Shown here: positions 1 through 64,000 of the stretch, piece by piece
Position numbering within the stretch: the first letter of the stretch is position 1
Layout: each line of letters begins with the position of its first letter
Assembly (NCBI RefSeq): GCF_005116675.2
Contig: NZ_CP050699.1
Span: forward strand, 1,387,001-1,451,000
Direction of reading: 5' to 3'
DNA: 64,000 bases
DNA from: Desulfosediminicola ganghwensis
GTDB lineage: Bacteria > Desulfobacterota > Desulfobulbia > Desulfobulbales > Desulfocapsaceae
The notes under the pieces: generated by a model
Seen by the model: only the letters and a program-made list of their open reading frames with translations
Told to the model about the DNA's origin: nothing
Databases searched by the model: none
Program-made: the position numbers and the translations under genes

Positions 1-921
1 GATCGGGTTGCAGCCCGATTCAAGTTGGGCAATATTGCAGTTGACCGCTTTCCCAGGCTGAACAGCAGACAGTTCAGGAAGACTGTGCCCGAAGAAATCG
101 CTCCGGCGAAGGAGGCGGGACAGGAACGGGGTACAGTGCTCTACTTTACAGGCTGCGCCTCCAATTACATTTATGGCGAGACCGGTGAGGCTGTAGTTGG
201 GCTTCTTACCCGTTTGGGGTACAGGGTAATTATTCCCAGGGAGCAGAGCTGCTGTTCGGTACCTATGCTTTATCACGGGGGTGTTGATGAGGCGCTGACC
301 AATATTGAACAGAATATTAAGTCGTTTCATCGACCCGATATTAAGGCGATAATTGTGGATTGCCCCACCTGTGGCTCGGCGTTAAAGCATGAATTTGCAG
401 CGATGATGGAGCGTTTTGACCGGGGAGAGTTGATGCGGCAAAAGGCATTGGACATAGCCGAAAAAACGCTCGATATTATGTCGTTTGTGTACAGCCATCT
501 GTCAGAGATGCGATTCTCCCGTGATTCATCCACCCCTATTCCTGAAGGTCCGGTGAGTTATCATCTCCCCTGTCACCTGAAAAATTCCTTTGTCTCAGCT
601 GAGCGGGTGTTAAACAATATTGCCGAGGTGGATTATGTGGCTGCAGAAGATACGAGCGAGTGTTGCGGTGGAGGTGGTACCTTCTTCTATGAGTACCCTG
701 AAGTCGCGGGAAAAATAGCCGGCAGCAAGATCGACAACATCCGCCGGACAGGGGCGAAAACCTGGCTCACGGATTGTCCGGTATGTCGTATCAATCTCTC
801 GGCGAGGCTCGATTCGGCAGATGATATCACCATGATGCATCCTGCTAAATATCTGCAGCAAAAGCTGGTGGATGTAATCCGTGAAGAAGATGGAGACTGT
901 GACAGCTGCAACGGGCTTTAA
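1..921 (+). CDS. CCG-domain Fe-S protein (HdrB/GlcF/LutA-like), 5' partial
   Basis: The frame is open from base 1, so the true start lies before the window and an N-terminal part, perhaps a 4Fe-4S ferredoxin-like domain, may be missing. Two cysteine-rich CCG modules are visible. The first has CASNYIYG, SCCSVP and CPTCGSALKHE; the second has LPCHLKNSF, ECCGGGG and TDCPVC. In this family (HdrB, GlcF, LutA/LldE, GlpC C-terminus) the modules hold an unusual 4Fe-4S cluster and take part in electron transfer from hydroxyacid dehydrogenases or to disulfides. The exact partner cannot be told because the upstream genes are outside the window. An XRE-cupin regulator follows 58 bp downstream on the same strand. 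Family assignment is firm, substrate is not. Confidence 0.85.
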   Translation, partial: DRVAARFKLGNIAVDRFPRLNSRQFRKTVPEEIAPAKEAGQERGTVLYFTGCASNYIYGETGEAVVGLLTRLGYRVIIPREQSCCSVPMLYHGGVDEALTNIEQNIKSFHRPDIKAIIVDCPTCGSALKHEFAAMMERFDRGELMRQKALDIAEKTLDIMSFVYSHLSEMRFSRDSSTPIPEGPVSYHLPCHLKNSFVSAERVLNNIAEVDYVAAEDTSECCGGGGTFFYEYPEVAGKIAGSKIDNIRRTGAKTWLTDCPVCRINLSARLDSADDITMMHPAKYLQQKLVDVIREEDGDCDSCNGL

Positions 922-979
922 CCTGATTTTGTTAAATGCAAAAATATAGGGGAAACCGGGATCCGGGGCTTTAGAAATC

Positions 980-1552
980 ATGGATGAACGAATAATAGCG
1001 ACCAATATAAAAAGGATCAGGACAGCCAGGAATATAACCCTGCAGGAGCTTGCAGACCGGACCGGTCTCACCAAAGGCTACCTGTCCAAGGTTGAACGAT
1101 CGGAGAAGGCACCCCCCTACTCGACACTCAGCAAGATTGCCGGCGCGCTTGGCTTTGAGACCACCGATATCTTAAAAGAAGAGATTGGATTACCGCAGGA
1201 TCAACCTCTTTTCTTTGCGAAGAAAGCTGACGGTAAAATTATCCGAGAGAGTCGTCATTACGTAGGCTACGATTATGAAATTCTTGCTTCGGGAAAGCCG
1301 GGTAAGAATATGGAACCATTTATAATATATGCGCCTGATGAGTTCACCTCGATGTTTCAGCACGAGGGGGAGGAATTCATTTATGTGCTGGAGGGGCGTA
1401 TGGAGTTCCGGTATGGTGAGGAGACCATTTTTATGGAAGCCGGAGATCATGTCTATTTTGATTCCTGTACCCCCCATGCCGGTCGAAGTGTCGGTGAGCA
1501 GAGGGCAAAACTTATGGTAGTTATTTACTTTTATAAGCGCAACAGGCAGTAG
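980..1552 (+). CDS. XRE-family regulator with C-terminal cupin domain
   Basis: A 190-residue two-domain regulator. Residues about 8-62 form a helix-turn-helix of the XRE/Cro type (key stretch LQELADRTGLTKGYLSKVE). Residues about 108-185 form a cupin with FQHEGEEFIYVLEG and GDHVYFDSCTPHAG, the usual small-ligand sensing barrel. Such MerR/PuuR-like XRE-cupin proteins usually control nearby catabolic or redox genes. The Fe-S protein gene just upstream on the same strand is the obvious candidate target. The ATG at 980 has only a weak ribosome binding site. The ligand cannot be inferred. Confidence 0.85.
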   Translation: MDERIIATNIKRIRTARNITLQELADRTGLTKGYLSKVERSEKAPPYSTLSKIAGALGFETTDILKEEIGLPQDQPLFFAKKADGKIIRESRHYVGYDYEILASGKPGKNMEPFIIYAPDEFTSMFQHEGEEFIYVLEGRMEFRYGEETIFMEAGDHVYFDSCTPHAGRSVGEQRAKLMVVIYFYKRNRQ

Positions 1553-2614
1553 GATTTCATGCATTGGCTCTATTGGCGGGAGCAATCACAGTAGGGCTCA
1601 AGACCATCAGCGGCAATGTCCGGAAAAAATATCAGCAGGTAACTGTTGGATAATTTTTCTTAAATGGTATAAAGGTTGAGTGGCTGACCAGATGTGATGT
1701 TTTTCTCTTGTACAAAAGCAGACAATTGCCTATATTCAGTCATTGCAGAAAAAAGTAGTACCATTTTCTACGTTGCAGTCAAACTTACACATTTTCATAA
1801 GGTGTGTTGCTGAGAATTGTAACAAGGAAAAGCTTTACCAAAAAACTTTACAGGGTATCAGGATATTGCACCATTTCCCGGTTGTACAGATTTTCCCAAG
1901 CCGACTTGAACAGAAATTTTACGCTCATTTCAGTCGTGTTCTCATCTTGTGGCAGGCGATACCAGCCGGCCAATCTCTTAATGCAGTCATAGCGGATAGT
2001 CTCTAATCTGACCGGTGTGATCGTATGTTGACCTTTCCCAACGAGATAAAGCGATTAATGATAGTTGTACAGTTAACCGGAGGGAGTTTTTTCGGTTTTT
2101 TGGTACGACAATTCTTTATTGCCTCTAATGTTGTCAGCCACACATGCCGGCAGGCGGAAGAAACGACTGCCACGAGATCCTGGAACTATACCAACCAATT
2201 GCTTAATTGTTGTTTTTCCTCGAAGTTATCAGTAAACACTTTTACAGGAAAGACTACAGAGCATCCGGGTACACGCAGCCGCTGCTTACCGAAAGGAAAT
2301 ACAGGGAAAAGAATAGAAACTTTCAGAAGATTATTTTTACTATCTTCAGAAAGAATAAAATATTTTCGGCAAGACGGAGGAATCACTCAACCTTGCTGAA
2401 CAGAGACGGCAAAGGCAGAAATGCTCTGCAAAGAGTTCGTTTTTGCCACGCAGGATCAGTGTCGCCCGGTTATCCTGGTAGCCTTTTCCTGTACCGTATA
2501 CCGTTCATTTCAGTCGATTGATATCGGCGGTAAAAGACGGTGTAGTATAATGGTTCTGAGGAGGAACCGAAGAAGAACAGTGCACTTTGAGCACGATCAA
2601 CTAGGAGTAGTAAA
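1553..2614. other. about 1.06 kb AT-rich intergenic region
   Basis: No convincing gene is seen on either strand. The open frames here are short, overlap each other and show no recognisable motif. The region is more AT-rich than its neighbours. Its right end holds the cold-shock gene leader: a TATAAT at 2546-2551 with an extended TG, and a small hairpin (GGTTC/GAACC, 2552-2568) in the predicted 5' untranslated RNA. The rest may be decayed sequence. Confidence 0.5.
2546..2551 (+). promoter_or_regulatory. Probable -10 box of the cold-shock gene
   Basis: TATAAT preceded by a TG at the extended -10 position lies 63 bp upstream of the ATG at 2615. No well-spaced -35 box is visible, which fits an extended -10 promoter. 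It implies a leader of about 57 nt containing a small hairpin. Confidence 0.45.
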
Positions 2615-2815
2615 ATGGCAGAAGGTACAGTTAAGTGGTTTAACGATTCTAAAGGTTTTGGTTTTATCGAGCAGGATGGTGGTGCGGATGTTTTCGTACA
2701 TCACTCCTCTATTCAGTCTGATGGCTTCAGATCTCTCCAGGAAGGCGAGAGAGTGAGCTTCGAGATTGTTGATGGAGCTAAAGGACCGGCTGCGTCCAAC
2801 GTCGTTAAGCTCTAA
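2615..2815 (+). CDS. Cold-shock domain protein (CspA family)
   Basis: A 66-residue single cold-shock domain, the usual length. RNP1-like GFGFIEQDG and RNP2-like VFVHHSSI are both present, giving a nucleic-acid-binding OB fold that acts as an RNA chaperone. The N-terminus ([17 protein letters not shown]) matches the family closely. The ATG at 2615 follows an AGGAG box at 2603-2607. It is a single-gene unit with its own promoter-like -10 and a strong intrinsic terminator downstream. Confidence 0.97.
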
Positions 2816-2840
2816 TGAGCCGATAGCTTATTGCTTATCG

Positions 2841-2870
2841 AACCCCGCCCTTGTGGCGGGGTTTTTTTTT
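2841..2870 (+). terminator. Intrinsic terminator of the cold-shock gene
   Basis: Stem CCCCGCC (2843-2849) / GGCGGGG (2855-2861) with a 5-nt loop, followed directly by a run of nine T. Confidence 0.93.
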
Positions 2871-3022
2871 GTCCAAAATTGGCGGGATGAGTTTGCCGGT
2901 TTTACGGACACTCCTCTGGTCCGGTAGCAAAACAGATTTGCATATTGGAAGGTGTCGGCTATAATCACCCGAAATTATATTTTAAATTCGAAGTATTTAC
3001 CCGTGAGTTGAGTGAGCCAGTA

Positions 3023-3796
3023 ATGAGTAAGCAGAGGTTGAAGATATTCTATCGTTCAAAGACCCTCATCTACATTTTAGAGCGGTTGCGACAGGCTGTG
3101 ATAGACCTGCTGCCGATCATAATGGTGATAGCATTTTTCCAGATAGTGGTGATCCGCCAGCCATTACCACAACTTGGCGAGATGCTGGTTGGGCTGGTAA
3201 TGGTTATTCTTGGTCTCAGCATGTTTATCCAGGGGCTTGAGATCGCATTATTCCCAATTGGCGAGTCTATGGCCCAGGCGCTCACCAGGAAGGGAAGTCT
3301 GACCTGGCTGCTTTTATTCGCGTTTGCCCTGGGGTTTTCCACCACGGTCGCGGAACCCGCACTGATCGCCATATCCAAAGAAGCTGCAAAGATTGCGGTG
3401 GAGGGTGGTCTGCTTGAAAATTCGCCTGAAATTATGGCTCGCTATAGTATTGGGCTCAGGCTTACTGTGGCGTTTTCCGTCGGGTTCGCAATTCTTATCG
3501 GTGTACTGAGAATCCTGCTCAACTGGCCGATTCACCTCATGATTATCGGCGGTTACGTGCTGATTATGCTGATCACTATTGTCGCTCCGGAAGAGATAAT
3601 CGGCATCGCTTATGATGCAGGAGGCGTGACCACCTCGACCATCACTGTACCCCTGGTAACAGCCCTCGGCGTTGGTCTGGCAACGGTTATCCGTGGCAGA
3701 AGCCCACTGCTGGACGGTTTTGGGCTGATAGCCTTTGCCTCCCTTTTACCTATGATGTTTGTCATGATCTACGGTGTAATCGTCTTTGGTGTCTGA
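3023..3796 (+). CDS. DUF1538 integral membrane protein, first subunit
   Basis: A hydrophobic protein with about seven predicted membrane segments. The DUF1538 signature GFSTTVAEPALIAI and the repeat AYDAGGVTTSTITVPLVTAL are clear. The paralogous partner follows after 8 bp, so the two probably form a heteromeric transporter. A DUF1538 pair from Halomonas (UmpAB) has been described, to my recollection, as a two-component Na+(Li+,K+)/H+ antiporter; the substrate here is not known. The ATG at 3023 is chosen because the upstream TTG (2945) would add a polar stretch unlike the family. Three-gene operon with the second DUF1538 and a P-II-like gene. Confidence 0.85.
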   Translation: MSKQRLKIFYRSKTLIYILERLRQAVIDLLPIIMVIAFFQIVVIRQPLPQLGEMLVGLVMVILGLSMFIQGLEIALFPIGESMAQALTRKGSLTWLLLFAFALGFSTTVAEPALIAISKEAAKIAVEGGLLENSPEIMARYSIGLRLTVAFSVGFAILIGVLRILLNWPIHLMIIGGYVLIMLITIVAPEEIIGIAYDAGGVTTSTITVPLVTALGVGLATVIRGRSPLLDGFGLIAFASLLPMMFVMIYGVIVFGV

Positions 3797-3804
3797 GGTT
3801 AATT

Positions 3805-4608
3805 ATGATTGAACTTATCACTGATTTCAGTAAAGTCCTCCTCCTCACCTGTCGGGATTTGCTACCAATCGTCCTGCTCTTTGCCTTTTTCCAGCTGGTG
3901 GTCATCAAACAGAGTATCCCTAACCTGACGCGAATTCTGGTTGGCAGTCTCTATGTGCTGTTCGGTCTGACCTTTTTTTTGACCGGTCTGGAGGATGCCC
4001 TGTTTCCGCTCGGCAAGATCATGGCAGCCCAGCTCACCGACCCGGAATTTTTAAAAAATGGCGCGGATGCTGTTGATTTGACTGATTGGAAGGTATATGG
4101 CTGGATCTATCTTTTTGCCGCTGCCATCGGTTTCGCTACGACAGTGGCAGAACCTTCTCTGATTGCGGTTGCCTACAAGGCGAAGGAGGTGTCCGGTGGT
4201 GCCGTCAGCGAGTGGGGGCTGAGAATCACCGTGGCAATCGGGGTGGCATTCGGTATCAGCCTGGGGACCTTTCGAATCATCACCGGCACTCCGCTTTATC
4301 TTTACATAATGGCTGGCTATCTGGTGGTAATCGTACAAACCTTTTTTGCACCGAAGACTTTGATTCCGCTCGCCTATGATTCCGGCGGCGTGACCACTTC
4401 CACAGTGACTGTCCCCATAGTGGCCGCACTTGGACTCGGTCTTGCAGCCTCTGTTCCCGGCAGGTCACCGGCAGTTGATGGTTTCGGCCTTATCGCTTTT
4501 GCCAGCCTTTTCCCAATAATAACAGTGCTTGCTTATGGGCAAATAGCTCAATATAAACAGGGGCGCAACCTAAGAGTTACCGATACCAAAATGAAGGAGA
4601 ACACATGA
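3805..4608 (+). CDS. DUF1538 integral membrane protein, second subunit
   Basis: A 267-residue paralogue of the preceding protein, with the same landmarks (FATTVAEPSLIAVA and AYDSGGVTTSTVTVPIVAAL) and about seven membrane segments. The GAGG at 3794-3797 serves the ATG at 3805. Its last four bases overlap the start of the P-II-like gene, indicating translational coupling. Together with the first subunit it likely forms a cation antiporter or other secondary transporter. The charged C-terminal tail after the last membrane segment could be where the P-II-like protein acts; that is inference from the operon only. Confidence 0.87.
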   Translation: MIELITDFSKVLLLTCRDLLPIVLLFAFFQLVVIKQSIPNLTRILVGSLYVLFGLTFFLTGLEDALFPLGKIMAAQLTDPEFLKNGADAVDLTDWKVYGWIYLFAAAIGFATTVAEPSLIAVAYKAKEVSGGAVSEWGLRITVAIGVAFGISLGTFRIITGTPLYLYIMAGYLVVIVQTFFAPKTLIPLAYDSGGVTTSTVTVPIVAALGLGLAASVPGRSPAVDGFGLIAFASLFPIITVLAYGQIAQYKQGRNLRVTDTKMKENT

Positions 4609-4946
4609 AATTCAAGATAATTCTGGCATCGGTCAAGACCACATTGACCGATAATATTGTTGATGCGGCTAAAGCCTCAGGGGCAACGGGGGCGACAATC
4701 ATCCCGGCCAGGGGAACAGGCATCCGTGAGGCGAAAACCTTTTTCGGTTTAAGCCTGGAAGCGCAGACTGATATTATTATGTTTCTGTTGGAAGAGCACC
4801 TTGTTGAGAAAATTCTCGAGACCATCGGCAGGGTTGGTGAGTTTGAAAAACCGGGCACCGGAATCGCATTTGTCATGCCTGTGGACAATGTGATTGGCCT
4901 CAATTCCCAGATGGAGAGTTTTAAGAAATACGCCGGCGAGAAATAA
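4605..4946 (+). CDS. P-II-like signalling protein coupled to the DUF1538 transporter
   Basis: A 113-residue ferredoxin-fold protein of the P-II (GlnB/GlnK-like) superfamily. The N-terminal strand (MKFKIILASVK) and the B-loop region (EKPGTGIAFVMPVD, residues about 81-94) are recognisable. The central T-loop region lacks the canonical uridylylated-tyrosine context of GlnB. It therefore belongs to the divergent P-II-like transport regulators rather than to nitrogen-specific GlnB. RBS AAGGAG at 4593-4598; the gene overlaps the DUF1538 gene by 4 bp. The likely role is nucleotide-responsive gating of the membrane pair. Confidence 0.8.
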   Translation: MKFKIILASVKTTLTDNIVDAAKASGATGATIIPARGTGIREAKTFFGLSLEAQTDIIMFLLEEHLVEKILETIGRVGEFEKPGTGIAFVMPVDNVIGLNSQMESFKKYAGEK

Positions 4947-4987
4947 AAAACCGGTGTTATCCGATATCAGCTGGATAATCACCGGTT
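4943..4987 (-). terminator. Terminator of the minus-strand flavoprotein gene
   Basis: Stem AACCGGTG plus TTATCC (4949-4962) pairs with GGATAA plus CACCGGTT (4973-4987) with one bulged base. On the minus strand it is followed by a T-rich run (4942-4948). It may also act weakly for the convergent plus-strand operon. Confidence 0.75.
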
Positions 4988-5042
4988 CCAATCCGTATTT
5001 CTGCTACACAATGCGGGTAATGTGAAAGAGCGGTTTTGAGCC

Positions 5043-5609
5043 TTACTTCGTGTAAAGGGCTACTCCCAGTTCGAATGCACTATCCAGGCTCTGCTGGTCG
5101 CGATTGATGGCGGCGTGATCAGCAATTCCCATTACGCTCAGGCTGCCGACTACCTGCACATCAAGGTAGGAGAGGATCTGACGGAGGTCGTCACACACTT
5201 TTTCGGCCAGGTTCACCTGGGGATTACCACACACGGCTGCCACCACTGCACGCTTTCCGGAAATTCTGGAGCTGTAATCGGGGCGGAGAAAGCTTCCCCA
5301 GTGGTCGATGAATATTTTCATGCAGCTTGACATTCCCAGCCACCAGACTGGCGTGGCGATAACCAGACCATCCGCTTCTTCAATTCTTTGCAGTTGTCTG
5401 GAAACTTCCGGGAATTGCAGGCACTGGCCGGCCGTTCGGCAACGGCCGCAGGCACAGCAGACATATTTCTGCATTTCCACCAGATCGATCTGCTCAATTA
5501 TATCATCTTCCGCGCCCACAGAACGAATACCCTCAACGATTTTTTGGGCGAGAATATCCGTGTTGCTCTGCAATCTCGGGCTTCCCATCAGAATGATGGT
5601 TCTTTTCAT
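5043..5609 (-). CDS. NADPH-dependent FMN reductase / iron-sulfur flavoprotein-like
   Basis: A flavodoxin-fold protein of 188 residues. The phosphate-binding loop MGSPRLQSNTDIL follows the first strand. A cysteine cluster (CCACGRCRTAGQC, about residues 48-60) matches the iron-sulfur flavoprotein/NADPH-dependent FMN reductase family, and ATPVWWLGMSSCMKIFIDHWG is the typical flavin-site stretch. The start at 5609 is chosen over an upstream in-frame start because AAGGAGGAACC lies just before it. Probable cytoplasmic flavin-linked reductase; the electron acceptor is unknown. Stands alone with its own terminator. Confidence 0.85.
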   Translation of the reverse strand: MKRTIILMGSPRLQSNTDILAQKIVEGIRSVGAEDDIIEQIDLVEMQKYVCCACGRCRTAGQCLQFPEVSRQLQRIEEADGLVIATPVWWLGMSSCMKIFIDHWGSFLRPDYSSRISGKRAVVAAVCGNPQVNLAEKVCDDLRQILSYLDVQVVGSLSVMGIADHAAINRDQQSLDSAFELGVALYTK

Positions 5610-5753
5610 TGGTTCCTCCTTGCTTTTATCCAGTAACTCCCCTTCTTCAGTCAATCTATTTATACTGTACTTCGCCTAATTCTGCAAAATCATAGAAGTT
5701 ACCAAGGCATGCAAACGAAGGTGATTTTTAATAAACTGTTGTCAGGCTAACGG

Positions 5754-5780
5754 GTTCAGCCCGGATTTTTCATGAACATT
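5754..5780 (-). repeat. Dispersed repeat copy, minus orientation
   Basis: On the minus strand AATGTTCATGAAAAATCC then GGGCTGAAC, in the gap between two minus-strand genes. Same family as the copies at 38410 and 38556. Confidence 0.6.
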
Positions 5781-5933
5781 AAGACAAAGAACAATTCGAT
5801 TGCCAAGAAAGCCCAACACGGACCAGTCAGGAGTGAAGTGTGGTGGATGTCGCCCCTCACGCCGTATTTTTCCACAGTGTTCACCTGGGCTGAGTAGTAA
5901 CCCTTGGTTGAGTTCAACAGGAGAAAAATGATA

Positions 5934-6908
5934 TTAGTCCGCCATGATTATTCTGTCGCCGCCTTCCTGTTGCGCCTTTTCAAGTTGGTTGTTGACGATG
6001 GTGAGGATTTCACGGCCGGAGGTCGCTTTACAGGTAGAGTATGAGGTGAGGCCTATACTGACAGTGACATGCTGGTGGGCGTCAGTACTTATAACGGGCG
6101 CTTCCCTGCAGATCTGCAGAATACGGGCGGCTACGATCTGGGCGCCGCTGATACTTGTCTGCCGCAGTACAGCGAGAAATGTGTCGGCGCTGACCCTGAA
6201 GGCGAGATCAACCATCCTCAGGGTATTTTTCAGGTGTCTGGCGAACTGATGAACAGCTGCATCCATGAATTCGCCACCATGGTTGCTATAAGCAGCGTTG
6301 TAATCATCCAGGGCGAACATTAAAACTGAGAAGTCGGTGCCATAACGCCTGGCCTGGAAATATTCGTTATCGAGATTTGACTGTATGTTTTTGTGGTTAT
6401 AGAGCCCGGTAAGGTCATCAACCACGGAGAGTAGTTGTATCTTGTGTTCATTGTCCTTGTTACGCTGCTGCATGAAATACAGCTCTTCACGGGTTTCCTT
6501 TAACGATTGTGTGAGTTCCGATTTTTCTTTTAACAGATCGCTCAGCTGCATGGCATCAGAGAGTGTTCGAAAAAGTTCCTCCTTGCTTACCGGAATCCGA
6601 ATAAATCGAAAGATGTCTCCGCTGTTAATCGCCTGTAGAAGACGTAAAGGGTTTGCACTCTTTATCAGGCAGACCCGCACCATTTTAGGGTAGAGAATAC
6701 GGGCCAGTTTATGCAGTTCCAGTCCCTCGCCATCTGTCATGTGCAGGCCGCTGACCAGGATTGCGATGGGATGCTGTTGGATAATCTGCAGGGCTATATC
6801 GGCATTTGCTGCAAAGTGGCAGGTGAAATGCTCTTTGCGCAACATCCTTTTGATTGCGTAAAGCGTCGGTTGGTCACTGTGGACGAAGAGGAAATGAGGA
6901 TCACGCAT
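5934..6908 (-). CDS. Degenerate receiver domain fused to degenerate GGDEF domain
   Basis: A 324-residue protein. Residues 1-120 align with receivers, but the acidic pair is replaced (FVHSDQP instead of FVDDEP), the phosphoacceptor Asp is missing (ILVSGLHM against ILVTDMQM in its neighbour), and the conserved Lys is gone. A coiled-coil linker follows. The GGDEF-like domain (about 165-320) begins VVDDLTGLYNHKNI, but the signature that should read GGDEF is SADTF. Neither phosphorylation nor diguanylate cyclase activity is expected, so it is probably a protein-protein or ligand-binding output. Last gene of a minus-strand operon, starting 4 bp after the upstream stop. A GTG at 6929 is an alternative start. 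Confidence 0.85.
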   Translation of the reverse strand: MRDPHFLFVHSDQPTLYAIKRMLRKEHFTCHFAANADIALQIIQQHPIAILVSGLHMTDGEGLELHKLARILYPKMVRVCLIKSANPLRLLQAINSGDIFRFIRIPVSKEELFRTLSDAMQLSDLLKEKSELTQSLKETREELYFMQQRNKDNEHKIQLLSVVDDLTGLYNHKNIQSNLDNEYFQARRYGTDFSVLMFALDDYNAAYSNHGGEFMDAAVHQFARHLKNTLRMVDLAFRVSADTFLAVLRQTSISGAQIVAARILQICREAPVISTDAHQHVTVSIGLTSYSTCKATSGREILTIVNNQLEKAQQEGGDRIIMAD

Positions 6909-6912
6909 TATA

Positions 6913-8262
6913 TTACCCGCTGGTAGCACCTTGCAGGCCGCTTTCGGCCGTGTATTTATATGAGGTTGCTTTCTCTGGAACCCTCAGGGCGAGGCAGGTC
7001 AGGTTAGAGTCCTGCTCACCACCTTCGGGGTTATTCAGCAGCCGCGGTCCAAGCTCATAAAGTGGCGGCCTGACTTCGAGCTCAGCGAATTCCTGAACCG
7101 TTTCAGCAAATTTACCGTCGCTTATCTGCCACTCGAGCTGTACACCGTCTAGTGGGGTAGTGTGCAGATAAAAGAGCAGAATGTCTCCCGGTGCCAGGGC
7201 AAGTGACTTTGTGTTGTATCCTGTGCCTTCGAGCAGGCCGAGAGGCGGATTGCCGCCTTTATGGACTGCGTAGCTACCGGTGGCACCTTGATAATGAAAG
7301 ATGTTGATCTTGCCGCAGTCGATATAATGTAAGTTGTTTTTGTTGTATCTGCTGTAGAGCATGTTCATGGAGAGGCCAAGAGCGCGCAGTTTCGGCAGCG
7401 TTTCCCGGTCAATGTCACCAACCAGGTCAGCCAGGTCAGCCGCCTCAGCCCCTCTCCTCGTGTTATCGCTGTAACTCTGGATCACCGCTTTCAAGATGAT
7501 ATTTTTAAAACCCAAACCGAGCAGGGGAGACCTGTTGGAACCGGTAATGATGTTACCGAGCAGAATATCGGTGCAGTCAGAAGCGGTGACAAGACAATCG
7601 GAGAAAACGGTATTGATTGCCTGACTCGATTCCGTCACAGTTGCAACTTCTATATGGGTCTCCTGCTGGGGTTGCCCAGTTCTCAAAAGTTCAAGGCGTA
7701 CCTGCTTTTCATATTCATTTTCAATACGATGGCTTACCTGCTGCCCCTGATCTGTGGGCACTATACCTGTTGCCGTTTCAGGCTTTACAGGCCGATCCCC
7801 ACAGCTTGACTCCAGTTCCGGCAGGGTAGTGGTGAGTTCTGGTGTTCCCTCGGCGGTAACCGTTTCCCAAAGCTGGGCCATGCGGTAATACTCAACCGCG
7901 TCATGCAAGATTGAACGGAACAGTTTCGGGTTGAGCGGTTTTATGATGTAGCGAAAGATTTCTCCGCTGTTGATACTGGCCATGGTCTGTTCAAAATTGG
8001 TATTTGCACTCAGCACCATGCGTACGATAGAGGGATAATGTTCTTTGGCATACTGCACTAGCTGCGTACCGTCCATACCCGGCATCTGCATGTCAGTGAC
8101 CAGGATGTTGATATCTCCTCTTTTCAGTCGCTCCAACGCCTCGAGACCGCCACTGACGAACTCCGCGACATATTCTTCCCTTTTAAGAAACCTCTTGAGC
8201 GCGTTCAGGATATCCGGCTCGTCATCGACAAAGAGTATGGTAATCTGTTCAATGGGAATCAT
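6913..8262 (-). CDS. Response regulator with PP2C/SpoIIE-like output domain
   Basis: A 449-residue protein. The N-terminal receiver (residues 6-120) is intact: FVDDEPD acidic pair, phospho-Asp in ILVTDMQMPGMDG, and Lys in IIKPLNPK. The C-terminal part (about 215-430) has the layout of an RsbU/SpoIIE-type phosphatase: KGGNPPLGLLEGTGY and LAPGDILLFYLHT. The metal-binding motifs are altered (GNIITGSN where GDVSGHG is usual, LHT where TDG is usual), so activity is doubtful. RBS AAGGAGGAAGT before the ATG at 8262. It overlaps the kinase gene by 14 bp, so the kinase is its probable phosphodonor. Confidence 0.85.
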   Translation of the reverse strand: MIPIEQITILFVDDEPDILNALKRFLKREEYVAEFVSGGLEALERLKRGDINILVTDMQMPGMDGTQLVQYAKEHYPSIVRMVLSANTNFEQTMASINSGEIFRYIIKPLNPKLFRSILHDAVEYYRMAQLWETVTAEGTPELTTTLPELESSCGDRPVKPETATGIVPTDQGQQVSHRIENEYEKQVRLELLRTGQPQQETHIEVATVTESSQAINTVFSDCLVTASDCTDILLGNIITGSNRSPLLGLGFKNIILKAVIQSYSDNTRRGAEAADLADLVGDIDRETLPKLRALGLSMNMLYSRYNKNNLHYIDCGKINIFHYQGATGSYAVHKGGNPPLGLLEGTGYNTKSLALAPGDILLFYLHTTPLDGVQLEWQISDGKFAETVQEFAELEVRPPLYELGPRLLNNPEGGEQDSNLTCLALRVPEKATSYKYTAESGLQGATSG

Positions 8263-10228
8263 GGGTTACTTCCTCCTTCTGGTCCACAGGCAGGGAGATG
8301 GTAAAAATTGAGCCACCTTCGTCCGGGCAGTGCAGGGAAAGCTCGCCACGGTGTTTATTGACGATGATGTCATAAGAGATCGACAACCCGAGTCCTGTTC
8401 CTTTACCGGGGGCTTTGGTTGTGTAAAACGGCTCGAAAATCTGGCGGCGCTGCTCAATCGGAACACCGGGGCCGTCATCACGAAATTCACAGAGTATGGT
8501 ATTTCCTTCCTGCCAGGTCCGTATGGAAATCAGGCCCTTGTCTGTTCGATCCTGAGAGGCGATGGCATGGGCGCTATTGACAATCAAGTTGAGAAACACC
8601 TGGCTTAATTGCTCCAGAGAGCAATGGATGTCGTCAACATCTCCAAGCTCTGTGTGTACATCAGCATGATATTTATATTCGTTTCTGGCGATAATCAGAG
8701 TGTCCTCAATGCCGCTATTGATATTGGCCCAGGAGAATTCGCCGCTGAAATCGATTCGGGAGAAATCACGCATTGATTGAATGATCTGGGCAATGCGGAC
8801 AAAACCACGTTCAGACTCGTCAAAGAGTTGGGGAATATCTTCAAGAAGGTGCTCGATACCGAGTTTTTTGTGCAGCATCTGCACTTCGGCCGCGGGTTCG
8901 GCCAGGAGCGGATTTTCGGCGGCTTTCTGGGTGAGGATCTCATATTTGCTGTGGATGAGCAGCAGGTCATCAAAATCTTCGACCAGGGTGGCGAAATTGG
9001 TTCGTACGAAATTTATCGGATTGTTGAGTTCGTGGGAAAGGCCCGCCGCCAGTTGCCCGACTGAGGCCATTTTCTCCTGCATAACCAGCCTGTCCTGGGC
9101 TGTTTCCAGTTCAATGGTTCTGTCAGAGATCTGTTCCTCCAGCCCCTCATTGAGTATGCGAAGCTGCTCCTGGCTTTCCTGTAGTTCCCGGGTGCGTGCC
9201 TCTACTGTGACTTCAAGATTCTCTTTAGCATCCAGAAGTGCTTTCTCCCGGGACTGGATCTGACGTGTCAGCCTGTTATATTCCTCAGCGAGTGCGGATA
9301 TTTCCAGAAGGCGCTGATCCGTTGGCAACACATTATCGGTTGGATCGTTGTACATCTTCAACACCATCTGTCGCAGGTTTTTCAACGGTTTGGCATACAA
9401 TCGGTTTGCGAAATAGAGCGAGATACATAGAAAAGCGAAGGCCGTGGCCATCAGTGCCAGGCTGACCTTAACAACTATACTCATTCTGGTCCGGTTAAGA
9501 GCAGTGTCATCCATGCGGCACAAGATGAGCAGGTGCGGATCAGCCATAACATGCGTGTAGGCTAAGGTGTCGATTCGCGGCCCGAAGGTGGCAACGCTCT
9601 CTCCGTGCTGGATGATCTCAATTTCTATATTTTCGGCAGTGGGAAGGTGGGAGTGAAATGTATTCAGTCCGGTAAGATCAATTTCCGCAACCAGAATTCC
9701 TTCCGGTTGTCCGCCGAACAAGACAGGTATGGCGATACGCCAATAGCGTCTTGGGAGTATGGTGGTAGTGGAGCTGATCTCCCAGTGATACGCGATTTTT
9801 CCACCAATCAGCTTTTGTACCCAGTGCTCACCGGTGTAGTCAAAAACTGGTAATGGCCGGGATGAGTTGATGCTTCGCCCCTTGAAATCAAGGAGGTTGA
9901 GCTGGCATTCTGTGCCGATGAGGGTCATGCCTTGCATCGCATCTATCAGTTGCGGGCGCATCTCTCCGGGTTGCATGACACTTTGGGTAATGAGCGGACG
10001 CTGGGCCAACTCCTTGAGAGCCTCCTTTTTATCGGAGAGAAAAGTCTTTATGGCTTTACTGACGTCTTCGGCATCCTCCCGGGTAGTTCGTTCCTGGAGA
10101 TCTTTGATGGCAGAACCGACCTGGAAGTTGATACTTCCGGCGATGACCACAACCAGGATCATGGCTATCACAATTGAATAGGTGATCAATGCTCTGCTGA
10201 TCGGGAATTGGGAGGGGAAAAGTTTCAT
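8249..10228 (-). CDS. Membrane-bound sensor histidine kinase
   Basis: A 659-residue hybrid-free kinase. Membrane segment at about 13-33, an extracytoplasmic sensor of about 210 residues, a second membrane segment near 253-273, HAMP, then a long coiled coil (about 325-400). The HisKA H-box is SVGQLAAGLSHELNNPINFV. The ATPase domain shows FRDDGPGVP, FEPFYTTKAPGKGTGLGLS. The H-box type matches kinases that partner with receiver-first regulators such as the one encoded next. Operon order is small membrane protein, kinase, receiver-PP2C, pseudo-receiver-GGDEF. The signal sensed is unknown. Confidence 0.94.
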   Translation of the reverse strand: MKLFPSQFPISRALITYSIVIAMILVVVIAGSINFQVGSAIKDLQERTTREDAEDVSKAIKTFLSDKKEALKELAQRPLITQSVMQPGEMRPQLIDAMQGMTLIGTECQLNLLDFKGRSINSSRPLPVFDYTGEHWVQKLIGGKIAYHWEISSTTTILPRRYWRIAIPVLFGGQPEGILVAEIDLTGLNTFHSHLPTAENIEIEIIQHGESVATFGPRIDTLAYTHVMADPHLLILCRMDDTALNRTRMSIVVKVSLALMATAFAFLCISLYFANRLYAKPLKNLRQMVLKMYNDPTDNVLPTDQRLLEISALAEEYNRLTRQIQSREKALLDAKENLEVTVEARTRELQESQEQLRILNEGLEEQISDRTIELETAQDRLVMQEKMASVGQLAAGLSHELNNPINFVRTNFATLVEDFDDLLLIHSKYEILTQKAAENPLLAEPAAEVQMLHKKLGIEHLLEDIPQLFDESERGFVRIAQIIQSMRDFSRIDFSGEFSWANINSGIEDTLIIARNEYKYHADVHTELGDVDDIHCSLEQLSQVFLNLIVNSAHAIASQDRTDKGLISIRTWQEGNTILCEFRDDGPGVPIEQRRQIFEPFYTTKAPGKGTGLGLSISYDIIVNKHRGELSLHCPDEGGSIFTISLPVDQKEEVTHDSH

Positions 10229-10233
10229 TTAGC

Positions 10234-10458
10234 CTATTCCCCCATGAGTATAACGTCACGGTTTCTCGTAAATTTGTCCATTGTAAAATCTTCTTTGCCG
10301 AGTGCTTCATTGGCGTCCGGGTCGTCGGGGGAGTATGGACGGAAAGGTTGTTCATAGGTTTTGGCTGACCGGCCAAGGCTGTCGATTGAGTAAGGAACCA
10401 TGACAGAGAAAAGAGAGATGAGAATGTTCCATCCCCAATCAAGATATGCTTTTCCCAT
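10234..10458 (-). CDS. Small hypothetical protein with one hydrophobic segment
   Basis: A 74-residue product encoded 5 bp upstream of the histidine kinase and in the same direction. Residues about 8-26 (WGWNILISLFSVMVPYSID) could be a membrane helix or signal anchor. The rest is hydrophilic and rich in Asp, Pro and Arg. The ATG at 10458 is preferred over the TTG just before it; the upstream AGAGGACG can serve as RBS. I recognise no family. The position suggests an accessory or sensor component of the two-component system. Confidence 0.6.
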   Translation of the reverse strand: MGKAYLDWGWNILISLFSVMVPYSIDSLGRSAKTYEQPFRPYSPDDPDANEALGKEDFTMDKFTRNRDVILMGE

Positions 10459-10897
10459 CAACGTCCTCTGGTTGAAATATAGTACGGATGATGGTTGCTC
10501 CGGGTAACTTTGTCACGGTTTCTGAGGTAAAGTAATACCGTGGTTGGCCTCGTGAAGGGCGTGGAGCCGAGTGCCTGTCTGTCAACTGCTGCTTCTTCTA
10601 TTATATGGTGCTGCTAAGCGAAGTCCAGTAAGTGAATTTAGGCCATATAGCGAGTTATTATGCATTCCCTATGCGGAAAATCCACAACCCGTGACCCTTG
10701 GCCATAACAGTTCGCCTGCAAATCATTGTTCAGGCTCTGATGAAATTGGTCGATTACCAATTGACGAGGCGTTACTACAGAGTCATAGTATTTCCAGGAT
10801 GATTTGATCTTGCTGGGGGAACCGCAAGAATGTTCACTGAGGGTCTGGTAGACCTTCAGTTATGACAGAGTGAAATAAAAGACTTATTGAGGATGAT
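10459..10897. other. Divergent intergenic region
   Basis: A 439-bp gap between the minus-strand signalling operon and the plus-strand methyltransferase, so it should carry promoters for both. No convincing gene is present. The one clear structure is a hairpin, ACTGAGGGTCT (10836-10846) / AGACCTTCAGT (10850-10860), 38 nt before the methyltransferase start codon. It has no T-run, so it is more likely a leader or operator structure than a terminator. Confidence 0.5.
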
Positions 10898-11761
10898 ATG
10901 GGTGATTTTCCTAAGTGCGACCTGAAAACCGGAGTGTGAGCTCCACCTGATTTGGCCGGCGGTCTGCCGGTACAGAATACGTCACAGCCTGTAAAGCATG
11001 TTGATCAGGTTGCTGGCGAGGCCTTTGGTGTAGGTGAGTTAAAAAACATCGCCTCTGCGGTGCACAGCAAGTACGCATCCGTAGCGAATTCTGCTGAAGG
11101 GATGTTTCGATATCCTACCGGGCGTGAAGGTGCGGTGAAGTTGGGATATGATGAGGCGATTCTTGCAGAGATGCCCGTAGAGTCACTGAACAGTTTTTGT
11201 GGCGTTGGTAATCCCCATGCCATTGCACCTGTTGTGGAAGGTGCTCATGTGTTGGATGTTGGTTGCGGCGCTGGTTTCGACCTGATTGTTGCCAGAAAAA
11301 CCGTGGGTGGTTCAGGGCGGGTTTGCGGTATTGACATGACCCCGGAAATGCTGGAGCGTGCCAGGAAGAACTTTTCCGAACTAGGTGTCCAGAATATCGA
11401 GCTGGAGCTGGTCGATTCAGAAAAAATACCCTATCCGGATGAAACCTTCGATGTGGTGATCTCCAATGGAGTAATCAATCTCTCTCCGGCCAAGCTCGCG
11501 CTCTTCAGGGAGATTCGCAGGGTACTGAAGCCGGGAGGCAGGCTGCAGTTTGCTGATATCGTGTTGGCTCAACCGTTGCCTGCTGCCATGAAAGGTAATC
11601 TCGACGCCTGGGCCCAATGAGTGGGTGGCGCGGTCTCCGTGAGAGACCAGATTGCACTGATGGAAAAAGCTGGTTTCAGCAATGTGGAGTGTGTCGGTAA
11701 CACAGGTATCAGTACTTCTCAATTTACTGAAGGAGCATTGTTTATTGCAGTAGCCCGATAG
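10898..11761 (+). CDS. ArsM-like SAM methyltransferase with two predicted selenocysteines
   Basis: Reading UGA at 10937-10939 and 11618-11620 as Sec gives one 287-residue protein. Conventional annotation would give only a 222-residue fragment from a TTG at 10952. SAM motifs are VLDVGCGAGFD, IDMTPEM and ISNGVINLSP, as in arsenite methyltransferases. Sec14 sits in CDLKTGVUAPP, matching the DLKTxACC motif of ArsM. Sec241 sits in DAWAQUVGGA, matching the GECLGGAL cysteine (Cys224 of the algal enzyme, from memory). After the second UGA the frame continues for 46 family-like residues to TAG. The ATG at 10898 has GAGG 5 nt upstream. The NLS-motif Cys of ArsM is Gly here. Substrate (As, Se or another metalloid) is unproven. 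Confidence 0.88.
10956..10970 (+). promoter_or_regulatory. Predicted bacterial SECIS hairpin for Sec14
   Basis: Stem CCGGC / GCCGG with apical loop GGUCU, beginning 16 nt after the UGA and with the loop 21 nt after it. The loop matches the SelB-binding apical loop of E. coli fdhF (recalled as AGGUCU) and the spacing is within the usual bacterial range. Confidence 0.75.
11632..11648 (+). promoter_or_regulatory. Predicted bacterial SECIS hairpin for Sec241
   Basis: Stem GGUCUC (11632-11637) / GAGACC (11643-11648) with loop CGUGA starting 17 nt after the UGA. An alternative 5-bp stem (CGCGG/CCGUG, 11629-11641) would place UCU at the apex. Either could recruit SelB; which forms is undecided. Confidence 0.6.
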
Positions 11762-11804
11762 AGCTATCTCATTTCTTATTGTTTTTGGACCATCTCTTTC
11801 ACCG

Positions 11805-11843
11805 TACGGCCTGCTACATTTTTGTAGTGGGCCGTATCTTTTT
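11805..11843 (+). terminator. Intrinsic terminator after the methyltransferase
   Basis: Interrupted stem TACGGCC..CTACA / TGTAG..GGCCGTA (11805-11836) followed by TCTTTTT. Its place 43 bp after the TAG at 11761 supports that TAG as the true gene end. Confidence 0.8.
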
Positions 11844-11989
11844 CTGCTGCCAGGAATAAACATGATGAATGTTTGCGATATTGCCGTTATATCAATTGTT
11901 TATGTTTTTTTTTCTGCGTATTTTTATTGGTGTCTGCAGTACGGTGAAAAGTAGTTAACAGCAGTTTAAATGAGTACTAGAGGGAAGAG

Positions 11990-12676
11990 ATGAAAAAGTT
12001 TTTTGTTGGTGCCTGTATAGGTGGCTTGCTGATCAATTTTGCAGTGAGCGATGCAGAGGCGGCAAAACTGTATGTCAGCGGCCATCTTGGGGCGGCGTTT
12101 GCCGATGATTCAGACTGGGATTTGCCTGCTGGTGTGCCCTTTTCTTATGTGATAGGGTACGACACCGGCTGGAGTGGTTTGGCAGCGGTGGGTTATGAGT
12201 TTGAAAAAATCAGGCTGGAAGCGGAAATTGGCTACCAGAACAATGGGCTTGATTCGTTGAACGTTGTAGCATTCGGCGATGGTTCTGATGGTCCTGATGT
12301 TCCCGATGGTTCTATTCCATTGACAGGAGACCTGAATCTGCTGACGATGATGGTGAATGGTTATTACAGCTTTGACAACTCATCAAAGTTTACCCCGTAT
12401 ATCAGCGCTGGGTTTGGCTTTGCCTATGTCGAGTTAAAAGATCTTTATGCTGAAACTATGGATGAAGATCAGAGTAAATTAAATTTTTACGATACTGTTT
12501 TCGCCTATCAGTTCGGTGCAGGTGTTGAATACGGTATTTCTGAGCAGCTGTTTCTTGACCTGAGATATCGTTATTTCGCCACTTCTGATATTGCATTGGA
12601 CTTCGGTCGGAGCGATACAGTTGATATGGAGTTTGCCAGCCATAACCTCTATGCCGGCGTGCGTTATCTGTTCTAG
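11990..12676 (+). CDS. Outer-membrane beta-barrel protein
   Basis: A 228-residue protein with an N-terminal signal peptide (lysines, hydrophobic core FVGACIGGLLINFAV, cleavage near AEA). The body has alternating strand patterns, Tyr/Gly-rich turns and a terminal aromatic (SHNLYAGVRYLF), typical of 8-stranded OmpW/OmpA/opacity-like barrels. YYSFDNSSKFTPYISAGFGF is a typical family stretch. A paralogue lies at 13313-13936. The stop codon falls inside the left end of a 174-bp inverted-repeat element. Function could be adhesion, permeability or envelope stability; the sequence does not say. Confidence 0.85.
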   Translation: MKKFFVGACIGGLLINFAVSDAEAAKLYVSGHLGAAFADDSDWDLPAGVPFSYVIGYDTGWSGLAAVGYEFEKIRLEAEIGYQNNGLDSLNVVAFGDGSDGPDVPDGSIPLTGDLNLLTMMVNGYYSFDNSSKFTPYISAGFGFAYVELKDLYAETMDEDQSKLNFYDTVFAYQFGAGVEYGISEQLFLDLRYRYFATSDIALDFGRSDTVDMEFASHNLYAGVRYLF

Positions 12677-12846
12677 GAGTCTGTCGGACGAAGCCCTTTT
12701 TAGCCAACTCATAGTTCTTGAAGGAAATTTAATGCTCGCAGATAAGTGAACGAAGTGAGACTTTGATATCAAGCGTATGGCTCCGCTTAATTTTCCTTCG
12801 ATGCCTCGATTTTGATTGACAATCGAATAGTTTGACAGACTCCTAG
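12673..12846. repeat. MITE-like element with 13-bp terminal inverted repeats
   Basis: CTAGGAGTCTGTC (12673-12685) and GACAGACTCCTAG (12834-12846) are perfect inverted repeats bounding 174 bp. The interior shows further imperfect symmetry (GAAGGAAATTTAA against TTAATTTTCCTTC) and contains no gene. Size, terminal repeats and lack of coding capacity suit a non-autonomous transposable element or a large palindromic repeat. The left end supplies the TAG stop of the barrel gene. No related transposase end is seen in this window. Confidence 0.65.
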
Positions 12847-13312
12847 GCCGAATTTCTGCTGAAGTGTGACGGGGATTGCCATTCCGGGTGTTCCCCGTTT
12901 CTTTGTTTGTTACGCTCCTGCTGTGTTCAATCCCTTTATAAAAATATCTCCTTTGTCTAATACTTGCTTTACGGTGTTTCTCTATCTCTGTTTCCTCTGC
13001 AGAATGCTTTTTACTTGAAAAGATTTAGCCCCTTATTTATCTATACGCCCGTTCGCAGTTGCGGGCAGGCAGTACCTTGGTTCTTACACGTTGCAGTTGT
13101 TCCGGTTGTTTCTCTTGCTCCCGTCACAGGGCAGCAACTTTCCACATTTTTCGTCACCTGCAGAGGGACGAACACTCGGTAGTTTCAACTGATATATTTC
13201 AACAATTCCAGGTTCTTTGGGCTATAATGCCCGACATGTCCTTGCCGTGCGGCTGCCTGACTACCCCAGGTCATAAATTCGTAAATTATATAATGATGTT
13301 TTGGAGATATAC
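12847..13312. other. Intergenic region without a gene
   Basis: About 466 bp between the inverted-repeat element and the second barrel gene. Nothing recognisable as a gene or RNA. It must hold the promoter of the second barrel gene. Confidence 0.4.
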
Positions 13313-13936
13313 GTGAAAAAAACAATGATTACGGCTGCTGCCGGTACCCTGTTGCTTATCTCATCCTCTATGGTAAGTGCCCAGAGCGGTCCCTACACCA
13401 GCATACATTTCGGCATGGCAATTCCGGACGATACCGATACCAGCTGGTCCGGAGTACCATTGGCAACAGTGTCAGCAGATAGCGGTTATGCCATGACGGG
13501 TGCCCTTGGTTATGACTTCGGTGGATTTCGCCTTGAAAGTGAACTCGGCTACCAGGACAACTCGATCGACACGGCTCGAGTAGGCGGTCTTTCTCTGCCG
13601 GCCAGTGGAGATATGACTATCTATTCCGGGCTGTTGAACCTCTATGTTGATTTTCGCAATGAGAGCAATATAACCCCATATATCACCGCTGGTATGGGTC
13701 TGGCACATGTGGCTATGGACAGTTTTGATGTTGCCGGAATTGTCTCATCAACCTCAAAGTACACAGATACTGTGATGATCGGCCAGGTTGGTGGGGGGCT
13801 TGAGATGGCAGTGAACGAGAACCTGGCACTGGATGTGCGCTATCGTTACATGATGACGGAAGAGGCTCACCTCGGTTACCTCAACTCCGAACTCTCCAGC
13901 CATAATGTGTATGCCGGCCTGCGCTTTAAATTTTAG
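13313..13936 (+). CDS. Outer-membrane beta-barrel protein, paralogue
   Basis: A 207-residue barrel related to the 11990-12676 product: both share the same order of motifs, an ITPYITAGMGLAHV-like stretch and the C-terminal SSHNVYAGLRFKF ending in Phe. A signal peptide is evident (KKTMITAAAGTLLLISSSMVSA, cleavage after SA). The GTG at 13313 is chosen as start because GGAG lies 6 nt upstream; a TTG at 13301 would place that box inside the gene. The two paralogues flank the inverted-repeat element. Confidence 0.82.
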   Translation: MKKTMITAAAGTLLLISSSMVSAQSGPYTSIHFGMAIPDDTDTSWSGVPLATVSADSGYAMTGALGYDFGGFRLESELGYQDNSIDTARVGGLSLPASGDMTIYSGLLNLYVDFRNESNITPYITAGMGLAHVAMDSFDVAGIVSSTSKYTDTVMIGQVGGGLEMAVNENLALDVRYRYMMTEEAHLGYLNSELSSHNVYAGLRFKF

Positions 13937-14344
13937 CTGTAAATCCTGAAAGGGCAGTACAGTAACCCTTGAAGCAACACTGTGGGCATGTGAAACATTA
14001 CCACAGTGTTGCGACGCAATAATCTCAAATATCTGCTGTTTCGCGCGGCAGCCATCACTTTACAGCCATCAGCGTTCTCCGTGACATCACCCTGTCAAAA
14101 ATCCAGCTCCATGTACTTTGCCTGACGAGTTTGCCAGCTCTGGCTGTGCAAAAAAAGATATTGAACTCCACTGTCAGTTGCGAGGGTTTCCGACGTTTCT
14201 CTGTTGCCGGGGCATGTCCCTGTTTCCACCAGGGTAATTGATCCAGGTCAAGGCGGGAGGCTTTTCTTTGTGTTACTCAGGCGAGCATTGTTACATTTTA
14301 AAGGTGTGTGGTACACGAAAAGAAAAGAATCACGGGAAGAAAAA
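13937..14344. other. Intergenic region with a perfect 12-bp inverted repeat
   Basis: GCAACACTGTGG (13974-13985) and CCACAGTGTTGC (14001-14012) are separated by 15 nt. There is no T-run downstream, so it may be a factor-assisted terminator or an RNA-stability hairpin for the barrel gene, or an operator. The remaining 330 bp show no gene. Confidence 0.55.
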
Positions 14345-14833
14345 ATGAAAAAAAATGTCCAGGTTTTCTGGTCCTGGCTTGGTGCATTTATCGGCATAGG
14401 TCTGGTCTCCGCTGTAACCAGGTTCGTGCTTGATGGAACCGGGCTTACCCTTGTCATCGGCTCCTTCGGGGCGTCTGCTGTGCTCATTTATTGCGCCATA
14501 GAGAGCCCTCTGGCCCAGCCTAGAAATGTTATGGGCGGGCATATTCTCTCGGCTCTGGTCGGTGTTGCCGCCTGCCAGCTTTTTGCAGATCAACTCTGGC
14601 TGGCGGCCCCTTTTGCTGTCGCCACGGCCATTGCCGTGATGCAATTGACGGCGACAGTCCATCCGCCAGGGGGCGCGACTGCGCTTATTGCAGTGATCGG
14701 TGGGGAGAATATCCATCAACTCGGTTATTCGTATGCGCTGTTTCCGGTTGCAACCGGGGCATTGATTCTGTTGGCGGTGGCACTTGTAATCAACCGGATC
14801 GCCCCGGGCAGAAGTTATCCAAAGAAGAGTTGA
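14345..14833 (+). CDS. HPP-family membrane protein
   Basis: A 162-residue integral membrane protein with four to five hydrophobic segments and the family-defining motif TVHPPGGATALIAVIGG. NVMGGHILSALVGV is also typical. HPP proteins are envelope proteins, some implicated in nitrite transport in plastids; the bacterial role is largely unknown. The ATG at 14345 is preferred over an upstream in-frame ATG (14204) because homology starts here and the upstream stretch is basic and unlike the family. Followed by another small membrane protein gene. Confidence 0.85.
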   Translation: MKKNVQVFWSWLGAFIGIGLVSAVTRFVLDGTGLTLVIGSFGASAVLIYCAIESPLAQPRNVMGGHILSALVGVAACQLFADQLWLAAPFAVATAIAVMQLTATVHPPGGATALIAVIGGENIHQLGYSYALFPVATGALILLAVALVINRIAPGRSYPKKS

Positions 14834-14874
14834 ATTGTGGGCATTTCAATTACGGTTTTTGAGGTTCATTTGTT

Positions 14875-15192
14875 ATGAAGATGGTGCGTATCATTCCTGC
14901 TATTCTAAGTTTTTTACTCATCGCCGCCCATTTGTACCGGGCAGGCTTGCCAATCTTTGCCGTCGCCGCTGTGGCTGCTCCTGCGATCCTCATCATTCCC
15001 CAATTCTGGAGCGCTCGAATCGTGCAGTTACTGCTGGTTCTTTCAGCGCTTGAATGGGGCCGGACTTTGTTGAACCTTGTGCAGCTTCGAATTGAAATGG
15101 GTATGGACTGGATACGGCTGGCGGTGATCCTGGCGGCGGTGATCCTCTTTACTCTGATCTCTGCGATGGTTGTGCAGTCGGCAAGGAAATAG
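14875..15192 (+). CDS. Small integral membrane protein
   Basis: A 105-residue protein with about four hydrophobic segments (RIIPAILSFLLIAAHLYRAG at the start). It resembles the short uncharacterised membrane proteins often found near HPP or haem/iron genes. No catalytic motif. It lies 41 bp after the HPP gene and is probably co-transcribed with it. Function unknown. Confidence 0.65.
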   Translation: MKMVRIIPAILSFLLIAAHLYRAGLPIFAVAAVAAPAILIIPQFWSARIVQLLLVLSALEWGRTLLNLVQLRIEMGMDWIRLAVILAAVILFTLISAMVVQSARK

Positions 15193-15194
15193 TT

Positions 15195-15245
15195 TTGAAG
15201 AGAGAGGTTAGAGGTGAGGGGGGGGGAGAGGTGAGGGGTGAGAAA
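15195..15245 (+). repeat. Purine-rich G-tract stretch
   Basis: A stretch built from GAGAGGTTAGAGGTGAG-like units with a run of nine G, directly after the small membrane gene. Similar tracts occur at 36467-36515 and 38338-38372, always just outside coding ends. It could form a G-quadruplex. Confidence 0.5.
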
Positions 15246-15339
15246 TATAATGGATTATCGGGTGTCTCTGTGGTAGTGAGGGTATGGGTGATTGAGAGTT
15301 GAAACAGATAATTACGACTGAGTCATTTAGAGGGACGGG

Positions 15340-15759
15340 ATGAACGAGCCGGCAGAAAAAAACGCTGAAAAGAAGGCGAAACGCAGCAAAGTGCCACAGG
15401 GAAGAATTGGCAACAGACCGTACTGGGTATTGCTCCTTTCGATCCTGGTTCGTACGGTTCATCAACTGGGAGCAGCTGTTTTTCTGGTGTTCTGTCTTTT
15501 TGGTGATGTGGTGTCGGTCCCGGGCATGTATCTCTGGCTGGCGGTGGTGAGTGGTGTCATCCTGGTTTTTACCGAGTGGCTGAGACACCGCGAGCTTTAT
15601 CGTGAGTTTGCCGGAATGGCCACTCTCATCAAATGTCTGCTGCTAGGTGCCGCTATCCACGCCTATCTGCCCACTGGTCCTGCGGTGCTGGCGGCCTTTG
15701 TATTAGCCTCTATCGGTGCCCATGCTCCCAAGGAAATCCGTCACAGGTTATTGTGGTGA
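15340..15759 (+). CDS. Hypothetical integral membrane protein
   Basis: A 139-residue protein. A basic, Lys-rich N-terminal 25 residues precede three to four membrane segments (for example LGAAVFLVFCLFGDVVSV and LVFTEWLRHRELYREFAG). No family is recognised. Its TGA overlaps the GTG start of the next gene (GTGA, 15756-15759), so the two are translationally coupled and likely work together. Confidence 0.7.
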   Translation: MNEPAEKNAEKKAKRSKVPQGRIGNRPYWVLLLSILVRTVHQLGAAVFLVFCLFGDVVSVPGMYLWLAVVSGVILVFTEWLRHRELYREFAGMATLIKCLLLGAAIHAYLPTGPAVLAAFVLASIGAHAPKEIRHRLLW

Positions 15760-16286
15760 GTGTGAAAGTACGAGCATCTTCAGCTCAGGCCGATATCCCC
15801 TGGCAGGGAGAGAGTAGTTGGCAGGAACTGAGGACAGCAATTACGGCAATCTGCGCCGGCCTCGGGGAGAAGGAGGCAGAGATACGAGAGATCGCCCAAC
15901 AGATGCAATATGGCTATCGGCAGCTCGATGAGCCGATGGATGTGCTCTGTGGCAGGAGTTGCATAACTTGTCAGGAGATATGCTGCCGGAGGGCAACACT
16001 CTGGTATGATTTGCCTGATCTCCTGTTTATCTATCTCATCTCGGCAAAGTTGCCTCCAAGGCAGATATCCAGGGTGTCTGACGGAGCCTGCTGTAATCTG
16101 GGTACAAGGGGATGTGTGCTGCCACGCTGGCAGAGACCCTTTATCTGCAGTTGGTATCTCTGCGGAGCCCAACAGCTTGAACTGTCGTCAGTACCGGAAG
16201 GCGGGCAGTTAAAAGAGCAGATCGAGTGTCTGAGGAAGTCAAGAAAACAGCTATTCGCTCACTGTGTAGAGGCTGTATCCCCGTAA
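15756..16286 (+). CDS. Cys-rich protein, possible metal/Fe-S cluster binding
   Basis: A 176-residue protein with a dense cysteine motif (CGRSCITCQEICCRR, about residues 67-81) followed by TLWYDLPDLLFIYL, and later GCVLPRWQRPFICSWYLC. This arrangement resembles the YkgJ-like/zinc-iron chelating families, in which conserved Cys ligate a metal or cluster. The GTG start overlaps the upstream stop by four bases. Starting further upstream would run inside the membrane-protein gene in another frame and is rejected. Function unknown; the tight coupling suggests a membrane-attached redox or assembly role. Confidence 0.68.
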   Translation: MSVKVRASSAQADIPWQGESSWQELRTAITAICAGLGEKEAEIREIAQQMQYGYRQLDEPMDVLCGRSCITCQEICCRRATLWYDLPDLLFIYLISAKLPPRQISRVSDGACCNLGTRGCVLPRWQRPFICSWYLCGAQQLELSSVPEGGQLKEQIECLRKSRKQLFAHCVEAVSP

Positions 16287-16317
16287 CTTGGATTTTTCAT
16301 GACAACTTCAGGCTGAC

Positions 16318-16803
16318 CTACTTTTGATTTCCCCTTTTCTGGGCTGCACGTTCCATCCGCTTTTTCAGTTCCTGGTTCCTTTGAATGATATCTTCCCGGC
16401 CTTGATACCACTCTGGAATTTCGTCATAGTTCGGAATACCGTCATCAATCATGTAGCGTGATTCCGGGTTGTGGGGATAACCCATGGGCACTGCGCCGCA
16501 GCAGACTGCCAGCAGGCCATTGTCATGGGCCTTCAGGGCACGGCTGGCGTGGGGTGAAACCCTGATGCAGTCTCCGCGCACAAGCTCTGTCAGATCCCCG
16601 TTTACACTGATGCAGCCACTGCCCTCGATCACCAGATAGACTTCTTCCTGCTTCCGGTGGGCATGGGTGAAGGTGTACCCTTCATTCGGGGGCAGGTTGA
16701 TAAGCCCAAGGGCGACCCCTTCCAGCTTAAGTTTTTTGCGGGGGCTGGTCAGCCAGGGGAGGGAGGCAAAATCAAAGTGGGTTTTGGTAAAGTCTTCCGC
16801 CAT
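16318..16803 (-). CDS. Cupin-domain protein
   Basis: A 161-residue single-domain cupin. Metal-ligand motif 1 is TFTHAHRKQEEVYLVIEGSG and motif 2 is around RVSPHASRALKA. The C-terminal 40 residues are charged and probably helical. Such small cupins act as isomerases, dioxygenase-like enzymes or ligand sensors; no substrate is evident. It is convergent with the Cys-rich gene and divergent from the amidohydrolase. Confidence 0.8.
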   Translation of the reverse strand: MAEDFTKTHFDFASLPWLTSPRKKLKLEGVALGLINLPPNEGYTFTHAHRKQEEVYLVIEGSGCISVNGDLTELVRGDCIRVSPHASRALKAHDNGLLAVCCGAVPMGYPHNPESRYMIDDGIPNYDEIPEWYQGREDIIQRNQELKKRMERAAQKRGNQK

Positions 16804-17016
16804 GGGATGCTCCGTCAGAAAGTGTTCCGGTAACAGGAGATTTCGTTCATTCTCTACGAAATATGCGGCCTGAAGAGATGACTGGCTTGAGATAAATGAT
16901 ATCCGAAATTACGGAAAAAGAGTGGGATTTCCTTGCGGGACCGGAAAAATGCGTACACTATGTAAACGTGTTGTGATTTGGCAGCTAAATTGTGTTTTCG
17001 GGCAGGAGAAGAGAAG

Positions 17017-18240
17017 ATGAAGCAGGTTGATGACTCTACAAGCTATATCAGGGCGGGCTGGCTGATAGATGGCAGCGGAAAGGCTGCGCAAAAAGATGTA
17101 CTTCTGGTGGTAAATACAGGGCAAATAGTCTTTATAAAACCATATGCACCGGAAATTATCCCTGCCAATGGTCAGCTTACTGATCTGAGCTTTGCCACCA
17201 TTCTACCTCCTCTTATCGACAGTCATCTTCATTTGAGCATGTCCGGGGCGGTTGATGCGGCTTTACGAGAAAACCAGCTGGTTGCAGGGTGTGAAGAACT
17301 GTTACCCTATATCCACAGGCACTTAAAGCAGCTTTTCGACCATGGAGTGCTTGCGGTGCGTGATGGTGGAGATCGTCATGATTGTGTGCTGGAATTCATG
17401 GCAAAAGGTATGAGCAATTATCCGATAGCAATCCATTCCCCGGGGAGAGCGTACCACAGGGCGGGACGATACGGAGGCCTCATTGGCAGAGCGGTGGCTG
17501 AGGGTGACTCGCCGGCAGAGCTGCTGATGCGTCGAAATCACCAGCAGGATTATCTGAAAGTTGTGAATTCAGGATTAAATAGCCTGAAAGAATATGGTCA
17601 TGAGACACCTCCGCAGTTCTCGAAGGATGAACTGAAAAATCTGTGCGAGCTGGCCCACAGTAAGCAAATCAAGGTAATGGTGCATGCCAATGGCAGAGTG
17701 CCGGTACAGCAGGCGATTGAGGCAGGTTGCGATTCAATAGAGCACGGTTTTTTCATGGGCAGAAAGAATCTTGAACGTATGGTGGAGTACGGTTGCACCT
17801 GGGTGCCAACCGTTGTTACCATGAAAGCATACGCAGAAGTGCTGGAGTTCGAGGGGAATATTTCCGGGGCAGCAATTGCCGCCAGAAATTATGAGAGCCA
17901 GCTGGAGCAGTTGCGGCAGGCAAAAAAAATCGGAGTGAAGGTGGCGTTGGGGACCGATTCGGGCAGCCCCGGTGTGCTGCATGGTGAATCTGTTTTCGAA
18001 GAGATGAAACTTTACGGCAAAGCGGGGTATTCGCTGGTTGAAACAGTGCAATGTGCCACGGCAAACGGGGCGGAACTGCTGGGACTTGCCGATAAAGGAA
18101 TATTACAGACGCAAGCTGCGGCAAATTTTCTTGTAGCCCGTGGTACCCCGGCACAATTACCGAGAAAACTCTCATATCTTGAGAATATTTTTATTGCCGG
18201 CAAGCCCTCAGCTCTGTACAGAAAGAATCCTGTCAAATAG
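17017..18240 (+). CDS. Amidohydrolase-family metal-dependent hydrolase
   Basis: A 407-residue enzyme of the amidohydrolase superfamily (imidazolonepropionase/prolidase-like branch). The metal motif HxH is in PPLIDSHLHLSMSG. Further ligands are in KVMVHANGRVP and SIEHGFFMG, and the catalytic Asp is in ALGTDSGSPG. The ATG at 17017 has AGGAG 8-12 nt upstream; an upstream TTG (16978) is rejected. It should hydrolyse a C-N bond of a cyclic amide, dipeptide or nucleobase-like compound; the exact substrate is unknown. No obvious catabolic partners sit beside it. Confidence 0.85.
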   Translation: MKQVDDSTSYIRAGWLIDGSGKAAQKDVLLVVNTGQIVFIKPYAPEIIPANGQLTDLSFATILPPLIDSHLHLSMSGAVDAALRENQLVAGCEELLPYIHRHLKQLFDHGVLAVRDGGDRHDCVLEFMAKGMSNYPIAIHSPGRAYHRAGRYGGLIGRAVAEGDSPAELLMRRNHQQDYLKVVNSGLNSLKEYGHETPPQFSKDELKNLCELAHSKQIKVMVHANGRVPVQQAIEAGCDSIEHGFFMGRKNLERMVEYGCTWVPTVVTMKAYAEVLEFEGNISGAAIAARNYESQLEQLRQAKKIGVKVALGTDSGSPGVLHGESVFEEMKLYGKAGYSLVETVQCATANGAELLGLADKGILQTQAAANFLVARGTPAQLPRKLSYLENIFIAGKPSALYRKNPVK

Positions 18241-18585
18241 CAAGTTGGTTTGTGTTAGTCACATGAAAACAGGTGATTAGCTGCTTTTGTCCGACAATGG
18301 AAAAACTTTGCCGATACCCGGGACTGCAGGGCTTCCACCTTGCAATTTGATGGAGATAAAAAATATCCTCGGGCAGGCTGTCATGCAGCGCGATAACTAT
18401 CTCATAAAAGGACATAAAACGAATAAAGTGCAAAAGTTACTTGACCTGTACCTCTCATAACTATAATGTGGAATGTTTTTAAAAGTTGTATACAATTTTT
18501 GTCTGAGGACTGACGGCGAGGTTTTTTTCGTTCTGAAATAGCTTTGCCGACGGTAACGAAAATTTCTATGAGCACGAGGAACACG
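18241..18585. other. Intergenic region with aldehyde oxidoreductase promoter
   Basis: A 345-bp gap. It holds the TTGACC/TATAAT promoter (18441-18467) of the downstream gene and no gene of its own. Confidence 0.5.
18441..18467 (+). promoter_or_regulatory. Probable sigma-70 promoter of the aldehyde oxidoreductase
   Basis: TTGACC (18441-18446) and TATAAT (18462-18467) separated by 15 nt, slightly short spacing. It gives a leader of about 110 nt before the ATG at 18586. Confidence 0.55.
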
Positions 18586-20292
18586 ATGTTTTCCATTCTG
18601 AGAATCAATACCGCGACAGGAGAAACCAAAAGGGAAAGTTTTGATACCAAAGAGTATCTCCTTGGTGCGCGTACCCTGAGCTCCCGCCTGGTCAGCCAGG
18701 AGGTTGAGCCGACCTGTGATCCGTTCGGGCGTCACAACAAACTCTTTTTCTGTACCGGTGCGCTGGTTGGTACCACCGTTTCAAGTTCAGACAGGATCAG
18801 TATCGGCAGCAAAAGCCCACTGACCGGTGGTATTAAAGAGAGTAATGCCGGCGGTATTGTTGGTACTCGTATGGCTGAGCAGGGTCTCCGTTGTATCGCT
18901 CTGGAAGATGCGCCGAAAGCGGATGCGGGCTGGAAAATCATCGTAATCGGCAAAGACAAAGTCGAGATGATTGATGGCGAGTTTCTTGTAGGTAAAGGCG
19001 TGTATGAAAAGTCTGATCTCCTGAGCGAGAAATTCGGCAAAAAAGCAGGTTGTGTCACTGTTGGACCAACCGCTGAAAAGCTGCTGCTTGCTTCCGGTAT
19101 CGCCTGTTCCGATCCACATGGCGTCTGTTCCCGATATGCTGGTCGTGGCGGACTTGGTGCGGTAATGGCGAGCAAGAAGATAATCGCCATGGTTGTATTG
19201 CCAGATGGCGAAGTAAAGCCTGAGATTGTTGACCCGGAGGCGTTCAAAGCCGGTGCCAGGAAGATTGTTCAGCTGCTGAAGGAAAATCCGGTGTCCTCCA
19301 AGTTCACCAAGTATGGTACTGCGGCCATGGTAGACATCTGCCAGGCATTGAACGTGCTGCCGACCAAGAACTTCCGTCAGGGTACCATGGAAGGTGCAGA
19401 GAAGATCAACGCCCAGTCCATGTACGACACCATCAAGGAGCGCGGTGGCGAAGGCCGGACCCAGCATGCCTGTATGTTGCCTTGCGCAATCCAGTGTTCA
19501 AACGTCTACCCGAACGAGGACGGTTCACTGCTCTGTTCCCCGATTGAGTATGAGACCATGGCGCTGATGGGCTCCAACCTCTGTTTGAAAAATCTCGACA
19601 CCATCGCCATGATGAACCGCATCTCCAACGATGCCGGTGTTGACACCCTCGAAGTGGGTGCGGCAATGGGTGTGGCGCTTGAGGCCGGTGTTGCCGAATT
19701 TGGTGACGACGAGGCTATCCTCGAGTTGATGCAGGAAGTTCGTGACCTGACCCCGATGGGCCGTATCCTCGCTTCCGGTTGTAAGGTTGCTGCTAAGGTT
19801 CTCGGCGTACGCCATGCGCCGCACGTTCTCGGCCAGGGTATCCCTGCCTACGAGCCGCGTGGTACTAAAGGCATGGCTATGACCTACCTCTCTTCACCGA
19901 TGGGTGGTGATCACACCTTCGGTTTCACCCTGCGTGACGAAGATGTACCGACCAGCAAAGAAGGTAAGGTTGAGCTTTCCAAGAAGTTCCAGGTTATCGG
20001 CTCCCGCATGGATGCCATGGGAACCTGTAACTTTGTTCGTTACTCAGTGCGCAACGATATGAGCCCGCTCCTCGACCTGATGAAGGCCATGTACGATGTG
20101 GAGATCACCGCAGAGGAATTCGACGAATTTGTTAAAGAAACCCTGCGACTCGAGCATCAGTTCAATACCGATGCCGGTATTACTCTGGCACACCACCGCC
20201 TCTGCGAAACCTTCTACGAGGAAGCGCAGCCAGAGACGGGTGAGAAAATCGATATCACTGATGAAGAGGTGGCAGAGGCTTGCCGCTGGTAA
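18586..20292 (+). CDS. Aldehyde:ferredoxin oxidoreductase-family tungsten/molybdenum enzyme
   Basis: A 568-residue AOR-family enzyme, oxidising aldehydes to acids (or the reverse) with a bis-pyranopterin W/Mo cofactor and a 4Fe-4S cluster. The N-terminal domain has the family pattern with FFCTGALVGT. Cluster ligands are CMLPCAIQC (C-x3-C-x3-C) plus the late Cys in MGTCNFVRY. The spacing differs from the C-x2-C-x3-C of hyperthermophile AOR. The ATG at 18586 has GAGG about 8 nt upstream. The next gene, 9 bp on, is a MoaD/ThiS-like carrier, as is common for W-AORs. Substrate unknown. Confidence 0.92.
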   Translation: MFSILRINTATGETKRESFDTKEYLLGARTLSSRLVSQEVEPTCDPFGRHNKLFFCTGALVGTTVSSSDRISIGSKSPLTGGIKESNAGGIVGTRMAEQGLRCIALEDAPKADAGWKIIVIGKDKVEMIDGEFLVGKGVYEKSDLLSEKFGKKAGCVTVGPTAEKLLLASGIACSDPHGVCSRYAGRGGLGAVMASKKIIAMVVLPDGEVKPEIVDPEAFKAGARKIVQLLKENPVSSKFTKYGTAAMVDICQALNVLPTKNFRQGTMEGAEKINAQSMYDTIKERGGEGRTQHACMLPCAIQCSNVYPNEDGSLLCSPIEYETMALMGSNLCLKNLDTIAMMNRISNDAGVDTLEVGAAMGVALEAGVAEFGDDEAILELMQEVRDLTPMGRILASGCKVAAKVLGVRHAPHVLGQGIPAYEPRGTKGMAMTYLSSPMGGDHTFGFTLRDEDVPTSKEGKVELSKKFQVIGSRMDAMGTCNFVRYSVRNDMSPLLDLMKAMYDVEITAEEFDEFVKETLRLEHQFNTDAGITLAHHRLCETFYEEAQPETGEKIDITDEEVAEACRW

Positions 20293-20301
20293 TCAAGAGA
20301 G

Positions 20302-20526
20302 ATGAGCGTGGTAACTGTTACCTTCAAACTCAGCGAGGCGGCACCTGTCTCGCTGGCTATCGATACGCCGCAGCCGCTGCAGTCTGTTCTCGAAGAGGCG
20401 GCGCGTAAGGCAGACATTGTGCTGGGCGGTTTTATTGCCGTCTGCAACGGCCGGGTGATTACCGGTGAAGAACTGGTGTCTGAAGACGATGCTGTCGATG
20501 TCTTTCCTGCTATTTCGGGAGGCTGA
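20302..20526 (+). CDS. MoaD/ThiS-family sulfur carrier
   Basis: A 74-residue beta-grasp protein ending in the diagnostic Gly-Gly (DVFPAISGG), where the C-terminus is thiocarboxylated. It sits 9 bp after the AOR gene and before a shared terminator, so it most likely supplies sulfur for the pyranopterin cofactor of that enzyme. Confidence 0.9.
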   Translation: MSVVTVTFKLSEAAPVSLAIDTPQPLQSVLEEAARKADIVLGGFIAVCNGRVITGEELVSEDDAVDVFPAISGG

Positions 20527-20565
20527 CAGTTACTGCTTCGCTGTACCTCTAACAGCTCACATCTC

Positions 20566-20620
20566 AAGCCGCATCATCTATCCGGGTAAATCAGGATAGA
20601 CGGTGCGGCTTTTTTGTTTT
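20566..20620 (+). terminator. Terminator of the AOR-MoaD operon
   Basis: Long stem AAGCCGCATCATCTATCC (20566-20583) / GGATAGACGGTGCGGCTT (20594-20611) with few mismatches, followed by a T-rich run. Confidence 0.92.
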
Positions 20621-20806
20621 AATCACCTGAATTTAAAAAGTATTGGTTCTTGATTTACCTTGAATTGTCGGGCTCTGTTCTTAATGTAGTGCACTGTATT
20701 GAACCGGATGTCTCATGAACATTTGGGTCTGTGATATCCCGAAACAGTATTGGTGCCCCTGGCCGGTACAAAATCCAGCAGTGGAAAAAATTAACCAATC
20801 GTACTC

Positions 20807-21655
20807 ATGTCCTCTCCATCAAACAGAAGTTCGCTGCTCTGCCCGAACTGTAAAAAGCTGGTAAGCCGCAACGCGCCGGCTTGTCCCTATTGCGGCCTGA
20901 AGAAGCCTGGCTCGCTGCTGAAAGATAACTTTTTAACCCGCAGCATGGGCGATGGTCACCAGGTGATAAAGATTATCCTGATGGTCAATGTGGCTTTTTT
21001 TGTCTTTTCACTCCTGCTTGGACTGGGCCCCCATATGTTTTCCAGCAGCCCTTTTGGCTTTCTCTCTCCAGGCAATAAGAGCCTTCTGGTCTTGGGAGCA
21101 ACTGGTAGTTATCCGTTTTTTTATCTCGATCGCTGGTGGACACTGGTTTCGGCCAACTACCTGCACGGTTCGCTTTTGCATATAATCTTTAACATGATCG
21201 CCCTGAATCAATTGGGGCCGCTTATTATCCGGGAATACGGCGTATCACGGATGATAACTATCTATACCCTGAGCGGTGTTGGAGGTTTTCTGGTTTCGGT
21301 TGTGGCGGGTGTGTCTCTTACCATTGGCGCTTCCGCTTCCATCTGCGGCATGATCGGTGCCGCTCTCTACTATGGTAAGAGTCGTGGCGGCACCTATGGC
21401 GAGGCTGTATTCAGCCAGCTCCTGGGGTGGGCGATCTCCATTGCAATCTTTGGTTTCTTTGTGCCGGGAATAAACAATTGGGGGCATGGCGGCGGAATGG
21501 TTGCCGGTGCCTTGCTGGGTTTGCTGCTCGGCTATAAAGAACGAAAGAGGGAAGGGTATCTGCACAAGATGCTGAGCACTGCCTGTATTCTCCTCACCGC
21601 CGGTGCCCTGCTGCTTTCTGTTTACAATGGTGTCTGGTTCATCATGAACAGGTGA
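20807..21655 (+). CDS. Rhomboid-family intramembrane serine protease with zinc ribbon
   Basis: A 282-residue protein. The N-terminal zinc ribbon has two CxxC pairs (CPNCKKLVSRNAPACPYCG, residues 12-30). Six membrane segments follow. The rhomboid catalytic elements are NYLHGSLLHIIFNMIAL (loop 1 and helix 2), GASASICGMIGA with the nucleophilic Ser, and GHGGGMVAGALLG with the His. It should cleave membrane-spanning substrates within the inner membrane. The zinc ribbon may bind partner proteins or nucleic acid on the cytoplasmic side. Single-gene unit. Confidence 0.9.
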   Translation: MSSPSNRSSLLCPNCKKLVSRNAPACPYCGLKKPGSLLKDNFLTRSMGDGHQVIKIILMVNVAFFVFSLLLGLGPHMFSSSPFGFLSPGNKSLLVLGATGSYPFFYLDRWWTLVSANYLHGSLLHIIFNMIALNQLGPLIIREYGVSRMITIYTLSGVGGFLVSVVAGVSLTIGASASICGMIGAALYYGKSRGGTYGEAVFSQLLGWAISIAIFGFFVPGINNWGHGGGMVAGALLGLLLGYKERKREGYLHKMLSTACILLTAGALLLSVYNGVWFIMNR

Positions 21656-21771
21656 TATTTGCGGGTAGAGGCAGCCTGTGATAGGTGTAAGTAAGGAGTA
21701 GAGTCGAGGAGTGGCTGGGGTTCCACCCAGCCATATGGCATGACTTCATTTTACTTTTCCAGGAGCGTTCA

Positions 21772-23160
21772 ATGAACCTCAAGGATTTCACGCCCAGAAC
21801 CATAGTCGAGCCGTTTCGTATCCGTTCGGTTGAGCCCATAGGTTTCACCACCCGCCAGGAGCGTAAAAAAGCTCTGGAGGCTGCAGGGTACAATCCTTTT
21901 TTACTGCGCGCTGAAGATATCCTGATCGATCTGCTCACTGACAGCGGTACCGGGGCGATGTCCTCAAGCCAGTGGGCGGCGATGCTGGCCAGCGACGAAT
22001 CATATGCCGGGGCCAGATCCTACTTCAAGTTTGAACGGGCAGTACGTGAAATTACCGGTTTTACTGAGGTGATGCCCACCCATCAGGGGCGGGCCGCAGA
22101 ACATATTCTCTTTCACTCTATCGACGGTGCCGGCAGGGTTATCCCCAACAATACCCATTTCGACACCACCAGGGCACATGTGGAAAACTGTGGTGCCGAG
22201 GCGCGTGATCTGCCATCCCCGGAGGGTCGGGACCCTGCTACTCCGGCACCTTTCAAAGGGGATATGGACCTGGCGGCGCTGAACGCGCTTATTGACGAGA
22301 AGGGTGCGGAGAATATCCCCCTTATCATGCTGACCGTAACTAACAACTCCGGTGGCGGTCAGCCGGTGAGCATGGGCAATATCAGGCAGGCAAGTCAGGT
22401 AGCGAAAAAGCATGGCATCCCCTTGTTTTTAGATGCCTGCCGTTTTGCGGAAAACTGCTGGTTCATAAAGAGCCGGGAGCCGGGCTATAAAAGCCGGTCC
22501 ATCCATGAGATAGCGCTCGAGATGTTCAGTTATGCAGACGGCTGCACCATGAGTGCCAAAAAAGATGGTATGGCAAATATCGGCGGCTTTCTGGCCATGA
22601 ATGACGCTGAGCTGGCTTCCCGGTGCCGGAGTTTCGAGATTCTTATGGAAGGCTTCCCGACCTATGGCGGCATGGCTGGTTATGATATGGAGGCCATTGC
22701 CTTGGGGCTTTATGAGGCAATGGATGAGCGTTATCTGGAGTACCGGGTCCGCTCCATAGAATATCTTGGCGAAAAGCTCATCGCGGCGGGCATCCCGATC
22801 ATTCGCCCGACCGGTGGTCATGCACTGTACATAGACGCCGGCAGGATGCTACCCCATATTCCCTGGCACCAGTACCCGGCCTGGAGCCTGACCAACGGGC
22901 TCTATCTGCTCGGTGGTGTCCGTGGTGTTGAGATAGGTTCTGTGATGTTCGGATTGCAGCCGGACGGTTCGGAAAAAGCGGCGGCTCTGGAGCTGGTCCG
23001 TCTGGCTTTTCCCAGGCGTGTCTACACCCAGAGCCACGTGGATTATCTGGCGGAACTGCTTATTGAACTCAATGAGCAGCGTGAGTCACTCGGAGGGTAT
23101 TCAATTACCAGGCAGGCGAATGTGCTGCGCCATTTTACCGCAGTGCTGGAGCCGGTCTGA
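21772..23160 (+). CDS. tnaA: Tryptophanase / tyrosine phenol-lyase-family PLP enzyme, tryptophanase-like
   Basis: A 462-residue beta-eliminating lyase with the family landmarks IDLLTDSGTGAMS, PTHQGRAAEHI, DACRFAENCWFIK and the PLP lysine in CTMSAKKDGMANIGGF. Tyrosine phenol-lyases carry an Arg (Arg381) in a SMERG-type motif; here the same place reads GVEIGS, as in tryptophanases, so indole formation from tryptophan is the better guess. Some segments (CTMSAKKD..NIGGF, PRRVYT) look closer to tyrosine phenol-lyase, so specificity is not certain. A DMT exporter, an Lrp regulator and an AEC carrier follow in the same direction. Confidence 0.88.
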   Translation: MNLKDFTPRTIVEPFRIRSVEPIGFTTRQERKKALEAAGYNPFLLRAEDILIDLLTDSGTGAMSSSQWAAMLASDESYAGARSYFKFERAVREITGFTEVMPTHQGRAAEHILFHSIDGAGRVIPNNTHFDTTRAHVENCGAEARDLPSPEGRDPATPAPFKGDMDLAALNALIDEKGAENIPLIMLTVTNNSGGGQPVSMGNIRQASQVAKKHGIPLFLDACRFAENCWFIKSREPGYKSRSIHEIALEMFSYADGCTMSAKKDGMANIGGFLAMNDAELASRCRSFEILMEGFPTYGGMAGYDMEAIALGLYEAMDERYLEYRVRSIEYLGEKLIAAGIPIIRPTGGHALYIDAGRMLPHIPWHQYPAWSLTNGLYLLGGVRGVEIGSVMFGLQPDGSEKAAALELVRLAFPRRVYTQSHVDYLAELLIELNEQRESLGGYSITRQANVLRHFTAVLEPV

Positions 23161-23365
23161 GAGCAAAATCGGGTTTGGATCCTGCTGGTGCTGGTGTCGC
23201 CCTTGCTGGATAAAAGAGTGTGGTAAATTGATGCCGATTGAAGCCTGGCGTATTATCTGGTAAAGAGAGTCGCTTTTGCTGAAATTGGAACGTGGCGTGG
23301 CGTATATTCGCTGTCAGCCTCCCGTGAGTATGTTTCTAACGCACAGGAAGTCTTAAAGGATTTTG

Positions 23366-24319
23366 ATGCTGCGTCCTGGTTGGTGGGTCTTGAGAGGTCT
23401 TTTGAATTATACATCCTGCATGGCGATTCTTGCCTGCCTGCTCTGGTCTTCTGCTTTTGCAGGGATCAAGATCGGCCTGCTCTATACCACTCCGCTGCAT
23501 TTCGCCGGTGTACGTTTTATGCTCGCCGGGTTGCTCGTGCTTCCCTTTTGCGGCAATATCTTTTCCACCCTGGCCCAGATTCGTGCCCATCTTGGTACGG
23601 TGCTGATAATTGCTTTTTTTCAAACAACGTTTCTTTATAGTCTCTTTTACCTTGGGCTCGATCTGTTGCCGGGCGCGGTAGCTGCAATCGTCATTGGCAC
23701 CCAACCCCTGGTGGTTGCAGGTGTGGCGCATTTTTTCGCGCCCGCAGAACGTATGACCACCAAGAAGGCGGTGAGTCTTCTTTTTGGCGGAGCGGGGGTG
23801 CTGGCCATTGCGGCCAACAGGGGTGAGATCGCAATTGAAGGTCCTCTGGCGCTGCTGGGGATCGGGCTGTTGCTACTTTCGAATTTTTCCGGCGCGGCGA
23901 GCAACTTGCTGGTCGCCAGAAAAACAATGGATATCAACCCGCTGGTGTTGAACTCCGCTCAGCTTATTATTGGAGGTGGATTCCTGTTCCTGCTGTCAAA
24001 GATTATCGAGGATCGCAGTCTGGTGAACTATGAAGCTCCTTATTTTGTCTCCCTCGCCTGGCTCAGTTTTCTTTCCGCCGCGGCCTTGTCGATCTGGTTT
24101 CAGTTGCTGAAACGAGATGGCGTGCGAGTCTCCGACCTGAATATCTGGAAATTTCTGATACCGCTTGCGGGCGCCTGTCTGAGTTGGTTGCTGGTCGAGG
24201 GCGAGTCTCCCACTCCGGGAGTTTTGGCTGGAATGTGTTCCATCGTGGTGGCCTTGCTGGTACTGAATATAAATGGTCGTTTCTGGCGAACGTTCAAGAA
24301 AAAGCATGATTCTCATTAG
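23366..24319 (+). CDS. EamA/DMT-family transporter
   Basis: A 317-residue membrane protein with about ten segments in two EamA repeats. The first repeat shows LLWSSAFAGIKIGL and the second LLLSNFSGAASNLLVARK. Members export amino acids, metabolites or drugs. Placed after the tryptophanase-like gene and before an Lrp-type regulator, it may move an aromatic amino acid or its breakdown product; this is inference. ATG at 23366, with a TTG just before it as an alternative. Confidence 0.85.
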   Translation: MLRPGWWVLRGLLNYTSCMAILACLLWSSAFAGIKIGLLYTTPLHFAGVRFMLAGLLVLPFCGNIFSTLAQIRAHLGTVLIIAFFQTTFLYSLFYLGLDLLPGAVAAIVIGTQPLVVAGVAHFFAPAERMTTKKAVSLLFGGAGVLAIAANRGEIAIEGPLALLGIGLLLLSNFSGAASNLLVARKTMDINPLVLNSAQLIIGGGFLFLLSKIIEDRSLVNYEAPYFVSLAWLSFLSAAALSIWFQLLKRDGVRVSDLNIWKFLIPLAGACLSWLLVEGESPTPGVLAGMCSIVVALLVLNINGRFWRTFKKKHDSH

Positions 24320-24506
24320 CTGTAAAATATGTCAATTTCAGGGAGCGAATGGCAAGGAGCTAAAATATTGATGAAATGTTGAAAAGTGTTGTCATTCAAT
24401 GCAAAACTAAATTAAGTATTTGTCTTGGATCATCGAATAAAATTAATTATAGTGTACAGGTTCTGGTTTGCTTTGGCAGAATCTTTTCTTTGATAGAGGA
24501 TATCGT

Positions 24507-24968
24507 ATGGATAGAACCGATAAACGTATATTGAATATATTGCAGCGCAATGGCCGTATTACCAACTCGAAGCTGGCCGGGGAAATAGGTATTTCTCCGC
24601 CCGCCATGCTGGAGAGGGTCAAGCGCCTTGAAAAATCGGGTATGATTCGTCAGTATGCGGCTCTTATCGACCGGGAGAAAGCAGGGTTCAGCCTGCTTGC
24701 AATGATAATTATTTCGGTAAGTTTGAATGAGATTAAATCTCTGGAAGATGTTAAGGATAAGTTGATTATCCTGGATGAGGTACAGGAATGCTACCAGTTG
24801 ACCGGCGATGTTGACTTTCTGCTCAAGGTAGCTGTGCGTGATATGAGCAATTATACCACCTTCATCAATGCAAAACTTACTGGAATTCCGGGTATTCAGA
24901 ATATTCGGACCTCGTTTGTGCTGGAGACAGTAAAAAGCAGTACCGTGCTGCAGCTGGACGAGGATTGA
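24507..24968 (+). CDS. Lrp/AsnC-family transcriptional regulator
   Basis: A 153-residue feast/famine regulator. N-terminal helix-turn-helix (RILNILQRNGRITNSKLAGE, ISPPAMLERVKRLEKSGMI) and C-terminal RAM domain (VQECYQLTGDVDFLLKV). It should bind an amino acid and control neighbouring transport genes. The ATG at 24507 follows AGAGGA; the longer upstream frame is rejected. Located between two transporter genes. Confidence 0.92.
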   Translation: MDRTDKRILNILQRNGRITNSKLAGEIGISPPAMLERVKRLEKSGMIRQYAALIDREKAGFSLLAMIIISVSLNEIKSLEDVKDKLIILDEVQECYQLTGDVDFLLKVAVRDMSNYTTFINAKLTGIPGIQNIRTSFVLETVKSSTVLQLDED

Positions 24969-24998
24969 TTGTAACCATGGCGTAATACATATGAAATC

Positions 24999-25910
24999 GT
25001 GATAGTACTCAATGCGCTGTTCCCGGCATTTTTTCTAATTTTTCTGGGGGTGGCGCTCAAACGGGCGGGGATTACCAACCAGACGTACCTGCAGCAGTCG
25101 GATCAGCTGATTTATTATATTTTCTTTCCGGTCATGCTGTTCTGGAAGATTGGCGGTGCTTCTTTTGGTGGAATTGACTGGACTTTCTGCCTGGTAACCC
25201 TGCTTATTCTGGCTGTGCTCTTTGTTGTCAGCACGGTCGTTATCCATGCGGTTCCCATCTCCCATTTTCAGGCGGGTTCTTTTTCTCAAAGTTGTTACAG
25301 GTTCAACACCTACATCGGTGTGGCGGTTATTCTCAACTGCCTGGGGGCCGAAGGTGTGGCTCTGTTCGGTATCATGATCAGCCTGGCAATACCTCTTATC
25401 AACATTTTTGCAGTATCCACACTCATCTACCATTCCCCTAAAGAGAGCAGCAGCGGCAACAGGGCCAGGCAGTTTGGCAGGGCGCTGGCTGCGAACCCGC
25501 TTATTCTGGGGTGTATCGCTGGTATTCTCTATTCAAAAATATTTGGGGAGTTTCCAGTTTTTATCGACAATTCCCTGAGTCTTGCCAGTATGTTTACGCT
25601 GCCCATGGCGTTGCTCTCCATTGGCGGGTCGCTTTCTTTCAACGGAATTCAGAAAAATCTCAAGACCTCCCTGCTTGCCTCCGGGCTGAAACTGGTGCTG
25701 ATGCCGCTTTTGGGCTATGGGGCCTACAAGCTGGCTGGAGTTGATGGGCTGGCCTTCAAGGTGGGCATGATTTTCTTCTGCCTGCCGGTATCAACTACTA
25801 TCTATGTGCTTTCCTCCCAGATGAATAGCGATACCGAACTTGCCTCCTCTGCCATAGTGGTTTCTACCATACTCTCTTTCTTTTCATTATCGGTGGCGCT
25901 CTTAATATGA
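24999..25910 (+). CDS. AEC-family auxin-efflux-carrier-like transporter
   Basis: A 303-residue membrane protein with about ten segments. The start, ALFPAFFLIFLGVALKRAG, and the end, CLPVSTTIYVLSSQMN, are typical of AEC carriers (malate/malonate or small organic-anion transport). The GTG start at 24999 lacks a strong RBS and the gene begins 30 bp after the Lrp gene, suggesting coupling. It is convergent with selO. Confidence 0.87.
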   Translation: MIVLNALFPAFFLIFLGVALKRAGITNQTYLQQSDQLIYYIFFPVMLFWKIGGASFGGIDWTFCLVTLLILAVLFVVSTVVIHAVPISHFQAGSFSQSCYRFNTYIGVAVILNCLGAEGVALFGIMISLAIPLINIFAVSTLIYHSPKESSSGNRARQFGRALAANPLILGCIAGILYSKIFGEFPVFIDNSLSLASMFTLPMALLSIGGSLSFNGIQKNLKTSLLASGLKLVLMPLLGYGAYKLAGVDGLAFKVGMIFFCLPVSTTIYVLSSQMNSDTELASSAIVVSTILSFFSLSVALLI

Positions 25911-25938
25911 TGCTGTACGGGGTTCGGAATAGTTTGGG

Positions 25939-25957
25939 AAGGCACAAACTGTGCCTT
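25939..25957 (-). promoter_or_regulatory. Predicted SECIS hairpin of selO
   Basis: On the minus strand the perfect stem AAGGCACA / TGTGCCTT with loop GUU begins 12 nt after the in-frame UGA; the loop starts 20 nt after it. No T-run follows, so it does not look like a terminator. It lies in the 3' untranslated region just past the true stop, which is acceptable for bacterial SECIS spacing. Confidence 0.72.
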
Positions 25958-25960
25958 AGC

Positions 25961-27577
25961 TCAGGAGCTTCAAGAGAGCATTGAGCACCCCACTTTATGC
26001 CTGGCCCATTCCGGCCGTTTCTGAAAATACTTTTCCCTCTCTGGTTGTTCATCATACGGATGACGCAGCAGGTCATGAAGCTCATGGATCAGGGAAGGGT
26101 CACCGTCTTCAGCTTTATCGATAGCCAGCTGAGCCATATAATTCCGTAATACATATTTTGGATTTATCCGGTTCATCCGGGATTTCCTCTCACGCTTATC
26201 AAGGTTATCAGCCTGCAGTCGCCTGCGGTATAGGTTGAGCCAGTTCTGCAGTCTCTGCAGATACTTCCTGTTAATCGCCTCAGGCTGATAGTACGCATCC
26301 GCGAGTTCAGAGGGGAGCTGATGTAAGCCGGTGCCGGGGGCATCAGCCGGGCTGACATCAGCAAGATTCCTGAAGAAAATCGTCATATCCGTTTCAGCGC
26401 TTGAGAGGATATCGAGCAACTCGTTCACCAGGTCGTCATCGGTGCTGGTGTTGAAACTCCGCAGGCCAAGTTTACCGGCCATAGTGTTCTGCCAGCTTGT
26501 CAGAAAGACCCGGCGATAACTGTTGTTCAGAATTTCCTGGAGGCGTGCGGCCTCTCCGGTGATTGAGTGGAATGCATTTGCCAGCTGAGTCAGGTTCCAG
26601 AGGCCTATGTGAGGCTGGTTGCCGTAGCTGTAGCGTCTCCCTTGAAAATCTGTGGTATTGGGCGTCCAGGTAACATCATATGGCTCCAGCCAGCCATACG
26701 GTCCGTAGTCGATGGTGAGTCCGCTGGTGGACATATTGTCGGTGTTCATTACCCCATGCACGAAGCCAACCCGCATCCAGTGGTCGATCAGGTGTGCGGT
26801 ACGTTCACATATTTCGGCAAACATCTGCGGTACCGCGTCCGGGGCAGAGGCGTCGAGATGGGGGAAATCCGTCGCCAGGGTATAATTGATGAGCGTCTGC
26901 AGGGTTTGGGTATCGTTTCTTGAAGCAAAAAGTTCAAAATTACCAAAACGTAGAAAGGATGGCGAGACCCGGCAGACAACCGCACCGGGCTCCATGCCGG
27001 GATGACCGTCATAGAGAATATCACGCAGCACCTGCTCACCTGTGGTTATAAGGCTCAGCGCCCTGGTGGTGGGGATACCTAGATGATGCATCGCTTCACT
27101 GCAAAGAAATTCGCGCACAGAAGAGCGAAGTACCGCCAATCCATCGGCGCGTCTTGAGTATTGCGTCGGTCCGGCACCTTTAAGCTGCAGTACCCAGCGG
27201 TCACCCCGGGTATTAATCACCTCACCGAGGTTGATGGCCCGGCCATCACCCAGTTGCCCGGCCCAGTTACCGAACTGGTGCCCACCATAACACATGGCAA
27301 AGGGCGACATATCGGGGAGCACTGTATTGCCGGCAAATACCTCGGTAAACAGGCGTGAGTTGCAGGCAACGTCATCAAGGTCGAGCAACCGGGCAACTTC
27401 GGGTGAGTATGCCAACAGCTTAGGTCCACTGACCGGCGTGGGTTGTACTTTCGAATAACAGGCTTCGTAAACCTGCCTCCTGTTATTCGAGACATCGGTA
27501 TCGCCGGGGAGGTTATTGACAAAACTGTTGTCAAACTGGAGGGCTTCAAGTTTCGCTGGGATAAATCCGTTTAGCAT
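25961..27577 (-). CDS. selO: SelO pseudokinase / protein adenylyltransferase, predicted selenoprotein
   Basis: A SelO (YdiU) protein of 538 residues when UGA at 25970-25972 is read as Sec. Core motifs are CYGGHQFGNWAGQLGDGRA, QLKGAGPTQYSRRADG, MNTDNMSTSG and IDYGPYGWLEPYD. SelO transfers AMP to proteins under redox stress. The conventional ORF would stop at GCSMLS, but the UGA is followed by AGC TCC TGA, giving GCSMLS-Sec-Ser-Ser-stop. That matches the C-terminus of eukaryotic SelO, where Sec is the antepenultimate residue, and the Cys-Ser-Ser ending of most bacterial SelO. A SECIS-like hairpin follows. Confidence 0.88.
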
Positions 27578-27920
27578 ATATGCACATAGGTTGAGTTTTG
27601 AGATTGGTTCTCAAATAATAGTCATGTGCATTGCGTGGGCAAGTGAAAATGTATAAAATATAGCTCGCTTACAGGGAATTGACAGGCGCAGAGTATGATG
27701 ATTTGTTTTCATCTTTTCAGGAAGGAGCACTATTGTCGCTGGTTAGCGGAAAAATACTACAGTCCATGTCCACCGCAAAATTCTGGAAGAATTGGAGCTA
27801 GAATAATGTCTTGCGATGGACATTACGGAAATTAGACAATTGCTGCAAGTGAGAGTACCAATCTGATTCCCCGGTATCATGAAATACATGAACACCATGT
27901 TCATGAGAAATGCTGGCTGA
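27578..27920. other. Intergenic region upstream of selO
   Basis: A 343-bp gap that must contain the selO promoter. It also holds one copy of the dispersed TTCATG..AAATCC-type repeat at 27897-27918. A 22-codon frame with GGAG and a TTG start near 27734 is possible but unsupported. Confidence 0.4.
27897..27918 (+). repeat. Dispersed repeat copy, diverged
   Basis: ATGTTCATGAGAAATGCTGG then CT. Differs from the other copies mainly at the CCG core. Confidence 0.45.
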
Positions 27921-28775
27921 TTATTTTAAAGAGAGCAGGTAGGTTCGAAGGTTCTGCTTTCGGTCCTCAATACCCAGCTTTTTACGCAGCTTCTTTCGAT
28001 GAAAACTGACTGTGGCTACTGCAATATTGAGAACGTCGCTGATCTCCTGGCTGCTTTTCCCCTGCCGCACAAGAAGTGCCACTTCAAGTTCCTGGGGAGT
28101 GAGCAGCAGGTGTAGAGACGACAACCGGTGCAGAAATGGGCTGCTGATATCATTGAGGTGGTTTTCGATTATGGTGATAAGGGCTTTCTCGCGCTGTTGC
28201 AATAACCCTGTTTTCATTTTATCGATGTAAGGGAGAACCAGGTCGCGAATGTTGGCAAGGAACCGATCTTCAAGTTCCTGTCGATCACGACTGCGATGAT
28301 CGAGGAGAACTTTCATGGCGATATTGGTTTCAGCCAGTTTTTCTGCCTCGATCTGGAGTTGTTGCTCCTTTCGTTCCAACTCTTTCTGGATGCGTATGAG
28401 AGGAGTGATATCATCATGGGTGACGATAACCCTGGGTTCGCTCTCTGCCTGATATGGCAATACCTTCAACGTGAACCACCGCTCTTCGGTAGGCGAATGG
28501 CAGGGGTACTGGATTGAATAGTCTTTAAGGTTGCCTTTTATGATCTGTCGGATGGCGCTGGCCACTGCCCCGGATTCTTGATTTTCATCACTGTCGCTAT
28601 CACAGACATGGAAATAGTTCAGGCCAACACAATCCACCGGTCCGCTCATGCCGTTTTCACGGGCGAACTTCTGCCATGCCCGGTTGGTCTCCAGGATGAC
28701 CCCCTGCTCGTTCAGCACCGCTACATGGGTCACCAGGGAGTTAAGAATCACCTGGTACATGTCTTGTGTACTCAT
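27921..28775 (-). CDS. PAS-domain LuxR-type transcriptional regulator
   Basis: A 284-residue regulator. Residues about 10-125 form a PAS sensor (VAVLNEQGVILETNRAW start). A charged coiled coil (about 130-200) follows. The C-terminus is a LuxR/GerE helix-turn-helix (LTPQELEVALLVRQGKSSQE, then FHRKKLRKKLGI). The start at 28775 is supported by AAGGAAGGG just upstream; the longer frame is rejected. There is no receiver domain, so it senses its ligand directly. It points toward selO; targets unknown. Confidence 0.87.
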   Translation of the reverse strand: MSTQDMYQVILNSLVTHVAVLNEQGVILETNRAWQKFARENGMSGPVDCVGLNYFHVCDSDSDENQESGAVASAIRQIIKGNLKDYSIQYPCHSPTEERWFTLKVLPYQAESEPRVIVTHDDITPLIRIQKELERKEQQLQIEAEKLAETNIAMKVLLDHRSRDRQELEDRFLANIRDLVLPYIDKMKTGLLQQREKALITIIENHLNDISSPFLHRLSSLHLLLTPQELEVALLVRQGKSSQEISDVLNIAVATVSFHRKKLRKKLGIEDRKQNLRTYLLSLK

Positions 28776-29051
28776 TCGTCCCTTCCTTAGTGGTCGTGGA
28801 TAGTCTACTCGTATATTTCCCGGGTTGATCAGGTTCATGAAATATGCGGGTAAGATGATAGCTTTTACTATCATTATACTACTTTTTTCTGCCTATTGTA
28901 GGCCGCCGTTGAAACGTTACTGTTCTATTAGGGTCTGAAAAATCTGAAATGGCCGGGGTATAACGGCTCCGGCTTTTCCACGCACAACAGCTCTCAGTGA
29001 AAACCACTGGGGGAATAATGATGCGCTGCTTCAATAGACGGAGAACAAACA

Positions 29052-29975
29052 ATGTATAATGGCAGGCACATGCGCCTGGGGCTTTGCTGCACTTTCAGGG
29101 AAGAGCAAATATCCTTCAAATCGCGACAGGCTACCTACCTGAAGAAATTTCCCGAAAAGGAACGGCTCAGTCTGATATCCACCACAGTTTTGCACAATGC
29201 CACAGCGCTGATGCAGGCACTGGAGTTCTGTGAAGAGAATAGTATTGGTTCTTTTCGAATAAATTCTAAATTTCTGCCCCTTAAGGCACACCCTGAGCTG
29301 GGATACAGGCTGGAAGAGTTACCCGATATACTGTTGATATCTGAACTGCTCGATACCGCCCGGCTGTTCAGACACACCAGGAATATCCGCCTCACCTTTC
29401 ATCCGGACCAGTTCATTCTGCTCTCATCCCCTCGGGATGATGTAACCGAATCATCCATCGCCGACTTGGAGTACCATGCCGAGCTGGCGGAACTTCTGGG
29501 TGCGGATGTAATCACGATCCATGGCGGCGGTGCCTATGGAGACCCGGTATCGAGTCTCGCCAGGCTGGAAAAGAATGCAGACCGGTTATCGCAAAGCGTG
29601 AGGGAACGGATCACCTTGGAAAACGATGATCGTGTATACACCCCGGAGCAGCTTCTATCCACCTGCAGCAAACTCTCCATACCCTTGGTTTATGATGTTC
29701 ATCATCATCGTTGTCTGAAAGATTCTCTGAGCATAGATGAAGCAACGGCAGCAGCACGAACGACCTGGGACAGGGAACCGCTCTTTCATCTTTCAAGCCC
29801 GAAAGATGGATGGGCGGCGCGCGACACGAAAAAACATCACGACTATATAGACGCAGGTGATGTTCCGGCTGCCTGGCAGGGATTTGAGGTGACGGTGGAA
29901 GTGGAAGCGAAGGCAAAGGAACTCGCTGTAAGACAATTGCGGTACGACCTGATAGAAAAAAGAAATGCGGCTTGA
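29052..29975 (+). CDS. uvsE: UV DNA damage endonuclease (UvsE/UVDE family)
   Basis: A 307-residue TIM-barrel endonuclease that nicks DNA 5' of UV lesions. Metal-site and family stretches include RLGLCCTF at the start, SFRINSKFLPL, LTFHPDQFILLSSP, VITIHGGGAYGD, RITLENDDR and VYDVHHHRC. Length fits the family. The ATG at 29052 has GGAG 8 nt upstream; an internal ATG at 29070 is possible. Appears to be a single-gene unit. Confidence 0.93.
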   Translation: MYNGRHMRLGLCCTFREEQISFKSRQATYLKKFPEKERLSLISTTVLHNATALMQALEFCEENSIGSFRINSKFLPLKAHPELGYRLEELPDILLISELLDTARLFRHTRNIRLTFHPDQFILLSSPRDDVTESSIADLEYHAELAELLGADVITIHGGGAYGDPVSSLARLEKNADRLSQSVRERITLENDDRVYTPEQLLSTCSKLSIPLVYDVHHHRCLKDSLSIDEATAAARTTWDREPLFHLSSPKDGWAARDTKKHHDYIDAGDVPAAWQGFEVTVEVEAKAKELAVRQLRYDLIEKRNAA

Positions 29976-30282
29976 TTTTTGACTCACTGAAATCAGCTGA
30001 TACAATGAAAATGTCAGGTTACTTACGATACTTGAGCGCACCGCCAATGTGATGAGCAAAATCTTCAGGGTGTTACTGGTCAGATCCGGCCCAAGTCCCT
30101 GATAAAATATACTATTGATTGGGCCTGCAGGCAGGGATGGTGAAACTCATACTTCTGGCTCGAATAAATACAACTTTGCGCCGGAATCCTTTGTAACAAC
30201 ATACCGGCTCGCCTGGCATCGAAGGTGTAGGCTGGCTCTTTTGCCGATTTTCATGAAACATCCTGGTTGATCGGAGGCTGCC
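29976..30282. other. Intergenic region before the lipid-modification cluster
   Basis: A 307-bp gap with no recognisable gene. It should contain the promoter for the 30283-34850 cluster. No convincing -35/-10 pair was identified. Confidence 0.35.
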
Positions 30283-31068
30283 ATGTTGCACATGCTGCTC
30301 TTTACCTCTGTGATTTTGTTGTTTTTCATGACCATGTGGTTTCTTGTTTCTGTAGCCATGAACCGCAATGATATCGCAGATATCTTGTGGGGAGCAGGTT
30401 TTGTACTGGTGGTATTGAGTTGTACACTGATGGTTGAGGCTACCACTGCCAGGGGAGTGTTGATGGCGCTTCTGGTTACGATCTGGGGAGTACGGCTTTC
30501 AGTTCGAATCTTCATGAAAAATCGTGGTAGGGAAGAGGATTTTCGTTACCGGAAATGGCGTGAAGAGTGGGGCGACAGATTTCTTGTACGAAGTTACTTT
30601 CAGGTCTTTGTGCTGCAGGGAGTGTTGATGCTGGTGGTGCTTACTCCGGTCTGGTACGTGATCGGCAGACAGCAGCTTTTGCCGCTGAATATTCTCGATA
30701 TGTTCGGTTTACTGGTTTGGTGTGTAGGATTTTATTTCGAAGTGGTAGGAGACTATCAACTGGATGCATTCAAGAAGAATCCGGAAAACAGCGGTAAAGT
30801 ACTCCAGGACGGTTTGTGGAAGTACAGTCGGCACCCGAACTATTTCGGGGAAGTTGTAATGTGGTGGGGGATTTACCTGATGGCGCTACCGGTAAGCGGT
30901 GGATTCGTCACTATCATTGGCCCGGCGGCTATCACGTTTCTCATCTTAAAAGTCTCTGGAATTCCTCTTCTGGAAGAGCATTATCGTGATAATCCCGTTT
31001 ACCAGGCATATAAAGAGAAGACAAGTGTGTTCTTCCCCCTGCCGCCCAAAGCTGAACCAAAGAGGTGA
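30283..31068 (+). CDS. DUF1295 membrane protein (steroid 5-alpha-reductase-like)
   Basis: A 261-residue integral membrane protein with six or seven segments. The DUF1295/isoprenylcysteine-methyltransferase-like C-terminus is clear: DGLWKYSRHPNYFGEVVMWWG and IPLLEEHY. The family probably reduces or methylates lipid substrates in the membrane with NADPH or SAM. GGAGG precedes the ATG. First gene of a five-gene cluster ending in a cyclopropane-synthase-like methyltransferase, an arrangement recurring in many bacteria. Confidence 0.88.
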   Translation: MLHMLLFTSVILLFFMTMWFLVSVAMNRNDIADILWGAGFVLVVLSCTLMVEATTARGVLMALLVTIWGVRLSVRIFMKNRGREEDFRYRKWREEWGDRFLVRSYFQVFVLQGVLMLVVLTPVWYVIGRQQLLPLNILDMFGLLVWCVGFYFEVVGDYQLDAFKKNPENSGKVLQDGLWKYSRHPNYFGEVVMWWGIYLMALPVSGGFVTIIGPAAITFLILKVSGIPLLEEHYRDNPVYQAYKEKTSVFFPLPPKAEPKR

Positions 31069-31076
31069 TGAGAGCC

Positions 31077-31490
31077 ATGGCATTGATAAAAACATTCTTC
31101 TTACTGCTGCCTGTCATTTTTCTGATCGATTATATCTGGCTCGGGAAATTAATGGGGCAGTTCTACATCCGTGAGTTGGGGCCGCTGGCACGTTCATCTG
31201 GGGAAGGGTTTGCGCCCGTTGTCTGGGCAGCGGTACTCGTGTATCTGTTTATTCCTCTGGGGATACTTGTTTTTGTCCTGCCTTTGCTCCCCCCGCAGGG
31301 CTATCTGCTGCCGGCAATTGGTTATGGTGCATTGTTCGGATTAGTCCTTTACGGGGTATTTGATATGACCAACTATGCCCTGCTGGCTAACTACAGTCTG
31401 AAAATGGCTCTGGTTGATATCGGCTGGGGATGTTTTCTAAACAGTGCCGCGACAGTGGCTGCAGTTGTCATTTATCGATGGGTGAGCTGA
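31077..31490 (+). CDS. DUF2177-family membrane protein
   Basis: A 137-residue protein with four membrane segments. DYIWLGKLMGQFY near the start and the GVFDMTNYALLANYSLKMAL region are characteristic of DUF2177. The function is unknown, but the family regularly accompanies DUF1295, DUF1365 and cyclopropane-synthase-like genes. The ATG at 31077 is preferred over two overlapping upstream starts. Confidence 0.83.
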   Translation: MALIKTFFLLLPVIFLIDYIWLGKLMGQFYIRELGPLARSSGEGFAPVVWAAVLVYLFIPLGILVFVLPLLPPQGYLLPAIGYGALFGLVLYGVFDMTNYALLANYSLKMALVDIGWGCFLNSAATVAAVVIYRWVS

Positions 31491-31556
31491 GTGTGAGTAA
31501 ATCTAACAGAATGTGTAGTTGCAACTTCCATAATTTGAACTGTGACAGGAGGATAG

Positions 31557-32798
31557 ATGAGGATTGCAATCGTGGGAAGCGGCATTTCCGGGCTGGTTGC
31601 GGCCTATCTGCTGCACGAGATTCATGATATCACCCTGTTCGAGGCAAATGATTATGTGGGGGGGCATACTCACACTGTACCCGTCAAGACACCTTCGGGA
31701 GATTTTGAGATCGATACCGGTTTTATTGTGTTCAATGAAACCACTTACCCCAATTTTCTCAAAATCCTTAACAGGATAGGGGTGGAGAGTCAGCCGAGCT
31801 CGATGTCTTTTTCGGTGAAATCACTGGCGGACGGGCTGGAATTTAACGGTAATTCCCTCAACACCTTTTTTGCCCAGCGGGAGAACATCCTGCGGGCGAC
31901 GATGTATAAGATATTGTGGGACATGATGCGCTTCAACAGGCAGATCGATCAAATCATACAGGGCACGACAGATAACCGTTCACTGGCTGATTTTCTTGAG
32001 TCAGAGGGCTATTCTGAAGAATTTTTACGCTACTTTATCCTGCCGATGACTTCTGCGCTCTGGTCCGCTCCCCCCACGGAGGCGCGAGAGTTCCCCATTG
32101 CGCTTTTTGCCAGATTTTTTCGAAATCATGGCATTCTGAATCTGCGCAAGAGACTGGCGTGGAGGGTAATTAAAGGCGGGTCAACCCGTTATGTGGAAAA
32201 GCTGATAACATCCTTTGCCGACAGGATCAGACTCAACTGCCCGGTGCAGTGGGTTACCAGGACCCCCGATCATGTGGAGATAGCCACGGCTCAAGGTGTG
32301 GAACATTTCGATCAGGTCATACTGGCTGTACACAGCGACCAGGCTCTCAATATGCTTACCGACCCGTCCCGGGCAGAAGAAGAAGTGCTCGGCTCCATTC
32401 GTTATCAGGCCAACAGGGTACAGCTGCACACAGATACCAGGCTGCTGCCGTCCAAACGTTCGATATGGGCAAGCTGGAATTACAAGATTCCCGTGGATGA
32501 GACACTCAGTTCCACCGTGACCTACGACATGAATATTTTGCAGTCGATCACGGCAAAAGAAGAATTTCTGGTCTCGCTCAACCAGCTGGAGTCAATCAAT
32601 CCTGAAAAAATCATCGGCAATTACCTCTATGACCATCCGGCATATACGCCTCTGGTACCGCCGGCTCAGGATCGCCACAACGAAGTGAGCGGAGTTAACC
32701 GTACCCACTACTGCGGTGCATACTGGGGTTATGGATTCCATGAAGATGGGGTTCGTTCTGCGCTGTCGGTGTGCAAGAACTTCGATAGGGGTTTGTAA
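31557..32798 (+). CDS. FAD-dependent amine-oxidase-like protein
   Basis: A 413-residue flavoprotein. The dinucleotide-binding motif IAVGSGISG-type start (IVGSGISGLVAAYLL) and FEANDYVGGHTHTV are typical of the amine oxidase/protoporphyrinogen-oxidase-like group encoded beside DUF1365 genes. The C-terminal NRTHYCGAYWGYGFHEDG closes the FAD site. AGGAGG lies before the ATG, and the stop overlaps the next start (TAATG). Probably acts on a membrane lipid intermediate together with its neighbours. Confidence 0.9.
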   Translation: MRIAIVGSGISGLVAAYLLHEIHDITLFEANDYVGGHTHTVPVKTPSGDFEIDTGFIVFNETTYPNFLKILNRIGVESQPSSMSFSVKSLADGLEFNGNSLNTFFAQRENILRATMYKILWDMMRFNRQIDQIIQGTTDNRSLADFLESEGYSEEFLRYFILPMTSALWSAPPTEAREFPIALFARFFRNHGILNLRKRLAWRVIKGGSTRYVEKLITSFADRIRLNCPVQWVTRTPDHVEIATAQGVEHFDQVILAVHSDQALNMLTDPSRAEEEVLGSIRYQANRVQLHTDTRLLPSKRSIWASWNYKIPVDETLSSTVTYDMNILQSITAKEEFLVSLNQLESINPEKIIGNYLYDHPAYTPLVPPAQDRHNEVSGVNRTHYCGAYWGYGFHEDGVRSALSVCKNFDRGL

Positions 32799-33541
32799 TG
32801 AATAGCCGTATTTACACCGGGCATATCCGGCACATGCGTTACCGGCCGGTGAAAAACAGCTTCAGGTATCGAATATTTCTGATGTACCTGGATCTCGGGG
32901 AGCTGGATCAGGTCTTCAGGGGACGCCTGCTCTGGTCTGCGAAAAAGATGAACCTGGCTTTTTTGCGTCGTAAGGATCATTTCGGAGACCCGAGAATAAC
33001 AATAGAGGATTCTGTTCGGCTGCTGGTGGAAGAAAAGACCGGGAAACGTCCTGAAGGTGCTATCAGGATGCTCACCCATCTCCGCTATTTCGGCCATTGT
33101 TTCAACCCGGCAACGTTCTACTATTGCTTCGATGAGGGCGGTGAGCAGGTTGAGACAATCGTGCTTGAAGTGCATAACACCCCCTGGGGCGAAGTGCATT
33201 GCTATGTAATACCATGCAGTGAAAACAACAGTGATGGCAAGAGCTGGAGGTTCGCATTGGCCAAAGAGTTCCATGTGTCACCCTTTCTGCCCATGGATAT
33301 CGATTACGAATGGTCGTTCACACCTCCGGGAGAGCAGCTGCAGGTCCTGATGGTCGACTATCATGAGAATAAACGGATCTTTGAGGCGGAGCTTGAATTA
33401 TCGCAACTTCCTATTACCGGCGGTTCACTTCGCAGGATGCTGGTTGTCTATCCACTGATGACGATGAAGGTGACCGCAGGCATCTACTGGCAGGCGTTGC
33501 GGCTCTGGTTGCGGGGAGCGCAGTTTTATTCACATCCATGA
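32798..33541 (+). CDS. DUF1365 protein
   Basis: A 247-residue DUF1365 protein, with YTGHIRHMRYRPVKNSFRYR at the N-terminus, RYFGHCFNPATFYYCFD and KEFHVSPFLPMD as landmarks. It is cytoplasmic and of unknown chemistry. It overlaps the flavoprotein gene by one base and precedes the methyltransferase gene, so it is clearly part of one operon. Related clusters in photosynthetic alphaproteobacteria have been tied to fatty-acid modification under singlet-oxygen stress (family knowledge, not shown here). Confidence 0.9.
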   Translation: MNSRIYTGHIRHMRYRPVKNSFRYRIFLMYLDLGELDQVFRGRLLWSAKKMNLAFLRRKDHFGDPRITIEDSVRLLVEEKTGKRPEGAIRMLTHLRYFGHCFNPATFYYCFDEGGEQVETIVLEVHNTPWGEVHCYVIPCSENNSDGKSWRFALAKEFHVSPFLPMDIDYEWSFTPPGEQLQVLMVDYHENKRIFEAELELSQLPITGGSLRRMLVVYPLMTMKVTAGIYWQALRLWLRGAQFYSHP

Positions 33542-33578
33542 ATGGAAATATCGGGCATATAACTGATACGGAGATACA

Positions 33579-34850
33579 ATGAGCGATTATCAGACTCAGG
33601 GAGAGCGGGAGCTGTCAGGAACTGCGGTGACCGGGCCGGGGGAAAACACCCTGAATCGCTGGAGCAGGAGTATGCTCACCAGCAGGCTCAGGGCCATTCG
33701 CAAAGGATATATCGTCTTACGTGAAGATGGGAAGGTGGAGACTTTCGGCCATAACAGCTCGGAGCTGTCGGTGACCATTGATGTCTATAACCTGGAATTT
33801 TACCGGCGGGTTTTGTTTGGTGGCACGGTCGGCTCCGGTGAGGCCTATATGGATGGTCTCTGGCGCTGCAGCGACCTTACAGCCCTGATTCGTATTGTCA
33901 TTATAAACAGCGAGTTATTGCTGGGCATTGATTCCGGCTGGGGCAGGCTTACCATGCCTCTGCACTGGCTGTATCACCTGGCGAGAAAGAACACCAGAAA
34001 AGGGAGTAAAGAAAACATCGCTGCGCACTATGATTTGGGCAACGATTTTTACTCACTCTTTCTCGATTCGACCATGGCCTATTCCTGTGGTTTTTTTGCA
34101 AGTGAAAAGAGTTCGTTAAAAGATGCATCGTTGTGCAAGTTCGAAAGAATCTGCGAGATGCTTGAATTGAATGACAGCGACCATCTTTTGGAGATAGGCA
34201 CAGGCTGGGGAGGGTTCGCGGTCTACGCCGCCGCCAATTATGGATGCCGGGTGACCACGGTGACCATCTCCAGGGAGCAGTTCAAATTCGCCCGGCAGAG
34301 AATTGTTGACGACAAGCTTGAGAAGCAGGTGACAATCGAGCTGATGGATTATCGGGATATTCGCGGCTCGTTTGACAAGCTTGTTTCAATTGAGATGATA
34401 GAGGCGGTCGGGCATCACTATTTCGATGCTTTTTTCGGTTGCTGCAGCAAGCTGCTCAAGCCGACCGGGCTCATGGTGCTGCAGGCAATCACCATCAGGG
34501 ACCATCTTTACCAGGCGTATCTGAAAGAGGTGGATTTTATTCGCCGCTACATCTTTCCGGGAGCCTGTCTCCCGTCCCTGAGTGCTATTATGCAGTCAGT
34601 TGCCAGGGTAACCGACATGACAGTAGTGCAGCTGGAAGATATCGCCCCCCATTATGCCAGAACTCTGAACATCTGGCACCAGCGGTTTGTGCAGAAACTG
34701 GCCGAGGTTCGAAAACTCGGGAAAAATGAGCAGTTTATCAGGATGTGGGAGTTCTATTTCAGCTATTGTGAAGCCGGCTTTCTAGAACGCCATCTTGGTG
34801 ATTTGCAAATAGTTTTTGCCAAACCAGGTGCCCGCCAGTTGCTGAAATAG
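33579..34850 (+). CDS. Cyclopropane-fatty-acyl-phospholipid synthase-like methyltransferase
   Basis: A 423-residue SAM-dependent enzyme. The CFA-synthase signature AHYDLGNDFYSLFLD and SAM motif LLEIGTGWGGFAVYAA are present, followed by VSIEMIEAVGHHYFDAFF. It should methylate or cyclopropanate unsaturated acyl chains of membrane phospholipids. GGAG lies before the ATG. It is the last gene of the lipid cluster, and the accompanying flavoprotein and reductase-like genes suggest a modification more elaborate than a plain cyclopropane ring. Confidence 0.92.
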   Translation: MSDYQTQGERELSGTAVTGPGENTLNRWSRSMLTSRLRAIRKGYIVLREDGKVETFGHNSSELSVTIDVYNLEFYRRVLFGGTVGSGEAYMDGLWRCSDLTALIRIVIINSELLLGIDSGWGRLTMPLHWLYHLARKNTRKGSKENIAAHYDLGNDFYSLFLDSTMAYSCGFFASEKSSLKDASLCKFERICEMLELNDSDHLLEIGTGWGGFAVYAAANYGCRVTTVTISREQFKFARQRIVDDKLEKQVTIELMDYRDIRGSFDKLVSIEMIEAVGHHYFDAFFGCCSKLLKPTGLMVLQAITIRDHLYQAYLKEVDFIRRYIFPGACLPSLSAIMQSVARVTDMTVVQLEDIAPHYARTLNIWHQRFVQKLAEVRKLGKNEQFIRMWEFYFSYCEAGFLERHLGDLQIVFAKPGARQLLK

Positions 34851-35032
34851 CAGGTATAAGCGGTCTGTTTACCAGTTAACGAACTGTCTTTTTTACAAAT
34901 CCTGCCAGTTATTTTCGTCTGTCTATTTCATAATCTTCCCGATTGCCGTATCCTTAAAGCAAATGGAGAGAGGAGATTGCAGCACCAATCGCTGCATCGT
35001 TACAAGGTTTCTACAGCATCGATTTATTTCGT

Positions 35033-36355
35033 ATGATTCATAGCTATCCACACGATCTTGTCGTCAGCCTGCAACAGAGATGGTCGTATACCGTGCTTGA
35101 CTCTAAAGACGACAAGAAGACATATGCGCTGCCAGCCACAGAGGTCCTCAATGACCTGATTTCCACGTGCTATCAGGTGAGTCAGATGCAGGAGGAGACC
35201 AGACAAATCCGTTTTCGGTTGATGATGGCAGAACCCGATGATTACGGCAGCGCCGATGCCGGCCTGTTGCAGGGTCTTTTCGTGATGAAATTCACGAATC
35301 AGAGGCCATTCAACACCTATGAGCTGCTGAAGCTGGCACCGGCGTTAAATTTCAACAACGCCATGATCGGGGTACGTTTCAGGGAGAAGGACGGGCTGCA
35401 GATATGGGGTGTTATTCACACCGGTTCGCGCTGGACCCAGATTATCCACGGTGGGTCAAAGACTGCCGTGCCATTGCCCAAAGCCCTGGCTGTGCACGTG
35501 ATGGGGCCGGGCAGGCTGACTGTTTTCCGTGGTCATGAAATTCTGGTGCAGTTATCGGCCGGTAAAATTATCTCGCCTGCTGTTAACGTCTTTCAGGCAG
35601 AATGGATGACCACACGTTTTTCCCAGGTGCAGAAGCGACTTTCGGCAATACACGCTCAAAATCCGGAGTTGGTAAAAAACGAGTGGGCCAAGGTCGATCC
35701 GGATTTTGTGGGCAAACTCTACCTGGAATTTTTCAAGCACGTTATCAGTACCGTAAGGCGGTCGGGCCATGGCGGTATGATTTTGTCTTTCCCGGCCGGT
35801 ATGGCCAACCTTATTTCAAAGGATAACCCGTATATATCGATTAAATACCGTTTCACGGAAGGTGGCGCCAGCCAGCAGTTGAAAACCCTGGTGCTGGAGA
35901 TCATGAAAGTCTTGTCGATAGTTTGTGGCCGCCGCTATGGGCCTGATTATGTGGCAGGGTGGGATGATTATGTGGAGTTACAGGGGAAACGGCTGATCCC
36001 TCTTGATGAGCAGGTATTTAAATACGCACGTTTTGTCGCCGGGCTTACAGGCGTTGACGGCGCGGTGGTCACCACGGAAGGGCCGGAGTTGATCGGCTAT
36101 GGAGGTATTATCCAGGGTAATTTCGAGATGGGTGAACATGTAGCCAAGGCCCTGGACCCGGAAGGAATACACAGGAAGATCGAACGAATAGAGAGTGTCG
36201 GCACCCGCCATCGCTCATGCTATTATCTCTGCAAGAAGCTGCACGATGCCCTCGGTATAGTTGTCTCCCAGGATGGGGAGGTGCGGATTGTTACCTGGGG
36301 AGAGGATTCTGTACTCTACTGGGATGTAATTCCCATAGATTTCGCCACAGACTAG
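35033..36355 (+). CDS. DAC-like (DACNV) sensor-domain protein
   Basis: A 440-residue protein. The C-terminal half resembles diadenylate cyclase (DisA_N/DAC) domains: GVDGAVVTTE for the DGA motif and GTRHRSCYYLCKKL for the RHR motif, then ALGIVVSQDGEVRIV. The N-terminal 300 residues are unlike DisA or CdaA and fit the DACNV sensor architecture. It could make or bind a cyclic dinucleotide. No membrane segment is seen. Single gene between the lipid cluster and a palindromic repeat region; function unproven. Confidence 0.75.
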   Translation: MIHSYPHDLVVSLQQRWSYTVLDSKDDKKTYALPATEVLNDLISTCYQVSQMQEETRQIRFRLMMAEPDDYGSADAGLLQGLFVMKFTNQRPFNTYELLKLAPALNFNNAMIGVRFREKDGLQIWGVIHTGSRWTQIIHGGSKTAVPLPKALAVHVMGPGRLTVFRGHEILVQLSAGKIISPAVNVFQAEWMTTRFSQVQKRLSAIHAQNPELVKNEWAKVDPDFVGKLYLEFFKHVISTVRRSGHGGMILSFPAGMANLISKDNPYISIKYRFTEGGASQQLKTLVLEIMKVLSIVCGRRYGPDYVAGWDDYVELQGKRLIPLDEQVFKYARFVAGLTGVDGAVVTTEGPELIGYGGIIQGNFEMGEHVAKALDPEGIHRKIERIESVGTRHRSCYYLCKKLHDALGIVVSQDGEVRIVTWGEDSVLYWDVIPIDFATD

Positions 36356-36356
36356 G

Positions 36357-36461
36357 AAATCAGTTCATATACCGGCATTCTCTTCAGTGTTTTGTTGTGC
36401 CGCATGGGAAAAACATAGCGGCACAACAAAACTTAGAATATGACGGCATCTGAACTGATTT
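36357..36461. repeat. 105-bp palindromic element
   Basis: Outer arms AAATCAGTTCA (36357-36367) / TGAACTGATTT (36451-36461) and inner arms GTTTTGTTGTGCCGC (36389-36403) / GCGGCACAACAAAAC (36418-36432) are perfect. The intervening arms are partly complementary (ATTCT/AGAAT). The left arm starts 2 bp after the stop codon of the preceding gene. It could end transcription or be a palindromic repeat element. Confidence 0.65.
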
Positions 36462-36466
36462 GGAAA

Positions 36467-36515
36467 AGTTAGGGGAGAGAATTTTTAAGTTAGGGGTTAG
36501 GGGGGAGAGGTTAGG
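36467..36515 (+). repeat. GTTAGGGG direct repeats
   Basis: Three to four copies of (A)GTTAGGGG-like units in about 50 bp. Similar in style to the tract at 15195-15245. Possible G-quadruplex former. Confidence 0.45.
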
Positions 36516-36632
36516 CGGCGGTAATCGTTTGAATATTCAATAGAATGAGCGAAACGATCCAAAGATCGTTGTTCGAAAATCTCTACTATTTCGCACTTCC
36601 CAAGGTGATTCAGACAGTTCCAAGTTCGAAGT

Positions 36633-36674
36633 TTTTTGAGGTCCACTATAGTTCTGCTATGTGGACCTCAAAAA
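36633..36674. repeat. Perfect 14-bp inverted repeat
   Basis: TTTTTGAGGTCCAC (36633-36646) and GTGGACCTCAAAAA (36661-36674) with a further ATAG/CTAT pairing inside the loop. It lies 32 bp beyond the end of the minus-strand aldehyde dehydrogenase gene and probably helps end both convergent transcripts. Confidence 0.6.
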
Positions 36675-36705
36675 CACTGAAGAAGTTGGTGCTGTATGAA
36701 GCACC

Positions 36706-38241
36706 TTAACCAATATCAAAGTTGATGCCCTGAGCCAGCGGCAGGCTACTCCCATAATTCACCGTAACAGTCTGTCTGCGCATGTACGCTTTCCAGGCAT
36801 CCGAGCCGGATTCCCGCCCGCCGCCGGTCTCTTTTTCACCACCAAACGCCCCGCCTATCTCCGCTCCGGAGGTACCTATATTAACATTGGCGAGACCACA
36901 GTCGGAACCTGCCGCAGAGAGGAACCGCTCTGACTCACGCAGATCCGTGGTGAAAACTGCCGATGAGAGTCCCTGCCGAACATCGTTCTGGATAGCGATA
37001 GCCTCATCAATATCACCGGAATACTTCATAAGATAGAGAATGGGGGCAAAGGTCTCTTCCTGGACTATCGGAGTGGTAACCTCAACTTCGGCTAAGGTTG
37101 GTTCCACGTAGCAGCCTGATTCATAGCCGGGGCCGAAGAGTACGGTGCCGCCGTGGAGAATCCGGCCGTCCTGGCCGGTGATGGCCTCGATGGATTCGCG
37201 AAAATCATGAACGCTCTGCAGATCTATCAATGGCCCCACATGGTTGGTTTCATCGAGCGGGTCGCCGATATTCAGGCTTTCGTAGGCACGCTGCAGCCTG
37301 GTCACTACTTCTTGATAAACACTTTCGTGAATAATAAGTCTGCGGGTGGAGGTGCATCTCTGGCCGGTGGTGCCGACCGAGCCGAAAACCACCGATGGGA
37401 TGGCCAGTTTCAGATCGGCGCTGGGCGCGATGATTATGGCGTTGTTGCCGCCCAGTTCGAGAATTGTCCGGCCCAGCCTTCTGGCGACAATCTCTGCCGC
37501 GTGTTTGCCAGAGGCTACTGAGCCGGTAAATGAGATAAGCGGAATCCTGCTGTCGCCGAGCATTTTGTTGCCAACATCATCCCTGCCGCCCACGAGCAGA
37601 TTGAAGATCCCTTCGGGAAGATCGTAATCCGCCACGACCTCGCCCAGAATCTTCTGCATGGCCATGGCTGTGGCAGGTGCTTTGGATGAAGGTTTCCAGA
37701 TGATTACATCACCGCACACTGCTGCCAGCATGGTGTTCCAGGAATAGACCGCCAGCGGAAAGTTAAAGGCGGTGATAACCCCGACGATACCCAGAGGATG
37801 GTACTGGTCGTAGAGTTTGTGCATGGGGCGTTCCGAAACGGTGGTCATGCCGTAGAGCATTCGTGATTGGCCCAGGGCAAAGTCACAGACGTCGATGGCT
37901 TCCTGAACCTCGCCCAGCCCCTCCTGCAGGGGTTTACCCGTCTCGTAGCTTATGAGTTTGCCAAGCGGAATTTTATAGTCGCGCAGCCTGACACCGATCT
38001 GGCGGACTATTTCACCGCGAACCGGAGCAGGGGTGTCGCGCCAGACCGGAAAAGCTGCGGATGCGGTTTCCAGCACCGTGTTATATTCCTTCTCAGTTGC
38101 CAGGGGAAGTTCGAGGTAGGTGGTGCCGTCGACAGGCGAGAAAGGGCAAAGAATATTGTCGGAGGTGGGTTTATACCACGAGCTGCCGGTGGAAACGGTT
38201 GATAGGTCTGTATCCAGACTGAGTTCTTTGAAAAAGTTCAT
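36706..38241 (-). CDS. ALDH7-like aldehyde dehydrogenase (aminoadipate-semialdehyde type)
   Basis: A 511-residue NAD(P)-dependent aldehyde dehydrogenase. Landmarks are GVITAFNFPLAVYSWN, the NAD-site IIWKPSSKAPATAMA, the catalytic Glu in ILELGGNNAI and the catalytic Cys in TTGQRCTSTRRL. The double-Asn ELGGNNA and overall layout fit ALDH7/AmaB (alpha-aminoadipate or piperideine-6-carboxylate dehydrogenase), pointing to lysine or a related semialdehyde as substrate. The start at 38241 has GAGG upstream; 26 extra residues upstream are rejected. Confidence 0.9.
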   Translation of the reverse strand: MNFFKELSLDTDLSTVSTGSSWYKPTSDNILCPFSPVDGTTYLELPLATEKEYNTVLETASAAFPVWRDTPAPVRGEIVRQIGVRLRDYKIPLGKLISYETGKPLQEGLGEVQEAIDVCDFALGQSRMLYGMTTVSERPMHKLYDQYHPLGIVGVITAFNFPLAVYSWNTMLAAVCGDVIIWKPSSKAPATAMAMQKILGEVVADYDLPEGIFNLLVGGRDDVGNKMLGDSRIPLISFTGSVASGKHAAEIVARRLGRTILELGGNNAIIIAPSADLKLAIPSVVFGSVGTTGQRCTSTRRLIIHESVYQEVVTRLQRAYESLNIGDPLDETNHVGPLIDLQSVHDFRESIEAITGQDGRILHGGTVLFGPGYESGCYVEPTLAEVEVTTPIVQEETFAPILYLMKYSGDIDEAIAIQNDVRQGLSSAVFTTDLRESERFLSAAGSDCGLANVNIGTSGAEIGGAFGGEKETGGGRESGSDAWKAYMRRQTVTVNYGSSLPLAQGINFDIG

Positions 38242-38576
38242 AACGACCTCGCTGGTAACGGTTTGGAATTGTGGGGGATGACTCTTGTTTAGTATTGCAT
38301 TGGCGGATAGTAGAGTCAAGGTGCTGCCGTGGGCAGGTCGGAGAGAGGAGGTCGGAGGGAGGTGTGAGGGGGAACTGCTTGACGTTCAGGGCTGTTCCCG
38401 AGTCCCCCCAATGCTCATGTGAAATCCGGGCCAGGGCAGGGGAGCCGTAACTTAGGGTATTCTGGGCAGACCTCTGGTGGGCATTGTGGAGATTTGCCAA
38501 TCACTATCATGGGTTGAACCTATGTTACAAACCAGCAGAATTGTGAAATCGACACAATGCTCATAAGAAATCCGGG
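38242..38576. other. Intergenic region with two direct copies of a dispersed repeat
   Basis: A 335-bp gap containing a G-rich tract (38338-38372) and two 23-bp direct repeats at 38410-38432 and 38556-38578. No gene is seen. Confidence 0.55.
38410..38432 (+). repeat. Dispersed repeat copy, plus orientation
   Basis: AATGCTCATGTGAAATCC then GGGCC. 20 of 23 bases match the copy at 38556, and it resembles the copies at 5754-5780 (minus) and 27897-27918 (plus). Confidence 0.6.
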
Positions 38577-38580
38577 CTAC
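38556..38580 (+). repeat. Dispersed repeat copy, plus orientation
   Basis: AATGCTCATAAGAAATCC then GGGCTAC. Overlaps the final codon region of the minus-strand AI-2E-family gene (ends 38577). Same family as 38410, 27897 and 5754. Confidence 0.6.
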
Positions 38581-39674
38581 GTTTGTTGGATATATGAATC
38601 ATACTTCTTCAGATATATATCAGACAGCGTCAGAAATGCGGTGATAATCAGTGGCCCGTAGATAATTCCCAGTATGCCGTATACGCTCAGTCCACCGATA
38701 ATAGAGAGAAAGACCAGCAGGGTATGCATCTTGACCTGGCTGCCGACAAGCTTTGGTTTCACCAGGTATTCCATGGAGAGCGAGAGCACCAGATAGAAGA
38801 TGAATACGAAAATACCCAGACCGATGCTGCCGTTGATGGCAATAACCAGGGCGGCGGGGATCAGGACCAGGCCGATGCCGAAGATTGGCAGAAAGGCGAG
38901 AATGGCCATGATACAACCCCAGAGGATGGGGGAGTTGAGGCCCAGAATGGAGAAAAGCACACCACCCAGGATACCCTGAACCAGTCCGCAGATGCCGTTG
39001 CCTTTTAAGATGGCGTTGGCGATCTCTTCGAATTTGGATACCAGCAACCGGTCTTCGTCATCAGGCAGTGGTGAGAGCCGCACCAGATACTCAACGAGTT
39101 TTGGTAGATCGATCAGCAAAAAGAAGATCACCAAAATCATCATGAAAAACAAAAAAACAAACTGCATGATGTTGGCAGCCCAGGCGCTGGCCTGGTTATA
39201 GAGCATCAGCCCGCCTTTTTTGGCAACATAGGAGACGAAATCTATAATCAGCTGTGGCTTGAAGTTGAATCCGAAGTCTGCCATGTAATCCTGAAACTTC
39301 ATCATATATTCGCTGTCCTGCAGGAAACTGACAACTTTCAGCCCAACCTGGCTGTCACGGCCCCAGTTGTAGAGCGAGAGCGCTTCGTTGGCAAGCGAGC
39401 CGATGAAAAATATTATCGGAATGAAAACGATGGCAACAATCAGCAGACAGGTGAGCACCGAGGCCAGGTTCTGATGCATCACCTTGCAGAAAAACAGGTG
39501 AATTGGTCGAAAAAGATTGGTGAGCAGGAACGAGAGCACCAGTATCGACCAGAATGGGTAGAGCACTTTTCCCAGGAAAAATATTGAGACAAAGAAGACG
39601 AGCACAAAGTATTTGATTTGCATCGGGCTCTGTGTCGGGCCATTCAGATCATTGGCTGGTGAAGTATTGCTCAT
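38577..39674 (-). CDS. AI-2E-family membrane transporter
   Basis: A 365-residue permease with about eight membrane segments and the family pattern LYPFWSILVLSFLLTNLFRPI early and ILGIIYGPLIITAFLTLSDIY at the end; GNGICGLVQGILGGVLFSILG is the central conserved stretch. Members are exporters or Na+/H+ antiporters, and few really move autoinducer-2. ATG at 39674. Single gene. Confidence 0.9.
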   Translation of the reverse strand: MSNTSPANDLNGPTQSPMQIKYFVLVFFVSIFFLGKVLYPFWSILVLSFLLTNLFRPIHLFFCKVMHQNLASVLTCLLIVAIVFIPIIFFIGSLANEALSLYNWGRDSQVGLKVVSFLQDSEYMMKFQDYMADFGFNFKPQLIIDFVSYVAKKGGLMLYNQASAWAANIMQFVFLFFMMILVIFFLLIDLPKLVEYLVRLSPLPDDEDRLLVSKFEEIANAILKGNGICGLVQGILGGVLFSILGLNSPILWGCIMAILAFLPIFGIGLVLIPAALVIAINGSIGLGIFVFIFYLVLSLSMEYLVKPKLVGSQVKMHTLLVFLSIIGGLSVYGILGIIYGPLIITAFLTLSDIYLKKYDSYIQQT

Positions 39675-40036
39675 ACGGCTCTGGCTTTGAAGTTAACGTT
39701 GAGGTATCCTGAACTGGTATTTTCGCGTCCGTACCCTCTGGCTGCTGTGGTTGCGCGCTGATCGGAGAGATAAACATGAAATCGGAGAGATGCATCAGTA
39801 TAAACACATGATAATGGTTTACTGTTGCAATTGTCCAGATACCTGAGTTATCGTTATAGATTGCCGCAATTGCTGTCGAACCGGTATGTTATTCCGGTCA
39901 GGCGTGTTCATGCATGCGTTTCTATGCGACAATGTTCTTCATTTGAGATATCAGGAACAGTCCCTGTCGCCCGAAAGTATATATCCTCTTGGTTATTAAG
40001 AAAAGAAAAATAAGTGCAGGTTAGGAGATTGCTATA
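39675..40036. other. Divergent intergenic region upstream of ilvE
   Basis: A 362-bp gap between divergent genes, so promoters for both are expected. A short direct repeat ATCGGAGAGAT occurs twice (near 39759 and 39780). No gene seen. Confidence 0.4.
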
Positions 40037-41119
40037 ATGTGGGAAGATCTTGAAGTTACACTGGAAAAGTTGGCTGATGATAAAAGTAAGGAAAAACCTT
40101 CACAGGACAAGCTGGGCTTTGGCCAGCACTTTACCGATCATATGTTCCTGATGAAGTGGAATCGCGAAAATGGCTGGCATGATGCAAAGATCTGTCCCTA
40201 CGGCGATTTTACCCTCGATCCTGCCGCGGTGGTTTTCCATTATGGTCAGGCGATTTTTGAAGGCATGAAGGCGTACAAAGGTGATGGTGGCCAGGTATAC
40301 CTCTTCAGACCCGAAGACAACTTTGAGCGAATGAACTCCTCCGCCATTCGCATGTGTATGCCGCGAATCCCCGTAGATCAGGTTCTGAAATCCCTGAAGG
40401 CGTTGCTCTATCTCGAAAAAAACTGGATTCCGGAATCTGAAGGGGCATCTCTCTACATCCGTCCGACCATGATCGGCACCGAGCCGTTTCTCGGTGTACG
40501 CCCTTCGGCCGAATACTACTTTTATATCATCTTGAGTCCTGTCGGCGCCTACTATTCCGAAGGTTTCAATCCCACCAAGATCTATGTAAGCGACGAGCAT
40601 GTACGCGCCGTAAAGGGTGGCGTGGGCAATGTAAAGACCGCCGGTAATTACGCCGCATCGCTCTATACTTCTGAACTTGCCAAGAAAGAAGGATATACCC
40701 AGGTACTCTGGCTCGACGCATGTGAGCATAAATATATAGAAGAGGTTGGCACCAGTAATATCTTCTTCATGATCGGTGACGAACTGGTCACTCCACCACT
40801 GGAAGGGTCTATTCTCGGCGGCATCACCCGTAACTCGGTACTGAAACTTGCCGAAAGCTGGGGTGTGAAGACCGTTGAGCGCGAGATTGCAATCGATGAA
40901 GTTCTGGCGGCAACTGAAGACGGTAGCCTGAAAGAGGCCTTTGGTACCGGCACAGCGGCAGTGATTTCGCCGGTGGGAGAGCTCTTTTATAAGGATAAAG
41001 CCTATTCCATCAACAACGGGGAGACGGGCGAACTCTCCAGAAGGCTTTTTGACGAGCTGCAGGATATACAGGGCGGACGCAGAGAAGATCCTTTTAATTG
41101 GGTCGTTCGTGTTGGATAG
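40037..41119 (+). CDS. ilvE: Branched-chain amino-acid aminotransferase
   Basis: A 360-residue fold-type IV PLP enzyme transferring the amino group between glutamate and branched-chain keto acids in the cytoplasm. HYGQAIFEGMKAYKG, YIRPTMIGTEPFLGVRPS, the PLP lysine in GGVGNVKTAGNYAASL and EVGTSNIFFM are all present. Length matches the longer IlvE type. AGGAGATTGCTATA precedes the ATG. Single gene. Confidence 0.95.
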   Translation: MWEDLEVTLEKLADDKSKEKPSQDKLGFGQHFTDHMFLMKWNRENGWHDAKICPYGDFTLDPAAVVFHYGQAIFEGMKAYKGDGGQVYLFRPEDNFERMNSSAIRMCMPRIPVDQVLKSLKALLYLEKNWIPESEGASLYIRPTMIGTEPFLGVRPSAEYYFYIILSPVGAYYSEGFNPTKIYVSDEHVRAVKGGVGNVKTAGNYAASLYTSELAKKEGYTQVLWLDACEHKYIEEVGTSNIFFMIGDELVTPPLEGSILGGITRNSVLKLAESWGVKTVEREIAIDEVLAATEDGSLKEAFGTGTAAVISPVGELFYKDKAYSINNGETGELSRRLFDELQDIQGGRREDPFNWVVRVG

Positions 41120-41214
41120 TGTTAGAAAGTGCGATTGAAAATATCGGAAAAATGAGCGCTTGGTCGTCGGGTGGAGGGTGTCGTAGGTGCTGGATTTTTT
41201 TTTTATTTGTAGCC

Positions 41215-41242
41215 TTGATTTTTGAAAATCCGCGTTTATTGT
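41215..41242 (+). promoter_or_regulatory. Probable groESL promoter
   Basis: TTGATT (41215-41220) and TATTGT (41237-41242), spacing 16 nt. No CIRCE inverted repeat (TTAGCACTC-N9-GAGTGCTAA) is present between here and the ATG, so HrcA-type control is not supported by sequence. Confidence 0.45.
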
Positions 41243-41361
41243 AATGCAAGTTTTAGATACCCGCCCAATTTACGGGGCAAAAAATAACGAATTGGGGAAC
41301 CATATCCATTCTTTCAATGGGCCCGTTCGGTTAACAAACACACAATTTTGTAGGAGGAAGT

Positions 41362-41652
41362 ATGAAAATTCGTCCATTGAACGACCGCCTTCTGGTGAAG
41401 AGACTGGAAGAAGAAGAGAAGACATCCGGTGGTATCATTATTCCTGACAGCGCGAAAGAGAAGCCGGCTGAGGGCCAGGTAGTAGCGGTAGGCCCAGGCA
41501 AATTGAATGACAAAGGCGAAAGAGTGGCACTGCAGGTGAAAGAGGGTGATCTTGTCCTTTTCTCCAAGTATGGCGGTACCGATGTGAAGCTGGATGGTGA
41601 GGACTTCCTCATCATGCGCGAAGACGATATTCTTGGTGTTGTTGAGCAGTAA
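41362..41652 (+). CDS. groS: Co-chaperonin GroES
   Basis: A 96-residue protein with the canonical start [19 protein letters not shown], mobile loop [15 protein letters not shown] and C-terminal EDDILGVVE. Forms the heptameric lid of GroEL. AGGAGG precedes the ATG; groL follows after 67 bp. Confidence 0.98.
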
Positions 41653-41707
41653 TAAACTGACTACTACTTCTTGCTGCCCGCATTGCTGCGGGAGAAATTG
41701 ATTATAG

Positions 41708-43369
<1,662 letters not shown>

Positions 43370-43383
43370 TTTGCCCCTCGCTG

Positions 43384-43409
43384 ACTGCCCGATCATAAAA
43401 TCGGGCAGT
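43384..43409 (+). terminator. Hairpin after groL
   Basis: ACTGCCCGAT / ATCGGGCAGT with loop CATAAA, 15 bp after the stop. No T-run follows, so it may act in RNA processing, with the next hairpin as the real terminator. Confidence 0.6.
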
Positions 43410-43441
43410 TAGATACGCTCATCGCTTAGCGTACGAAGTTG

Positions 43442-43471
43442 GCAAAAGGCCTTAGTTATAAGGCCTTTTGC
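43442..43471 (+). terminator. groESL terminator
   Basis: Perfect 13-bp stem GCAAAAGGCCTTA (43442-43454) / TAAGGCCTTTTGC (43459-43471) with loop GTTA, followed by TCTTT. Confidence 0.8.
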
Positions 43472-43498
43472 TCTTTAAAAAAAAGTGATAAAAATATA

Positions 43499-43527
43499 TT
43501 GACAGTGAGCTCCGAGTACAGTATTTA
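43499..43527 (+). promoter_or_regulatory. tRNA-Met promoter
   Basis: TTGACA (43499-43504), 17-nt spacer, TATTTA (43522-43527). The start would be about 8-10 nt upstream of the mature tRNA. Confidence 0.75.
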
Positions 43528-43544
43528 TAGGGCCTCGCAAGCAA

Positions 43545-43621
43545 GGCGATGTAGCTCAGTTGGTTAGAGCACACGGCTCATATCCGTGTTGTCCGGGGTT
43601 CAAATCCCTGCATCGCCACCA
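43545..43621 (+). tRNA. tRNA-Met (CAT), elongator type
   Basis: A 77-nt cloverleaf including an encoded CCA. Acceptor GGCGATG/CATCGCC, D-arm GCTC..GAGC, anticodon stem CACGG/CCGTG around CTCATAT, T-arm with TTCAAAT. The CAT anticodon could also be tRNA-Ile2, but the overall sequence resembles elongator tRNA-Met. The 3' end is followed by accessory genes, as at island junctions. Confidence 0.95.
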
Positions 43622-43631
43622 ATTGAAAAAA

Positions 43632-43666
43632 GGGGTTTCAACGATTATCGTTGAAACCCCTTTTTT
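43632..43666 (+). terminator. tRNA terminator
   Basis: Perfect 12-bp stem GGGGTTTCAACG / CGTTGAAACCCC with loop ATTAT and six T. Confidence 0.95.
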
Positions 43667-43740
43667 GCGTTTTGGGGCTTGTTGTGTACCCGCTATGTTA
43701 TCAGATTTTACCTGACCACCTTCCCGGGTATTTAATTTCT

Positions 43741-46700
43741 TTAAGGCCTAGCCTCTTCAAACATAGCTGCAGGCATCGGATATTCCAACTCCCAAACCAT
43801 ACTTATGGGGCGCTCTCCTTCATAAGAAATCAATTTAGCTGCAGGCCCCAAGTAAACAAACGGAGCGGTCTCACCCTCAATCTGTTTCTCTACACGAGCA
43901 AAAAACAAAACGGTATAGCCTCGTTCCCTGATGTGGATATAATTCTGACCGGTGGCAGTTTTCTGAGTGGCAGTGGACTGGCTTTCCCAATGCATAAGGG
44001 TTCTGCTGATCGGATAATCTTTGTAGAGAGTCGTTGGTGAGAAATCCTGCTCGACCTTCCTAAAAGTGACCAAGTGAACATAAACTTTAAGTTCGATATT
44101 GTGCATCACCCCCACTCCTGTGGGTCCGGGTTTCTGAAAACTGTTCAACCCCAAAGCTGCTTTTATCTCATGAGAACCATATGCCGCATGCAACTTCAGA
44201 TCGCAGGGAAACGGGAGCTTGATGTTGGTGAATGGATACGGCTGATTCTGAAGACGCCACTCTGCGATTTCCGCTGCATCAGCAGCTACGGTGGTATTTC
44301 TTGACCACTTCGCCATAGAATCTTCGAGGCTATCAACACCTGCCACGTCTGCTTTTTGTCCCCAAAAAAGATAATGTAGAGCTGTTTTTCGGGATGTTGC
44401 ATACGGCCCATCCGGCTCTAGTACCCTATTTTCCTTTGCGAGTGTCTTCACCGAATCCAACAGATTCGGATCTGACCGTAATGCTAATCGCAGCAATCCT
44501 TTTCTTGCCTTTACAAGGTCAGGGTCTTCCAGCGCAGATTGCCCTTTTGCCAGAGCTTTCCATTCAGACCATGTACGTTTTCGCAACACCTCGATCGGAG
44601 ACAAGCAGGTCTCCTCGATAAAATTTCCGAAGGTTAACGGCTTTGCTGAATGTCTGTCCCATGTCTGAATGACCTCCGGAATAAAGTTCTTCAAATCTCT
44701 TAAGGCAAACTTAATGTTCTTGAGCACTGTTTCGCGCGCAACCCGCTCAAAAATGATACTGCATCCAGAAGGCAGATTTGGGAAATCATGTTCAATTTCA
44801 CGATCAATCCGCTGTCTTTTTCTAGACAGTAAAGCCCCATACTTCGTGTCTAAACGATACTTGCGATGGGTTTGACCAACAAAGTCAAGAACCGTTAAAC
44901 AGTCTTTATTCGGAGCATGACGTAATCCACGGCCCAACTGTTGTAAGAAAACTGTCAGGCTCTCCGTTGGCCTCAAAAAGAGAACCATATTGATTTCGGG
45001 AACGTCTACACCTTCACTCAATACATCAACTGCAAAAAGGAATTGAATGTGTCCTTCCCGAAACTCTTTTAACCGTGAAGCACGCTCCTCCTTGCCGGTC
45101 GTACCTAACAGTACACTGGCGGTTATACCGGCTTTCTTAAAATGTTCAGCCATATACTTTGCATGTTGAGTTCCGGAGCAAAAACCAACTGCCCGAACAC
45201 CTTCGAGTTCGGGTTGGTATTTACGTATAGCCTGTAGCACAAGATCCACACGTTGTTTTGCCCGAATGTCATCCCCTGTATATACCTTTTCCAATTCCCG
45301 CTGATCGTACTTGCCATTTTTCCAGAAACGCTCTTCGTCCAAATCAATGTTGTCTGACACACCAAAATAGTGGAACGGACACAGGAGCTTTTCTTCCAGA
45401 GCCTCTGGCAAGCGAATCTCTGCAGCAAAATGGCCACCAAAATCAGGCAAAATTGGGGAGCCATCCATGCGTTCGGGAGTTGCAGTTAACCCTAGTAAAA
45501 TATGCGGATTTAGAAGATTGAAGAGGGGGAGGTAGCTCGAAGCAGCCCCGTGGTGAGCCTCATCGACGATTACAAAACGAAAATGATCTGCACCTAAAGA
45601 CAGCCATGGCTTTTTGGTCCGAAGGCTCTGAATCGAGGCAAATACATGTTCCCATTCTGTCGGCTCTTGACCATTAACCAAAAGCTCTCCAAAATTCTGA
45701 TCACGTAATACAGTACGGAAGCATCCCATGGCCTGTTCGAGGATTTCTTTTCTATGAACCACAAAAAGTAATCGTTCCTTCTTCCCTACTTGCTCAGCAT
45801 GCCGCTTATAGTCCAAGGCTGATACCACAGTTTTTCCCGTGCCTGTTGCCGCGACAACCAGGTTTCGCATCGAACCATTTTGACGAGCAGCTTCCAATGC
45901 CTCTAATATTCGTTCTTGAAAAGGTCGCGGAGTAATATCTGCAAAAAATTGTGTGCTTCCAATTTCACGCTGTTTGTAGCTGTTAATCGCCTTACGAAAT
46001 CGCACAAACTGTTGCTCTGTATACAACTCAAATTCTGGACTTTCCCAATAGGCTGAAAAATCGGCAATGAATCTGTTTAAGATATGCGGCATATCCTGTG
46101 CTGTAATTTTAACCGTCCACTCCAGGCCTTGTGTCATCGCAGAATGGGACATATTGGCCGAACCTATATAGGCAGTGGAAAAACCACTCTTACGAACAAA
46201 GTGATAAGCTTTCGCGTGAAGACGCGTTCCGCCTGTATCATAAGAAACTTTGATCTCAACGTTCCCCTGCTGAGCCAACCATTCAAGCGCCGCCGGATCA
46301 CTTGCGCCCATATAACTGGTTGAAATAATACGAACCGGAATGTTCTCTTTGGTCAGGCGATCAAAAGCAGGCATCAACAGACGAAGCCCTGACCATTTAA
46401 TAAAGGATATCAGTATGTCCACTCGATCAGCCGTCAACATTTCCGCTCGCAACTCATGCTCCAAAGGCGGATCAATACCCTGTCCCGTTAGCAGTGCGCT
46501 GGAAGAAAGCGGAGTCACTGGCCGAACAAGGCCCCTCTCAGAATTCCGTACTTCGGTTAGTAGGTTCTTATCGTCTCGAAGCAATGTATGTCGCAGAATA
46601 TAATCTAGGCCATCCGTCTCAGACAGTAACTCTATCAATCTATTTACGATTTCGGTTCGCTTATCCTTCTTCGTGACTTGAAGAGCCTTGCCCACAAGGT

Positions 46701-46845
46701 TTCCTAAGAATTGAGCATAGATTTGAGGAGATTCTTCATCATCAATCTTGCGAAGAACAGGCTTCAGATCAGGATTCCGATCAAGCAACTCTTTCAATTC
46801 TTCATCTAAGAGCTTCTCATAAATACCAACTGGCAAGCCACTCAT
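43741..46845 (-). CDS. PLD-nuclease / SF2 helicase / DUF3427 protein
   Basis: A 1034-residue protein with three parts. Residues about 110-260 form a phospholipase-D-like nuclease domain (RLHAKAYHF at about 208-216 and GSANMS at 228-233). Residues about 300-680 form an SF2 DNA helicase with Walker A AATGTGKT (332-339), DEAHHG (428-433) and TATP. The rest is DUF3427-like. This architecture is often found in phage-defence or restriction loci. The ATG overlaps the preceding small ORF (ATGA). Its 3' end lies 75 bp from the tRNA-Met terminator. Probably cuts or remodels DNA together with the HNH protein upstream. Confidence 0.88.
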   Translation of the reverse strand: MSGLPVGIYEKLLDEELKELLDRNPDLKPVLRKIDDEESPQIYAQFLGNLVGKALQVTKKDKRTEIVNRLIELLSETDGLDYILRHTLLRDDKNLLTEVRNSERGLVRPVTPLSSSALLTGQGIDPPLEHELRAEMLTADRVDILISFIKWSGLRLLMPAFDRLTKENIPVRIISTSYMGASDPAALEWLAQQGNVEIKVSYDTGGTRLHAKAYHFVRKSGFSTAYIGSANMSHSAMTQGLEWTVKITAQDMPHILNRFIADFSAYWESPEFELYTEQQFVRFRKAINSYKQREIGSTQFFADITPRPFQERILEALEAARQNGSMRNLVVAATGTGKTVVSALDYKRHAEQVGKKERLLFVVHRKEILEQAMGCFRTVLRDQNFGELLVNGQEPTEWEHVFASIQSLRTKKPWLSLGADHFRFVIVDEAHHGAASSYLPLFNLLNPHILLGLTATPERMDGSPILPDFGGHFAAEIRLPEALEEKLLCPFHYFGVSDNIDLDEERFWKNGKYDQRELEKVYTGDDIRAKQRVDLVLQAIRKYQPELEGVRAVGFCSGTQHAKYMAEHFKKAGITASVLLGTTGKEERASRLKEFREGHIQFLFAVDVLSEGVDVPEINMVLFLRPTESLTVFLQQLGRGLRHAPNKDCLTVLDFVGQTHRKYRLDTKYGALLSRKRQRIDREIEHDFPNLPSGCSIIFERVARETVLKNIKFALRDLKNFIPEVIQTWDRHSAKPLTFGNFIEETCLSPIEVLRKRTWSEWKALAKGQSALEDPDLVKARKGLLRLALRSDPNLLDSVKTLAKENRVLEPDGPYATSRKTALHYLFWGQKADVAGVDSLEDSMAKWSRNTTVAADAAEIAEWRLQNQPYPFTNIKLPFPCDLKLHAAYGSHEIKAALGLNSFQKPGPTGVGVMHNIELKVYVHLVTFRKVEQDFSPTTLYKDYPISRTLMHWESQSTATQKTATGQNYIHIRERGYTVLFFARVEKQIEGETAPFVYLGPAAKLISYEGERPISMVWELEYPMPAAMFEEARP

Positions 46846-47090
46846 ACGAACCTGTCCTCTTCAACTAGGGGTTCAATAATCTGAAGGCATCGATCGGGGG
46901 CACCCCTCGATTGATGCAATGGTAAAGCGATATGATAGTGATGTGAAGGATGATAAATACCCGAAGGGTTGCCTGTCTGAGCCTCGGAGTTTGTTGCTTG
47001 TGAGGTGCAACGACAAAGCTTAGTTTGAACTTTTTGTGCTGCACCATCAACAAAGAAAGACTGAATACGCTCGAGTCCATTAAGTGACAA
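46842..47090 (-). CDS. Small ORF between HNH nuclease and helicase
   Basis: A putative 82-residue product. The TTG start at 47090 lies 7 bp after the HNH stop and its stop overlaps the helicase start by four bases, an operon-like fit that supports it being real. Composition is His- and Cys-containing, without a recognisable domain. An overlapping 90-residue frame (46865-47137) is less well placed. Could be a decayed or accessory component. Confidence 0.45.
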   Translation of the reverse strand: MSLNGLERIQSFFVDGAAQKVQTKLCRCTSQATNSEAQTGNPSGIYHPSHHYHIALPLHQSRGAPDRCLQIIEPLVEEDRFV

Positions 47091-47096
47091 TGGCCA

Positions 47097-48080
47097 TCAC
47101 CGTTCCTTTCGAAATATCTTCTTCCTATGCCAGTCAAAACTCTCCATAGAAGGCCAGTTTTGACTCTCTTGGGGCCGAAACATCAATCTGTTTGAAAGTG
47201 TCAGTATATGGCCCGGTAGGTTGGTGTCTTTCATCACCGCCCTGGATACCATTACGTGGTATTTATCATCCACCGACATTAATCCCTCATCAAAGGACCA
47301 ATGGCAGAGTTTGCACAGGGCAAGACCGTTGGTTGGGTTATCATTCTGACTTTCCCTCCAGGGAATTATGTGGGCGGCATCAACGACAGTATGTCCTTCG
47401 GGTGTTTGCATTTTTATCCCGCATAACGCGCAGCGGTGGGTGTAGATCTTCACTATGGCTTGCCTGAAGCCATAGTTGCGAACTTTGTATTGTAATTCTG
47501 GTGGTGTGTCTTTAGAGCGATAATTTACTTCCAACTCTGTTGTAAGAAGCAAGTTTGAATAGAATTTTGCTGCTTGGTTAACAAGGGCATGCTGTACGAG
47601 TGGAGCCCTGAAGGGTGGCTGAAAATATTTCTCTACTATGGCTAAACGGATTTTCTCCCGGCTCGTCTCCATCTGGAGAAGTTTAAACAGGTCCTCATCA
47701 AGCTTTACGGCCAGATAAATTTTTCGGAGTTGCGCCACTGAATTGATTGATCTGCCGGTATGATGAACTTCACCTTCTCTTGGCAACATATGCCAGAAGC
47801 CAGAGCGCTCAAGATGATAAAAGGGCAGTGCCATGCTGGCTTTGCGACCAGTGGGAGGCAGCAATTCGATATAGCTTTGAAAGGTTTCAGCCAGTTCAAA
47901 AGAAGGTTCTATAAAATTGCGGGTGATGATACCGGATGCGATATGATCAAGTATCGAAAGCAGCAGAAATGGTTTGTATGGCGAGCAATGATAGGTGTAA
48001 TCGGCCCATGATTTTTTATTCTTATCAACCCGTAGGTTGGTAATCGCCTGCAGATACGTGTCGAGTGTGCTGCATGTCAT
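47097..48080 (-). CDS. HNH endonuclease
   Basis: A 327-residue protein. The C-terminal HNH/McrA-like domain is clear: CALCGIKMQTPEG, VDAAHIIPW, NGLALCKLCHWSFDEGL, with the two Cys pairs binding zinc. The N-terminal 200 residues resemble the DNA-binding part of HNH restriction proteins. First gene of a three-gene minus-strand operon with the PLD-helicase. Likely a DNA-cleaving subunit of a defence or restriction system; the target is not deducible. Confidence 0.88.
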   Translation of the reverse strand: MTCSTLDTYLQAITNLRVDKNKKSWADYTYHCSPYKPFLLLSILDHIASGIITRNFIEPSFELAETFQSYIELLPPTGRKASMALPFYHLERSGFWHMLPREGEVHHTGRSINSVAQLRKIYLAVKLDEDLFKLLQMETSREKIRLAIVEKYFQPPFRAPLVQHALVNQAAKFYSNLLLTTELEVNYRSKDTPPELQYKVRNYGFRQAIVKIYTHRCALCGIKMQTPEGHTVVDAAHIIPWRESQNDNPTNGLALCKLCHWSFDEGLMSVDDKYHVMVSRAVMKDTNLPGHILTLSNRLMFRPQESQNWPSMESFDWHRKKIFRKER

Positions 48081-49066
48081 GTTGTTGCCGAGGCTAAAGG
48101 GTATATTTCTTCTGAGCCCTGCGTTAGTGAAAAATTTAATATTTATAGACTATTATCATAATCGTTGGCTTGGTGCCAGCTTCAGTTCTAAATGCTAACG
48201 ATGATTTCATGAGTACGCTAAATGGATATGTAGCTGCAAACTCGTGGCGAACTCCGGAGAGGCAACCCGGGATAGACCACGATTGTTTTATTCCTGTTGA
48301 TTTTTCTTCGCAAGAATGGCGCAAAGTCTTGAATTTTGGTGTTACATCTGTTGGCAAAATAGTATCTGCGTTCACCGGATAGTCAAATTTCAAGACCTGA
48401 CTCGGCCCCATACGCCTTTAAATAATGGAGGCCTATGCATACGACACTAAAGGGTTGGGTTTAAGCCACGAGATCTGTGCAAACACTTGGACACAACATG
48501 GCACCGATAATTTTCTGGGTCCGCGAGTACGCGGACAGGGCCCGGTTGAAGGCTAGATTGCTCCACTGCGAGATGATGCGCGGGTATCTCAGTTCCGCAA
48601 TGTGCCCTTCAACCTACGCCTCGATCCTGATAGGTGACTGGTGCGGGAACGATTTTTCCGACACGTTACACCGAAAAAATGGGTGGGAAAAAGATCTGTA
48701 TTCTGCACGTCAGGTGTTTCATTACAAGTCCGAAACCCTTGACAAGGAAAGGAGTTATTTCCCTTGTAGGGGAGTATTATCCATTGACAAGGGGCCTTTT
48801 AATGAGTGCCCCCAACACCCATATGAAATTCCTACCACATCAAATATTTTGGACATAGCTTTTCATGGATGTTCAGGTTTTTGAAAGCAGTAGCCTTCAA
48901 AAAAATTATTATCGCTACATATATTAAACAATATTAATTTGTAATTAATTTATTATTTGCGAATTACCGCATTATATTATAGGTTTACTAGCTTAATGAT
49001 AGCTAATAAAGAGAAATATCCACGAGTAACTTGGCTCTGACTTACCACCCCCCCCAGGAGGTCGCT
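48081..49066. other. About 1 kb region without a recognised gene
   Basis: Open frames of 70-135 codons occur (for example 48170-48382 and 48477-48884), but none has a recognisable motif or a good RBS. The region is flanked by the HNH operon promoter side and a small winged-helix gene. It is probably intergenic and partly decayed. Confidence 0.45.
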
Positions 49067-49324
49067 ATGTCACTACACCACCATAAGCTTCAAGTTCTTG
49101 CCATTCTTTCGGATAATTTGCGAATCCCCCAGCCTCAATTGGTTCCCACTGTTACTATTGCAAGGCAAATGGACATATCGTTGCCGAAACTCAATCAGAT
49201 TCTGAAAACCATGGACGGCCTGGGTATAATCCAAACTGATTCAGACTTGCAATACAGCCTAATCACACCAAAAGGATTGAACTATCTCAGTGAACGACAA
49301 CTGGTTGTTCCCACAATCTTCTAG
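49067..49324 (+). CDS. Small winged-helix DNA-binding protein
   Basis: An 85-residue protein with a helix-turn-helix core (ISLPKLNQILKTMDGLGII) followed by a wing and a short C-terminal strand (ITPKGLNYLSE). The ATG at 49067 is chosen because AGGAGG lies 5 nt upstream; 12 further residues upstream are rejected. It precedes the GAF-ANTAR gene and may regulate it. Confidence 0.75.
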   Translation: MSLHHHKLQVLAILSDNLRIPQPQLVPTVTIARQMDISLPKLNQILKTMDGLGIIQTDSDLQYSLITPKGLNYLSERQLVVPTIF

Positions 49325-49403
49325 TTTATACCCGTAACCAATAAACCGGCATGCGCGACTGAAGTTGACGCTCCTTGTCTAGCTTTCTAACACATGGGTT
49401 TTC

Positions 49404-50114
49404 ATGAACACATCTAGTCAACACACCTATGATCACTACGTAAAAGCTCTGATGGATATAAGCCAAGCAATCACCTCTGATGTATTTTTAGAGGATTTGT
49501 TCAAGCTCATAGTAATGGTAACCGCCAAGGTCACAGACGTTGAGATATGTTCGCTATGGCTTGTTGATGAAAACGAGAATCCTCCCCTTATCAAATTAAA
49601 GGCCACTCAGTCCTTTGAGCCGGAATATGTAAAGGACAGGGCGTTGCGACTTCATGAAGGCGTAGTTGGATATGTGCTTTCTACTCAGCGTCCCTATGTG
49701 ATTGATGATGTGAAGAATCATGACAAATTCAAGGAAAAAGAGATGGCCAACAGCCTGGGCCTGGTCTCAATGGTGAGCATTCCATTGCAGGGCAAGGAAG
49801 ACAAAGTTATAGGTGTACTTAACTGCTTTACCAGCCAGCCCCATGAATTTTCTGAAACTGATATCAATATGCTCAGCGCAGTCGCGAGTCAGGCGGCAGT
49901 TGCCATCCACAACACTGAACTTATAATAAAAACAAGGGTTATTGAACAGGAACTCCAGACCAGGAAGCATATCGAACGGGGAAAAGAAATTCTGATGGAC
50001 CGTCGCCGAATGAACGGCGAAGAAGCATATCGCTGGATTCAGAAACGAAGCATGGATACCCGTAAATCTATGCTGGAAATTGCTGAAGCGTTGATCTTGT
50101 CGGAAGCTTTATAA
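49404..50114 (+). CDS. GAF-ANTAR transcription antiterminator
   Basis: A 236-residue regulator. Residues about 15-165 form a GAF sensor domain (LFKLIVMVTAKVTDVEICSLWL start, DVKNHDKFKEKEMANSLG in the middle). The C-terminus (about 175-236) is an ANTAR domain: RKHIERGKEILMDRRRMNGE, then EAYRWIQKRSMDTRKSMLEI. ANTAR proteins bind paired hexaloop RNA hairpins and prevent terminator formation. Exactly such a structure lies downstream in the leader of the glutamate-synthase-like gene, so this protein very probably controls it in response to a small ligand bound by GAF. Confidence 0.9.
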   Translation: MNTSSQHTYDHYVKALMDISQAITSDVFLEDLFKLIVMVTAKVTDVEICSLWLVDENENPPLIKLKATQSFEPEYVKDRALRLHEGVVGYVLSTQRPYVIDDVKNHDKFKEKEMANSLGLVSMVSIPLQGKEDKVIGVLNCFTSQPHEFSETDINMLSAVASQAAVAIHNTELIIKTRVIEQELQTRKHIERGKEILMDRRRMNGEEAYRWIQKRSMDTRKSMLEIAEALILSEAL

Positions 50115-50158
50115 CCCTTAAACTTCATTGATTTCAATTATTTCTAACAGGTTTTTTC

Positions 50159-50187
50159 TTGACAACATAATTTAGTGCAGCTACATT
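50159..50187 (+). promoter_or_regulatory. Promoter of the glutamate-synthase-like gene
   Basis: TTGACA (50159-50164), 17-nt spacer, TACATT (50182-50187). It predicts a transcript beginning near 50194 and an untranslated leader of about 295 nt. Confidence 0.7.
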
Positions 50188-50210
50188 AGTTGGTCAAATA
50201 TTAATGAAAA

Positions 50211-50258
50211 CTGCACAAAGGCGTGTAGTTTATTCGTGCTATTGAGACAACGGCGTCT
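50211..50258 (+). promoter_or_regulatory. ANTAR dual-hexaloop antitermination motif
   Basis: P1: stem CTGCAC (50211-50216) / GTGTAG (50223-50228) with hexaloop AAAGGC. P2: stem AGAC (50245-50248) / GTCT (50255-50258) with hexaloop AACGGC. Both loops have A at position 1 and G at position 4, the ANTAR recognition rule. The 3' strand of P2 overlaps the 5' strand of the following terminator, so binding would block termination. Confidence 0.82.
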
Positions 50259-50294
50259 GACTCCTCTATCCTGAGGACAGATGCCTTTTTTTTT
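50252..50294 (+). terminator. Conditional leader terminator
   Basis: GGCGTCTG (50252-50259) pairs with CAGATGCC (50278-50285), TCCTC pairs with GAGGA inside, and nine T follow. It lies between the promoter and the coding region and is mutually exclusive with the P2 hairpin. Confidence 0.85.
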
Positions 50295-50489
50295 GCTCGC
50301 GCACAATTACGCGTTAGGCGACTGTTCCCTGAAAATCATCACTTTCAACCGGAGATCGCTATGGGTAAAAAAATAGTTTTTTTCAATTTTCGTAATATTT
50401 ACCCTCCTCACACCGAACATCACTTCACCTGGATTGACTCATAAAAAAATGATTTCAGTATTCATTTAACCTGAAAAGGAGACGACCAA

Positions 50490-52130
50490 ATGATTCAATG
50501 GCCCAAAAACAATGACGCTCTCGGTACTGTGAACAGAGGCAATCCCTGCGAATCCGGATTGTGCACTCTTTGTACCTCTGACTGCAAAGGCAAGTGTGAA
50601 ACCTGGATGTCTTCCTTAAGAGGTCGTAAGATCCTCTATCCCAGAAATTTCGGTAAAATTACTTCTGGATCAAGCAATGTAACCTCTCTTGGCCTAGGGT
50701 ATCATTCCCTTAGGATTCAGGGGTATGCATATGGGTCCAGTGGGTTAAGCGAAGGGATGACCAAAGATGCTGATGACTGCGTTTTCCCCAACGTCAATAC
50801 CGAAACGGTTTTCGGCAATGAGGTTAAGGTGAAATGCCGTGTTCCCATTATGACTGGTGCTTTAGGTTCAACTTTTATAGCTACAAAATATTGGAATTCA
50901 TTTGCAACTGGTGCTGCCATTTGTGGATTTCCCATTGTTATCGGTGAGAATGTTGTCGGTGTTGATAAAGAATCAAAATTAGGTGGGGGAAAAATATCCT
51001 CAGCGCCTGAATTGGATAGACGCATCGACATATTTAAACGTTATGATGATGGCCATGGAGCTATTTTCGTTCAACTCAATGTTGAAGATACCCGAAATGG
51101 GGTAGCGGAATATGTCATTAACAAATATGGAGATGACGTAATAATCGAGCTCAAGTGGGGACAAGGCGCCAAGGTTATCGGAGGTGAAATTCAGGTCAAA
51201 TCAATTAATTATGCGCTCTTTCTTAAAGAGCGGGGGTATGTTGTCGATCCCGATCCGTCAGACCCTAGCGTACAGGCTGCCTTTGAGCGTCGTGCCATTA
51301 CCGCCTTTGCCAGACATAGCAGGCTTGGGGCTACCGAGTTGGATACCGTAGGTGAAGTACGCGAATCCTTTATGAAATCAGTTGATTATCTAAGAGGTCT
51401 TGGGTTCAAGAGAATCTCATTAAAAACAGGATCATACGGGATGGAGGCACTAGCAATGGCCATTCGATATTCTGCGGATGCCAAACTTGACCTACTGACC
51501 ATTGATGGTTCTGGTGGCGGGACTGGCATGAGTCCGTGGAATATGATGGAACACTGGGGGGTTCCCTCCCTGGCTCTGCATGCCAAAGTCTATGATTATT
51601 GTAAGATTCTTGATGATCAAGGTATCAAGGTACCAGATATCTCCTTAGCAGGTGGTTTTGCCCGTGAGGATCATATTTTTAAAGCTCTTGCTTTAGGCGC
51701 ACCGTATACAAAACTGGTTTGTATGGGCCGTGCACCAATGATTCCTGGATACCTAGGTAGTAACATTGAAGGAACTTTTTACCCTGAGAGAAGAACGGAA
51801 ATAAATGGAAATTGGGACGAACTGCCGCAAACCGTAAAAAGCTTTGGCAAGTATCCAGAAGAGATCTTTTCGGCCTGGGAGGATGTAAAACAAAAAGTTG
51901 GCGCTGATGAAATGAAGAATATACCTTTTGGTGCAGTGGCCATAGCAGGCTATGTTGATAAGCTCTCTTGCGGCCTGCAGCAGTTGATGGCAGGTGTACG
52001 AAAATTCAATTTATCAGAGATTACGAGGGATGAATTGTTTAGTGCTAACCGTGAGACAGAAAGTGAAACCGGCATTCCGTTCCTGACGGAAGCTCAAAAA
52101 GAATCTGCTGAGAGAATTCTCAAAGGATAA
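50490..52130 (+). CDS. FMN-binding glutamate-synthase-like protein
   Basis: A 546-residue protein resembling the central FMN/Fe-S domain of glutamate synthase (GltB alpha subunit). An N-terminal cysteine cluster (CESGLCTLCTSDCKGKC, residues 20-36) could hold an Fe-S centre. The barrel has VIIELKWGQGAKVIGGEIQV, ITAFARHSRLGATELDTVGE and TIDGSGGGTGMSPW. It lacks the glutaminase domain, so it may use ammonia or another amide donor. AAAAGGAGACGACCAA precedes the ATG. Expression is probably controlled by the ANTAR leader upstream. A terminator follows. Confidence 0.85.
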   Translation: MIQWPKNNDALGTVNRGNPCESGLCTLCTSDCKGKCETWMSSLRGRKILYPRNFGKITSGSSNVTSLGLGYHSLRIQGYAYGSSGLSEGMTKDADDCVFPNVNTETVFGNEVKVKCRVPIMTGALGSTFIATKYWNSFATGAAICGFPIVIGENVVGVDKESKLGGGKISSAPELDRRIDIFKRYDDGHGAIFVQLNVEDTRNGVAEYVINKYGDDVIIELKWGQGAKVIGGEIQVKSINYALFLKERGYVVDPDPSDPSVQAAFERRAITAFARHSRLGATELDTVGEVRESFMKSVDYLRGLGFKRISLKTGSYGMEALAMAIRYSADAKLDLLTIDGSGGGTGMSPWNMMEHWGVPSLALHAKVYDYCKILDDQGIKVPDISLAGGFAREDHIFKALALGAPYTKLVCMGRAPMIPGYLGSNIEGTFYPERRTEINGNWDELPQTVKSFGKYPEEIFSAWEDVKQKVGADEMKNIPFGAVAIAGYVDKLSCGLQQLMAGVRKFNLSEITRDELFSANRETESETGIPFLTEAQKESAERILKG

Positions 52131-52152
52131 TATCAAGTTAGGATGTTTTACA

Positions 52153-52190
52153 GGGCACATCGAGATACCTGCTCGATGTGCCCCGTTTCT
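52153..52190 (+). terminator. Terminator after the glutamate-synthase-like gene
   Basis: Perfect 12-bp stem GGGCACATCGAG (52153-52164) / CTCGATGTGCCC (52172-52183) followed by CGTTTCTT. Confidence 0.85.
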
Positions 52191-52200
52191 TAATTTATAA

Positions 52201-53261
52201 TCTGATTACCCCTAAAGCTCAGCATTTAAAAACCCCTTGAGGGTGGTCACTCTGTGATACCCCTGGCATGTCATAATCCCTTGGATAACCTTCATAGGGA
52301 GAAACGACATGCCAAAGAATACAGTTCAATTTCAAAAAGGCCTCAGCTTGAAGAGATTTCTCGATACATATGGCGCTGAAGAGCAGTGCCGAGAAAGGCT
52401 ATTCAATGCTCGTTGGCCTACTGGGTACAAATGTCCGAGATGCGGTCATACCAAACACTACCTAATCTTAACTCGGAATCTCTATCAGTGTCGCAACTGT
52501 CGTTTCCAATGCTCACTTACAAGCGACACTATATTTGCCTCCTCAAAACTGCCTCTTACTACTTGGTTCCTCGGGATTTTCTTTGTTACCCAATCGAAAG
52601 AGGGTATGTCAGCGCTCAATCTGCGACGATTACTTGGTATTTCAATCAATGCTGCTATGAAAATGAAGCACAAGCTCCAGCACGTTATGAAAGCAGCCGA
52701 TGACAGTCTTGCCCTCAATGGCCTAGTTGAACTTGATGACGCATATTGGGGTGGTAAAAGATCCGGTGGTAAGCGTGGCCGGGGAGCCCCTGGCAAAACC
52801 CCATTTCTTGCTGCCATAGCCCGCAACGAAAAAGGCCATCCGATTCATATGAGAATGAGTAAAGTGAACTCCTTTTCCTCCCAGGAAGTTCGCAAGTGGT
52901 CGTTGAAGCATATCCACCACGAAAGCGTTGTAATTTCGGATGAGTTCGGCCCGTTACGAGGAGTTGCTGACAGCGTTGCTTTCCACGGCGCTATCAATAC
53001 AAGTGAAATTTATCACAATCCCGACAACAAGATTTTCCATTGGATCAACACCATGATCGGCAATGTCAAAAGGGCCATACATGGTACATATCATGCTGTG
53101 AGTTCAAAGCATTTGCCAAGGTATTTGGCTGAATTCTGTTTTCGTTTCAACAACCGTTTTTATATGGGAGCCATGGTCGGCTCACTTATTCGATATTCCA
53201 CAGTTACTAAGCCAATGCCTCAGCGTATTTTAAAGTTTGCTGAGGATGAGGGGTAATCAGA
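52201..53261. mobile_element. IS1595-family insertion sequence, complete
   Basis: 1061 bp with perfect 13-bp terminal inverted repeats TCTGATTACCCCT (52201-52213) and AGGGGTAATCAGA (53249-53261). It is flanked by an 8-bp target duplication ATTTATAA (52193-52200 and 53262-53269), the size expected for IS1595. The intact transposase and exact duplication point to a recent insertion. It lies between a terminator and the 3' end of the convergent gene, so it breaks no gene. Confidence 0.95.
52309..53256 (+). CDS. IS1595-family (ISXO2-like) transposase
   Basis: A 315-residue transposase with an N-terminal zinc ribbon (CPRCGHTKHY, CRNCRFQ) and a DDE-type core of the ISXO2 kind: VELDDAYWGGKRSGGKRGRG, VISDEFGPLRG, and a C-terminal acidic/His region near NTMIGNVKRAIHGTYHAV. 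The stop lies within the right terminal repeat region. The ATG has AGGGAGAAACGAC upstream. Apparently full length and active. Confidence 0.95.
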   Translation: MPKNTVQFQKGLSLKRFLDTYGAEEQCRERLFNARWPTGYKCPRCGHTKHYLILTRNLYQCRNCRFQCSLTSDTIFASSKLPLTTWFLGIFFVTQSKEGMSALNLRRLLGISINAAMKMKHKLQHVMKAADDSLALNGLVELDDAYWGGKRSGGKRGRGAPGKTPFLAAIARNEKGHPIHMRMSKVNSFSSQEVRKWSLKHIHHESVVISDEFGPLRGVADSVAFHGAINTSEIYHNPDNKIFHWINTMIGNVKRAIHGTYHAVSSKHLPRYLAEFCFRFNNRFYMGAMVGSLIRYSTVTKPMPQRILKFAEDEG

Positions 53262-53287
53262 ATTTATAAAAGAAAATATGGGATTTG

Positions 53288-54610
53288 TTATTCTTTGAAC
53301 TTCAGCCAGAGAAGCTCAGCAGGCTGTTCAGAGGGATTGCTCCAACTTCCCGGAATATCTTTCTGCAGATAAATTGTATCTCCCGGATTAACCTTGTACG
53401 ATTGACTCTCGACTGTCATTTCCAATTGGCCAGAAATGAGATAGCCCAACTCTTTTCCTTTATGCGCAAAAAAATGCCCGCCCAATTTTTTACCTGGACG
53501 AATTCGTATAATTGTTGCTTCTGTCGGTGTATCGATGTCTGGCGGCAACAACAATTCGGCTTCGGCGTTGTCTTTGACAATTTTTGCCAATGAAGTAATT
53601 GATCGGCTGTCTGCAGGGTACAAAAAGACGTCTTGGTGAGCTCCAGATTCCTTGAATAACGTGGCAACTTCGACAGAAAGACTCTGGGCAATGCGAAACA
53701 GAGCGGGAAGTGACGGATAGATGAGATTCTTTTCCACTTGTGAGATTGTACTCGGGGTCACCCCCGTAAGCCCTGCTAACGCCTTTTGGGAAATACCACG
53801 CATAAGTCGAGTGGATTTTATTTTTGCTCCAAGGTCAAATCTGGGCTTAAGCTGCCTCTGGCTTTCGAAAACTATATTGGACCCTTCGCAGAGATATTGA
53901 TGATGCTCATTGAGGAATTTAGAGTTCCGTTTTTCTGCTTTGAGAATCTTGAGCGTCGATTTTCCTCGGCGCACCGAAAGATCAATTGCAACCTGTGCTA
54001 TCTTGTTGATGTTTGCTTTCAACCTGTTGGAGTGCGCTCCTTTCTCGATCAGCCAGTAAGCGATAGTATCCAGCTCGTAGAGTCGCGGACAAGTTTTGGC
54101 ATAAAAAGCAATAACGTGATCTTCCCCACCCCAAAGCGACTGCATGCCGGTGAGACTATCGAGGATAAAATGCACTTCACCAGATAAAGTACTGTGCAGA
54201 CCGTATATGGCCTCGCCGACCTGGTCCGGGCTCGTCGGGTCATTCACTTTTATGACTTTATAGGGCCAGAGGGCTCCATTTTTTTCATAGAACTTATTGA
54301 AGATTTCTGAGCGATCCCCTTTGCCGTTAGTAAAACAATCGAGAATCGTCAGGTTCTGGCTTTCCGCCTGCGAGCCGAGAAAAGATACTACATTTTTAGG
54401 CGAACGATCAAACGCCACATAGATTAGTGGCCTCTTCCTGTTCAGTGTCTCTTTGATAAAACACTGGCAGAATGCAGATGAGAAGCTACTGACATCTTCA
54501 TACCAGAGAACATTATCACCAATAAACAAGTCCCCCATGAGCCGGTCTAGCTCAGGTATACCCGATGAAACACGCTTCTTTTTAGAACTGGTTAAGGATG
54601 TTTTGCTCAA
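53288..54610 (-). CDS. KaiC-like ATPase domain fused to XRE helix-turn-helix and cupin
   Basis: A 440-residue three-part protein. Residues about 15-250 look like a RecA/KaiC/RAD55-type domain (SGIPELDRLMGD start, VHFILDSLTGMQSLWG as a Walker-B-like strand). The Walker A GxxGxGKT is replaced by IGDNVLWYEDVSS, so ATP binding is doubtful. Residues about 265-320 form an XRE helix-turn-helix (MRGISQKALAGLTGVTPST) and residues 350-440 a cupin (GGHFFAHKGKELGYLISGQL). Convergent with the glutamate-synthase-like gene, now separated by the IS. Likely a regulator whose ATPase-like part senses or binds a partner. Confidence 0.83.
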   Translation of the reverse strand: MSKTSLTSSKKKRVSSGIPELDRLMGDLFIGDNVLWYEDVSSFSSAFCQCFIKETLNRKRPLIYVAFDRSPKNVVSFLGSQAESQNLTILDCFTNGKGDRSEIFNKFYEKNGALWPYKVIKVNDPTSPDQVGEAIYGLHSTLSGEVHFILDSLTGMQSLWGGEDHVIAFYAKTCPRLYELDTIAYWLIEKGAHSNRLKANINKIAQVAIDLSVRRGKSTLKILKAEKRNSKFLNEHHQYLCEGSNIVFESQRQLKPRFDLGAKIKSTRLMRGISQKALAGLTGVTPSTISQVEKNLIYPSLPALFRIAQSLSVEVATLFKESGAHQDVFLYPADSRSITSLAKIVKDNAEAELLLPPDIDTPTEATIIRIRPGKKLGGHFFAHKGKELGYLISGQLEMTVESQSYKVNPGDTIYLQKDIPGSWSNPSEQPAELLWLKFKE

Positions 54611-54855
54611 GGTATTATTAATGTCAATGAAAAACAGTGAGTAAAAAGTCTAAAGCAGCAACATTAAACTAAAAGTACAGTTATAAGATCGAGTTAAGCC
54701 TAGCAAATTGGTTGAAGTTATTCAATGTCTTTCCCGCACCTGCCCAGCTCACATGCCAGTTTTGATAGTGTTTGTGCTAATAATAAAAGGAAAAATAGAA
54801 TATGGTACACGGAGTTCCTGAAACGTGATCTTTCCACAATAACGTGGAACCATGG

Positions 54856-54966
54856 TCAAGCCGTTTTTTCCCTATCCCACCACTCCTGCTCAAAGAGAGT
54901 TGGTGCTTTGTAGCCATTCGTAGAGTGCTTCCTCTGACGATTAAAATAGACCTCTATGTAGAGCCT
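54856..54966 (-). pseudogene. IS3-family transposase C-terminal remnant
   Basis: The minus strand encodes a 36-residue tail with YIEVYFNRQRKHSTNGYKAP, the characteristic C-terminal end of IS3/IS150 OrfB integrases, followed by TGA. Everything upstream of it is missing, so it is a relic of an older insertion. Confidence 0.75.
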
Positions 54967-55526
54967 CCTCAGAAAGAATCAACAGTGGTCTGACCCCGAT
55001 ACTTTCTCAAGTCGCTCATCTGTTGTAGGGTATACTGTATGGGCTGCATGAGTTAGACGCCAGACCAGCAGCACGCTGATTTCCTGGTGTGACGGGCACC
55101 GCGCCTTTCCATGGAACCAACACTTTACCATGGCGACCTTGCTAAACAGCAAGAGCCTTGCTTCATGATCCTCATCGCTGGTCATAGAATATTTTGTGCT
55201 TATATCACAAAATATTGCCTACAAAATTCCCGAGAAGCCCAACAATCACTTGCAGTATTTGTTGGAAGCCGTCATACTTTTTGAAGAAATCTAAATTGCA
55301 AACGGTATTGACTGCAGAAAATAGGTGTTTGACCATGTTGAGAAAAATCTATTCAAAGCTCATTTCAAACAGGATTGGCCAAGTTCTGATGAGAAATAAC
55401 ACACCTCTCCCCTGAATTATTAAAAATATAAAAAAAGAAAATTTAAAAATTTAATTTTCGTGAAAGCGATGAGGTAGCTAAAATAGTGGACGGTGAGTCT
55501 GGCGGTCTGATTAAGTTTAATCTGGG

Positions 55527-55546
55527 ATAAGTATAATTATACTTAT
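55527..55546. promoter_or_regulatory. 20-bp perfect palindrome, putative operator 1
   Basis: ATAAGTATAATTATACTTAT, a perfect palindrome preceded by GGG. A related site lies 169 bp nearer the downstream gene. Likely a dimeric repressor or activator site. Confidence 0.55.
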
Positions 55547-55695
55547 TGCTCAAAATAAACATATATACTGGATGAATCTTCTGTAGGCTGAGGGGTAAAA
55601 TTAAAAAGCTGTTGCAAGAAAAAAAATCAGATGATTTTGTATTAATGTCTCAACTGCAACCTTATGGGTAGTGAATGCGTAGATGAGTCCTTGGG

Positions 55696-55715
55696 TTAAG
55701 CATAATTGTACTTAT
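55696..55715. promoter_or_regulatory. Imperfect copy of the palindrome, putative operator 2
   Basis: TTAAGCATAATTGTACTTAT, 17 of 20 positions identical to operator 1 and also preceded by GGG. It lies 74 bp before the GTG start of the 55789 gene. Confidence 0.5.
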
Positions 55716-55788
55716 TTGGTCTATTGCTGACTTTCATGCATTGTATTGACGTGATTGATAATAACTAAGCAGAGAGGTCTAGGAAACT

Positions 55789-56811
55789 GTGAATAGCGCT
55801 AGTCAAATAAGCACTGTGTTGGATAAAGAAAAAGGTTCTGATGTTTATGGTTCAGTTTTTCTACAGGTTGAGGGGTATGTTAGTGATATGAAAAAATCTG
55901 TGAAGGGAATAGAATGTATTGATTCTGCTTGTTGTGTAAATGGTTTTATGGGTGAAGAAATATTTTCATTGTTGACGAGCAGGAAGTTCAGTTATATGAC
56001 CCGGAGACATTCAGATTTATACAAAGATAAAACAATTCCATTAATTACACAGTATACTGATCAAGAAGAGCCTATTAAGTTTTATTATGATTTTGGACCA
56101 GGGTACCATGCAAGCATTGATCCCCAAAACCATGAATTAAGTTTCGAGGTAGGATTGTCCGAAATCTTTGCAATTAGACAAATGTTAATGTTTTGTGAGA
56201 AGATTAAGCACGTATATAAGGCTGGAGCGAAATTTTTTATTATAATTGACAACTTATGTGCATACATTACAAATGATATCCCTCTGCAGTTGACGAATAA
56301 TTATGTTATGCAGTTACGTGCTTTGATTGATGAGGTGAAAGCAAATGATTCGATTTCAGTATTAGTGGAATCCGAGCTTTTTTCATTAGGAGAGTATCTT
56401 TCTCTGTATCAAAAACAAAAAAATCGTTTGGTTAGCAAACAATTGTCTCAACTTGAGGTTGATAATGTTACCCGGTTTTTAGGCAGAGAATGTTGTATCA
56501 ACGAAGCTACAAAAAGAGTGGCCCGTTACAAGAGGGCCGGGACCGTGACCGAACTTTTACTTTCGAAATTGGTAGATGGAGTTCGTCTCACACAAAGAGC
56601 AACAAGTGAGACATTGGCATTTCGTTCTTTCCCGGGGGGGGATCAGCGAATTCAGGTTGGTAGGATGGCTCTAACCATGAATCATAAAAGACGCATTGTT
56701 CCTCTTCTTGTTACATCAAGAAATTATAATAACTACAGATTGTCTGAATTGGTCCTTGACGGTATTCCTTCGCAAACAGTGATAACTGTTTTGTATGCTG
56801 CCCCTCTTTAG
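55789..56811 (+). CDS. Uncharacterised protein, remotely isonitrile-synthase-like
   Basis: A 340-residue soluble protein from an AT-rich gene unlike its neighbours. The segment around LSEIFAIRQMLMFCEKIKHV, YKAGAKFFIIIDNLCAYITN and NYVMQLRALIDEVKA recalls the DIT1/PvcA isonitrile synthase pattern (PGA..I..DG..F.D, then Y...LR.L). The match is weak, and the usual C-terminal motif is not evident. The start is GTG at 55789, with AGGA upstream. Its 3' end overlaps the convergent ATP-grasp gene by four bases. Possible role in making a small specialised metabolite; no function is claimed. Confidence 0.6.
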   Translation: MNSASQISTVLDKEKGSDVYGSVFLQVEGYVSDMKKSVKGIECIDSACCVNGFMGEEIFSLLTSRKFSYMTRRHSDLYKDKTIPLITQYTDQEEPIKFYYDFGPGYHASIDPQNHELSFEVGLSEIFAIRQMLMFCEKIKHVYKAGAKFFIIIDNLCAYITNDIPLQLTNNYVMQLRALIDEVKANDSISVLVESELFSLGEYLSLYQKQKNRLVSKQLSQLEVDNVTRFLGRECCINEATKRVARYKRAGTVTELLLSKLVDGVRLTQRATSETLAFRSFPGGDQRIQVGRMALTMNHKRRIVPLLVTSRNYNNYRLSELVLDGIPSQTVITVLYAAPL

Positions 56812-57698
56812 AGGTTGAACTGGATGTTTTTCTTATCATTGAAATAGTCATACAATCCCATGGCTAAAAATTTTCTTGTTTCATTGAGTTGATCACTTTC
56901 TCGGTAACCCGATGTGGCACCTATCGTCTTGTTGATATCCAAGAGTACCGGGTTCTCATCGTGCATCACATAGTCAATTTTCCCATAATCAAGGTTGTAG
57001 AACTCGCGCCACTTATGAATTATTGGGTGGGGTTCAACTTCCATGGTGTTGATACTGTTGTGGGCCTTTATGATCGCCTTATCAGATGACATCTTGGTAC
57101 ACTTAAATCTCTGACCTAAAACTTGAACGATGTGTAGATGGTATAAGTTATTATCATACTCAGGTAGAAACTTTTCTATCACAACGTCATTGTATGAAAA
57201 CCATCTTTTAGGTATTTGTTTGAGAGAATCGTATACTGTATAATTTTTTGCTTGATCTACCGGAAACCATAGTTTTTCAAAACGTCTGACAACTTTCCGT
57301 AACTGACTTACTCCAGGGAGTTTTTCTCTGGCATCAGTTTGTTTTAACTTCTGTTCTGGTGATCCGTAAAAATTATAATTTGACTTGATGATCACTTTCC
57401 CTTTCCATGTGTCATTCGGGCCGAGCAAGTTGCTGCTAACATGAGATTTACAGATATTATTTAATTTCCCGTTGAGGGCTATAGGATATTTTCGAGCAAA
57501 TTCAAGATACATATCTGGTACTATCGACAAATCAACATGAACTATAATGATATCCGCAGGCACGAACTCATTACAACCAATAAGATACTCAACCTCATGG
57601 CCATCATCCCTCCAGTATTTTGCTAAATGATGAATAACAAATTTGGCCGGTCTCTCTTGTTTCTCGTGAAACAAAATTACGATACGCTTTTTGCTCAT
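56808..57698 (-). CDS. ATP-grasp-like protein
   Basis: A 296-residue protein with ATP-grasp features: KGKVIIKSNYNFYG as an ATP-contacting strand and IDYVMHDENPVLLDINKTIG near the C-terminus, where metal-binding Asp/Asn residues sit. The N-terminal third (RIVILFHEKQERPAKFVIHH) looks like a pre-ATP-grasp fold. Such enzymes ligate a carboxylate to an amine (RimK-like). RBS AAGGAC before the ATG at 57698. AT-rich like its convergent neighbour, suggesting joint acquisition. Substrate unknown. Confidence 0.65.
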   Translation of the reverse strand: MSKKRIVILFHEKQERPAKFVIHHLAKYWRDDGHEVEYLIGCNEFVPADIIIVHVDLSIVPDMYLEFARKYPIALNGKLNNICKSHVSSNLLGPNDTWKGKVIIKSNYNFYGSPEQKLKQTDAREKLPGVSQLRKVVRRFEKLWFPVDQAKNYTVYDSLKQIPKRWFSYNDVVIEKFLPEYDNNLYHLHIVQVLGQRFKCTKMSSDKAIIKAHNSINTMEVEPHPIIHKWREFYNLDYGKIDYVMHDENPVLLDINKTIGATSGYRESDQLNETRKFLAMGLYDYFNDKKNIQFNL

Positions 57699-58682
57699 TA
57701 CTTGTCCTTCGTTCGTTTGAATATAGGTAAAGATGAATCCTTGGTTCTGATCTGACCTTCTGAGTTATGATTAATTAATGAAAAATGTGGTTAAGTGATC
57801 GCCTTTTTTCGAGTATCGATTAACAAATAGTGTTGGCCGGTACTGGGCTTTACTCAACAAATATAAGCCTATCTCACGGATGGTGTAAAAACAAGATCCT
57901 TCTCTTCACTCTCAGCGTTCGTGTGAGAACCATAAATCAGATTTGCCCTTTGGTTGCTAGAGCTGTCAGAATTTGTCAGCGTCTCTTGTTTGATAGGTAG
58001 GCGGGCGCATCATTCATTCCCGGCCCTTGTATTTGCAGTTCAAATTCACCTTCTTCACAATTGCGCAGTGCCGCAACGAGCAGTTCATCCCTTTGCCTGG
58101 CTTGACAAGGCCATCATCGATTCGATATGGCTGTCCCCACCGTTTTGGCTATCGAAATAACAGGCCAGAGTCACACAGGGAAGCGCAGCAGCACAAAAAC
58201 GAGGAATTTTTCCATGGCGGCATGGGGATGCAGCTGCTCAAGAAGTTCGAGCCCGTATAACAGGAGGAGGGTGAGTTCCAAACTATTCAAAAGCCCGCTG
58301 TTGAAAGAATGGGGGCTAAAACGCTACCGTAACGACATCTAAACACCGCGGTCCAATACCTCGACGGCAAAATTGAATCTCCCGCGATACCAGTAATTCT
58401 GTCGCCTGCAAAGAAATCGCAACTAGAATCGAGGGCAGACCACGATAAAAGCACTGATATATAGTAAAGGTGTAAAGCGGGTATGCCGATAATGCCAAAG
58501 CTGCAGGATTGTCTATATAATCGACATCGTATGATTTTTGCTGTGTGGTTCAGATTTCGGCTCCGATCTCTGGTAGCCACAAGTTGAGAGGGTGCAATCT
58601 CAAGATATTGAGGTTTCACCCTTGTTTTGTTGTCTCGGCTTGGAAATCGTGGTGTGTCCCGGGTTTCCGTATTCGATATATC
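57699..58682. other. Decayed region without intact genes
   Basis: About 1 kb with many short frames on both strands interrupted by stops. A minus-strand stretch near 57990-58100 reads RDELLVAALRNCEEGEFELQ, suggesting a former gene, but nothing intact remains. The next 265 bp hold a recognisable regulator remnant. Confidence 0.5.
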
Positions 58683-58947
58683 TCAGCTGAGCATTGGTGT
58701 ATAGGCTTTCAACTCTCTTAGGTTGCGCAGGAAATGATGCTGGCAGAGAGCTTCTAATGCCCGGCTACTGATATGGGGCTCGTTTTTGGTCATCATTTTT
58801 GCCGCTTAGGCAATCAAATGCTTTACCAGGAGAGGAATATCCTCTCTTCTATCACGCAAAGGAGGGACTTGGATCAGATGAGTGCTCAGGCGATAATACA
58901 GATCCATTGTCGCCGTGATATGATCGTGATCAATTCGGGTCAGACCA
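58683..58947 (-). pseudogene. Remnant of a sigma-54-type AAA+ regulator
   Basis: The minus strand encodes [31 protein letters not shown], then an in-frame stop, then ALEALCQHHFLRNLRELKAY. These correspond to the DLYYRLxxxxIxxPPLRxRxEDIPLL and WPGNVREL motifs of NtrC-family AAA+ activators. The gene is truncated and carries stop codons. The upstream part is cut by the IS4-family element. Confidence 0.7.
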
Positions 58948-60511
58948 GAATGGCGCTAGTTTAAGCGTGTTTTATAGGTGAAAAGCAACTGAATATATTG
59001 GCAAAAATTGGTATAATTTGCTATGCGAAACCAACACCAAATCATGCCAATGTTGCCCGGTTTTCACCTTCCCAAACGAGGTAGAAAACCTCATAGCCAA
59101 CAACAAAAATTTGCTCGAAAAATCACTTCCCTCAGACAGAACTCTTTTAAACAGATAGGAGAGATTTTTGGGCAATTCATTCCCACGAAATTGCTCAAAC
59201 AGGATCCTTCGGGAAAGATGAGCAGACGACGTTTGTTTACCAAGGAAAACACTTTTTGGTCCTTCTTAGGCCAAGTCCTTGATGCAGACGGTGGATGTAG
59301 AGAAGCTGTAAAAAAGTTGCAATCATATGCATCTAACCACGGCCTTCGGCTTCCATCATCATCTACCGCTTCATATTGCTGTGCACGTAAGAAATTAGAT
59401 GAAAATCTGCTTGTTGAGGTGTTTCAACATACTGCTAAATGGTCCGGAGCACGACGTGCATCTCATTCATTAAATGATCGCCAGGTAATTGTTGTTGATG
59501 GGACAGGTGTTACAATGGCGGATACAGCAGAAAATCAAGAGCTTTGGCCACAGTCATCGAACCAGAAACCAGGATGCGGCTTCCCCTCAGCACGAATATG
59601 CGCATACTTTTCATTGCAAACCGGAACAATGCTCAGCTATGCCATCGGTAATAAAAAGAGTAACGAACTTCCATTGTTCCGTAAGCAGTGGTCCACCTTT
59701 GAGGCTGGTGATATCTTTCTTGGTGATAAAGGTTTTTGTAGTTACTTCGATTTAGCCGAGCTGAAAAAACGCTGTGTTGATAGTGTGATAACACTTGCTC
59801 GTAGAAAACCAGTCGGTAGGAAAAACTGCATTAAAGAATTCGCTCCTGATGATCTACTGATTGAATGGAAAAAACCAGTATACAGGGAAATGGTGTCGTA
59901 TTCGCGGAAAACCTGGGAGGACCTTCCCGACAAACTCGTTATGAGACAAATCAAAGTAAAGGTGACTCAATCAGGGTTTAGAACAAAAGAATTTCATATT
60001 GTTACCACGCTAATCGATCAAGATCAGTACCTGAAAGACGAAATTGCAGCGTTATACCTTAAGCGTTGGGATGTCGAACTTTTCTTTCGTGATATCAAGA
60101 CAACGATGGGATTTGATATCCTCCGGTGCCAATCGCCTGAAATGATAAAGAAAGAAATTTTAATGTACTTCATAGCGTACAACTGCATCCGGCGCATAAT
60201 GTTACAAGCGACACAGCTGGTAGACATTGATATCCGGTCTATCAGTTTCAAAGGAAGTCTACAGGCTATTAGAAGTTGGGAACCACGGTTGGGGTCCTCT
60301 AGGTTGAGCACAAATGAAAGACAAAACATGCTCTCAGATTTATCCTTTGTCGTGGCTCGTTGCAAAGTTTTCGACAGGCCTGGACGAAGCGATCCGCGGT
60401 GTCTTAAGCGAAGACCAAAACCTTATCAGTTACTCAACAAACCTAGAAGTGAAATGGTCGAAATACAGCATCGGAGCAGATATGAAAAAAAGGCTTAAAC
60501 TAGCGCCATTC
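58948..60511. mobile_element. IS4-family insertion sequence, complete
   Basis: 1564 bp with 19-bp terminal inverted repeats GAATGGCGCTAGTTTAAGC (58948-58966) and its complement at 60493-60511. Target duplication GGGTCAGACCA, 11 bp, at 58937-58947 and 60512-60522, within the 11-13 bp expected for IS4. Precise ends and an intact transposase indicate recent insertion into an already decayed gene. Confidence 0.95.
59023..60498 (+). CDS. IS4-family DDE transposase
   Basis: A 491-residue transposase. First Asp in IVVDGTGVTMADT, second Asp in DIFLGDKGFCSYFDL, and the IS4 YREK signature in YLKRWDVELFFRDIKTTMGF. The stop codon TAA lies inside the right terminal repeat. Appears intact. Confidence 0.95.
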   Translation: MRNQHQIMPMLPGFHLPKRGRKPHSQQQKFARKITSLRQNSFKQIGEIFGQFIPTKLLKQDPSGKMSRRRLFTKENTFWSFLGQVLDADGGCREAVKKLQSYASNHGLRLPSSSTASYCCARKKLDENLLVEVFQHTAKWSGARRASHSLNDRQVIVVDGTGVTMADTAENQELWPQSSNQKPGCGFPSARICAYFSLQTGTMLSYAIGNKKSNELPLFRKQWSTFEAGDIFLGDKGFCSYFDLAELKKRCVDSVITLARRKPVGRKNCIKEFAPDDLLIEWKKPVYREMVSYSRKTWEDLPDKLVMRQIKVKVTQSGFRTKEFHIVTTLIDQDQYLKDEIAALYLKRWDVELFFRDIKTTMGFDILRCQSPEMIKKEILMYFIAYNCIRRIMLQATQLVDIDIRSISFKGSLQAIRSWEPRLGSSRLSTNERQNMLSDLSFVVARCKVFDRPGRSDPRCLKRRPKPYQLLNKPRSEMVEIQHRSRYEKKA

Positions 60512-60840
60512 GGGTCAGACCACGGATACTGGTATAATCTGATAATTCTTCATCACTGTTAAATGCACTGGTCTGTTTCCAGAGCCCGTTTTCTTGCACG
60601 CCGACTATCGGATCAGTGACAGAACTGCCGTCAGTGCTTTTTATACGAATTACCAGCGCTATGCCCTCTTTGTAAGGGAACTGGTCGACGACAAAAAACT
60701 GATCTTCAGGCGAAGTGTAATGTGCCTTTTTCCTTGTAATCGTTGGCGACTTTACAGGGGAACTGTCTGTGTTTTCCCGAAGCTATCTGGCAGATCGTTC
60801 AACTCGACCTTGACCTTTAGCACAAATTTTTCATAAGCAT
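60512..60840 (-). pseudogene. Interrupted coding remnant on the minus strand
   Basis: Minus-strand frame with AYEKFVLKVKVELNDLPDSF, a frameshift near 60765, then SPEDQFFVVDQFPYKEGIAL, VGVQENGLWKQTSAFNSDEE. Removing the IS and one copy of its target duplication joins this frame without a break to the AAA+ remnant at 58683-58947. I do not recognise the encoded family. It is interrupted by at least one frameshift plus the IS. Confidence 0.5.
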
Positions 60841-61273
60841 TTTGTTGAAATTGAGATAATGGTTAGCTTTTCAAATTATTGAAGCTAACTAAAATTTCCA
60901 TTCACTTCGACAAAATGCTCAGCAGAGGTCAGGCCATGCGCTACCATCTTCTCCAGTATTTTCGTTGAAAATAGACTTTACCATGATTTACAGCCAAAGC
61001 CTTCGAGCCTGACACTGCCTGAACAGACGAAAAAAATCGGGTTAGCCTTGGGGAGTTGCAGGGTGAACCAGAAAAAGCCATTTGTCGAAAAAAGGGAGCC
61101 GATTTGACATATGGTATTTGGCATGTCAAATTGATCGCTAAAGAAAACCGGATTATTGGTAAGCGGCTTGTAACGATCTAATATGTTTTGAATAAAACCG
61201 CCAATGATGTACATTGTGCTTTGTTTTCAAATAGTTGTCGTTCACATGTGCCTTATATGTTTCCTATTAATCA
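60841..61273. other. Intergenic / decayed sequence before the RecQ-like gene
   Basis: About 430 bp with only a 78-codon minus-strand frame (60978-61214) of no known family. It must hold the promoter of the RecQ-like gene; no clear -35/-10 pair is seen. Confidence 0.4.
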
Positions 61274-64000
61274 ATGACCGAGCCAGAGCTGCAAAATTTC
61301 CTGAATCGTTGTCTGCTTCTTGACATCGAAATAAACGAGAAGGGGAAGATCTATGCTCTTGGTGCAGTTTTTCGGGATGAGACCATTCAGGTTGAAGCTG
61401 GCCAGAAGATTGATAGTAATATTCTGGCTGGGTTAGACGGGCTCAGTAAAAGCGCCGACTTTGTCCTCGGTCATAACATTATCGCCCATGACATCCCCCA
61501 GCTGGCTGCCCTGTATCCGCAGTTAGCCCTCCTGAAAAAACAGCTGGTCGATACCCTCTATATCTCCCCGCTTGCCTACCCGGAAAACCCGTATCACAGG
61601 CTGGTTAAAGATTACCAGATTGTGCGCGACAGCGTGAATGATCCTGTGGCGGATGCCCGTTTGGCCGCACGAATTTTCAGTGAACAGTGGCAGGTTCTCT
61701 GCGAGCAGATCAAGTCGGGTGCAGAGCGAACTGTTTTTTACAGGAACTTCCTTGAGCGTGATTCTAACCTCGTCGGCACGGCCAGGGCTTTGGCGGCGAT
61801 GTCGATTCCCCGATTGGATGACTCTGATCTGCCAGACGCCTTTGCCTGGTTTGCAAAAAAATATGCGTGCTCTACCGCAGTAGAGCGGTTGCTGGAACAA
61901 TTGCACGATGCCGATTTTTATGCCCCGCAACTTGCCTATGTTGTGGCCTGGCTTTCGGTGGCCGGTGGAAACTCTGTGCTGCCGCCCTGGGTTCGCCATC
62001 GGTTTCCTGAAATTTCCGCCATCCTTCATTCTCTGCGCGAGAGTTGCTGTGAGGACCCGGCCTGCAGCTATTGCCGGATGCATCACAACCCTGGCCATTT
62101 CTTACAAACCTATTTCGGCTTTAAAGAGTTTCGGCCCACGCCTGCAACGAAAGACGGTAAAAGCCTGCAGGGTGAAATTGTTTCTGCCGCCGCCAGGAGC
62201 GCGACCCTGTTCGCTACACTTCCCACCGGTGGGGGAAAGTCGCTCTGTTATCTGCTGCCCGCGCTTATGCGTTATACGCGGCGCAATTTACTCACCATCG
62301 TGATATCGCCACTGCAGGCGTTGATGAAAGATCAGGTGGACAATTTTTCTGAAAGTACCGGCACCAAACTGGCCGCAGCACTCTATGGTATGCTTACCAT
62401 GCCGGAGCGCAGCGAAGTGCTGGATTCTATCCGGCTCGGTGATATCGGCATTCTCTACGTTTCTCCAGAGCAATTACGTAACCGCTCCTTTGTTCAGACC
62501 ATAAAGCAGCGCGAGATAGGTGCCTGGGTGTTTGACGAGGCGCACTGTATGTCTAAGTGGGGGCATGATTTCAGGCCCGATTATTTCTATGCTGTCCGTT
62601 TTATACGTGAGTTGGCCGGCAAGACCAACTCCCAGGTTCCACCGGTGCAGTGCTTTACTGCCACCGCCAAAAAAGATGTTCGGCAGGAGATCATAGACAC
62701 GGTTCAGAGTGAGCTTGGGCTGCAGGTTTTGCAATATGAAGGGGGGCACGAACGGACCAACCTGAACTACGAAGTCTATAGCGTCGACAGCTATGGTAAG
62801 GGTCAGGTTATTATCGACTTGCTGCGCTCGCGCTACGACGACGAGGGGAGTGTGGTCATCTACTGTGCAACCCGAAAAAACACAGAGACACTGGCCGCCG
62901 ATCTGCAAAAGGTTGGGTATACCGTTGAGGCTTTTCATGCGGGGCTGGATGTGTCGCTCAAAAAGCGTATCCAGGAGCAGTTTATCACGGGTGAACTGCC
63001 TGTGATTTGCGCAACCAACGCCTTTGGCATGGGGATCGATAAGGACGATGTGAGGCTCGTCATCCATGCCGATATCCCCGGCTCGCTTGAGAATTATCTG
63101 CAGGAGGCAGGGCGGGCAGGGCGTGACAGAAAGGCCGCTGAGTGCATTCTCGTTTTTGATGAGCAGGACATCGAGGGGCAATTCAGGCTCGGCTCCATGT
63201 CACGACTCACCAGGCGCGAAATAGCCCAGATGCTGAGAGGGATACGGGCGGCTTCCAGGGGGGAGCAGCAGGTAATACTCACAGCAGGAGAATTGCTTCG
63301 CCGGGATGATGTGGATATCGACCCGGATAAACTGAACGATGCCGATTCCCGGGTTCGCACGGCAATAGCCTGGTTGGAGCGGGCTGGGTTTATAAAGCGA
63401 GATGAAAATGAAACCCGGGTGTTCCAGGGGAAGCCCCTGGTGAAAGATCTCGAAGAGGCAGCAGGCAAGATCGCGGGGCTCAATCTCTCAAAACGGCAGG
63501 AGCAACGCTGGCTCGATGTGTTGAGTGCTTTGATGGAATCCGGGAGTAATCGTGGTTTTTCCGCCGATGAACTGGCGGGTATGTCTTCGTTTGCCACGGC
63601 GGAAAACGATAACGTTTATGAAACCGAGACCCAGCGGGTATTAAGAACTCTGCACGACATGGCCGAGCAGGGAGTGCTTTCTAAAGAGACGACCCTCTCT
63701 GCCTATCTCAGGTATAAGGTGAAAAATGGTGCGCCACTGCATTTGCAGCGGTTATGTGAGCTGGAGCGACAATTTATCCGGCTTATGGAGGAAAACGCAC
63801 CGGAAGTGGAGACGGAAACATTTCTGCAACTTGATCTGCGCCAGATAAACCAGCAGCTTATAGATTGCGGCAATGAAGATACAACCCCCCATGTATTGAA
63901 ACTTATTCTGTACGGCCTCAGCCGCGACGGTAAGGGCCTGGCGGGACAGGCGGGCAGCATCACCACCAAATCCCAGGCAAGTAATTGCTTCAGTATCTAT
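61274..64000 (+). CDS. Exonuclease-RecQ-family helicase fusion, 3' partial
   Basis: Open from the ATG at 61274 to the window end (909 codons), so the C-terminus is missing. Residues about 1-150 look like a DEDD 3'-5' exonuclease (LLLDIEINEKG, VLGHNIIAHD, DPVADARLAARIF). A Cys/His cluster (CCEDPACSYCRMHH, about 257-270) follows. The RecQ helicase begins near 310: LPTGGGKSLCY, VFDEAHCMSKWGHDFRPDY, CFTATA, ATNAFGMGIDKDD, and QEAGRAGRD. It unwinds DNA 3'-5' during repair, and the fused nuclease could trim the product. An in-frame stop just upstream (61268) fixes the earliest start. Confidence 0.9.
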   Translation, partial: MTEPELQNFLNRCLLLDIEINEKGKIYALGAVFRDETIQVEAGQKIDSNILAGLDGLSKSADFVLGHNIIAHDIPQLAALYPQLALLKKQLVDTLYISPLAYPENPYHRLVKDYQIVRDSVNDPVADARLAARIFSEQWQVLCEQIKSGAERTVFYRNFLERDSNLVGTARALAAMSIPRLDDSDLPDAFAWFAKKYACSTAVERLLEQLHDADFYAPQLAYVVAWLSVAGGNSVLPPWVRHRFPEISAILHSLRESCCEDPACSYCRMHHNPGHFLQTYFGFKEFRPTPATKDGKSLQGEIVSAAARSATLFATLPTGGGKSLCYLLPALMRYTRRNLLTIVISPLQALMKDQVDNFSESTGTKLAAALYGMLTMPERSEVLDSIRLGDIGILYVSPEQLRNRSFVQTIKQREIGAWVFDEAHCMSKWGHDFRPDYFYAVRFIRELAGKTNSQVPPVQCFTATAKKDVRQEIIDTVQSELGLQVLQYEGGHERTNLNYEVYSVDSYGKGQVIIDLLRSRYDDEGSVVIYCATRKNTETLAADLQKVGYTVEAFHAGLDVSLKKRIQEQFITGELPVICATNAFGMGIDKDDVRLVIHADIPGSLENYLQEAGRAGRDRKAAECILVFDEQDIEGQFRLGSMSRLTRREIAQMLRGIRAASRGEQQVILTAGELLRRDDVDIDPDKLNDADSRVRTAIAWLERAGFIKRDENETRVFQGKPLVKDLEEAAGKIAGLNLSKRQEQRWLDVLSALMESGSNRGFSADELAGMSSFATAENDNVYETETQRVLRTLHDMAEQGVLSKETTLSAYLRYKVKNGAPLHLQRLCELERQFIRLMEENAPEVETETFLQLDLRQINQQLIDCGNEDTTPHVLKLILYGLSRDGKGLAGQAGSITTKSQASNCFSIY

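Follow-up and report, generated by a model that had tools for sequence, protein, structure and literature searches.

In the marine sulfate reducer Desulfosediminicola ganghwensis, a single gene of 288 codons (positions 10898-11761, + strand, of the window, i.e., the whole 64,000-nucleotide stretch of DNA that was analyzed) contains UGA solely at codons 14 and 241. Comparison with relatives shows that it encodes a predicted SAM-dependent methyltransferase, 287 residues long and belonging to the ArsM superfamily, and that both UGAs are kept; both are almost certainly recoded as selenocysteine (Sec). The best explanation overall, which has about an even chance of being correct, is that of a double-Sec methyltransferase whose N-terminal arm would lie over the pocket so that two selenolates hold the substrate. 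As far as the family models and papers compared go, this conserved double selenoprotein appears to be a new architecture in a known group, and it provides 37 readable natural sequences with the second Sec at the N terminus. Annotation that takes UGA as a stop would yield a product running from after codon 14 to codon 240, devoid of either selenol.

Reading frame and conservation of the two UGA codons

A preliminary description of the same DNA had proposed a frame opening at an ATG preceded by GAGG, closing at a TAG and carrying UGA at codons 14 and 241, and re-reading and translation of the stretch confirmed it. The features of the gene are the following:

10889..10892, + strand: GAGG resembling a ribosome-binding site, 5 nt ahead of the ATG, as read in the sequence
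10898..11761, + strand: double-Sec methyltransferase gene, 287 aa plus TAG, as translated with TGA read as U; present in 38 genomes of the order
10898 (start, ATG) and 11759-11761 (stop, TAG), + strand: limits of the frame
10898..10999, + strand: N-terminal tail, residues 1-34, with Cys7 and predicted Sec14; low model confidence
10937..10939, + strand: UGA codon 14, predicted Sec14 of the tail; UGA in 37/37 readable members from the order
10956..10970, + strand: SECIS-like hairpin 1, CCGGC-GGUCU-GCCGG, from folding of the window stretch; its loop starts 24 nt past the U of UGA14
11198..11200, + strand: codon of Cys101 in FCGVGNP, invariant in the 29-protein alignment and aligned with residue 70 of the CmArsM chain
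11204..11206, + strand: Val103 at the place of ArsM Cys72 in the alignment to 4kw7/4fr0, Cys101 lying two residues before
11237..11638, + strand: SAM-dependent methyltransferase domain, residues 114-247 (PF13847 Methyltransf_31, Pfam score 122.5 bits, cut-off 27)
11468..11470, + strand: Gly191 at the place of ArsM Cys174 (SNGVINLSP), from the alignment to 4kw7/4fr0 and the residue states of 151 rows
11618..11620, + strand: UGA codon 241, predicted Sec241, aligned with ArsM Cys224; U in 38/38 members from the order
11632..11648, + strand: SECIS-like hairpin 2, GGUCUCC-GUG-AGAGACC, from pairing, double changes and energy
11804..11837, + strand: terminator-like hairpin with a T run past the TAG, from a pattern scan

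The terminator that had also been proposed after the TAG has a terminator-like hairpin and T run, but three such sites occur in the stretch against a shuffle mean of 1.8, which makes it weak evidence taken alone. Scans of the window with Rfam models and for tRNAs returned one tRNA-Met and nothing else.

Relatives were searched for among 193 genomes and then among 257 genomes of the order. The double-Sec gene is found in 38 of the 257 genomes, always at 328 bits or more; what two further genomes above the threshold carry is a different gene, in G075 one that lacks the tail, and likewise in G030 another gene. Codon 241 is UGA in 38/38 members from the order and codon 14 in all 37 that are readable there, the contig of G162 beginning within the gene. 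Both columns are invariant in an alignment, with Sec printed as C, of 29 full-length proteins, namely that of the window and 28 others at 47-62% identity, and homologues run on through both in-frame UGAs, as is sought in a selenoprotein gene. Cysteine occupies the U241 column in ArsM homologues; no Cys was found in place of U14 among the loci read.

In the 34 genes whose tails are in register (L130 included), the 1247 in-frame codons from UGA14 to the methyltransferase core contain no stop, vs. 32 and 60 stops in the two remaining forward frames and 41, 33, and 39 in the three reverse ones. Proline at position +2 after U14 is invariant in these 34 genes (34/37 overall), three tails (L256-L258) having the UGA without this Pro. 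An ATG lies precisely 13 codons ahead of U14 in 25/37 genes, and L257 has only GTG or TTG ahead of its U14. In L258 (genome G031), the N-terminal tail holds two UGAs (GGGU...GGGU), which brings the gene to three; an ATG precedes the first, no start codon follows this preceding UGA, and the tail looks like a duplication.

Hairpins and selenocysteine machinery

Taken alone, the hairpins of the window are not clearly more stable than shuffled sequences (z of -0.14 at UGA14 and -1.17 at UGA241). Their support comes from hairpin alignments read across relatives, gapless from the UGA, with 33 genes at UGA14 and 500 shuffles that do not preserve relatedness; these alignments exclude L132, whose contig starts in the gene, L252, which is L127 over again, L130, which nearly duplicates L127, L259, which lacks a U-x-P tail, and L256-L258, whose tails fall out of register. 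At UGA14, the stem formed by columns 19-24 with 29-34 has 81.8% of cells paired vs. 72.0 (sd 2.0) in shuffles, 31 cells changed on both sides vs. 13.4 and a covariation score of 0.360 vs. 0.183, and pairing reaches 61.1% at most when the stem is slid out of register. Counts of doubly changed pairs (290/500 shuffles reach the value) and of pair types (242/500) do not exceed the shuffles, so that this hairpin beats them on three measures out of five. A loop of 4 nt suits the fixed columns, and the genus to which the window belongs has one of 5 nt. At UGA241, 94.4% of stem cells are paired vs. 86.2 (sd 1.5), 26 cells show double changes vs. 10.8, the covariation score is 0.317 vs. 0.173, and sliding leaves 67.5% paired at most; pair types are again not above shuffles (498/500 reach the value).

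Folding energy was compared with synonymous-codon shuffles in 36 genes (L132, L252, L257, and L259 left out, L130 kept). The mean z is -1.20 at UGA241 (33/36 negative) and -0.29 at UGA14 (24/36 negative), the latter being near the -0.16 of control windows and not significant; RNAalifold predicts six pairs at UGA241 and three weak ones at UGA14. This amino-acid-preserving null may have little power at UGA14, because the stem and loop of hairpin 1 appear to encode the common Gly-Gly after U14. Hairpin 2 is thus well supported as a SECIS-like element and hairpin 1 moderately so. The preliminary description had assigned a hairpin to each UGA: both stand in register with some covariation, but the energy test supports the second only.

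These data also bear on two ways of doing without a second Sec. If U241 alone were Sec, UGA14 would genuinely terminate a short leader, with the start of translation lying further on, a reading that could draw on the UGA14 hairpin being no more stable than synonymous shuffles, on a TTG five codons past UGA14 in the window gene and on some start-like codon ahead of the core in 21/37 genes. It is nevertheless very improbable in view of UGA14 in every readable gene, the Pro at +2, the stop-free frame, the in-register covariation and the 16/37 readable genes that have no ATG, GTG or TTG from UGA14 to the core. Gene decay or chance read-through, for which no supporting point was found, has a negligible probability, as it is contradicted by conservation at ~50% identity over several families of the order; chance is excluded for both UGAs because the same columns recur across relatives. 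The two Sec codons originally proposed are hence borne out by column conservation and by the absence of in-frame stops, and recoding of each UGA by tRNA-Sec and SelB would make use of the hairpin that follows it.

The D. ganghwensis genome encodes a tRNA-Sec (75.4 bits, gathering cut-off 47), SelB (384.7 bits, cut-off 242.25) and two SelD proteins above cut-off, each of whose genes has one in-frame TGA (L214 and L217 in G000, the genome of the window). The check for sel genes that had been suggested at the outset thus finds selC (tRNA-Sec), selB, and selD in place. No selA match was obtained in this genome or in its sister G003, but the sequence reads N at the expected place, which lies beside the counterpart of the gene next to selA in a sister genome; a match above cut-off exists in 12 of the 14 genomes compared. 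Archaeal-type Sec synthesis was considered as an explanation for the lack of a selA match and rejected, since SepSecS was not found in the four genomes searched and the expected selA place is N. The excerpts of PMC12013277 count 40 known selenoprotein genes in D. ganghwensis. Within the window, a SelO-like gene (25970-27577, - strand) would, if its TGA were read through, give GCSMLS-U-SS and then TGA, with a possible Sec third from the end, and a Sec-containing SelO is already listed for this species in the same excerpts (PMC12013277).

Relation to ArsM and to known multi-Sec methyltransferases

The assignment to the ArsM superfamily made in the preliminary description is upheld by sequence and fold: the top five of 17 PDB sequence matches are arsenic methyltransferases, and the top Foldseek matches are the ArsM structures 4fr0 and 6cx6, in agreement with an ArsM-type SAM methyltransferase fold. 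The structure model has a mean pLDDT of 87.5 with high confidence in the core. Its first helix begins at residue 35, block means over residues 1-40 range from 43 to 64, and pLDDT is <50 at residues 1-7 and 13-21; the N-terminal tail is probably disordered, as judged from this model. Alignment to 4kw7/4fr0 places U241 at Cys224, G191 at Cys174 and V103 at Cys72, so that the three As-ligand cysteines are represented by Val, Gly, and Sec. The Sec241 place lies in the substrate pocket of solved ArsM proteins.

Both UGAs had been thought to fall at metalloid-binding cysteines of ArsM. This is true of U241, but U14 corresponds to no ArsM cysteine, and the DLKT motif that had been noted at U14 is not conserved in the 29-protein alignment. 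A match of U14 with Cys44 of CmArsM, which lies 28 residues ahead of Cys72, was rejected, as U14 is located 89 residues ahead of V103.

Residue states were tabulated for 151 homologous rows, of which the order set supplied 38, a phylum search 27, wider genome contigs 80, and other sources 6; the rows are related and partly picked by similarity (80 of 364 loci kept, and 27 of the loci from the phylum search), hence the counts are not independent events. Cysteine is present at both the 72 and 174 places in 66/151 rows, which have 64 Cys and 2 Sec at the 224 place. It is present at neither in 85/151 rows, which have 83 Sec and 2 Cys at the 241 place. The two Cys rows are L055 and L092 (Balneolales/Chloroflexi records). 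Two ArsM-type genes of the same order, L203 and L204, keep the Cys72 and Cys174 places and have UGA at the Cys224 place. In a quick tree built from 103 rows after masking of the trait columns, 85 Sec-side rows split from 18 ArsM rows (SH-aLRT 98), and the genes with an N-terminal tail fall within a 39-row set (SH-aLRT 98) that includes the tail-less L024 and L142, in which Cys101 and U241 are kept. A single-Sec branch of the same clade also lacks Cys101.

The preliminary description had taken the protein for an arsenite methyltransferase in which Sec replaces ArsM cysteines at both UGAs. The superfamily fold and sequence and the U241/Cys224 correspondence speak for this reading, but it is improbable given the Val and Gly at the Cys72 and Cys174 places, the absence of an ArsM counterpart for U14, a score of 213.9 bits against the ArsM model NF008823 (cut-off 263) and the separation of the Sec-enzyme clade from ArsM in the masked tree. 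The As(III) binding through selenolates that was proposed along with it is a prediction, and two of the three known As ligands are absent. The split from three-cysteine ArsM also puts the label "arsenite methyltransferase" in doubt for the Sec clade.

Excerpts of the literature already count arsenite methyltransferase among the selenoprotein families (PMC2398784; PMC9312934; PMC13188914), and L203 and L204 look like such one-Sec ArsM genes. The window protein shares with ArsM/AS3MT (NF008823, PRK11873; CmArsM 4fr0, and 6cx6) its fold, sequence, and the Cys224 place, but lacks Cys72 and Cys174 and has an additional Sec tail. Methyltransferases with two or three Sec, including NF047649, NF041536, NF041537, and MduS, appear in the excerpts of a 2026 review, which credits them to Haft and Tolstoy 2025 (PMC13188914). 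The earlier remark that two Sec would be unusual therefore holds in part only, as 2-3-Sec methyltransferases are already covered by NCBIfam and, in its excerpts, by this review.

All 29 aligned proteins match NF041537, NF047649, and NF041536 at E 1e-50 or better. The best NCBIfam match of the window protein is NF041537 (ArsM_AhpD_UU, 290.9 bits over residues 49-285), and the motif UxxG that the review excerpts list for the methyltransferase Sec of this family (PMC13188914) is the same in the window protein; however, the score is below the cut-off of 510 and the window protein ends after the methyltransferase part. Of the three AhpD-type loci scanned (L154 and L155 lying outside the scan), L146 and L149 pass this model (604.1 and 625.5 bits) and L151 does not (505.8 < 510); unlike the window protein, L146 and L149 have further UGAs on the C-terminal side and no N-terminal U-x-P. 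NF047649 (MTase_UXPK_star) resembles the window protein in having two Sec, one in the methyltransferase domain and one on a terminal tail, but this tail is C-terminal and the window protein scores 265.2 bits (cut-off 460). NF041536 (ArsM_DUF2284_UU), listed with two Sec in the same excerpts (PMC13188914), is similar in the methyltransferase part (264.7 bits), but its cut-off of 575 is not reached and its 459-position profile is matched only to position 246. MduS, which could conceivably be the same family, also combines a methyltransferase domain with two Sec in the excerpted table (PMC13188914); the motif listed there, CxxU, fits neither UGA of the window. Judging from their names and passing loci, the further Sec of NF047649 and NF041537 is C-terminal, whereas that of the window protein is N-terminal and a TAG follows residue 287.

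The N-terminal Sec tail is covered by none of the reference family models checked, the tail regions of 10 members gave no NCBIfam match with E as high as 1, and no such tail on a methyltransferase is described in the open PMC papers searched. In the order, Cys occurs 7 codons ahead of U14 in 15/34 genes and directly ahead in 6/34, and Gly-Gly directly before U14 is common, not general (G in 19/34 at each place). None of the 27 loci outside the order, read by eye, has an N-terminal U-x-P tail. Five of them have a C-terminal Sec tail (four ending in GG-x-U-x-PK-stop, one in GU-VRK-stop), and all five pass NF047649 (505.6-521.5 bits), the P at +2 of the GG-x-U-x-PK endings being as in the N-terminal tail. 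Five outside-order loci have an AhpD-like part, four of these with a UGA in it, and toward the end they have further UGAs, part of them possibly stops. N- and C-terminal tails resemble each other (Cys upstream, GG, U, P at +2), a likeness that is no more than suggestive.

Possible roles of the two selenocysteines

Canonical ArsM holds inorganic arsenite by Cys72, Cys174, and Cys224. In the mechanism proposed here for the double-Sec enzyme, the N-terminal arm would fold over the pocket and bring Sec14 to Sec241, with Cys101 nearby; the Sec pair would hold a soft electrophile, and SAM would donate the methyl group in this two-selenolate pocket. The likeliest candidate for the electrophile is a trivalent arsenical that is already partly methylated, or a different metalloid with a need for two ligands only. 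Such a metalloid mechanism, in which the substrate is a prediction, is possible, at somewhat less than an even chance. The excerpts of one study give three ligand sites for arsenite, two for methylarsenite and one for dimethylarsenite, and state that Cys174 and Cys224 suffice for the second methylation step of CmArsM (PMC3877260). Against the two-selenolate mechanism stand the absence of two of the three known As ligands, among them Cys174, which these excerpts present as needed in that second step (PMC3877260), the lack of a conserved neighbor, and the tail-less L024 and L142 of the same clade.

Since the single-Sec branch of the clade is also without Cys101, a role with one ligand only, or in redox chemistry, can be envisaged just as easily. 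Thioredoxin reductase, with its C-terminal Sec tail, offers a model for a redox arm: Sec241 would be a catalytic or redox selenol that becomes oxidized or bonded to Cys101, the mobile Sec14 arm, with the upstream Cys, would reduce it, and something other than a metalloid could accept the methyl group. An arm devoid of confident structure, relatives with a further Sec at the other end (the five loci that pass NF047649) or within an AhpD part, and the Cys located 7 codons or directly before U14 in some genes all suit this scheme. It is rather unlikely all the same, as the 39 regions clustered show no conserved reductase partner and L024 and L142 keep Cys101 and U241 without any tail.

Returning to the two-selenolate pocket, a broader reading may be put forward tentatively and as a whole: the Sec proteins would be selenolate methyltransferases forming a clade of their own rather than arsenite methyltransferases, a single Sec in the active site having taken over from the arsenite site with its three cysteines. 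A portable Sec arm (often Cys...GG-U-x-P) would have become attached to them, N-terminally in this order and C-terminally elsewhere in the phylum, and the resulting two-selenolate pocket would serve a substrate class such as a methylated arsenical or a compound of some other soft element. The contrast of ArsM, with three cysteines, and enzymes with Sec only leads to the prediction that an enzyme's count of chalcogen ligands determines the methylation step open to it.

Neighbor genes were clustered over 39 regions (38 retrieved ones plus the window), some of them cut by contig ends and one, that of L259, without the tail. No gene family accompanies the methyltransferase throughout, and a conserved operon was rejected, as the commonest neighbor clusters reach 7/39 regions. 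Named by eye, a heavy-metal-type P-ATPase lies near the gene in 7/39 regions and a TVP38-like membrane protein in 5/39. In the window, likewise by eye, the gene is flanked by a divergent histidine-kinase gene on one side and by outer-membrane-protein-like genes on the other. An FMN-reductase-like gene occurs near the methyltransferase in G003 and G002, and in the window (5043-10228) three signaling-type genes lie between the two, all of these names being given by eye.
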